From a bacterium (GTDB lineage: Bacteria; Patescibacteriota; Minisyncoccia; Moranbacterales; DUUL01), in NCBI GenBank assembly GCA_018675685.1, contig JABGXP010000010.1, forward strand, positions 113,427 through 149,889: a DNA stretch of 36,463 nucleotides, written 5' to 3'. The position numbers were made by a program, and so were the translations under genes. Under the pieces are notes generated by a model, which worked only from the letters and a program-made list of their open reading frames with translations, was not told the DNA's origin and searched no databases. Of the stretch, positions 1 to 36,463 are shown piece by piece; the first letter of the stretch is position 1, and every line of letters begins with the position of its first letter.

Positions 1-1
1 T

Positions 2-1063
2 TTTGGTTTTAAATTTTATATTCAAGAGAAAGATACAGACGTTTTAATCAGTGGTTCATCGGATGTAGGTATAGGTGATACAATTAAGTTGAAGTTTTCA
101 ACAAAAATGCTTCAAAGTAGCATAGAAGAATCAATCATCATTGAACCAGCACTGAAAGTAAGAGTAGGCTGGGAAAGCCCAACAGATTTTAGCATCACAC
201 CGCTGGAGTCCCCAACACCAGAAACAGTGTATTCGATAACAATAAACAACGCAAAAACACAGTTTTATGTGCCACAAGAAAGAATTAAAAAAGAATTTAG
301 ATCACCCGTTTTTCCTGAACTGAAATCCGTCTATCCCATAAATGAACAAAAAGACATTGATATTTCTGATCATATTACGATTAATTTTGATAAAACAATA
401 AAAGAGCCTTTTGGCGTTGAGGTAAAGATTGTTCCAATGACAACAGGGTTCCAACATAAATTCAATGAAGCACGAACACAGCTAGTAATCACGCCTGCTC
501 CAAAGATGGAAAAGAAAACAGAGTATTCAATAGAGGTTAAAATAAAACACAATCACCTAACTCTTGAAAGAGCGGCTTATTCAGGAAAGTTTACGACTAA
601 GCCACCACCACCTGTTTACTATAGCTATCACGGGAGTAATACGCGGGTAAGGACAGAAGAAAGACTTGAGGAAGTTGCACCTCAAATATCAGAGGGTAAA
701 TATATTGATATAGACCTTTCTTCTCAAACAATGTTTACTTTTGAGGATGGTAAAGAGCGGGGTGCCTTTAAAATATCAACTGGCAAAAGAGGAATGGACA
801 CCCCGAAAGGAGTATTTAAGGTGATGGGAAAACACGGTAGGCCTTGGTCTGCACAATATGGACTTTTCATGCCTTGGTTTATTCAGTTTACATCTCAAGG
901 GCATGGTATTCATGAACTGCCCGAATGGCCCAGTGGATACAAAGAAGGAACTAATCACTTAGGTATCCCAGTTTCCCATGGATGTGTAAGATTGGGAGTT
1001 GGACCAGCCAAGGAGGTTTATGACTTCGCAACAATTGGAATGTTGATTGTAGTCCATAGATAA
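2..1063 (+). CDS. L,D-transpeptidase (YkuD family) with upstream Ig-like/Big_5-like region; 5' truncated by window edge
   Basis: Motif HLGIPVSHGCVRLG matches the YkuD HxxxxxSHGCxR active site. The frame stays open upstream of the listed TTG at 89 to the window start. Confidence 0.9.
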   Translation, partial: FGFKFYIQEKDTDVLISGSSDVGIGDTIKLKFSTKMLQSSIEESIIIEPALKVRVGWESPTDFSITPLESPTPETVYSITINNAKTQFYVPQERIKKEFRSPVFPELKSVYPINEQKDIDISDHITINFDKTIKEPFGVEVKIVPMTTGFQHKFNEARTQLVITPAPKMEKKTEYSIEVKIKHNHLTLERAAYSGKFTTKPPPPVYYSYHGSNTRVRTEERLEEVAPQISEGKYIDIDLSSQTMFTFEDGKERGAFKISTGKRGMDTPKGVFKVMGKHGRPWSAQYGLFMPWFIQFTSQGHGIHELPEWPSGYKEGTNHLGIPVSHGCVRLGVGPAKEVYDFATIGMLIVVHR

Positions 1064-1173
1064 TAGTGAGTACAAATTTTGTTTGTATGGATTGAAAGTG
1101 AGAGCTTGCGATAAAGTTGGAAATGGACAAGAAAAAAGCATAAATTTACGTGCTAGATAGTGCTGGACCTACA

Positions 1174-1204
1174 AAAACCCTCTGGACAACAGAGGATTTT
1201 TTTG
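1174..1204 (+). terminator. Intrinsic terminator after the L,D-transpeptidase
   Basis: CCTCTG-GACAA-CAGAGG stem followed by ATTTTTTTT. Confidence 0.7.
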
Positions 1205-1273
1205 TTAAAGTTAAATTGAATTTACCCTTTAAATAAAGGGAAAAAGATTAAAATCCTTTAAATTAATTTCAAA

Positions 1274-2728
1274 ATGCTAGAGAATATCAGACAAGATAAA
1301 ATCAGAAAATTAAACAATTTTAAGGAAGCTGGGATTGATCCATATCCAGCAGGGCCTTTTGAGAAAGAAAATTTAAAGGATGTTTTGGAGAAGAATGTCG
1401 ACGAGAAAGTTAGAGTTGCAGGAAGAATTGTACTTTTTCGTAATATGGGAAACTTAACTTTTATGCATTTGCAAGATGAAAGTGGACGGATGCAAATTGT
1501 TTTCAATAAAAAAGAATTTGGCGGAAACTATAAGTTGTGGGTGAAGAATTTAGATATAGGTGATTTTATAGCAATCGAAGGGAAACGTTTTGATACGCAC
1601 AAAGGAGAGAAGTCTGTTTTAGCAGGTGAATTAACATTACTGACAAAATCAATCTTGCCAATGCCAGATAAGCATAAAGCCTTGCAGGATGAAGATGAAC
1701 TTTTTCGAAAAAGATACTTAGATATTCTTTTCAATGAAGAAACAAAAGAAATGGTTTATAAAAGAAGTATTTTTTGGAATGCCGTGAGAACATTTTTATT
1801 AGAAAGGGGCTTCATTGAAGTAGAAACTCCAGTTCTTGAAACTTCAGCGGGAGGAGCGGATGCAGAACCATTTGAAACTCATCATAATGCGCTTGATATT
1901 GATGTATATCTAAGAATCTCAATGGGGGAACTTTGGCAAAAACGTCTTATGGTTGCGGGGCTAGAAAAAACTTTTGAAATTGGCAGACAGTTTCGTAATG
2001 AAGGAATGGACTCGGAGCATCTTCAAGACTACACGCAAATGGAGTTTTACTTAGCATATGCAAATTATGAAAAAGGAATGGAGTTAGTCGAGGAAATGTA
2101 CAAATATGTCTTTGAAAAAACATTTGGAACTTTGCAATTTAAAATTAAGGGATTCGATATTGATTTTTCCAAAAAATGGGAAAAGTATGACTACACAGAG
2201 ACTATCAAGGAAAAAACTGGGATTGACGTGAGTACGGCAACCATGGATGAGATTGAAGAAAAACTAAAAGAACTGGGTGTTGAATACGACAAAAAAGGTT
2301 TTAATATAACAAGAGCAATCGATAATCTTTGGAAATTCTGTCGAAAATCAATTGCTGGACCTGGATTTTTGACAGGAGTGCCACTAGCAGTTTCTCCTCT
2401 TGCAAAAAAAGACACTGTGAACCCAAATATCACACAACGTTTCCAACCAATCATTGCAGGAAGCGAACTTGGCAATGGTTATTCAGAATTAAACGATCCG
2501 ATTGATCAAGCAAAGCGTTTTTCTGAGCAACAAAAAATGCGAGATGAAGGTGATGCTGAAGCACAGATGCATGACCAGGACTTCGTAGAAGCTTTGGAGT
2601 ATGGAATGCCACCAACGTGTGGGTTTGGAATGAGTGAACGAGTATTTTCTTTTTTAATGGATCGCTCTGCAAGAGAGTGCCAGATTTTCCCACTAATGAA
2701 GCCTAGAAGTAAACAGAATGAAAAATAG
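1274..2728 (+). CDS. lysS: Lysine--tRNA ligase, class II
   Basis: N-terminal OB-fold (VRVAGRIVLFRNMGNLTFMHLQDESGRMQIV) and class II core (FRKRYLDIL, GFIEVETPVLE, FEIGRQFRNEGMDSEHLQDYTQMEFY). Confidence 0.92.
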   Translation: MLENIRQDKIRKLNNFKEAGIDPYPAGPFEKENLKDVLEKNVDEKVRVAGRIVLFRNMGNLTFMHLQDESGRMQIVFNKKEFGGNYKLWVKNLDIGDFIAIEGKRFDTHKGEKSVLAGELTLLTKSILPMPDKHKALQDEDELFRKRYLDILFNEETKEMVYKRSIFWNAVRTFLLERGFIEVETPVLETSAGGADAEPFETHHNALDIDVYLRISMGELWQKRLMVAGLEKTFEIGRQFRNEGMDSEHLQDYTQMEFYLAYANYEKGMELVEEMYKYVFEKTFGTLQFKIKGFDIDFSKKWEKYDYTETIKEKTGIDVSTATMDEIEEKLKELGVEYDKKGFNITRAIDNLWKFCRKSIAGPGFLTGVPLAVSPLAKKDTVNPNITQRFQPIIAGSELGNGYSELNDPIDQAKRFSEQQKMRDEGDAEAQMHDQDFVEALEYGMPPTCGFGMSERVFSFLMDRSARECQIFPLMKPRSKQNEK

Positions 2729-2791
2729 TGGAGCTGATATTATTTTTTGACTTAGATTTCTAGAAATAATTTTAAAAATTAAAATAAAAGT

Positions 2792-3181
2792 ATGCGGAAT
2801 TTAGACTCACCCCCTCAAGATTCTGAAGAGCAATTTAAAAAAACTACAACCGAAGAAACAAGTGAAGTAAAGAATGAGGCATTGACGAAAAAAGAATTAT
2901 TGGAAGAGAAAAATTTTCTAGAGAGACTTCAATCCAATGATAAGCTAGATGGTCAAGAGTGGGGTATGGATAAGCATGAGCGCTTGCAGGAAGTTAAAAG
3001 ATTGTTAGTTAATCCCACAGAAGAGGGAATAGCAGACTTAGAAGCGAAAAGAGATACTATCTTGGCATCAGTAATAGATTTCGGTCCAGAAAGGAGCCCT
3101 GATTCAGCCTACACGAAAGTCAAAGAGTTAGAGGATCGAATTAAGAAGCTTAAAACCACTCAAGAAAATAACTCCAGCTAA
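2792..3181 (+). CDS. Hypothetical charged protein; paralogue of 3703..4065
   Basis: 129-aa ORF. Shares EExxFLxRLQxNxKLDGxEWxxDxHxRLxE with the 3703 ORF. Confidence 0.7.
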   Translation: MRNLDSPPQDSEEQFKKTTTEETSEVKNEALTKKELLEEKNFLERLQSNDKLDGQEWGMDKHERLQEVKRLLVNPTEEGIADLEAKRDTILASVIDFGPERSPDSAYTKVKELEDRIKKLKTTQENNSS

Positions 3182-3221
3182 TTTGCTTGATAGTTTTTTT
3201 AAATAGTGAGACAGGTGTTTT

Positions 3222-3635
3222 ATGAAAATCATAGTTTGTGGCAGTATGAAAATCTCTGAGAAGATGGTAGAAGCAAAGAGAAGTTTAGAGGGGAGTGGAC
3301 ATCAAGTTTTGATCCCACGTTTTGCTGAGGAATATGCAAAAGGAAAAAAACAAGAAGAGAGCAGTTCGGAATCGATTGAAAATAAGATCGAAGGAGATTT
3401 AATCCGTGACTATTATCACCAAATTGAAAAAGGGGATGTCCTTTTAGTAGTTAATGAAAAACTGAGAAAAATAGATAGTTATATTGGTGGCAATACTTTT
3501 CTCGAAATGGGATTTGCACATGTGCTAGGAAAAAAGATATTTCTCTTGAACGGTATTCCAGATATTTCATATAAAGCAGAAATTATCGCAATGCAACCTA
3601 AATGCTTGAAAGGAGATTTAGGCTTAATGAAATAA
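3222..3635 (+). CDS. Nucleoside 2-deoxyribosyltransferase-like protein
   Basis: MKIIVCGSM start, GDVLLVVN and GGNTFLEMGFAHVLGKKIFLLNGIP resemble the nucleoside 2-deoxyribosyltransferase superfamily. Confidence 0.7.
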   Translation: MKIIVCGSMKISEKMVEAKRSLEGSGHQVLIPRFAEEYAKGKKQEESSSESIENKIEGDLIRDYYHQIEKGDVLLVVNEKLRKIDSYIGGNTFLEMGFAHVLGKKIFLLNGIPDISYKAEIIAMQPKCLKGDLGLMK

Positions 3636-3702
3636 TCATTGGATATTTAAAAAAGAGTGTGATAAAAATACATTTTTGTATAATAATTCTTAAAACAAAA
3701 AG

Positions 3703-4065
3703 ATGTTTAATTTTGATGCAATGCCTGAAAAGAAAGTTCCTCAAGAGGAGGAGACTAAAATTGAGACCGTCGAGTCTCCTGATCAAAAAGGAATTGAGGA
3801 GTTAAAAGAAGAGTTTAAATTTTTAAACAGATTACAACTCAATGGAAAGCTCGATGGAGAAGAGTGGAATCGGGACGAACATTTTCCTCGATTGAAAGAG
3901 TTAGAGCAAAAAATAAAAGCACTTGAATCAGGAGTAGAGTCCATTTCTGATGTTGAAAAAAGTGAACTTAGAGAGTTAAGAAGAAAGCAAATTGACAGTG
4001 AAGAGTGGACGGAGGATGATATGGAGAGAATAAAAAATCTTACAGAAAAGGAGGACTCAAGATAA
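3703..4065 (+). CDS. Hypothetical charged protein; paralogue of 2792..3181, with an internal repeat
   Basis: FLNRLQLNGKLDGEEWNRDEHFPRLKEL, with a second degenerate copy LRRKQIDSEEWTEDDMERIKNL. Confidence 0.65.
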   Translation: MFNFDAMPEKKVPQEEETKIETVESPDQKGIEELKEEFKFLNRLQLNGKLDGEEWNRDEHFPRLKELEQKIKALESGVESISDVEKSELRELRRKQIDSEEWTEDDMERIKNLTEKEDSR

Positions 4066-4155
4066 TTTTTTCAAATAGAGACTTAGAAATTATTAAATAA
4101 AAATTGTCTAAAATTATAAAAGTAGAAGTATATCTTAAAATAATAAAAAAAGAAA

Positions 4156-4938
4156 ATGAAAGACTTAAATGAAATTTCCTCTGCTGATTCGCAAGAAAAA
4201 TCAGCTGAGAAGGAGATAGAAGAAGTTATCGAAACTGCTTCTCAAGAAGAATCGCAATCAGAAGAAAAGGAGAGTTTAGACACAGAAGTCCTAGAAAATG
4301 CGAAAAATGAAATTTTAGAAGCAATGAAAAGCAAAGCGGAGGGTTTTAAAAAGGCTACTCACGCTGGTGCCGAAGAGAGTGTCGAGATGCATAAAAAATT
4401 GCTTAGTGAGCTTGACTCAACCTTAGAAATAAAAAGAGAAGATTTAGTTAATAGGTATGGAGATAATGAGGCAGAGAAAATTCAAGGAATGATTTCTGAA
4501 GTTAAAGAAAAGATAAAAACAGAACTTTCAGAGTTTGATCATAACGCTTCAAACGTTAGAAATACAGAGCAGATGCTTAGAAACCAATCTGCAATGAAGG
4601 AGGGACTTGAGGAAATGGGAAAAGCAAAAATGGAAGCAGAAGGGCAGCGAATGAATGAGCAACAAATAAATTTTCTGGAAAGCAATGGAATAGCTTCAGA
4701 AGGTCTCGATAATTTTGCCTTAGGAGAAAAGGCGAAAGAACTGAGAGCTCAAGTGAATGAACTTAGGGAGACATTGAAGAGTAGACGTGTTGACCTAGGA
4801 GTTTCTCATAAAAAGATTATGAGTAATCCAAATGGAGAACTTGCTGGTCTTAAAGAGCTAGAAGAATCAACTAGACCCGTAGAAGCACCAAAAAAGAAAA
4901 CCATAGCAGATAGAATAAGGGGCATTTTTGGGAGATAA
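4156..4938 (+). CDS. Hypothetical coiled-coil protein
   Basis: 260-aa ORF, E/K-rich and predicted helical throughout; A-rich leader AATAATAAAAAAAGAAAATG. Confidence 0.7.
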   Translation: MKDLNEISSADSQEKSAEKEIEEVIETASQEESQSEEKESLDTEVLENAKNEILEAMKSKAEGFKKATHAGAEESVEMHKKLLSELDSTLEIKREDLVNRYGDNEAEKIQGMISEVKEKIKTELSEFDHNASNVRNTEQMLRNQSAMKEGLEEMGKAKMEAEGQRMNEQQINFLESNGIASEGLDNFALGEKAKELRAQVNELRETLKSRRVDLGVSHKKIMSNPNGELAGLKELEESTRPVEAPKKKTIADRIRGIFGR

Positions 4939-5229
4939 AAACTTTATGCAAGATGATTATTCTAGCAAAGAGAAAGAGGAGACAAAATAAGCGAAGTCGT
5001 GATGGATTGATGTAAGAATAGAAGAATAGACGGAATAAAGTCGCAAAAAAATACTTCGATTTCAAGATGAATACTTACAGAAAAGATGTAAATGTTGGTA
5101 TTGTGCAACAATGGAACAGATGTTTTGTCTACCTTTTTATACAAAATTGATTAAGAAATGACTGAATTTTAAAATCAACCAGTCGATAATTCGGTTTAAA
5201 TTGGAAAGTATTTAAATGAAAAACAGGTT

Positions 5230-5811
5230 ATGAAGTATTTTCACATTTCGCTCGGTTTCAAATTGAAAGATAGACCAGCTTGGCTGGAAGATTTTCGCAA
5301 AGAATATGATAAGCCGTATCCATACCATTTGACGCTTAAGAACGAGACTTGTATTGAAGATCAAGATATTCCAAGACTTAAAAAAATATTAGAAAAAATA
5401 GTAAAAGGGTATAACCCGAAAGAGTTGGAAATGATTTTCGATAAAATTGATATCAATGAAACTTCAAAGGGGCACTGTATCATGGTTGTTGCCAGAGATG
5501 ATTTGGATATAAGAAAATTACAATTGGAAATTGTTCGTAAACTAGGTATTTTTGGAGACAATTCCTCAAAAGAGCATAAAAAGTTTGAAGAAAATTTTAC
5601 CCCACATATTACAATCGGAAGACATTTGAATGATGCGCAATTGCTACAAGCAAAAAAGAATTTACTAAATAATATTAGATTCGAAATTGAACCAGAGAAA
5701 ATTGTCCTAGCTATCGTAGATAGACCAATTCTAGAAGAAAGAGTCAAGGAGCAGAATCGAGACTATTTTTATTTTGATCAAGAAAGTAAGCAAGCTATAG
5801 TTGTGCTGTAG
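5230..5811 (+). CDS. 2'-5' RNA ligase / LigT-like 2H phosphoesterase
   Basis: Two HxT motifs: YHLTLKN and FTPHITIGRH. Confidence 0.8.
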   Translation: MKYFHISLGFKLKDRPAWLEDFRKEYDKPYPYHLTLKNETCIEDQDIPRLKKILEKIVKGYNPKELEMIFDKIDINETSKGHCIMVVARDDLDIRKLQLEIVRKLGIFGDNSSKEHKKFEENFTPHITIGRHLNDAQLLQAKKNLLNNIRFEIEPEKIVLAIVDRPILEERVKEQNRDYFYFDQESKQAIVVL

Positions 5812-6015
5812 AACACTTGATATTTGTCTGCGGATATGGAAAGATAAATACACTATGAACACAAATAATTTTTTGAGAAAAATTATAGCATCCCTATCAT
5901 CCCCCTCGGGGGCATATTTTAAAGTGGCTTAAGTTTGAATGGTTCTGAATATAATCTCAAAAGACACTATAAACAAAAAAATCATTAAGAATATTTTAAA
6001 TTTAAATTCGAAACA

Positions 6016-7335
6016 ATGCTAAGCATAAAATATATTAGAGAGCATCTTAAAGAGATTGATGAGGCAGCGAAAAATAAAAACATTAAAATTGACTTGAAAA
6101 GACTTTTGGAAATTGACCAGAAAAGAAGAGAGCTCATGACAAAATCTGATTTTTTTAGGGCCGAAAGAAATGATCTTGCGAAAGCAGCTAAAGGAGAACG
6201 TCCGTCTGAGGATCAAATTGAAAAGGGCCGAAAATTAAAAATTGATATTGCAAAGCTCGAAGAAGAGTTGCGAAGTATCGAGATAGAGTATGAGGAGCTA
6301 ATGGTGCAAGTCCCGACAGTTACCGCTAGCGATGTTCCTGTAGGAAAGGACGAGAGTGAAAACGTTGAAATAGAAAAAGATGGCGAGCCAACAAAATTCA
6401 ACTTTGAACCAAAAGATCATATCGAGCTTGGAAAGAGTCTTGATATAATTGACTTTGAAAGAGGTGTGAAGGTTTCAGGGTACCGAGGTTATTACATGAA
6501 GAATGAAGGCGCTGGATTGCAAATGGCGTTGATGATGTATGCCTTAGAAAAATTGACTCAAAAAGGATTCATGCCAATGATTCCACCAACGCTCGTGAAA
6601 GAAGAGGTGCTTTTTGGAAGTGGTTATTTCGCAGGTAAAAAATTTGACGAAGAGAAAGATGAAATATATAAAATAGAAAACAAAGACATAGAAGCTGATG
6701 GAATATCAAATAAGGAGAGTAAATTTCTAATTGGAACAGCAGAACCATCACTTTTAGCATACCATTCAAATGAAATTCTGGATGTGAGTGAATTACCGAA
6801 AAAAATATGTGGTTTCTCTCCTTGTTATCGAAGTGAGATCGGTTCATATGGGAAAGATACAAAAGGTCTATATCGAGTGCATGAATTTATGAAAGTTGAG
6901 CAAGTTTGTCTTTGTGAGGCAAATGTTGAGAAGGCTGAAAAATTGCACAGAGAAATGTTGGAAATTTCAAAAGGACTTCATCGAGACATGGGGCTTCCTT
7001 TCAGAGTTTTGGAAATTTGCACTGGTGATATGAGTGCTGGTAAATATCGTATGTTTGATATGGAGGTCTGGATGCCTTCACGAAATGGATATGGAGAAAC
7101 TGGAAGCGCATCAAACTTTCTAGATTGGCAATCACGAAGATTAGATGTTAAATATAAAGATGCAGAGGGAAATCGCAAGAATGTATTTATGCTGAACAAC
7201 ACTGCAATTCCATCACCACGTTTCATCATTGCAATTTTAGAGAACTTTCAACAAGAAGATGGATCAGTCTTGATTCCAAAAGTTTTGCAAAAATATATGC
7301 CAGGTGGAATTCAAAGGATAGAAGTAAAAAAATAA
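6016..7335 (+). CDS. serS: Serine--tRNA ligase
   Basis: N-terminal coiled-coil arm, GTAEPSLLAYH, GFSPCYRSEIGSYGKDTKGLYRVHEFMKVE, SNFLDWQSRRL, LNNTAIPSPR. Confidence 0.97.
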   Translation: MLSIKYIREHLKEIDEAAKNKNIKIDLKRLLEIDQKRRELMTKSDFFRAERNDLAKAAKGERPSEDQIEKGRKLKIDIAKLEEELRSIEIEYEELMVQVPTVTASDVPVGKDESENVEIEKDGEPTKFNFEPKDHIELGKSLDIIDFERGVKVSGYRGYYMKNEGAGLQMALMMYALEKLTQKGFMPMIPPTLVKEEVLFGSGYFAGKKFDEEKDEIYKIENKDIEADGISNKESKFLIGTAEPSLLAYHSNEILDVSELPKKICGFSPCYRSEIGSYGKDTKGLYRVHEFMKVEQVCLCEANVEKAEKLHREMLEISKGLHRDMGLPFRVLEICTGDMSAGKYRMFDMEVWMPSRNGYGETGSASNFLDWQSRRLDVKYKDAEGNRKNVFMLNNTAIPSPRFIIAILENFQQEDGSVLIPKVLQKYMPGGIQRIEVKK

Positions 7336-7391
7336 AACTAAAAATAGCTTGTTATTTGTCGTGAATAATATGAATATTAAAAAACAATAGT

Positions 7392-7835
7392 ATGGGAATG
7401 GGATTCGAATCATTTTCTTTTGGTAAAAAAAGGAAGCAGGAAAAACCTAAAGAAGAGAAACCAGTAGAAGATCCACAACTAAGAATTAAAGAGCTTGAGC
7501 AACAAAAAAGAGGCATTACCGCTTTTGGTGATATAACCTCTCAGGATAGGGTTATTTTAGCAGGCATTGATAGAGAATTGGAGGGTTTAAAAAACGAAGA
7601 GTTGGGAAGCTCTTTCGAAGACGGAGTGTCTAAACTTTTCTCTGCTATTAATGAAATGGGCGAGATACAATCTACCACAGATGATCATGTATATTCAAAA
7701 GAGGAAATGACTCACATCATCTATGGCGTTTTAAGTGGCTCGAATGATATTAGCCAAATTCCGAGTGTTGCGATCAAAGGTGATGGAAGGAACTTAAGAG
7801 AGGAGGTTCAAGAATTATTAGATAAAAAGAAATAG
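7392..7835 (+). CDS. Hypothetical protein
   Basis: 147-aa ORF ending directly against the ATG of the HD-domain gene at 7836. Confidence 0.65.
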   Translation: MGMGFESFSFGKKRKQEKPKEEKPVEDPQLRIKELEQQKRGITAFGDITSQDRVILAGIDRELEGLKNEELGSSFEDGVSKLFSAINEMGEIQSTTDDHVYSKEEMTHIIYGVLSGSNDISQIPSVAIKGDGRNLREEVQELLDKKK

Positions 7836-8426
7836 ATGGGAAGTAGCTATGAGCATATTAGAAAGATAGTCGCAGAAACTGTTCGAAAAGCTTGTTTTTC
7901 AGAAGAGAACCAATACGAATCATCGGTATGGAAATTTCATATACTTTCTGTTGTTAAATTCAGTCTAATTCTAGGAGAAAAATTGAAAGCAGATTTGGAA
8001 ATTCTAGAATTAGCAGCACTGCTGCATGATTATGGGGCAGTGCTGGATGAAAATTTTGCTAAAGAACATCATATACACGGAGCAAGACTAGCCGGTGAGT
8101 TGCTTGAAAAATTAGGGTATCCAGAGGAAAAAATAAAAAAAGTACAAGCTTGCATCTATGCTCATAGGGGGAGTATAAAAATTGAGAGAAAAACTGTAGA
8201 GGAAAAAATAATCGCATCGGCTGATGCCATGGCACATATTACAGAATTTGTTGATATGATGTTTCTAACCTTTGGATTGAGAGGCGAACAAACTGTCGAG
8301 GGAGCTGTTTGGCTAAAGAGCAAGCTGGCGCGAAGTTGGGATAAAATCATGCCTGAAGGAAGGGTTATTATTAAAGATGAATATAAGGTAGTTTCAAAAT
8401 TTTTGGACAGTGCAATAGCAAAATAA
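7836..8426 (+). CDS. HD-domain phosphohydrolase-like protein
   Basis: LAALLHDYGAVL (HD), HxxHG, IYAHRG and ASADAMAH metal-site pattern. Confidence 0.85.
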   Translation: MGSSYEHIRKIVAETVRKACFSEENQYESSVWKFHILSVVKFSLILGEKLKADLEILELAALLHDYGAVLDENFAKEHHIHGARLAGELLEKLGYPEEKIKKVQACIYAHRGSIKIERKTVEEKIIASADAMAHITEFVDMMFLTFGLRGEQTVEGAVWLKSKLARSWDKIMPEGRVIIKDEYKVVSKFLDSAIAK

Positions 8427-8433
8427 TCAAAAA

Positions 8434-9375
8434 ATGATGCAAAAAATAAAATTAGCCTTGTTGGCAGGAGGAATTTCAGGGGAAAGAGAGGTCTCGTTGA
8501 ATACTGGCAAACAAATTTTCAATGCCCTTGATAAAGATAAATATCAAATATCTCGCTATGATCCAGAAATGGATTTGGAGCGATTTGCGTCTGACGCATT
8601 TGCTGGGAAGTTCGACATTGTTTTCCCAGCATTGCACGGTCCTTTTGGGGAGGATGGAAAACTTCAAGGAATGCTTGATATGATTGGAGTTCCATATGTT
8701 TTTTCGGGTTGTCTTGCGAGTGCACTTGCGATGAATAAGGCTAAGGCAAAAACAATCGTCAAAGCAGCTGGAATTAAAGTCGCAAATTCCTTGATATTAG
8801 AAAAAGGGAATTTAATAGAGTATAAAAAAGATCTTGAAAGGATTAATTTTCCAGTTGTGATTAAACCAATAGAACTTGGCTCCTCTGTCGGTATGTCAAT
8901 TGCTAAAAATGCAAAAGAATTGGAAGACGGTGTCAATTTAGCTTTCAAGCATGACACAGTAATAATGTTAGAAGAATATATTAGTGGGCGAGAGCTTACA
9001 GTTTCTGTTATGGGCACCACTAAACCCTCGGCACTTCCTGTGATTGAAATCATTCCCAAGAATTCAGACTGGTTTGATTACGAAGCGAAATACGTAGCTG
9101 GCGCATGTGAAGAGATTTGTCCAGCTAAAATTATCGATGATATTCGCAATGAACTTCAAGCCCAGGCTATAAAAGTTTTCAAGGAAATTGGCTGCAAAGA
9201 TTTAGCGCGGGCAGATTTTATTTGGGATAATATGAATGATGAGATTTACTTTTTGGAAATTAATACGATTCCTGGAATGACAGCAACTTCGCTTGCGCCT
9301 CAATCTGCAAAAGAGGCAGGGATGGAGTTTCCAGACTTTTTAGATAAATTAATTGAAGGGGTTTTGGTGAAATAA
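8434..9375 (+). CDS. ddl: D-alanine--D-alanine ligase
   Basis: ALHGPFGEDGKLQGMLDMIGVPYVFSG, VVIKPIELGSSVGMS, FLEINTIPGMTATSLAP. Confidence 0.95.
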   Translation: MMQKIKLALLAGGISGEREVSLNTGKQIFNALDKDKYQISRYDPEMDLERFASDAFAGKFDIVFPALHGPFGEDGKLQGMLDMIGVPYVFSGCLASALAMNKAKAKTIVKAAGIKVANSLILEKGNLIEYKKDLERINFPVVIKPIELGSSVGMSIAKNAKELEDGVNLAFKHDTVIMLEEYISGRELTVSVMGTTKPSALPVIEIIPKNSDWFDYEAKYVAGACEEICPAKIIDDIRNELQAQAIKVFKEIGCKDLARADFIWDNMNDEIYFLEINTIPGMTATSLAPQSAKEAGMEFPDFLDKLIEGVLVK

Positions 9376-9413
9376 ATAGATGATCTCCCCCTTCACATGC
9401 CCTGTAAAAGATT

Positions 9414-9448
9414 AGAGAGCAGTTTACATTTTATGTAAACTGCTCTCT
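9414..9448. terminator. Long inverted repeat between convergent genes, likely bidirectional terminator
   Basis: AGAGAGCAGTTTACAT-TTT-ATGTAAACTGCTCTCT, a perfect 16-bp arm. Confidence 0.65.
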
Positions 9449-9468
9449 GTATTAAGAAAGATTTTTTC

Positions 9469-9714
9469 TTAACATTCAATCCCGTCTTCTTCACTTGGAC
9501 TTACTATTAAGGCTGCTATAGCCAACAGTAAACTCAAGATTAACCCCCCACAGATTTTCCACTCTGAATCGAGAGGGAAGCCATCTGGTCTTTGGATAGC
9601 TATCGCATTGGATAACTGCAATAAAGTGAAGTAGAAAAAGAGCAAAGATGCTCCCATTCCTGATAAAGAAGAAATGCAATGTTGTAAAAATCTTGTACGT
9701 TTTACCGAATTCAT
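9469..9714 (-). CDS. Small two-TM membrane protein, hypothetical
   Basis: 81-aa ORF with two hydrophobic segments; SD AGGGAGA-CGAAA-ATG and an upstream consensus promoter. Confidence 0.7.
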   Translation of the reverse strand: MNSVKRTRFLQHCISSLSGMGASLLFFYFTLLQLSNAIAIQRPDGFPLDSEWKICGGLILSLLLAIAALIVSPSEEDGIEC

Positions 9715-9765
9715 TTTCGTCTCCCTAGGATTTGGTTTCTGATTGAAAAGATAACTATGCTCAAG

Positions 9766-9794
9766 ATTATAGCATTAATATATATATTTGTCAA
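9766..9794 (-). promoter_or_regulatory. Sigma70-type promoter for 9469..9714
   Basis: Reverse strand TTGACA-N17-TATAAT with TGC extended -10. Confidence 0.8.
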
Positions 9795-9838
9795 TGCCAT
9801 AAATATTATAAATGGGAGCTGTTTTGTTTTTGTAATTT

Positions 9839-9875
9839 AAAAGATCTCTTTGCAAAGTTTGCAGAGAGATCTTTT
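9839..9875 (-). terminator. Terminator-like hairpin after 9894..10349
   Basis: AAAAGATCTCTTTGCAAA-G-TTTGCAGAGAGATCTTTT, one mismatch. Confidence 0.65.
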
Positions 9876-9893
9876 GGGTCAGTTGACCAGTTT

Positions 9894-10349
9894 CTACTCA
9901 ATGATTTCAAAGAAATCCTGATCTGGAAAAGTTCCTTTTTCGAGGAAAACCCAGATCTTTAAATCACCTTGTCCCAAATGTTCTAACCAGAGGACATCTC
10001 GGGGGTGCACCTTTCTATAGGCAAGCACTCCTTTACTTGAAAAATAAGTATTGCATTCTCCAGAAAGAATTGTATTGTACTTAATTTTGTCTTTTCCTCC
10101 TTTGTGCGCAGCCGCTACAATACCTTCTGGTAGATACTTAAATTCATCCTGGTAAAGTAATTCAATCTCTAGGATTGTGTGATTTAAAACACTTTCTTCA
10201 ATTACCAACTTTTGAATTGGAGAAATGTTAAGGATAAAAAAAAGTGAAATTAGGAAGATGGATCCAAGCAGGAAAATGCTTAGAATACAAATTCGAGCAG
10301 TATTTAAGGAACTTTTCTTTGGGTAACTAACGTGACGATTCTCAGCCAT
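9894..10349 (-). CDS. Single-TM anchored hypothetical protein
   Basis: 151-aa ORF with hydrophobic ICILSIFLLGSIFLISLFFIL segment; SD AAAGGAG upstream; consensus promoter. Confidence 0.7.
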   Translation of the reverse strand: MAENRHVSYPKKSSLNTARICILSIFLLGSIFLISLFFILNISPIQKLVIEESVLNHTILEIELLYQDEFKYLPEGIVAAAHKGGKDKIKYNTILSGECNTYFSSKGVLAYRKVHPRDVLWLEHLGQGDLKIWVFLEKGTFPDQDFFEIIE

Positions 10350-10407
10350 TTGTAGACTCCTTTTCTGATTGATTGCTAAACGGTTAATTAACTTTTAGAA
10401 TGTCATT

Positions 10408-10436
10408 ATTATAGCACTAAATGATAAATTTGTCAA
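10408..10436 (-). promoter_or_regulatory. Sigma70-type promoter for 9894..10349
   Basis: Reverse strand TTGACA-N17-TATAAT with TGC extended -10. Confidence 0.8.
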
Positions 10437-10489
10437 TGCAAGGGTGCGTTGGAACTAATTTTTTAAAAGCATTATTTTTACCTAGCAAA

Positions 10490-10517
10490 TGGACAAGATG
10501 TGATTTTTTGTTATAAT
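10490..10517 (+). promoter_or_regulatory. Putative promoter for the aminotransferase gene
   Basis: TGGACA-N16-TATAAT. Confidence 0.5.
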
Positions 10518-10577
10518 TCAACTACCAATAAAAAAGAAAGAATGAAAAGAAGAGTAATAATGAAATAAATTTTTTAA

Positions 10578-11798
10578 GTGAAAGAAAACATCAAGATATC
10601 GCCGATTAAAGAAATGGAGATTCGCAGTTCACGGATTTTAAACGTGGTATCATTAGCACAGGGAATTCCAAGTTTCGATACTCCTCTTTGCATTAAAAAT
10701 AAGGCAATTGAAGCAATTCAAGATGGTAGAGTAGCAAGGTATTCTTTGTCGCCAGGCATCTTAGAATTACGAGAAGCGATAGAATATAGCCTAGCAAAGA
10801 GGAATATCTTTTATGATTTCGAAAAAGAAATTATTGTTACAGCTGGTTCAATTGAGGCTATCACGGCAAGTTTTCTGGCAATCTTGGAGCCAGGAGATGA
10901 AGTTCTGATTCCTGATCCGACCTATACTTCTTATCAATCATCTATTAAAACTGCTCGTGGAGTGCCAATTTTTGTGCCGTTAGATGAGGAAAATGACTGG
11001 TCTTTTAATATCGAAGAGTTTAAAAAAAGAATAACTCCAAAAACAAAAGCGATCCTATATTGTAATCCAAATAATCCAACTGGAACTGTTTATTCAAGAC
11101 AGCAATTAATGCAGCTTGCTGAAATTGCGCAAATACATAATCTCTATATTTTAGCAGATGAGGTCTATAAGGATTTTATCTACAGCAAGGAGGATTTCTT
11201 TTCGCTGGCTCAGTTTTCAGCCCTTCGCAAGAGGTTTATCTATATCTTTTCTTTTTCAAAATCATATGCAATGACTGGATGGAGAGTTGCCTATTTAGCA
11301 ACAGATAGAGCGTTGGCAGAAAAAATTCTTGGAGTTCATGATGCTCTTGTGACTTGTGCCCCTGTTGTTTCTCAGTGGGGGGCTTTAGCGGCTCTTGAAA
11401 TGGCCGATGTTCAAGTTGAAGAATATAAGGAAATTTTCAATGAAAGAAGAAATCTTCTTTGTGAAGAGTTAGATAAATTAGCTGATTGGTTTGAATATCA
11501 AACGCCTTCTTCTGCATATTTTGTTTTTCCGAAAATGACCAATAAATTAATTATTGCTTTCAATAAATATGAAAGTAGAAAAAATGCTAAGCAAACTAGC
11601 TTAAAGGACTATCAAAAAAAATCAATTTCTTGGAGATTTGCGATTGAGTTATTAGAAAGTGCGAAAGTAGCGCTTGTTCCAGGTGTTGCCTTTGGCGAAA
11701 AAGGAGAGAATCATTTAAGATTTTGCTTTGGGCGTCGCAAGGAAAGCATTGAGGAGGCAATGAAAAGAATAACTAAATTCATCAAATTAATCTCATAA
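10578..11798 (+). CDS. Class I/II pyridoxal-phosphate aminotransferase (aspartate aminotransferase-like)
   Basis: CNPNNPTGTVYS, ILADEVYKDF, PLP lysine in FSFSKSYAMTGWRVAYL; GTG start. Confidence 0.93.
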   Translation: MKENIKISPIKEMEIRSSRILNVVSLAQGIPSFDTPLCIKNKAIEAIQDGRVARYSLSPGILELREAIEYSLAKRNIFYDFEKEIIVTAGSIEAITASFLAILEPGDEVLIPDPTYTSYQSSIKTARGVPIFVPLDEENDWSFNIEEFKKRITPKTKAILYCNPNNPTGTVYSRQQLMQLAEIAQIHNLYILADEVYKDFIYSKEDFFSLAQFSALRKRFIYIFSFSKSYAMTGWRVAYLATDRALAEKILGVHDALVTCAPVVSQWGALAALEMADVQVEEYKEIFNERRNLLCEELDKLADWFEYQTPSSAYFVFPKMTNKLIIAFNKYESRKNAKQTSLKDYQKKSISWRFAIELLESAKVALVPGVAFGEKGENHLRFCFGRRKESIEEAMKRITKFIKLIS

Positions 11799-11814
11799 AT
11801 TTTTTGAAAATAAA

Positions 11815-12576
11815 ATGAAAAAATTTTTTAAAAAAATAATTCAGCTCTATTTAAAATTATTAACCAAAATAATTTTAGCAAGACACAAGCCCTTTGTTAT
11901 TGCTGTAGCTGGTACGACAAACAAAACTTTTGTGAAGGAAACTATTTTAAATGAACTGGGGCGTGGCTCTGATGTGCGTGGAAATCCAAAGAGTTTCAAT
12001 ACTGAGATTGGATTGCCTCTCGCGGTTCTTTTTCTTCCATCTGGGCTCGCTTCTATTTTTAGGTGGGTTGATATTCTGTTAACTGGAACTTGTATTTCAA
12101 TTTTCTCTAGAAAATTTCCCAAAGTTCTAGTTCTAGAGATGGGAGTTGATCGCATCGGTGATATGAAATATCTTCTGTCTTTAGTGAAGCCTGATATTGC
12201 AATAGTGACTAACATAAAGAGAAACTTTCCTGGTTTGAAAACAACCTTAGATGACATTGCCAAGGAACTTACCTTATTAGTAGAGGCTATCCCGAAAAAA
12301 GGCGCCTTAGTCTTGAACGGTGACGATGCTAGAGTTAAAACACTCTCTTCTGCCTCTAGGGCAAAAACAATTTTATTTGGAGAGGACAAATCTTTTAAGG
12401 CAGTTATTTCTAAGATAGAAGAAGATGACGCTGGACAAAGGTTTGTTTTTGAATACAAGAAGCAGAGAAGTTTCCTTGAAACACAAAGACGAGGAAAACA
12501 TAATATTGATGCCTTGGTTATAGCAAAAATAGTTGCAATGGAGATAAAAGAGTCAAAAAATAGGAAAAGAAGATAA
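11815..12576 (+). CDS. Mur ligase-like protein (MurF-like N-terminal/central part only), degenerate P-loop
   Basis: VAGTTNKTFVKE, GNPKSFNTEIGLPLAVL, VLEMGVDRIGDMKYLLSLVKPDIAIVTNI, NGDD, GKHNIDAL; ends before any C-terminal ligase domain. Confidence 0.75.
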   Translation: MKKFFKKIIQLYLKLLTKIILARHKPFVIAVAGTTNKTFVKETILNELGRGSDVRGNPKSFNTEIGLPLAVLFLPSGLASIFRWVDILLTGTCISIFSRKFPKVLVLEMGVDRIGDMKYLLSLVKPDIAIVTNIKRNFPGLKTTLDDIAKELTLLVEAIPKKGALVLNGDDARVKTLSSASRAKTILFGEDKSFKAVISKIEEDDAGQRFVFEYKKQRSFLETQRRGKHNIDALVIAKIVAMEIKESKNRKRR

Positions 12577-12604
12577 GAGTAATTTAAGACCTCAGAAGAC
12601 TTAA

Positions 12605-13549
12605 ATGGTGCAAAAAAAGCATGAAATAAATAAAAAAACAAAAAATAAGAAAAAAACAACCTTTTTTGATATATTCAAAAAAGTTCTTTTTTGGCTAGCC
12701 TTCCTTAGCTTTTTGATAACGACGTTTTGGGTGCTTATATTTTCTGCGGTTATGAGAATAGAGACTATCCAAGTTTTTGGCGCCCCTGAAGATGAACATA
12801 AGATTATAAAAATTGTTGAAGACAATATCTTTGGAAAATATTTTGACTTAATTCCACGAAACAACTTGCTTACCTTTTCTTCTTCGAAGATCAAAGAGGA
12901 AGTCTTAAGCAATTTCATTATGGTTAGAACAATTGATATCAAGAGGAAATTCCCAACAGAAATAAGACTTGATATCGAAAAAAGAGAGATGTTTGTTATT
13001 TGGTGCAGTGAGAAGTGTTGGTTCGTTGATGAAAGAGCAGAAACTTTTCGTGAGATAGCAAAACAGGATCTCGAGGATACCAAAGAGATAGCGATCATTG
13101 CTGATGGAAGTGGAAAAGATGTGGAGAACGGGGGTAAAGTTGCAGATGTCAAAATAATTAAACTGTGTAGTAATCTTTCAAAAACTGTCGAAGAAAAAAG
13201 TGGCATAAACATTGACCAGAAATCTATTTACATCCCCTCTCCAATGTCTGGAGAACTTAGAGTTAAAACAGTTCAGGGATGGGAGATATATTTTTCCACA
13301 GAAAGACCCATTACAACACAAGCAAGAATTCTAAAAAGAATTCTAAAATCAAAACTTGTGGAAGAAGATCTATCACAGCTAGAGTATATTGATTTGAGAA
13401 TTAAAGGAAAGGCCGTGTACAGATTTAAAAATTATGAAGAAAGAGAAAAGGAATTAAGAGAGATTGAAATTAGAGGCAAGACTGACGAGCAAGAAAAAAG
13501 AGCTGACGCTAAGAAGGGTGAGAAAAAAGACAAAAAGAAGAAGGAATGA
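12605..13549 (+). CDS. FtsQ/DivIB-like cell division protein (POTRA domain)
   Basis: Basic N-terminus, one TM segment, then IETIQVFGAPEDEHKIIKIVEDNI...IDIKRKFPTEIRLDIEKREMFVIW, the FtsQ POTRA pattern; close to Mur-type genes. Confidence 0.75.
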   Translation: MVQKKHEINKKTKNKKKTTFFDIFKKVLFWLAFLSFLITTFWVLIFSAVMRIETIQVFGAPEDEHKIIKIVEDNIFGKYFDLIPRNNLLTFSSSKIKEEVLSNFIMVRTIDIKRKFPTEIRLDIEKREMFVIWCSEKCWFVDERAETFREIAKQDLEDTKEIAIIADGSGKDVENGGKVADVKIIKLCSNLSKTVEEKSGINIDQKSIYIPSPMSGELRVKTVQGWEIYFSTERPITTQARILKRILKSKLVEEDLSQLEYIDLRIKGKAVYRFKNYEEREKELREIEIRGKTDEQEKRADAKKGEKKDKKKKE

Positions 13550-13633
13550 GCTCAAGGAACCCGCATTATGTGTAAATTTGTTTTTATTGTATAATGAAGC
13601 TAGTCGCCTCTTGTAAATAATTTAAATTGAAAT

Positions 13634-15118
13634 ATGAAAAAATTCTTCCCAGCCATCATTCTAACACTGATATCATCTCTTGCTGTGGTTTTGAGGCTCA
13701 CCCCAATTGTTTGGGATCGTGATTTTTGGTATGATGAAGCCTTTACTGGAATTCTCTTAAAAGCTCCTTGGGGAGAAATGAACCAAATGATTTTTGCTGA
13801 CGTTCACCCCCCATTGTATTATTGGTTGGTTAAACCCTGGAGTGCTTTGTTTGGTTATTCTCCGGAAGGAATTCGCTCTTTTTCTCTTATATTTGGGGTT
13901 TTAACAGTTGTTTCTATCTATTGGATTACCAAGAGGATGTTTGATACACGCGCTGGTCTTTTGGCCGCGGCTATCACAGCAATTTCTCCTTTTGCGATTG
14001 AATACTCTCAAGAAGCTAGAATGTATTCACTTTTTGGTTTTCTATTTGTTTGGTCGGTTTGGTTTTTTGTAAGAGCCCTGGATGATGATAAAAGAAAAGA
14101 TTGGATTTGGTGGGGGATCTTTAGTGGTTTGGCATTTTTGACACATTATCTCGCTTTATTTTTCTTCATTATTTTCTATGTTTGTTATGTTTTTTATGGG
14201 CGGATTTTTAAGGAGAAAAAATGGATTAAAGCAATTTTTGGACACCAGGAGTTTTGGTTGGGAGTTGGTGTAATAGCAGCTTTTTTCGCCAGTTGGCTCA
14301 GATATTTTATTCCGCATATGTTAAAAGGGAATTTGGGATGGATTCCACCGGCTCACCTCAGTGATCTCCCGAAAACTCTACAAATTTTCTTCTTTGGGCA
14401 TCAACCTGGGACTGGAGGAGTGCCAGAGTCTATTGAATTTATTAAATTGTACAAAGACATTTCCTTGTTTGATGGAACTTCTATGGGTCTTTTGATTTTC
14501 ACAATAATAACACTGATGATTAGTTATGTTTGGTTGAAGGTGAAAAAGAGAAAAGAGGTCTTTGTTCTCTCAATTATATCCTTAGGGACATTATTATTCT
14601 TGATAATTTTAGCTCACTTTAATCTAAAGCTATATGTCTCCCGTTATTTCATGCCATCAGCAGTTGTGGTGTTCATCTTATTAGCAGGAATGGTTACTTT
14701 GGTTTTTCGTTCAAGATGGGCGTGGTTGATAGCTCTTGGAATCTATGCTGTTTCAACACTACTTCTTGTTCCGATTAGATTTCAGGGAGGCTGGACAGAA
14801 ACTTCGAATTTCATGAAAAATCATTCAGTTTTTGACGATAGCATTATTGTCGCAGATGGTCCTTTCGGATACACATCAGCAAGGTATTATTTTGGAGAAG
14901 AAAATGTTAGATATTACAATAGAGGGAATCCAACAGAAGATTTCAGTAAATGGGTTGTAGTCGGAAATCACAATAGAATAAACGATTTAGCGGAGATCAA
15001 AAACAATGGAGACATGATCGTAGTCGACTGGACTTGTGATTGGGGGGCAGAGTTGCCGATGGAGGAATTGCAAGATTTTCAAGGAATGAAACTTTGCTTA
15101 GTGAAAAGAGAACGCTAG
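13634..15118 (+). CDS. GT39/ArnT-like polytopic glycosyltransferase
   Basis: DRDFWYDEAFTG, FADVHPPLYYWLVKPW, SQEARMYSLFGF; many TM helices. Confidence 0.85.
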   Translation: MKKFFPAIILTLISSLAVVLRLTPIVWDRDFWYDEAFTGILLKAPWGEMNQMIFADVHPPLYYWLVKPWSALFGYSPEGIRSFSLIFGVLTVVSIYWITKRMFDTRAGLLAAAITAISPFAIEYSQEARMYSLFGFLFVWSVWFFVRALDDDKRKDWIWWGIFSGLAFLTHYLALFFFIIFYVCYVFYGRIFKEKKWIKAIFGHQEFWLGVGVIAAFFASWLRYFIPHMLKGNLGWIPPAHLSDLPKTLQIFFFGHQPGTGGVPESIEFIKLYKDISLFDGTSMGLLIFTIITLMISYVWLKVKKRKEVFVLSIISLGTLLFLIILAHFNLKLYVSRYFMPSAVVVFILLAGMVTLVFRSRWAWLIALGIYAVSTLLLVPIRFQGGWTETSNFMKNHSVFDDSIIVADGPFGYTSARYYFGEENVRYYNRGNPTEDFSKWVVVGNHNRINDLAEIKNNGDMIVVDWTCDWGAELPMEELQDFQGMKLCLVKRER

Positions 15119-15138
15119 GAAGAGAAAAAATTCGATTA

Positions 15139-15170
15139 AAAACAATTCACTCCTTGGAGTGAATTGTTTT
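15139..15170 (+). terminator. Intrinsic terminator
   Basis: AAACAATTCACTCC-TTGGAGTGAATTGTTTT perfect stem. Confidence 0.8.
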
Positions 15171-15264
15171 ATTTTGCTATTGCTAAAAAGGTGTTTTTTC
15201 TTTAGTATAGATGGAGTGTTGGGGTTTTATTTTAAAGAACATACAACAAGACAAAGGAGAATTT

Positions 15265-15495
15265 ATGGAGATTGAAAAAGGAAAATTTTTTAATGCAAAA
15301 AATGGAGACAGGTTCATTGGCAAAAATAAATTGACCTGGACCGTTGAAGGAACTGGCTCTAAGGGAGGGATGCTTTGCAAGAGTCCACACACGGACGAGG
15401 TAGAAGAAGTCTTCCTTCGAAAGGGAAAGTTAATAGATTCAGAAGATTATCCAATTGAAGAGTTCGAGGAAGGAGTGGAATACATTCCTGCCTAA
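15265..15495 (+). CDS. Small soluble hypothetical protein (76 aa)
   Basis: AAAGGAG-AATTT-ATG start internal to the listed 15211 ORF; flanked by two terminators. Confidence 0.7.
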   Translation: MEIEKGKFFNAKNGDRFIGKNKLTWTVEGTGSKGGMLCKSPHTDEVEEVFLRKGKLIDSEDYPIEEFEEGVEYIPA

Positions 15496-15516
15496 GTTTA
15501 TAAGAGCAAGATCTTC

Positions 15517-15549
15517 AAAAGGCATTTCGTGATTCACGGAATGCCTTTC
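15517..15549 (+). terminator. Intrinsic terminator
   Basis: AAAAGGCATTTCGTG-AT-TCACGGAATGCCTTTCTT. Confidence 0.75.
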
Positions 15550-15575
15550 TTGATAGGAAAAATAACCGTAAAACA

Positions 15576-15604
15576 TTGACGCTTCCCGCTAAAAGTGTTA
15601 TTAT
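15576..15604 (+). promoter_or_regulatory. Promoter of the aldose-epimerase-like gene
   Basis: TTGACG-N17-TATTAT. Confidence 0.65.
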
Positions 15605-15671
15605 GCTAAATCAATATTTATTGATTTTAGTTTTTTGTTAAGTTAAATCTTTTAAAGAAACGGAGGGTGCT

Positions 15672-16493
15672 ATGTCTTCAACTACGTCTAACGTGGAAGT
15701 TGTGGGTGGAAGGAGCGGTCTAGAGTTTGGTGTCTTACCAGGCGGACAGATTACTTTTATGGATTACAAAGGGATTCCGTTCATGTATCCCTTTACAACG
15801 ATTGATTATGGTGGTGAAAAAGGAAGAAAAGAACGAGGTGGAACTTTCCCATGTTTTCCAAACTTTGGACCCCCACAGGGAATTTTCAAGGGGACTTTGC
15901 CACAACATGGCTGGCTTCGAAATATGAAAACCCAAGTCAATCCGATTAAAAATGGCGTCGAAATTCCATTCAAGGTCGGAGGCATTGGTGATTATCCCTG
16001 GATCATTAGTGGCAAAGTAATCTATTTTCTTTTGAACAGCAATACCTTGCTTGTAAAATTAATGCTAAAAAGGCACAGGGATGATCATTGCTTTGAACCA
16101 GCACCAATTAATTTCGCCATGCACCACTACTGGTTGCGGCAAAATGCTGGTGTAGATGTGATTTTTTTCGAAGAGGAGGGTAATTGTAAAACTGCTCAGG
16201 TGTTGGATACAAGAGGAACGAAACTTTATCTCAAGGCTCAAAAGTTTGAACACCCGAACCTTGTGAAATTGGACCTTTTGGATGTTCGTAGTAAAAGTCC
16301 TAAGGTGGATGGCATTGTAACAATGTCCATCAAAAACGCTCACAGACCGCGAATTGTAATTTGGTCAGACTGCAAAGGTTTTTTGTGTGTTGAGCAGATT
16401 GCTGATCATCATGAAAACTTTAACGCACAAGAAGGAACTTTCCTGAAAAAAGGTGAGGAGAGGGAAATTTCTTGTCTATTGGAATTCAAGTAG
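15672..16493 (+). CDS. Aldose 1-epimerase / hexose-6-phosphate mutarotase-like protein
   Basis: RGGTFPCFPNFGPPQG...LPQHGWLRNM, NFAMHHYW, VIWSDCKGFLCVEQ pattern; CGGAGG SD. Confidence 0.75.
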   Translation: MSSTTSNVEVVGGRSGLEFGVLPGGQITFMDYKGIPFMYPFTTIDYGGEKGRKERGGTFPCFPNFGPPQGIFKGTLPQHGWLRNMKTQVNPIKNGVEIPFKVGGIGDYPWIISGKVIYFLLNSNTLLVKLMLKRHRDDHCFEPAPINFAMHHYWLRQNAGVDVIFFEEEGNCKTAQVLDTRGTKLYLKAQKFEHPNLVKLDLLDVRSKSPKVDGIVTMSIKNAHRPRIVIWSDCKGFLCVEQIADHHENFNAQEGTFLKKGEEREISCLLEFK

Positions 16494-16521
16494 CAAATGG
16501 CCCTATTTAACAAAAAGGAAG

Positions 16522-16557
16522 GCAGAGAATCGAAACTTCGAATCTCTGCTTTTTTTG
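16522..16557 (+). terminator. Intrinsic terminator
   Basis: GCAGAGAATCGAA-A-CTTCGAATCTCTGC-TTTTTTTT. Confidence 0.9.
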
Positions 16558-16590
16558 TTGTCTATAAAAAGAAACCAGGAGGAAACGACA

Positions 16591-16713
16591 ATGTCGTTCC
16601 CTCCTTGGAAAGAAGAAAGAAAGCAGGTTTTGTTTGGTAGTCTAATCGTTGAGACAGCCGATAAATCAAAATACAACTTTAGTTTCTATAAATACAGTAT
16701 AGGCATGACTTAG
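16591..16713 (+). CDS. 40-aa microprotein MSFPPWKEERKQVLFGSLIVETADKSKYNFSFYKYSIGMT
   Basis: AGGAGG-AAACGACA-ATG immediately after a terminator; stop codon lies inside a second hairpin. Confidence 0.55.
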   Translation: MSFPPWKEERKQVLFGSLIVETADKSKYNFSFYKYSIGMT

Positions 16714-16728
16714 CAGGAAGTCAAGCCT
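16701..16728 (+). terminator. Hairpin overlapping the stop codon of the microprotein
   Basis: AGGCATGACTT-AGCAGG-AAGTCAAGCCT, one mismatch, followed by ATTATTTCTTGTTT. Confidence 0.55.
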
Positions 16729-16823
16729 ATTATTTCTTGTTTAGTATACAATTTTTTTCAATGATAAATTGCTTTTGGATGGGTGATTCCAAGTGTAACT
16801 ATCCCTTGAAGTAATGGTTGTGT

Positions 16824-16852
16824 TTGGGCGTTTTATTTTTCTATGCTATTAT
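16824..16852 (+). promoter_or_regulatory. Putative promoter for 16904..17095
   Basis: TTGGGC-N17-TATTAT with TGC extended -10. Confidence 0.45.
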
Positions 16853-16903
16853 AAAGTAAACTATTTGTTTTGGGTTGTATTGAAAACATAAATTTTTAAT
16901 GCA

Positions 16904-17095
16904 ATGTATATGTTTAGAAAAAGTCCAAGAGAGTGTTCTTGTGAAGTAGTTAAAAGGACTGGAATTTGGGAGAGTGAAGATCAGGACGGAAATCTCCGGG
17001 GTGGTCCACAGGTGCGATGCCTTGACTGCGGGGTTAAGTTTAATCTTACATGGGATCAATGGAATGAACTTCCTGCTTCCAACAAAACAGAATAG
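16904..17095 (+). CDS. Small putative zinc-ribbon protein (63 aa)
   Basis: ECSCE ... VRCLDCGVKFNLTWDQWNEL gives CxC plus CxxC; promoter upstream and terminators downstream. Confidence 0.6.
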   Translation: MYMFRKSPRECSCEVVKRTGIWESEDQDGNLRGGPQVRCLDCGVKFNLTWDQWNELPASNKTE

Positions 17096-17097
17096 CT

Positions 17098-17134
17098 AAA
17101 TTTAATATGATAAGGGTGTTTTCATATTAAATTT
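17098..17134. terminator. First of three consecutive hairpins between convergent genes
   Basis: AAATTTAATATGA-N11-TCATATTAAATTT perfect 13-bp arms. Confidence 0.5.
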
Positions 17135-17170
17135 AAAAACACTGCCAAATTCAGTTGGTGGTGTTTTTTT
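17135..17170 (+). terminator. Intrinsic terminator
   Basis: AAAAACACTGCCAA-ATTCAG-TTGGTGGTGTTTTTTT. Confidence 0.8.
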
Positions 17171-17175
17171 ATTAC

Positions 17176-17218
17176 AAAAAACCACCATAATCAACATCTT
17201 TGATTATAATGGTTTTTT
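17176..17218 (-). terminator. Terminator of the receiver-domain gene (possibly bidirectional)
   Basis: AAAAAACCACCATAATCAA-...-TTGATTATAATGGTTTTTT. Confidence 0.75.
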
Positions 17219-17226
17219 CGGATAGT

Positions 17227-17637
17227 TTAGAAAGAGAATTCGTGGTGAGAATCAAGCACTTCCTTTACAATACGCGCAACATCAGAAGGTGAATATTGAG
17301 CTTTTACTAGATAAAAATCTGCATCGAAATGACTAGTTTTATTAATTGATTCAGTATCATCAAAGTTTGTGAGAATAACAATCGGGATGTTTTTCAATTC
17401 TGGATCTGCCTTCATTTTCTCCATCATCTCGAAGCCATTCATGTTTGGCATCATCAAGTCAATCAAAGCTAGATTTGGAGAGGTTTTTCTTAATAACTCT
17501 AAACCCTCCAAGCCATCCTTAGCTGTAAACACTTGATAGTGCTCACTTTCTAATTTGATACGGTATAATTCACGGATACTTTCTTCGTCTTCAATGATAC
17601 AAATTTTGAATTGTGTTGGATCGGTAATGTTTGTCAT
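17227..17637 (-). CDS. CheY-like response regulator receiver protein
   Basis: CIIEDEESIRELY, LALIDLMMPNMNGFEMM (phospho-Asp), IVILTN, FYLVKAQYSP. Confidence 0.93.
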   Translation of the reverse strand: MTNITDPTQFKICIIEDEESIRELYRIKLESEHYQVFTAKDGLEGLELLRKTSPNLALIDLMMPNMNGFEMMEKMKADPELKNIPIVILTNFDDTESINKTSHFDADFYLVKAQYSPSDVARIVKEVLDSHHEFSF

Positions 17638-17687
17638 TTGAGCAAGCTTACACCTTGTTATTTATTCTATGCTATTAGTATAAAGCA

Positions 17688-19373
17688 TTATTGTCTCATA
17701 GTCCAAAAAGCCCCATTCACTTTAGGAGTAGTTAGTTTTTTAAAACTATTTTCAGGACACTTTTTTTGAAATTGTTTTCGTAATAAAAGCTTTGTTTCAT
17801 AGAAGACAATCAGGGAGTTTTCGCAATGAATTCCAGTAAGGCCTTCGCTCGGATGAATAAAAACATAATTTTTTATATCAGGAAAGCCTGAAAATTCAAG
17901 TGTCTTGAGAGTTTTTGTTTTTCTGTCAGCTGAGAATTCCACATGCTCGGGAATAATAATGAAATTATTCTCCTCCCGCTCTAATCCTCTGATTATTTTT
18001 CCAAAACTAACCTGATTTTCTTGAAACACTTCTTTGGTTTTAGTATCTTTTGCCCAAACCTCAAAATATAAATACACTTGAGAAAAGCCAGCTAGCACAA
18101 CCATTAAAATCAAACAAGAGATCGAAAATTGCAAAACACGCCAACGCCATTTTTTCATTGAAATTCTCGTGGAGAGTTTAAGTTTTTGATATATTTGAAT
18201 TAAATATTCAAATGGTATTATACAGAAAATAAAAATAGCTGGTATTGCCCAAATAAACTGTTTCGAACTCGGTTCTTGGTTTGAATTTAGTGATCCAATC
18301 AGCAATGCTGTAAGGAAAATTATTTGAGCAAGTGCGGAAGCATGAATGTTTTTTGGGACATTTGTTTTTTTAAATTGCCCAATGATAGAGAAGATAAAAC
18401 TTCGCATCGAAAGAAAAAATCCAAAAAGAAACAGAATGGACCAAGCGAGCGGAATGATTGGGAGAGAAGAATAATTATGAAGTTGATTAGAGTCACCCAA
18501 GTAAAATAACGAGCCAAAATAAGAAACCATATTCTTTATAGGGGAGAGATTAGAAGCATCGAAACTCAAAGCTCCCTTAAGACTATCTTGAAAAAGGTGA
18601 TGATCATTTTGCATTTGCAGAAGAAGCGGTACTGAAAAGAGTAAGATCGACATTGATAGGAACAGCAAATGTAGTTTGAAAAAACTAAGAAACTTCTTGT
18701 CCAAAAAAGAAAAATACAAAACAAGGAAAAATGGAAGCAGTAAGGAGAAAATCATCAAAGGATGTATCCAGAGACCAAGACCAATAGTTGCTCCGGATAA
18801 GACAAAGTAAAGATGTTTCTTTGAGAAAAATCCGCGCATCAATAAAAGAGAGAGCCAAGTGATGAGAAACGGAATAAAAATTTCAGAATAAGCGAGGCGC
18901 GAAAAATTTACATGCCAAAAGGAAAATGTCAAAAAAAATGTTCCCAAAAGTGCTAACCGATATGAAAAACGCAATTCTTTGAGTAGAAAAAAGAAGCCGA
19001 TAATCGTCAATATTCCAATAAAAGCACTTAGTAGCCTCAATGCGAAAATATTCATTCCAAAAATTCCGAAACTAACCGAAGTTAATTTCGTAAAAACACC
19101 CAATTCATATCCGTTTTGGACAAAAGAGTTTATAGTAGTTTCTTCATCATTTAAACCCAAGGCAAGAAGACCATAATTAGCCTCCGTTTCATGGAGTCCA
19201 GAGGGTATTTGCTCCAAGTTGTAAAATCTAAGAAAAGCACCAGAGAGTATAATAGCTAATAGCATTGTAATAACGAACAATTTTTTTCTTGTTAGAAAAA
19301 AATTGTTTATCCAAGGGATGAAATTATTAACAGTTGTTTTTTTATTTTCCACTTTTTTATTTTTATGAATCAA
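17688..19373 (-). CDS. GT39/ArnT-like polytopic membrane protein
   Basis: FLRFYNLEQIPSGLHETEANYGLLALGL, FSFWHVNFSRLAYSEIFIPFL; many TM segments. Confidence 0.8.
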   Translation of the reverse strand: MIHKNKKVENKKTTVNNFIPWINNFFLTRKKLFVITMLLAIILSGAFLRFYNLEQIPSGLHETEANYGLLALGLNDEETTINSFVQNGYELGVFTKLTSVSFGIFGMNIFALRLLSAFIGILTIIGFFFLLKELRFSYRLALLGTFFLTFSFWHVNFSRLAYSEIFIPFLITWLSLLLMRGFFSKKHLYFVLSGATIGLGLWIHPLMIFSLLLPFFLVLYFSFLDKKFLSFFKLHLLFLSMSILLFSVPLLLQMQNDHHLFQDSLKGALSFDASNLSPIKNMVSYFGSLFYLGDSNQLHNYSSLPIIPLAWSILFLFGFFLSMRSFIFSIIGQFKKTNVPKNIHASALAQIIFLTALLIGSLNSNQEPSSKQFIWAIPAIFIFCIIPFEYLIQIYQKLKLSTRISMKKWRWRVLQFSISCLILMVVLAGFSQVYLYFEVWAKDTKTKEVFQENQVSFGKIIRGLEREENNFIIIPEHVEFSADRKTKTLKTLEFSGFPDIKNYVFIHPSEGLTGIHCENSLIVFYETKLLLRKQFQKKCPENSFKKLTTPKVNGAFWTMRQ

Positions 19374-19402
19374 AACTTTCTGATGAATTTTTTGTTACTT
19401 TC

Positions 19403-19431
19403 ATTATATTTCTTTTAATTGGTATTGTAAA
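19403..19431 (-). promoter_or_regulatory. Promoter for the GT39-like gene
   Basis: Reverse strand TTTACA-N17-TATAAT. Confidence 0.65.
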
Positions 19432-19447
19432 CAATATATGGTATAAT
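19419..19447 (+). promoter_or_regulatory. Promoter for the 19571-28442 operon
   Basis: TTGGTA-N17-TATAAT; overlaps the divergent promoter. Confidence 0.65.
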
Positions 19448-19570
19448 GCTACTAACTAAACGGATAGGAATTCCAGTATTCAGAAGCTTGAATCTGAAAT
19501 GGAATGTTTGTGATTAGCAATACAAATATAAAAAACATAAATAATCTAAGCAAGGATTATTAAAAAATCT

Positions 19571-22500
19571 ATGCAAGAAAATAAAGACCAACAAGCAAAG
19601 TCTACTCCCATTGAAGGAGGGGATTCTTCAGGGAAAATTGAGCAACCTTCAGTTAAAAAAGAGGATATAATTACGGCATTTGAGAAAGTTTTTACACCAG
19701 ATGCAATCAATGATTATTTACGAAAATACACTGCAAATGAGAGAGTCGAACGAAAGGAGAAGCTAAGTAGCAATTTGATGAGCTTTGCTTCAGCATTAAA
19801 AGAGAAAGCCCAAAATGGGGAACTGAATTTGCAAAATGATGAAGAAGTTAAAAGTGCCCTTTGTGATTTATTAGAGAGTAAACGACTGGGTAGGTTGGTG
19901 AAGATAATTAAAGGGGAGGAAGTTGGACTAGTTGATGAGGACTTTATTCACGACATTGAAGATGCTGGTCTGGAAAAAAAAGATTCTTCAACCAAAGAGC
20001 AACACTCGAATGAGAGTGGGACTAATGAAAAAAATGAGGATATAAAAGATTCGACAGAGAAACCTAAGGCCATAGATTCGAACCAAGAATTTTTTGATAA
20101 AAACAAAATTAACCCTGACAAAGTCTATGTAAATAAATCCGATGGAAGACAAATGAAAGTGGTCGGTTTCGAGAATGGCAAAGCTCAAATTGTGTTTTTG
20201 CCAGCTGGAACAAAAGCAGATGAGAAGGGGGTTAATGTTATTAATCTAGACTCTGATTGGGTAGAAGGGCTTGACGATAAGCAAATAGAAGGCTCTAAGT
20301 TCGATGATTTTATGGCGGACTACCAAGAGGCTGGGGCTGGTGAGTTGGAAATTGGAGATAAGGAATTGAGAGGAAGTAGCACAACTAAGAAAGTCGATTC
20401 AATGGAGGTGGAAAAACTAGAAAAAGGGAAAGGTGAAGTTATAGGCCTCAATGGATTGACTGATTTGTTTGGGGTCACAGAATCAAAATATAGTTCAGCA
20501 GACGGAAAGGATCAACTTGAAATCACGGGATATTATTATAGAAAGGATGATACAGAGTGGGACATTAAAATCAAAGAGTCAGCTGATGCAAAGCCAAGAA
20601 AAGTTTCTCCGGAAGAATTAACAGCGCTACTTGCTGAAAAATATACTGAGCGAGAAATTTCGCCACAAGTAGAAGAAGTTATGAACAAGGGAGATTTTGA
20701 TTTTTTCCGTGATGAGTTTGGGCGAAATAAAGAGTTTGTGTATAAATCAGCAGAAACAGGAAACTCTTTTATGATTGTAAAACATAAATTTTCCAAGCAA
20801 CGCAAACAAAATCAAGTAAAAATTCTTTTAACAGATAAAAAAATTGGAGATAATCCAATTAGTTTTTGGGTGCTTACAAGAGGGGTTGGAGAATTAGCTA
20901 AGAAAGATGAGAGTGGCAAATATGTTCGAAGACCTGCAGGCGACCCAGAACCAAAAGAAGCACCAAAAGATACTACTGCACAAGAAGATGCCGTTGAAAA
21001 AGTTGACCAAGGAGAGGAGCAAGCAGCTTCCCCCAAAGACGCAACAACTCAGGACAAAATAGATAAGCTAGACGAGCAACTTGATGGAGCAAAAAACAAA
21101 GGGCCTGTTTTTGATAGCGTTAAAGCCGAAAAAGAATCATTAGAAGGGGAGAAAAATGATCTAGTGGATAAAGGAGAGGGGACTCCTGAGAAAAAAGAAA
21201 CTGGGAGTAAATTAGAGTCCGAACAAGAAGAAGGGAAGCAACAAGCAATGGACAAAAAATTTGAAACATGGAAAGAAGCTCAGGTTAATGTTGAAGAAAA
21301 GGGGAATAAATTAAATATTGTTAAAAGAAATCTCGCTAAACTGGGGATTTCCATGGGCGAAGATGCTGAAGCAATGAAGGAGCTAAAGGAAGCTAGGGAG
21401 GCGATGAAAGTAGCCGAGAGTGAGTTCAAAGCTTCTCATGGTGACTTCTCTCAAGAAACAACAGAAAGAAGAAAAGTGGCTCTAGAAAAAAGTAAGTACA
21501 AAAAAAAGGAGAAAAAAGAGTTGATGAGAGAGTTTATGCACAAAGAGAAAGTTGTTGATTCAGAAAGAATAGGTGAAGATGGTGAAAAAATTTCCGAAAA
21601 AATAAGTTTGATGCAGGATTTGAACAACAAAATGCTGGAGATGAATAAGGCAAGAATGGAGGCGCTGAGTAAGCGTGAAAAAGGCGTTGTCGGAAAATTG
21701 TTTGAAGGATACACCAAACTGTCTAAGAAGAAAAAAATTGCAATTGGCGTTATGCTAGCTGGTACAATCGGTGCAACAGGCGCTTTGGCTGGTGGCGCGG
21801 CAGTTGGTACAGCTGCAGGTGTGGCAGCTTCAACTGGCACCATGCGATTGGTTAGATCTTTGATTGGTGGTGCTGTAAGTGCTAAGGTTTTTAAATCAAG
21901 AGTGGATAAAGCTGCTCAAACTCGCGGGGTGAGGGAAGAAAACATTGAAAGAAGTGCCATGGGGAAATATTTAAAAGGAAAAGACATGGATATGGTCTCA
22001 ATGGTGCAAAAGAGAATGAAATTAGAGAAAAAAGATAATATCAAGGCGATGGCAGCAGCCGGAATCACTGGTTTTGCTGTGGGTGGTGGAGTGAAAGCTT
22101 TTACAGATCTTGAACTTTTTGATGCTGCTAGTTTTGAAACTGACGCGCCAGCAGCAGTTGATGACAGACCTCTTACAGAAAAATTAATGAGTAAAATAGG
22201 AGTTGATTATGACTCTGATAACGGTAATGCCAGATTTGTTGGAAGTGAACCTGAAAAAGAAGCTTTAGGCGAAACCAAGGAGCAGCCGAAATTAACAAAA
22301 GAAGAGCCAGTTGACACAAAAGAAGCTGAGCATAAAACCAAGGATCATGTTGACGGAGTTGATGCAAAGGACTCAGAGCATACCAAGGATTATATAGATA
22401 AAGAAGAGACAAGAAGCGATAAATCATTTACTGAGAGCATGGCCAAGATGAAATTGGCAGATGAAATTGCTGAGAAAATGGGCATCGAATTTGATCCAGA

Positions 22501-24925
22501 GCAAGGAAAGGCTAGTTTTGAAGGAAACGTGCCGACTGAGATTAATGGACAAGAAGTTTCAATGGAGATTCTAACAGAAGACCAACAAAAGAGTGTGCTT
22601 TCTGCGAGAGAGATGAGAGCGATGTCAGATGACTATGCTCTTTCTCGTGATGATGCTGAGAGGATTGCTGACTTTAGATTGGCTGATTCGCAAAAAATAA
22701 TGGTGAGCGCTGCTGATATAGCTAAGAAAATGGGAATTGAATTTGATCCAGAAAAAACTGTGGTTATGCAGGAATCAGGAGTGCCAACAACAATAGGAGA
22801 CAAGGAAGTCCCAATGGAATTGTTGACAGAAAAGCAACAAGGAAGCGTTAAATTCTCTAGAGAGATGGGCGACCTTGCAGAAAAAGTTTCCCTTGAAAGG
22901 AAGTTACCAGAATTCGGGAAAGTTTCAGAAAATCAGGTTTCACATCAGGAGTCTCCAGAGGAGAACTTATCGAAGGAAGGTGAAATTGGATCACAAGAAA
23001 AGAGTGAAGAAAATTTAGAAGTAGAAACGAAAATCCTAACTTCCAAAGAGTTGAGTCAAAAACTTGAAGGACTCAAGATTAATGAAAAAGACAGTGCCTG
23101 GAAAGCTCTTAGTGGGATGACGCTAAAGGAGCTGGAAAGCTTCCCAAAAACTCAAAGTGCGGCTGTTGATGCATGGAAGGCTGGAACCTTAAACTTACCA
23201 GAAGATGCAAGAGCCATCTTGGGCTTTGTTGACATCAGAGAGGCTGGAAGAATGGGAAAAATGGCAAGCATCATTGTTTCTGAAATTGACGATACAAAGA
23301 TTGATTCCTTAGAAGGAGTGACACTAGAAAATGCCCTCAGGGGTGATTTTGTCTCGACGAAAGAATTAATCCAACCAGAAGATCTCCCAATGGAAGAGAT
23401 GTCAGTTGAATTGAAAAAAGGCGAGAATGTTTGGCAGAAAGTTTCAGAGCACTATGATGGAGAGCAAGACAAGACAGCAAAAGTGATAGTTGCATTTGAA
23501 GAGAAGACCGTAAAAGAGTTACAACGAAGCGGAATGAGCGAACAAAAAGCTAAAGATTTTATTGATTGGAAATTTAGACATTTACCAGTTGGTCAAGATG
23601 TCGAATTAGATGAAAGTGGTTTGAGAGTCGAAGGATTCACTGATAAGAAAGGAATTAGGCAATTTGAGGCAAAATATGAGGCGCAGTCAGTAGAACCAAA
23701 GCCAGAGGCAATATTGGAGCCAAAAGAGCTTTCAGAGAGAGAATTAGCCGAAAAAGAGTACAATGAAATGCCGCCAGAGCAACGTGTCCATGAAGACAGT
23801 AGTCTCAAAATAGAAGAAATAAACGCAGTGGCTAATGATGAATTGATGAACGCTGGTTTGGAAATTAATTCCAAAACATGGAACCTAGTCAAGGGAATCT
23901 CAGTTGAAAAATTACTCAAAGAAATCCCAGCTGATGACAGAGATCCAGCTATCATTTATAAAGAACTAACAAAGCCTGGTCATCTAATTCAAATTGACGA
24001 GCTAAAGCAAGATGGATTCTTGGATGGCGTTAGTTATAAGGAATTTAAGGATTTGCAAAAAATTTCAAATATGATGAACGAGTGGACTCCTGACAAAGCT
24101 GAGATGGCAATGAAACTTGAGGATTATTTAAATCATCATGTTGAAGAATCGATAAATAGTGTGACACCAGGAAGTGCAGAAGAGCTTGCCCAAGATGTGG
24201 CAAGAGAAACTAGTGGTGAATTAAGAAACGCTGGCCTGGAAGTAGATTCTAGGACATGGGAGCTCACAAAAGGAATCTCAGTTGAAAAATTACTCAAAGA
24301 AATCCCAGCTGACGACAGAGATCCAGCCATCGTTTATAAGGAATTAACAGAATCCGGCAAGTTAATTCAAATTAATGAGCTGAAACAAGATGGATTCTTG
24401 GATGGCGTTAGTTATAAGGAATTTAAGGATTTGCAAAAAATTTCAAATATGATGAACGAGTGGACTCCTGACAAAGCTGAGATGGCAATGAGCCTAGAAG
24501 ACTATCTAGAGAGTCACGTCGAACAGTCCCTGGCTGATGTTCATGGAGAAGATGCAGGAAATATTGTGCAAGAAGTTGTCTCTCCTCAAGAAGAAATCGA
24601 TTCAGTGGGAAGCGATCTCTTCGAAAAAATGTCCTATCATGAAAGAATTGTTCTTGCTGAAACAAGCGGAAAGGACTTTTTGAGCTCTGTTAAAGTTGCT
24701 GCTGAGGAGGTCCAAAAATCGCCAAAGACAGCAACTCAGTTCTATCAAGAAAATCGCTTGGGAATTGAAATTGCTGATAAAATTCATGACAAAGGTGGAT
24801 TTGAAAAGGGGAATATTGAAGATAGTGTAAAAGAATATATAGAAAAAGGAAATACGGTAACAGAGGAAGAATTAAAAGGGTTAGCTAAGCTAATTGAAAA
24901 CGCTAAAAAGATAAATCGAAATTGA
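19571..24925 (+). CDS. Giant (1784 aa) charged repeat protein with Gly-rich hydrophobic segments
   Basis: Single uninterrupted ORF; repeats, Gly-zipper segment AIGVMLAGTIGATGALAGGAAVGTAAGVAAS, and a LysM-like segment ELKKGENVWQKVSEHY. Confidence 0.85.
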   Translation: MQENKDQQAKSTPIEGGDSSGKIEQPSVKKEDIITAFEKVFTPDAINDYLRKYTANERVERKEKLSSNLMSFASALKEKAQNGELNLQNDEEVKSALCDLLESKRLGRLVKIIKGEEVGLVDEDFIHDIEDAGLEKKDSSTKEQHSNESGTNEKNEDIKDSTEKPKAIDSNQEFFDKNKINPDKVYVNKSDGRQMKVVGFENGKAQIVFLPAGTKADEKGVNVINLDSDWVEGLDDKQIEGSKFDDFMADYQEAGAGELEIGDKELRGSSTTKKVDSMEVEKLEKGKGEVIGLNGLTDLFGVTESKYSSADGKDQLEITGYYYRKDDTEWDIKIKESADAKPRKVSPEELTALLAEKYTEREISPQVEEVMNKGDFDFFRDEFGRNKEFVYKSAETGNSFMIVKHKFSKQRKQNQVKILLTDKKIGDNPISFWVLTRGVGELAKKDESGKYVRRPAGDPEPKEAPKDTTAQEDAVEKVDQGEEQAASPKDATTQDKIDKLDEQLDGAKNKGPVFDSVKAEKESLEGEKNDLVDKGEGTPEKKETGSKLESEQEEGKQQAMDKKFETWKEAQVNVEEKGNKLNIVKRNLAKLGISMGEDAEAMKELKEAREAMKVAESEFKASHGDFSQETTERRKVALEKSKYKKKEKKELMREFMHKEKVVDSERIGEDGEKISEKISLMQDLNNKMLEMNKARMEALSKREKGVVGKLFEGYTKLSKKKKIAIGVMLAGTIGATGALAGGAAVGTAAGVAASTGTMRLVRSLIGGAVSAKVFKSRVDKAAQTRGVREENIERSAMGKYLKGKDMDMVSMVQKRMKLEKKDNIKAMAAAGITGFAVGGGVKAFTDLELFDAASFETDAPAAVDDRPLTEKLMSKIGVDYDSDNGNARFVGSEPEKEALGETKEQPKLTKEEPVDTKEAEHKTKDHVDGVDAKDSEHTKDYIDKEETRSDKSFTESMAKMKLADEIAEKMGIEFDPEQGKASFEGNVPTEINGQEVSMEILTEDQQKSVLSAREMRAMSDDYALSRDDAERIADFRLADSQKIMVSAADIAKKMGIEFDPEKTVVMQESGVPTTIGDKEVPMELLTEKQQGSVKFSREMGDLAEKVSLERKLPEFGKVSENQVSHQESPEENLSKEGEIGSQEKSEENLEVETKILTSKELSQKLEGLKINEKDSAWKALSGMTLKELESFPKTQSAAVDAWKAGTLNLPEDARAILGFVDIREAGRMGKMASIIVSEIDDTKIDSLEGVTLENALRGDFVSTKELIQPEDLPMEEMSVELKKGENVWQKVSEHYDGEQDKTAKVIVAFEEKTVKELQRSGMSEQKAKDFIDWKFRHLPVGQDVELDESGLRVEGFTDKKGIRQFEAKYEAQSVEPKPEAILEPKELSERELAEKEYNEMPPEQRVHEDSSLKIEEINAVANDELMNAGLEINSKTWNLVKGISVEKLLKEIPADDRDPAIIYKELTKPGHLIQIDELKQDGFLDGVSYKEFKDLQKISNMMNEWTPDKAEMAMKLEDYLNHHVEESINSVTPGSAEELAQDVARETSGELRNAGLEVDSRTWELTKGISVEKLLKEIPADDRDPAIVYKELTESGKLIQINELKQDGFLDGVSYKEFKDLQKISNMMNEWTPDKAEMAMSLEDYLESHVEQSLADVHGEDAGNIVQEVVSPQEEIDSVGSDLFEKMSYHERIVLAETSGKDFLSSVKVAAEEVQKSPKTATQFYQENRLGIEIADKIHDKGGFEKGNIEDSVKEYIEKGNTVTEEELKGLAKLIENAKKINRN
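23894..24150 (+). repeat. Repeat copy 1 within the giant ORF
   Basis: GISVEKLLKEIPADDRDPAIIYKELT...KISNMMNEWTPDKAEMAM; 24008-24113 identical to 24386-24491. Confidence 0.95.
24272..24528 (+). repeat. Repeat copy 2 within the giant ORF (offset 378 bp = 126 codons)
   Basis: GISVEKLLKEIPADDRDPAIVYKELT...KISNMMNEWTPDKAEMAM. Confidence 0.95.
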
Positions 24926-24950
24926 AATATAAACAATTAAAAAAAACAAA

Positions 24951-25319
24951 ATGTCTTTAAAAGAAAGTATTAAGGCGGCTCAAATTGATTTGATAAAAGA
25001 GCTTGGAATCAATGACCTTCCTCAAGAACAAAGAGAGGAAACACTCACCCAAATGAGTGAGGTTATTCAGCAGCGCATAGTACTACGAATCGTGGAAGAG
25101 CTTCCTGCTGACAAAAAAGAAGGGTTTGCAGACGTGGTAAACAATAGTGCTGAAGAACCAGAAGCTATTGATACATTCTTAACTGAAAATCTCCCCAATG
25201 TCGAAGAGCTTGTTTTGGAGGAGATCGGAAAGTATAAAGCAGAGATGTTGGAATTTGTGAGCAAATCTGCTGACAAAGAAACTGACCCCAAAGAAGCAAT
25301 TGAAGAGGGAGAAGAGTAA
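24951..25319 (+). CDS. DUF5663-like small acidic protein
   Basis: LIKELGINDLPQEQREETLTQMSEVIQQRIVLRIVEELP pattern, recalled as DUF5663-like; not searched. Confidence 0.65.
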   Translation: MSLKESIKAAQIDLIKELGINDLPQEQREETLTQMSEVIQQRIVLRIVEELPADKKEGFADVVNNSAEEPEAIDTFLTENLPNVEELVLEEIGKYKAEMLEFVSKSADKETDPKEAIEEGEE

Positions 25320-25355
25320 GATTTTTTAGATAATATAAATCAGTAAGCTAAAAAA

Positions 25356-25910
25356 ATGCCAGAGCAGGAAAAAACCATAAACAAGGAGGGGATGAGTGAG
25401 ACGCAAGATTTCGCAGAAAAATTAAAAAACTCTGACAGTGCTGCGACTGAAAAGGTTCATGATAAGAGTGAATTAGAGAAAATAATAAAGCGAAACCAAG
25501 AAAGGGTTCATAAAAGTGAAGCTACGCACAATAGTGTGCATGAAGAAATTGAACCAGTGCCGTCGCAGAGCGAAACTGCCATTGATAAGGTACATGAAAA
25601 AATTGAAACAACGCCTCCGTTGAAAAAAGTAGAAACAAAGAAAGACGAGGAGCAAAAGGAAAAGAAACAGGAAGAACAACAGAAGGAACATGTAAAGTTT
25701 CATGCAAAGGACATTGCTTTATCAGGAAGCCCAGATGATCAAATTTCAAAGATCGTTGACCTAGCTTCGAAGAAAGATCCATACTTTGCAATTAAAGTTG
25801 CAAAACACATTGATAATAACTATATTTTAGATAGAGTGCATGATCAATTGACTGAAGACCAGGTCAGGAAAGCGTTAATAGAAAAAGGACTATTAGAAAA
25901 CCTTGGGTAG
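25356..25910 (+). CDS. Hypothetical low-complexity protein with VH-containing repeats and a conserved-looking helical C-terminus
   Basis: KVHDKSE, RVHKSEA, SVHEEIE and KVHEKIE repeats; C-terminal YFAIKVAKHIDNNYILDRVHDQL. Confidence 0.7.
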   Translation: MPEQEKTINKEGMSETQDFAEKLKNSDSAATEKVHDKSELEKIIKRNQERVHKSEATHNSVHEEIEPVPSQSETAIDKVHEKIETTPPLKKVETKKDEEQKEKKQEEQQKEHVKFHAKDIALSGSPDDQISKIVDLASKKDPYFAIKVAKHIDNNYILDRVHDQLTEDQVRKALIEKGLLENLG

Positions 25911-25958
25911 TTGTTTAGTGAGAGAGAAATTAAAATAAAAATAAATTTTAAATAAAAA

Positions 25959-28442
25959 ATGATGGAGAGTTTGTTTTTTTGGCTTACGATTTTAAGTGGT
26001 TTTGCCATGCTTATTTCTGGTGGATGGCTTTTTCTCCAAACATATCTAAAGTTTAGAGCCCACTTAACACAATCTTTGAATCAAACACTTGACGTGATTA
26101 AGGTTGTTAAGCCCAAATCACCAGGTGGACAGTCTCCGGAAACAAAGGGTGCAGGAGAGAAGGAAGAAATTTCCAAGATGGAGCAATTACTAGGCTCGCT
26201 TTCTGACTTGCCTCAACATAAGGATTTTTTTCACAGAATAATCTTCGGGGAGCCACATCTTGCACTTGAAATAGCTGTGCCTTCTAATGACGAAAGTATT
26301 GTCTTTTATATTGCAGTGCCAACTCGTTTCAAAGAGGTTGTTGAGAAACAAATTCATAGTTTTTTCCCATCAGCACATATTGAAAAAGCACCAGAATACA
26401 CTATCTTTAGACCAGAAGGTGTCACTGTTGCAAGTCGCTTGAAATTAAAGAAAGATGACTCGTACCCAATAAAAACCTACCGACAACTTGAATCAGATCC
26501 CTTGCAGAACATTACCAATGCATTATCAAAACTTGAAAACAAAGAAGAAGGGGCAGTGGTGCAAATAATTATTCGTAGATCAGGAAAAAAGTGGAAAGAG
26601 AGAGGAACAAGAACTGCTCACAAAATGCAACAAGGTCAAAGACTCGGTGACGCTACTACCTCTAGAGCAGGAAATCTCGCCAAAGGCATTGGCTCTGAAA
26701 TGGCAGGAGCGATAACAGGAAAAGCGAGCGACAAAGGTGTTTCTTCGACTCCCGAACCAGTTTCATTGACTCCCGAAGAACAAGAAATTATCACAAGGCT
26801 AGAATCAAAAGTAAAGAAAGCACATTTCGAAACTAATGTTAGATTGATTGCATCTGCAGCAACAAAGGAGAGAGCAGAGATGATACTGGGGTCCATCGAA
26901 AATGCTTTCGTGCAATTTGAGGACACTAACTTGAATAAGTTCATAGCCATTAGAAATAAAGTTAAAAATGCTCACAAAATTGCATTCGATTATATTTTTA
27001 GAAATTTTTCAGAAAAACATCGCATGATCCTGGATACAGAAGAATTAGCTAGTATTTTTCATTTTCCAATTTCCACCACAGAAACTCCAAAAATAAGTTG
27101 GCTACAATCTAAGACATCACCACCTCCAACCAATATTCCAAAAGAGGGCTTGAGCGTTGGATTTAGTGATTTTCGAGGTTCAAAAACGGAAATAAAGTTA
27201 TCAGAAGATGACCGAAGAAGACATCTATATATTGTTGGACAAACAGGGACTGGAAAGTCTACCTTTATCGAAGAAATGGCGAAGCAGGATGCCGAAAAAA
27301 GAGGTATGTGTGTTATTGATCCACACGGAGATCTAATAGATCATATCTTAGAATCGATTCCAAAAGAGAGAGCAGAAGATGTGATTTACTTTGACCCTGC
27401 TGATATGGAAAGACCATTCTCTTTGAATATAATGGAGTATGACCTTAAGCGCCCTGAACAAAAAACTTTTGTAATCAACGAAACATTGGCAATTTTTGAT
27501 AAACTCTATGATTTGAAATCAACAGGAGGCCCAATGTTTGAACAATACATGCGTAATGCAATGTTACTAGTAATGGATAGCCCGGAAATAGGGTCGACAC
27601 TGATGGAAATTCCAAGAGTGTTTAGGGATCTTGAATTCAGAAAAGAAAAATTGAAACTCTGCAAAGACGCAACAGTAATTGATTTTTGGGAGAAAGAAGC
27701 TGAAAAAGCCGGAGGAGATGCTGCATTGGAAAATATTGCACCATACATTACTTCCAAATTGACGACATTCATCTCCAATGACATTATGAGGCCTATTATT
27801 TCTCAACAAAAGAGTACGCTTGATTTTCGAGAAATCATGGATCAAAAGAAAATCTTACTTGTGAATCTTTCAAAGGGAAAGATTGGTGAGATCAACAGTC
27901 ATCTCTTGGGAATGATCATCGTTGGAAAACTTTTGATGGCAGCATTGTCGAGAGTTGATATTGATGAAAAAGACCGAAAAGATTTCTATCTTTATATTGA
28001 TGAGTTCCAAAATTTCACAACTGATTCAATTTCTCAGATTTTAGCAGAGGCTAGGAAGTATCGCCTAGCACTTGTCATCGCCCATCAATTTATTGGACAA
28101 CTTTCTGATGATATTTCAAAGGCGGTGTTTGGTAATGTAGGCTCTCTCTGTTCATTTCGGGTTGGTTCAGAAGACGCAGAATTCCTTGAAAAACAGTTTG
28201 CACCAGAATTCGACGCTAGCGATTTAATTAACATTGCCAACTACCAGTGTTTCGCCAAGCTTCTAATGGACAATAAAACTTCAGCTGCCTTCGATATGAA
28301 GACCTATCCACCAAGCAAGGGAAGTTCAGAAATGAGAGAGGCTCTCAAAGAATTATCTAGATATAAATATGGTCGTGATCGTGAAATTGTAGAAGCAGAA
28401 ATCAGAAAAAGAGCTGGTTTGAAGGACTTGAGTAAAACTTAG
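25959..28442 (+). CDS. VirD4/TraG-like type IV secretion ATPase
   Basis: Walker A VGQTGTGKSTF, CVIDPHGDLIDHIL, Walker B FYLYIDEFQNF, VIAHQFIGQL; N-terminal TM. Confidence 0.88.
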   Translation: MMESLFFWLTILSGFAMLISGGWLFLQTYLKFRAHLTQSLNQTLDVIKVVKPKSPGGQSPETKGAGEKEEISKMEQLLGSLSDLPQHKDFFHRIIFGEPHLALEIAVPSNDESIVFYIAVPTRFKEVVEKQIHSFFPSAHIEKAPEYTIFRPEGVTVASRLKLKKDDSYPIKTYRQLESDPLQNITNALSKLENKEEGAVVQIIIRRSGKKWKERGTRTAHKMQQGQRLGDATTSRAGNLAKGIGSEMAGAITGKASDKGVSSTPEPVSLTPEEQEIITRLESKVKKAHFETNVRLIASAATKERAEMILGSIENAFVQFEDTNLNKFIAIRNKVKNAHKIAFDYIFRNFSEKHRMILDTEELASIFHFPISTTETPKISWLQSKTSPPPTNIPKEGLSVGFSDFRGSKTEIKLSEDDRRRHLYIVGQTGTGKSTFIEEMAKQDAEKRGMCVIDPHGDLIDHILESIPKERAEDVIYFDPADMERPFSLNIMEYDLKRPEQKTFVINETLAIFDKLYDLKSTGGPMFEQYMRNAMLLVMDSPEIGSTLMEIPRVFRDLEFRKEKLKLCKDATVIDFWEKEAEKAGGDAALENIAPYITSKLTTFISNDIMRPIISQQKSTLDFREIMDQKKILLVNLSKGKIGEINSHLLGMIIVGKLLMAALSRVDIDEKDRKDFYLYIDEFQNFTTDSISQILAEARKYRLALVIAHQFIGQLSDDISKAVFGNVGSLCSFRVGSEDAEFLEKQFAPEFDASDLINIANYQCFAKLLMDNKTSAAFDMKTYPPSKGSSEMREALKELSRYKYGRDREIVEAEIRKRAGLKDLSKT

Positions 28443-28450
28443 TAAATTTT

Positions 28451-28482
28451 AAAAACAGGCCACTTGCAAGTGGCCTGTTTTT
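28451..28482. terminator. Perfect bidirectional terminator between convergent genes
   Basis: AAAAACAGGCCACTTG-CAAGTGGCCTGTTTTT. Confidence 0.9.
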
Positions 28483-28497
28483 TATATAGAAAAGAGA

Positions 28498-29619
28498 TTA
28501 CAATTTTTCAATTTTTAAATTAGAGTCCGCCTCTAAATCTCTCCACGTTGTTTCTAGTTGATTCAAGAGGTCTAATTTTTTCATTTTGCGATACCTAACA
28601 AAAGCAGCAGCACCAATCATGGCTGCGTTGTCCCCGCAGAATTCCAAAGACGGTTTTAGAAACTTAATATCTGGAAACTCTTTCGCAATTTCATCCCCAA
28701 GAGTTTTCTGAAGGTGGGAGTTTGCAGAGACGCCACCAGCTAGAACCACTGTTTCTGGTGATAGCTCTTCAGTAGCCTTTTTTGTTTTCTTAACCAAGAC
28801 GTCAATTGCTGCAGTTTGAAATGCTTTGCAAATAGCCATTTTTTCTAATTCTGAAATTTTCTCAACCCCTTTTTTCTTTTGAAGTTCTTCGATGAAATAA
28901 AGAACAGACGTCTTCAGTCCAGAGAAGGAGAAATTGAAATCACCGCTTGCGAGCATTGGTCGAGGAAACTCGATTGATTCAAGTTTAGCTAATAATTTTT
29001 GATCTGAGATTTTTTCTTTTGCACTTTCAAAATCATTTGCAAACTTAGAAACAATTGGTCCTCCTGGATACCCAAGTCCAAGCATTTTAGCGACCTTGTC
29101 AAAGGCTTCACCAACAGCATCATCCTGTGTTTGTCCAATAATTTCATAATCCAGATGATCTTTCATCAAAATTAATTGAGTATGTCCGCCTGAAACGGTT
29201 AGTGCAAGCATGGGAAAAGTAATTTCATCGACAGAGTGTCCAATAACATTTGCATAGAGATGACCTTCTACGTGGTGAATTCCCATAAGTGGGATTTGGC
29301 GTGTGTATGCCAAAGTTTTTGCAGCGTTTGTTCCAATTAAAAGTGCTGGGATTAATCCAGGGCCCTGAGTAACTGCGATAAGGTCAATATCATCCAAGGT
29401 AGCATTGCTTGTCAAAAGAGCCTCATCGAGAACAGGTGTAATATTTTTGAGATGTTCTCGCGCTGCAAGGTTTGGAACAACCCCGCCCCACTTAGCATGA
29501 ATCTCGATTTGAGAAGAAACAATGTTGGCAAGCAGTTTAATCTCATTAATCACTTCATCACAATCCAAAATTGCAACGGAAGTTTCATCACAAGAAGTTT
29601 CAATAGCAAGAATTTTCAT
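28498..29619 (-). CDS. tsaD: tRNA N6-adenosine threonylcarbamoyltransferase
   Basis: MKILAIETSCDETSVAI, HHVEGHLYAN, TVSGGHTQL, VLAGGVSANSHL, CGDNAAMIG. Confidence 0.97.
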   Translation of the reverse strand: MKILAIETSCDETSVAILDCDEVINEIKLLANIVSSQIEIHAKWGGVVPNLAAREHLKNITPVLDEALLTSNATLDDIDLIAVTQGPGLIPALLIGTNAAKTLAYTRQIPLMGIHHVEGHLYANVIGHSVDEITFPMLALTVSGGHTQLILMKDHLDYEIIGQTQDDAVGEAFDKVAKMLGLGYPGGPIVSKFANDFESAKEKISDQKLLAKLESIEFPRPMLASGDFNFSFSGLKTSVLYFIEELQKKKGVEKISELEKMAICKAFQTAAIDVLVKKTKKATEELSPETVVLAGGVSANSHLQKTLGDEIAKEFPDIKFLKPSLEFCGDNAAMIGAAAFVRYRKMKKLDLLNQLETTWRDLEADSNLKIEKL

Positions 29620-29641
29620 TTGCTGAGAATGTTTAGATGAA

Positions 29642-30490
29642 TTATTGTTTTTCCCCTGAAGTAAAATAAATGATAGAACAACCTATTATTATCATACAAA
29701 AGCATAATAGTTGCCCTATTGTCAAATCAAGAGCAGTAAGTCCAATATGAGTATCCGGCTCTCTTACAAACTCAATCATAAATCTAATGGAGCCATAGAG
29801 AATTAACCAAAGTGAAAATAAATATTTTCTTCCTAATTCTGTTTTGTTCAAAAACCAAAGAATAAAAAAGAGTAGTATACCTTCACCAAAGGCTTCGTAT
29901 AACTGGGAGGGGTGTCTTTTATTGCCTACGCAAGTGCCAGTTTTCAAAAAACACATCCCAAGTGGGCTGTCCGTAACTCTGCCAAACAACTCTCCATTTA
30001 GAAAATTTCCAATTCTTCCCCAGAAATATCCTAATGGAATTGCTAGCGCGATAAAGTTTGCAACGGAGAAAAATTTCAACGAATATTTTTTACAAAACCA
30101 AAATCCTGCCAAAGCGATTCCAATCACGCCACCATGAAAGGATAGCCCGGAAAAACCCACAAAAAGTCCATCGGAGAAAGGGCTTAGAGACCCAAGTGGA
30201 TTTGAAATAAAATTTGAAAAATCATAAAAAAGTATGAACCCAATCTTAGCTCCTAGGAATAAACCTGCAAGGGAATAAAGAAAGAAGGATTCAATAACTT
30301 CAAAAGGCTTTTTGTTTTTGAAAACTTTTTGGGACAGAGAGGGCTCATTATTAGTTTTTCTTTTGAGTAAGAAATATACTGTAAAGAATGCTAATAGATA
30401 GGAAATGGAGTACCAAAGAATCTTGAAAGTGCCAATTTGAAAGGCCACTGGGTCAATTTTTTTTGGGAAGGTAGACCAAAGTTCAAGCAT
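29642..30490 (-). CDS. lgt: Prolipoprotein diacylglyceryl transferase
   Basis: FHGGVIGIALAGFWF, GRIGNFLNGELFGRVT, HPSQLYEAFGEG, RFMIEFVREPD, LTIGQLLC. Confidence 0.95.
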   Translation of the reverse strand: MLELWSTFPKKIDPVAFQIGTFKILWYSISYLLAFFTVYFLLKRKTNNEPSLSQKVFKNKKPFEVIESFFLYSLAGLFLGAKIGFILFYDFSNFISNPLGSLSPFSDGLFVGFSGLSFHGGVIGIALAGFWFCKKYSLKFFSVANFIALAIPLGYFWGRIGNFLNGELFGRVTDSPLGMCFLKTGTCVGNKRHPSQLYEAFGEGILLFFILWFLNKTELGRKYLFSLWLILYGSIRFMIEFVREPDTHIGLTALDLTIGQLLCFCMIIIGCSIIYFTSGEKQ

Positions 30491-30675
30491 CTTTTGAGAT
30501 TAATAAATATCTTAAAGTATATAGTAAAAAAAAGTAATTTTCAATTTATTATAATTACTTATAGACACTAAACTTTCAATTAAAATTTTCCAATGCACTC
30601 GAGAAATAAGATCAATTTTGAGATTTCTCGTTAGCGTTGTATAATGTATCTATATCTGTGTCATATAAAAAGAAA

Positions 30676-31737
30676 ATGAATTTAGTTCGGAGGCTCAACG
30701 GAATTCTTTTTGGTGTAATCTTGTTAGCAATTATTTCTGCGACAGGTATTTTTTTCTTTGCAAACCGTGACAATAAAAAGTTTGAAAAGCCAACGATAGA
30801 TACCCATAAAAAAAGCGCCCTTGAATATCAAAGAAGTTTGACCAGGCAAATCAAGTTAGGGTCGGTCAATGGTTTGGCGATTACAGGAGAAGACGTGGAA
30901 GGAAATGTTGCCTCAGAGCAAATAACTTCAAAAGAAGACACTAATGAGCAGTCAGAAGAGGAAAATGAATCGCTACTTTTCATTGGGGGAGAACTGGAGA
31001 GACAAGGAGAGAAAGGTGAAAAGATTAAGGAAAATCTACTAGCAATTGCCAAGCTAAAATTTGGAGCAGCAATTTTCACTGGGAATTTAATTGAATTTAA
31101 AGAAGAAGGAAGGGAAGTTTCAAAAAGAATCACAGGAGTAAAAGAGCTCCTCTCTTCCAGTTTCAAAGATAATTTCAATATTTCCTTTGGCAATGGAGAT
31201 ATTTTTTGTGGAGAAAGATGTATCAGTGGTTGGGGCGAGATTTTGTTTGGAAAAAAAATTGAAACCAAGGAGCTTTTGTTTGCACATTCGTTTGAATACG
31301 GAGGAGCAAAAATTTTGTTACTAGAGCCTGGTTTTTTTGATAAAGAAGAGTCGCAAAAAATGAATTGGTTAGAGGAAAAGCTTGAAAAAAATGAGAATAA
31401 AAATTTAATTGTTGTTTCCCACAGTTCAATGAAAGGTTTTGAAAGCGACTCTCAAGATGGGGTTTGTGCAGAAAGTTGTTTTGAAGATGGAAGCAACCAA
31501 GTGGATAAATTATTTGAAAAATACGGAGTAGATTTAGTTATCTTTGGAGATCAGGAAAGTTTTTTTCAGCAAAAGAAACTTGGCGTCACATATATCTCCT
31601 CTGGGAGCTTCCAACGAGCAATTGAGAAAGAGAGCGGAGGAGTGTTATTTTCCAAGATCGATTTTGAGGAAAACCAATTAGTGCTTTCAACGTATAATAG
31701 GATGTTAGAGAAGATTGAAGAATTCAAAATAAAATAA
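30676..31737 (+). CDS. Membrane-anchored calcineurin-like phosphoesterase-fold protein, probably inactive
   Basis: GNGDIFCGE, MNWLEEKLEKNENKNLIVVSHSSM and KYGVDLVIFGDQESFFQQKKLGVTYISSGSF follow the family layout; N-terminal TM. Confidence 0.65.
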   Translation: MNLVRRLNGILFGVILLAIISATGIFFFANRDNKKFEKPTIDTHKKSALEYQRSLTRQIKLGSVNGLAITGEDVEGNVASEQITSKEDTNEQSEEENESLLFIGGELERQGEKGEKIKENLLAIAKLKFGAAIFTGNLIEFKEEGREVSKRITGVKELLSSSFKDNFNISFGNGDIFCGERCISGWGEILFGKKIETKELLFAHSFEYGGAKILLLEPGFFDKEESQKMNWLEEKLEKNENKNLIVVSHSSMKGFESDSQDGVCAESCFEDGSNQVDKLFEKYGVDLVIFGDQESFFQQKKLGVTYISSGSFQRAIEKESGGVLFSKIDFEENQLVLSTYNRMLEKIEEFKIK

Positions 31738-31741
31738 AAAA

Positions 31742-32233
31742 ATGCTTGATCTGTTAATAAGTCTTGGGGTTTCCAAGCAATATGTTGGTGATGTTTGGGT
31801 TGCTATTCTTTTTGTTGGTACAAGTCTTTTATTGATTGCATTAGTTAAGAGACAGAATCTCGGAGCTTTAATAGCTGCTATCTATGGAGCATATGCAATT
31901 GAAACGAAAATATTTTTTGATTTTCTTTCAGACCCAACTTTGAGATTCATTACTCTATTAGTAATGTCGGTGATGCTACTGTTGGTGTTTAAAAAGTTTT
32001 TTGGAGAAGTAGCCATCGGGAGGAATTTATTGTCTGAATGGATTAAGGCCGGACTGGTTTCAGCTACGATTGTGGGATTTGCTGCTAGTATTGTGATGGA
32101 TTGGTACTCGAAGGCTGTTTTGAGCGGTTTTTTCTCAACATTTTCAATGAGTATTTTTCGCTCAGACGAAGCGCAGTTGGTTTGGATGGTTGCACCAATT
32201 TTGGTTATCTACCTTTTGAATCTAAGACGATAG
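31742..32233 (+). CDS. Polytopic membrane protein, hypothetical
   Basis: 163-aa ORF with several hydrophobic helices, starting 4 nt after the preceding stop. Confidence 0.75.
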   Translation: MLDLLISLGVSKQYVGDVWVAILFVGTSLLLIALVKRQNLGALIAAIYGAYAIETKIFFDFLSDPTLRFITLLVMSVMLLLVFKKFFGEVAIGRNLLSEWIKAGLVSATIVGFAASIVMDWYSKAVLSGFFSTFSMSIFRSDEAQLVWMVAPILVIYLLNLRR

Positions 32234-32320
32234 AGCAAGGTGGAACATTGCAACAATCCGTAGGTTTGTTAAGATTGTTATGTTATTTTAATAAATATAA
32301 AATTTTCGAATTTAAAAATT

Positions 32321-33718
32321 ATGCAGAAAAGTAAAAGGGGGTTTAGAAAAGTTAAACGTTTATTAATAGGTGCTTTTTTGATACTTATAATCAGCGTTGG
32401 AATTTTCGCCTATCGCTGGAAGATTGGAGCAATTGATAAAACCTCTGTGATCGTCAACACGCTTTCTACGTTTGAAAAAATTGTTAAATTTTTGCCTATC
32501 GAGCAAGATATCAAAAAAGAAATCGAGACAGTTGATAAATTGGTTGAATTGGTATTCAAGAAAGACGACGTGAAAAGACGCTATATGCTGATGTTGCAAA
32601 ACAACATGGAGCTTAGACCAGGTGGAGGATTCTTAGGACAATACGCTGTAGTGGAGGTTAAGAATGGAGACATTGTCAGTCTATTCATCGAAGATGCAAA
32701 TCTGCTTGATCAGAGAATCACAGCTAAAGTTGCTCCTCCATATCCTTTTACTAAGATGATGCAAATCAAGAAATGGAAGTTCAGAGATTCAAATTTTTCA
32801 GCAGATTTCCCTACTAATGTTGAAAAGGCAAAATATTTTTATCGCCTCTCTGGCAGAGGTAGTGATTTTGATGCAGTGATTGCTGTGAATGCTTCAGTCT
32901 TGAACAGAGCATTGGAGATCACTGGACCAATAACGCTTGGGGGTTACGGAACATATACAAGTGAAGACGCAGTTTTGAAGTTGGAAGAATTTGTGGAAAA
33001 GAAATATCTTATGAATGAGGATTTGGACACTCAAAACAGAAAAGCTGTGATGAAAAAATTGGCGCCAGCCGTGGCTGATAAATTGCTAACAGCTGAAAAT
33101 TTCAAAAAAACCATCGACCTTGCCTTGGATGAACTTCGGAATAAAGATGTGATGTTGAATTTCGAAAATCCCGAAGCTCAAAAGATGATTGAGGAAGTTC
33201 GTTGGGGTGGTATTGTCGACACAACTTGGGATGGTGACTATCTGATGTTAGTTGATGCAAATCTTGGAGCACTCAAATCTGATTATTTCATGAAAAGAGA
33301 TATTTTCTATGATGTTGATTTAACATTGGAGAAGCCAACTGCAACCTTGAACTATACCTATACGCACACTGCTAAATTCGGTGACTGGAGAACAAGTGAC
33401 TACCACTCATATCTTCGAATGTATGTCCCGAAAGGATCTAATCTCTTGGAAAGGCACATGGTGAGTTATCCTAATATTCAAGAAGAGTTCGGCAAGACCT
33501 ATTTCGGATTCATTGCTCACACCTTGATCAATCGTCAAACAAAAGCAGTGATTAAATATGAGTTACCAGATTTTGTGAAAGAAGATTATAAACTATATAT
33601 CCAAAAACAATCAGGCGTGGGAGATGTTCCAGTCAAGGTGCATGTGAAAACTGCTGATGGTGAATTCAATCAAGAACTTATTTTGAAAAAAGATGTCAAA
33701 CTTATCTTCGATAAATAA
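32321..33718 (+). CDS. DUF4012 domain-containing protein
   Basis: RRYMLMLQNNMELRPGGGFLGQYAVVEVKNGDI, SNFSADFPTNVEKAKYFY, DAVIAVNASVLNRALEITGPI. Confidence 0.85.
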   Translation: MQKSKRGFRKVKRLLIGAFLILIISVGIFAYRWKIGAIDKTSVIVNTLSTFEKIVKFLPIEQDIKKEIETVDKLVELVFKKDDVKRRYMLMLQNNMELRPGGGFLGQYAVVEVKNGDIVSLFIEDANLLDQRITAKVAPPYPFTKMMQIKKWKFRDSNFSADFPTNVEKAKYFYRLSGRGSDFDAVIAVNASVLNRALEITGPITLGGYGTYTSEDAVLKLEEFVEKKYLMNEDLDTQNRKAVMKKLAPAVADKLLTAENFKKTIDLALDELRNKDVMLNFENPEAQKMIEEVRWGGIVDTTWDGDYLMLVDANLGALKSDYFMKRDIFYDVDLTLEKPTATLNYTYTHTAKFGDWRTSDYHSYLRMYVPKGSNLLERHMVSYPNIQEEFGKTYFGFIAHTLINRQTKAVIKYELPDFVKEDYKLYIQKQSGVGDVPVKVHVKTADGEFNQELILKKDVKLIFDK

Positions 33719-34025
33719 AGCTGATATTTCAGATTTCGAAAAAAGGGTCTACTTGGCACTTCTAAAAGTTCCCAAAGGGCAAGTTGTGACATATGGAGCA
33801 CTGGCCAAGCTTGCCGGCTTCCCAGGAGCTGCTAGAGCCGTGGGGAGCGCAATGAATAAGAATCCTTTCGCGCCAAGCGTAGCATGTCACAGAGTCGTCA
33901 GGAGCGATGGAAGTGTGGGAGAATTTGCTTATGGAACAAAGCGCAAAATTGCCATGTTGAGAAAAGAGGGTGTTAGGATTGAAAAGGAGAGAATCACTGA
34001 TTTTAAAGAAATAAAGATAGCATAA
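33693..34025 (+). CDS. MGMT/alkyltransferase-like DNA-binding protein with Cys retained
   Basis: FEKRVYLALLKVPKGQVVTYGALAKLAGFPGAARAVGSAMNKNP...ACHRVVRSDG; overlaps the upstream gene by 26 bp. Confidence 0.88.
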   Translation: MSNLSSINKADISDFEKRVYLALLKVPKGQVVTYGALAKLAGFPGAARAVGSAMNKNPFAPSVACHRVVRSDGSVGEFAYGTKRKIAMLRKEGVRIEKERITDFKEIKIA

Positions 34026-34049
34026 AAGACAACTCAAAATAGCTAAGAA

Positions 34050-34070
34050 ACGCCTAAGTAGGTGTTTTTT
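34050..34070 (+). terminator. Intrinsic terminator after the MGMT-like gene
   Basis: ACGCCTA-AG-TAGGTGTTTTTT. Confidence 0.7.
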
Positions 34071-34072
34071 AG

Positions 34073-34101
34073 TTGACAAAATGAGTAAAAAATGATATAA
34101 T
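34073..34101 (+). promoter_or_regulatory. Consensus sigma70-type promoter for the small membrane protein pair
   Basis: TTGACA-N17-TATAAT. Confidence 0.85.
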
Positions 34102-34181
34102 AAAAACAAGATAAAGTTCCTTCCAATTTTTCCAAATTTTTAGAAAACATCGCTTTTAGGCAATGTTTTAAAGGAGTTGTG

Positions 34182-34343
34182 ATGATAGAGCAGATCAAAG
34201 AAGGTTCACGAAGAATTACCTTGGGAATGATGGTTACTTATATAGTGTTTATCTTTTGCATAAATCCAATTGAAGGCACTAAGATATATTTAGGCCTTTC
34301 AATTCTCATGCATTTAGTTACGCCAAACAAAACTTCAATGTAG
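34182..34343 (+). CDS. 53-aa small membrane protein (not in the supplied ORF track)
   Basis: AAAGGAG-TTGTG-ATG; MIEQIKEGSRRITLGMMVTYIVFIFCINPIEGTKIYLGLSILMHLVTPNKTSM. Confidence 0.65.
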   Translation: MIEQIKEGSRRITLGMMVTYIVFIFCINPIEGTKIYLGLSILMHLVTPNKTSM

Positions 34344-34356
34344 AGGAGAATGAAAG

Positions 34357-34605
34357 ATGTTTAAAAAGTGGACAAGGATCGTACTAAGGACTATCGCATG
34401 GATAATCATCCTAGCACTTTCAATAACTTTCATCGGAGCAGTTCTGGAATGCCCAGAGACTCTGACCCAGCTATTGATCACGAGTGCTGTGGCTATCTAC
34501 CTAATGTGGTTTGCATTCAAAACATTGATGCCAAAGACAGTTGTCTCTGGTTTCAAAAAAGGCGGAAAAAAGGTCCGCAAAGGAATTTGGAAATTTGTTT
34601 TCTAA
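34357..34605 (+). CDS. 82-aa small membrane protein
   Basis: GAGGAG-AATGAAAG-ATG; two hydrophobic segments and a basic C-terminus. Confidence 0.75.
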   Translation: MFKKWTRIVLRTIAWIIILALSITFIGAVLECPETLTQLLITSAVAIYLMWFAFKTLMPKTVVSGFKKGGKKVRKGIWKFVF

Positions 34606-34618
34606 GGTCTCAAAGAGA

Positions 34619-34656
34619 CAAAAAGGGTTAGTTGATTTCAACGAAGCCCTTTTTGT
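34619..34656 (+). terminator. Intrinsic terminator after the small membrane protein pair
   Basis: CAAAAAGGGTT...AAGCCCTTTTTG stem. Confidence 0.7.
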
Positions 34657-34673
34657 TTGGGAAATAGAGGACT

Positions 34674-34701
34674 CTATAGAGGGTACTATAGAGGGTACTA
34701 T
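34674..34701 (+). repeat. Short tandem repeat, 12-bp unit x 2.3
   Basis: CTATAGAGGGTA CTATAGAGGGTA CTAT. Confidence 0.9.
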
Positions 34702-34796
34702 TCTTAAAATAACAAAAACCTCTGAGTTTTTTTGCAATATTGAATCAGAAAGTGCTAAAATTAAGAAAACGGTGTTTTAATAAATGAAAAAACTAC

Positions 34797-35540
34797 ATGT
34801 TTGCTCACAAAAAATGGATTGGTCTGGTGGTTTTTCTGTTGGGATTTTTCTTGGTAAGTGAAGCTTTGGCAGATGCTTGGTGGGGGAAAGGATATCGATC
34901 ACCTGAGTGGGTTGTTGCTAATGGGGGAACTATTTTGCATTACACATCAGAGCGTAGCAAGGGTGACGTTGTTGTTGATCTATACACAGCTTCTGGTGAC
35001 GTGATTGAAACAGAAAGAGGAAGTAAAGGTGTCTTTGACGATGGTTTGGCAGGGCAAGCATATTATTTAAAAATAAAAGACAGGAAAGAGAAGTTTAAAT
35101 CACCAGTCTTTACGATGAAAAAAGGGAGCACTAATCGTGTGGTGTTGAAATTCAAAAAGGAAAAAACAGCTTTTGTTTTTGGGGCAGCAACCGGAAGAGT
35201 GGCAGTGCAGAAAAAACTTCCAGTACCAGTGCTAAAGCCAAAGCCTGCAGCGCAAGAATCGATAGAAAACAAGACAGAGGCTGAAGAAATACAGGAACCC
35301 CAAAAGGAAGTAGTAGCAGTGGTAGATAAAAAGTTCCTGGAAAATCAAAAAGTGCTGGGAGTGCGATATGAGCAACTTCCAAAATATGAAACAAATGCAG
35401 CTATTACAAAGACTAGGCTGGAGAAAAAAGAGGAATATACCCCCATCTTCAACATTGCTTCTTTTGCGACAGTTCTTTTATTAGCGGGTGTTGCATTTTT
35501 CTTGCAACATGTTCGTTCCAAAGAAACACGTCGGGAATAG
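34797..35540 (+). CDS. Exported protein with C-terminal TM anchor, hypothetical
   Basis: Signal peptide MFAHKKWIGLVVFLLGFFLVSEALADA; C-terminal FNIASFATVLLLAGVAFFLQHVRSKETRRE. Confidence 0.75.
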   Translation: MFAHKKWIGLVVFLLGFFLVSEALADAWWGKGYRSPEWVVANGGTILHYTSERSKGDVVVDLYTASGDVIETERGSKGVFDDGLAGQAYYLKIKDRKEKFKSPVFTMKKGSTNRVVLKFKKEKTAFVFGAATGRVAVQKKLPVPVLKPKPAAQESIENKTEAEEIQEPQKEVVAVVDKKFLENQKVLGVRYEQLPKYETNAAITKTRLEKKEEYTPIFNIASFATVLLLAGVAFFLQHVRSKETRRE

Positions 35541-35602
35541 AGTTTTTGAAAAAAGTGATTTATATAGCAACTTATATAAAAAAATCATATAATGAAAATA
35601 AT

Positions 35603-36316
35603 ATGAATCTATTTAGAAAAATCATGCTAGTTTGGTTAATAATTGGTTTTTTATTTTGGACCATTTACATGATTACAGTTAAAGATGTTGAGAAATTAAT
35701 TTATTATCGTTTTATTTATCTCTATACCATTGTATTAATAATAGGTCCAATAATATGGTTTAAGAGAAGTAAAATCAAAGAAAGACTACTCAATTATAAT
35801 AAATTCAATAATCTTACAAAATTTTTGTTACTAGGAATGTCCGTAGTAATATTTGAAGAAATAATTGCTGGGTCTGTTCATCATTTAACTGAACCTTTTA
35901 ATGTAGTTGTTCTGATGCAAAGAGTGGGTCAATTTTGTTTCTTGAACCTTTTTACATTTACTGGTTTTTACTTCGCATGGTTTTTTCTAATTAGAAAATT
36001 TAAATATTCATTCCAAGAAGTTTTTTTCCTTGCAGGTTTTTGGGGGTTATATGCAGAAAAAATTATTTTTTCGTCATTAGTAAATCCTATATATTTCGTT
36101 ACAATAGCTCCAATTTTCATATTTGTTTATGGAATAATGATCACCTTGCCAATGTTAAGTGTAAATTTTGCAGGCAATAAAAGATTGCATCCATTATTAA
36201 AATATACATTACCGTATGTGGTTATGTTTATATTCTCAATAGTTCCAATTGCGATTTTATATTATTTGAGAATACAATTTCCCGGTTTATTTCCTCCTAC
36301 AGAAATGATACCCTAA
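35603..36316 (+). CDS. Polytopic membrane protein, hypothetical
   Basis: About six to seven hydrophobic helices; internal ATG at 35603 preferred over the TTG at 35546. Confidence 0.65.
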   Translation: MNLFRKIMLVWLIIGFLFWTIYMITVKDVEKLIYYRFIYLYTIVLIIGPIIWFKRSKIKERLLNYNKFNNLTKFLLLGMSVVIFEEIIAGSVHHLTEPFNVVVLMQRVGQFCFLNLFTFTGFYFAWFFLIRKFKYSFQEVFFLAGFWGLYAEKIIFSSLVNPIYFVTIAPIFIFVYGIMITLPMLSVNFAGNKRLHPLLKYTLPYVVMFIFSIVPIAILYYLRIQFPGLFPPTEMIP

Positions 36317-36351
36317 TGTTGGATGAAATCCAGTTTATTGAGACTAGCTTT

Positions 36352-36461
36352 TGCGAAATGAGTGTATAGAAAAAACGCTCCTAAAACTTCTTTTCCAATG
36401 TGCGAACAAGAAGAAATATGGGATGGGCCCGGGCGTACCTGCCTTTATACCTCATTTCGCA
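36352..36461. other. Inverted-repeat-bounded element of unknown function at the window edge
   Basis: TGCGAAATGAGTGTATA ... TATACCTCATTTCGCA arms around a GC-richer core (GGGATGGGCCCGGGCGTACCTGCC). Confidence 0.5.
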
Positions 36462-36463
36462 TC

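What the first reader, a model, noticed from the sequence alone, without database searches (positions are those of the whole stretch)
19571..28442. Four-gene unit: 1784-aa repeat protein, DUF5663-like protein, VH-repeat protein and VirD4-like ATPase
Seen: four same-strand genes with gaps of only about 25-50 nt and no hairpin between them, a promoter upstream (19419-19447) and a perfect terminator downstream (28451-28482). The last gene has Walker A and B motifs and a VirD4/TraG-like layout with an N-terminal TM. Known: VirD4-type ATPases recruit substrates to secretion or conjugation channels. Inference: the giant acidic protein and its two small partners could be substrate, scaffold or adaptor for a CPR-specific translocation or cell-contact machine. 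No VirB4, relaxase or pilin gene is visible in this window.
Basis: partly seen in the sequence, partly recalled or inferred. Interest (0 to 1): 0.75.

Follow-up and report, generated by a model that had tools for sequence, protein, structure and literature searches.

The report
Detached secretion-ATPase unit with giant protein
In a lineage of ultra-small Patescibacteria, a secretion-type motor is always encoded apart from its secretion machine, usually together with a giant membrane protein and two small proteins; in other lineages the giant and one of the small proteins sit inside the secretion machine's own gene cluster, which suggests an overlooked part of the apparatus these bacteria may use on their hosts.

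Summary
Four same-strand genes (giant 1784 aa, DUF5663 122 aa, small 184 aa, ATPase 827 aa) lie with 25-48 nt gaps, then a strong terminator. The unit is an ancient block: in 34 genomes of the order, DUF5663 lies just upstream of the ATPase in 29 and the small gene in 32. The ATPase is in 285 of 287 genomes across the phylum. It is a VirD4/TrwB-type motor behind a long N-terminal domain, with no VirB4, relaxase or pilin nearby; the same genome carries a separate PrgI-VirB4-pilin T4SS cluster. New here: giant+DUF5663 is a movable pair. Outside the order it sits near VirD4 in about six families, and inside or beside the PrgI-TrsD-VirB4 cluster in four others. The giant is predicted N-in/C-out: coiled coil, two-TM hairpin, basic loop, third TM, acidic outer part with a LysM-like segment. 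Most likely it is a wall- or contact-facing component of a patescibacterial T4SS coupling complex; a giant secreted substrate with a DUF5663 chaperone is the main rival. I found no paper on DUF5663. Function is inferred from gene context, and a published Tn-seq screen found VirD4 non-essential in one species.

The parts
19571..24925 (+). giant acidic membrane protein, 1784 aa
   Evidence: ORF; large same-strand ORF at the same place in 19 of 20 order loci, 493-2033 aa; shared membrane core; dN much below dS in residues 716-1784, where dS could be estimated
19571..21730 (+). giant, predicted cytoplasmic N-terminal part (residues 1-720), ending in a helical/coiled-coil stretch
   Evidence: hydropathy and charge; helical model of a homologue's corresponding region
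21737..21892 (+). giant, glycine-rich two-helix membrane hairpin (residues 723-774)
   Evidence: hhalign to the order's core profile at residues 707-827, E 1.3e-7
22052..22102 (+). giant, third TM segment (residues 828-844) after a basic loop; residues after it are predicted outside
   Evidence: net charge +7 before TM1, +7 in the loop, -8 after TM3
22397..22849 (+). giant, first internal repeat pair (residues 943-1009 and 1027-1093, 49% identical)
23405..23605 (+). giant, LysM-like segment (residues about 1279-1345)
   Evidence: motif resembles that of giants of other lineages; a homologue's segment is modelled E-H-H-H-E at pLDDT about 85-90; no significant database match
23813..24541 (+). 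giant, second internal repeat pair (residues 1415-1531 and 1541-1657, 77% identical)
24951..25319 (+). DUF5663 protein, 122 aa, acidic
   Evidence: PF18908 E 1.4e-7; upstream of VirD4 in 29 of 34 order genomes; pairs with a large protein elsewhere in the phylum
25356..25910 (+). small partner protein, 184 aa ('VH' protein); conserved C-terminal domain at about 25689-25907
   Evidence: homologue directly upstream of VirD4 in 32 of 34 order genomes; alignment
25959..28442 (+). VirD4/TrwB-type ATPase, 827 aa: one N-terminal TM, a ~300-aa N-domain, then motor with an all-alpha insertion
27237..27260 (+). Walker A (GQTGTGKS)
   Evidence: T429, G430, G432 and K433 invariant
27999..28004 (+). Walker B acidic pair D681-E682
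   Evidence: invariant in 34 orthologues
28451..28482 (.). intrinsic terminator shared with the convergent tsaD
17688..19373 (-). divergent PMT-family mannosyltransferase; conserved neighbour, membership of the unit uncertain
   Evidence: PF02366 E 8e-8; a homologue lies just upstream on the other strand in most of the 20 order loci

Best explanation
The block encodes a detached coupling module of the patescibacterial type IV secretion system. The 827-aa protein is the motor, a VirD4/TrwB-type ATPase (presumably a hexamer, as TrwB is) anchored by one N-terminal helix. The 184-aa protein is its small dedicated partner, encoded directly upstream. The giant is an envelope-spanning protein: a cytoplasmic acidic and coiled-coil half, three membrane segments, and a long acidic outer half with a LysM-like segment and repeats. 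DUF5663 is its small cytoplasmic partner or chaperone. Giant+DUF5663 would link the cytoplasmic motor(s) to the cell wall or to the contact site with the host, as a structural component rather than a cargo. Shown here: gene order, co-conservation, motor family, and independent linkage of the pair to VirD4 and to VirB4/PrgI/pilin clusters. Predicted: membrane anatomy. Inferred: physical interaction, wall binding, and action with the VirB4 apparatus encoded elsewhere in the genome.
For: The block is conserved through the order. The ATPase occurs in 285 of 287 phylum genomes. DUF5663 lies beside a same-strand gene of 800 aa or more in 21 of 38 cases, against 3 of 115 distant small genes in the same loci. 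Giant+DUF5663 sits in or by T4SS clusters: PrgI-TrsD-VirB4-DUF5663-giant-pilin-like-VirB6-like in L171/L112; giant-DUF5663-PrgI-TrsD-VirB4 with pilins further on in L163 and L164; DUF5663-giant-872 aa-PrgI-TrsD-VirB4 in L165. It sits by VirD4 outside the order in L111/L119, L138/L139, L172, L173, L174 and, less closely, L175. VirB4 or VirD4 lies within 3.5 kb in 11 of 69 genomes against about 1.4 expected, p about 2e-7. Giants beside VirD4 in two other lineages share sequence with giants of this order or of its relatives (L173 with L052; L172 via L136/L137). The ATPase model matches VirB4/TrwK over its full length (E 6e-14) and TrwB over the motor (TM-score about 0.64). A T4SS is in the genome. 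Topology signal.
Against: In this order none of the four genes is in the T4SS cluster. In Ca. S. epibionticum the T4SS is essential but its VirD4 homologue is not (PMC12102498, citing PMC10633639). Some order giants have fewer or no clear TM segments (L040, L041, L048, L052, L053, L055, L056), and in L039 neither DUF5663 nor the small gene is found and no giant is recognised. LysM support is below significance. The T4SS-linked giants L163-L165 share context and size with the window's giant but no detectable sequence similarity. One large neighbour of DUF5663 (L132) carries a glycosyltransferase domain.
Confidence: 0.55

Rival explanations
1. The giant is a secreted substrate (a very large, fast-evolving effector with TM segments), DUF5663 is its chaperone, and VirD4 with its small partner is the receptor that feeds it to the T4SS.
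For: The giant evolves fast (52% identity to its nearest homologue against 86% for VirD4), varies from 493 to 2033 aa and carries repeats. A small acidic partner next door is typical of effector-chaperone pairs (general knowledge). About a third of T4SS effectors of intracellular Gram-negative pathogens carry TM segments (abstract of PMC12981334).
Against: One giant locus in each order genome examined and one DUF5663 in the window's genome, not a repertoire; the membrane core is the most conserved part (67% identity) and has a consistent N-in/C-out charge pattern; no toxin or enzyme domain found in the core-family giants scanned.
Confidence: 0.2
2. The VirD4-type ATPase has been exapted for DNA handling or uptake, HerA- or Ced-like, unrelated to the VirB4 T4SS; the giant is an envelope protein that happens to share its operon in this order.
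For: VirD4 is non-essential in S. epibionticum while the T4SS is essential (PMC12102498). HerA and CedD models also hit the ATPase. In the eight T4SS regions of this order examined, VirD4 is never present.
Against: TrwB_AAD_bind scores better than HerA profiles and TrwB superposes better on the motor; giant+DUF5663 connects VirD4 loci and VirB4 loci in separate lineages.
Confidence: 0.2
3. Coincidental operon: an unrelated structural surface protein placed next to a universal ATPase gene, without functional tie.
For: Across the phylum VirD4 usually lacks the giant beside it, and the small gene upstream of VirD4 differs by lineage.
Against: About seven lineages place the pair by VirD4 and four by VirB4, well above chance.
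Confidence: 0.05

Closest known systems
VirD4/TrwB-type type IV coupling proteins (T4CP)
   Same: P-loop motor with all-alpha insertion; Pfam TrwB_AAD_bind and T4SS-DNA_transf; TrwB fold (TM-score about 0.64 on the target)
   Different: One N-terminal TM instead of two; ~300-aa N-domain before the motor; no relaxase or VirB operon beside it; encoded with a giant protein
VirB4/TrwK and the Patescibacteria MPF_FATA-like T4SS (PMC12102498)
   Same: Foldseek's best full-length match is VirB4/TrwK; the genome has a PrgI-TrsD-VirB4-pilin cluster; giant+DUF5663 sits in such clusters elsewhere
   Different: The ATPase is not VirB4 by Pfam or by profile comparison; the unit is physically separate in this order; the paper reports VirD4 homologues far from virB4 but its main text does not mention DUF5663
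DUF5663 (PF18908)
   Same: Window protein is above the Pfam cut-off
   Different: No function known; no paper in the searched library mentions it
T4CP complexes with small partners: H. pylori Cagbeta-CagZ, Legionella DotL-IcmSW
   Same: VirD4-type ATPase with small dedicated partner proteins (Cagbeta structures matched)
   Different: No sequence relation shown for DUF5663 or the 184-aa protein; the analogy rests on general knowledge and abstracts
LysM domain proteins
   Same: KGDSVWKMA...VGQxIDF motif after the last TM; strand-helix-helix-strand order in the model
   Different: Below significance in Pfam, PDB sequence and Foldseek searches; carries an extra helix

Membership tests
VirD4/TrwB T4CP | Walker A/B P-loop motor of the TrwB/TraG type | tested here: met
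VirD4/TrwB T4CP | All-alpha domain inserted in the motor | tested here: met
   All-helical stretch at residues 501-614 in the AF2 model and TrwB superposition
VirD4/TrwB T4CP | N-terminal membrane anchor of two TM helices with a small loop, motor directly after | tested here: not met
   One N-terminal TM (residues 1-19 by hydropathy; helix 2-40) and a ~300-aa domain before the motor
VirD4/TrwB T4CP | Recruits substrate to a VirB4-type T4SS | not testable with these tools
   A T4SS is present in the genome; no interaction data
VirB4 ATPase | VirB4 profile match over the cut-off | tested here: not met
   TIGR00929 E 0.0018, far below cut-off; profile comparison with own VirB4 fails, although Foldseek's best full-length match is VirB4
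MPF_FATA-like T4SS locus | VirB4, PrgI/VirB3, VirB6 and pilin genes together | tested here: not met
   VirB4 absent from the window; PrgI, VirB4 and T4SS pilin are on contig C18
Conjugation locus | Relaxase next to the coupling protein | tested here: not met
   No relaxase family among the block's proteins or the flanking genes scanned
HerA/FtsK DNA translocase | HerA equivalog profile above curated cut-off and NurA partner | tested here: not met
   HerA equivalogs far below cut-off; no NurA among the gene products scanned with Pfam
DUF5663 (PF18908) | Match over the gathering score | tested here: met
   32.4 bits against 23.7
LysM domain (giant) | Significant LysM profile or fold match | tested here: inconclusive
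   E 0.02 in one homologue, 0.15 in PDB sequences, none by Foldseek; topology suggestive

The most novel reading that the evidence does not exclude
Patescibacteria have a type of T4SS coupling complex not described before. A VirD4-type motor, encoded away from the secretion apparatus, works with a giant membrane-spanning, wall-binding protein and its DUF5663 partner, which form the envelope or host-contact part of the machine in place of the subunits (VirB8-like proteins, adhesins) that are rarely or never found in these monoderm T4SSs.
Probability: 0.3. Interest if true: 0.85.

Novelty: new variant of a known kind. Interest (0 to 1): 0.62.

Why it matters
The T4SS of Patescibacteria is the first T4SS described as essential for its owner's survival (PMC12857230), yet its coupling protein, substrates and envelope parts are unknown, and one study found no recognisable coupling protein in the T4SS of Ca. 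S. epibionticum (PMC10633639). This block gives two unannotated families (DUF5663 and its giant partner) a testable place in that machine. It also explains why searches near virB4 can miss them: they are often encoded elsewhere, and the giant changes in length and sequence very fast.

Tried and rejected
Pfam, NCBIfam and PADLOC give no credible domain for the giant or the 184-aa protein; the weak hits (PHA synthase, SctL, DUF2207_C and others) were rejected as low-complexity matches. A VirB4-type N-domain in the ATPase is suggested by Foldseek's full-length match, but profile comparison with own VirB4 and TrsD gives nothing, so it is not claimed. An iterated LysM-like profile drifted into peptide deformylase and was discarded. 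Foldseek of the giant's core gave only chance coiled-coil matches (model pLDDT 55). A DUF5663 scan of genome contigs returned only two close relatives. The idea that DUF5663 is always tied to VirD4 was rejected: outside the order it usually is not. The idea that the same small 184-aa family precedes VirD4 everywhere was rejected: it was recognised in only 2 of 20 other lineages, where different small genes occupy the place. A frameshift or assembly error as the cause of the split second VirD4 was rejected because a similar split recurs in many genomes.
Full report
Observation. The terminator at 28451-28482 is strong (dG -21 kcal/mol, z -6.1) and can serve tsaD as well, which ends at 28498 on the other strand. 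The promoter is only a consensus match in a region where such matches are common, and a better one on the other strand faces the divergent mannosyltransferase. The flanking genes scanned are ordinary chromosomal genes: class II tRNA synthetases, D-Ala ligase, TsaD, Lgt, DUF4012.

Proteins. The 122-aa protein is DUF5663 (E 1.4e-7). The ATPase matches TrwB_AAD_bind (1.2e-9), HerA/DUF87 (1.8e-7) and T4SS-DNA_transf (3.3e-5); no other Pfam family explains it better. The giant and the 184-aa protein have no known domain. The '.VH.' motifs of the 184-aa protein are not conserved; its C-terminal ~75 residues are.

Conservation in the order. ATPase matches were found in 57 of 57 genomes of the order, nearly all with a full-length orthologue at 55-86% identity. 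I oriented 20 loci, from nine families by the tool's labels: a large same-strand ORF lies just upstream of the small genes in 19 of 20. Over the distinct genomes with the near flank in hand (30 with short flanks plus 4 more from the long ones, 34 in all), DUF5663 is directly upstream in 29 and the 184-aa family in 32. Four of the five genomes without a recognised DUF5663 belong to the window's own family (G002, G003, G004, G006); the fifth is G018. A PMT-family glycosyltransferase is divergently placed upstream in most loci. Between the window and its nearest relative the ATPase is 86% identical, DUF5663 69%, the 184-aa protein 54% and the giant 52%, with the giant's membrane region its most conserved part (67%). 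dN is far below dS in the giant's residues 716-1784; elsewhere dS is saturated.

Anatomy of the giant. A profile seeded on one order giant (coiled coil plus membrane region) recruits 11 order giants and four large proteins from other lineages (L108, L120, L134, L138), each directly beside DUF5663, and no other neighbourhood gene. The window's giant joins it by profile comparison at residues 707-827 (E 1.3e-7). Most core-bearing giants have the same plan: a positively charged stretch, two adjacent hydrophobic segments, a neutral-to-basic loop usually of 50-90 residues, a third hydrophobic segment, then an acidic C-terminal part (net -87 in the window). This predicts N-in/C-out. After the third segment comes a LysM-like motif shared by giants of several lineages. 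In the model of one homologue this segment is confident (pLDDT about 85-90) and has strand-helix-helix-strand order with an extra helix, but no library search is significant, so wall binding is a prediction. The window's giant has two internal duplications, both in the predicted outer part. Seven order giants have fewer or no clear TM segments.

The motor. The AF2 model (pLDDT 79, 34 sequences) has one N-terminal helix, a mixed alpha/beta domain to about residue 395, then a motor with an all-helical insertion. Foldseek ranks VirB4/TrwK first over the full length (E 6e-14, high rmsd), with HerA close behind, and superposes the motor on TrwB (TM-score about 0.64 on the target, rmsd about 6 A). 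Sequence profiles do not connect the N-domain to VirB4 or TrsD, but connect it clearly to the second VirD4-like protein of the same genome (99.5% probability).

The T4SS is elsewhere in the genome. Contig C18 carries PrgI (7.5e-10), a TrsD-like gene, VirB4 (P-loop_TraG 1e-30) and a T4SS pilin (1.2e-8). None of the four block genes occurs in the T4SS regions of the order that were fetched (L063-L070 and shorter L057-L062), and no VirB4 occurs in the 40 VirD4 loci. This fits the published survey: 5,713 VirD4 homologues in 2,918 Patescibacteria genomes, only 148 near virB4, and a VirD4 homologue that is not essential in Ca. S. epibionticum although the T4SS is (PMC12102498).

The movable pair. 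In an even draw of 287 phylum genomes, PF18908 was found in 69 and the ATPase in 285. Around 38 DUF5663 genes, a same-strand gene of 800 aa or more lies within two genes in 21, against 3 of 115 distant small genes in the same loci and 18 of 118 in other loci. One of these large neighbours carries a glycosyltransferase domain (L132), so size alone is not proof; sequence similarity among giants was checked separately. Outside the order the pair lies by VirD4 in L111 and L119 (giant-DUF5663-VirD4; a small gene lies between in L111, an antisense ORF was called there in L119), L138/L139, L172 (VirD4-giant-DUF5663), L173, L174 and, about 10 kb off, L175. It lies in or by the T4SS cluster in L171/L112 (PrgI-TrsD-VirB4-DUF5663-giant-pilin-like-VirB6-like-second VirB4 set), L163 and L164 (giant-DUF5663-PrgI-TrsD-VirB4, pilins further on) and L165 (DUF5663-giant-872 aa-PrgI-TrsD-VirB4). 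The PrgI calls in L163-L165 and the pilin calls in L163 and L164 are above Pfam cut-offs; the DUF5663 calls in L163-L165 are below the Pfam cut-off but strong with the profile built here without them (1e-11 to 2e-18). Within 3.5 kb, VirB4 or VirD4 is found for 11 of 69 genomes against about 1.4 expected, p about 2e-7; counting families once gives p about 4e-5 (a simple binomial estimate with hand-counted cases and an approximate number of families). The giant beside VirD4 in L173 resembles an order giant (L052); that of L172 is linked through L136 and L137 to the core family; that of L171 belongs to a second giant family with L109, L118 and L132.

Small genes upstream of VirD4. Elsewhere in the phylum VirD4 usually follows a short same-strand gene, often overlapping or within a few bases, but mostly of other families. 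A small VirD4 partner may be the rule, with the family changing by lineage.

Mechanism. The linkage pattern (pair with VirD4 in some lineages, with VirB4/PrgI/pilin in others) is what one expects of a component of one machine whose genes are scattered. I therefore read the block as a coupling module of the patescibacterial T4SS, with the giant as an envelope-spanning structural part and DUF5663 as its partner. The main alternatives are a giant secreted substrate with its chaperone, and a VirD4 exapted for DNA work. Nothing here shows interaction, topology or transport directly.

Novelty. No paper in the searched library mentions DUF5663 or PF18908, and the main text of the Patescibacteria T4SS survey does not mention DUF5663; supplements could not be read and most subscription papers are not in the library. 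The motor belongs to a known kind; the unit and the giant pair are new as a described arrangement, as far as I could search.

Noticed in passing
L005:10284-13562 (G000:C9:30283-33561): A second VirD4-like ATPase is split into two adjacent ORFs (466 aa N-domain; 601 aa motor with a C-terminal treble-clef zinc finger, PF23477 E 9e-12). In most genomes of the order the N-part and motor of this paralogue are likewise matched as separate pieces.
   Followed up: partly
window:17688-19373 and relatives L037-L056: One or two PMT-family mannosyltransferase genes lie divergently upstream of the giant in most order loci; they could glycosylate its outer part.
   Followed up: partly
L112/L171, L168, L169: Several genomes of one family carry two VirB4 (and TrsD) sets in one T4SS region.
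   Followed up: no
L121-L127, L129: In one part of the phylum DUF5663 sits next to an IF-2 (infB) gene, with fmt- and def-like genes on the other side, often without a giant.
   Followed up: no
L141-L160, gene directly upstream of VirD4: The small gene before VirD4 belongs to several dissimilar families in other lineages, one with a conserved IPGVNxFFLEQEAKIKTDRI motif.
   Followed up: partly
L144, L173, L175: In some lineages the second VirD4-like ATPase lies within a few genes of the first.
   Followed up: no
L039 (G003): One genome of the window's family has VirD4 without a recognised giant, DUF5663 or 184-aa gene; other genes occupy the place.
   Followed up: no
L063:6632-9610: A 992-aa protein with a signal-peptide-like start and a C-terminal hydrophobic stretch lies directly before the T4SS pilin; no Pfam match.
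   Followed up: no
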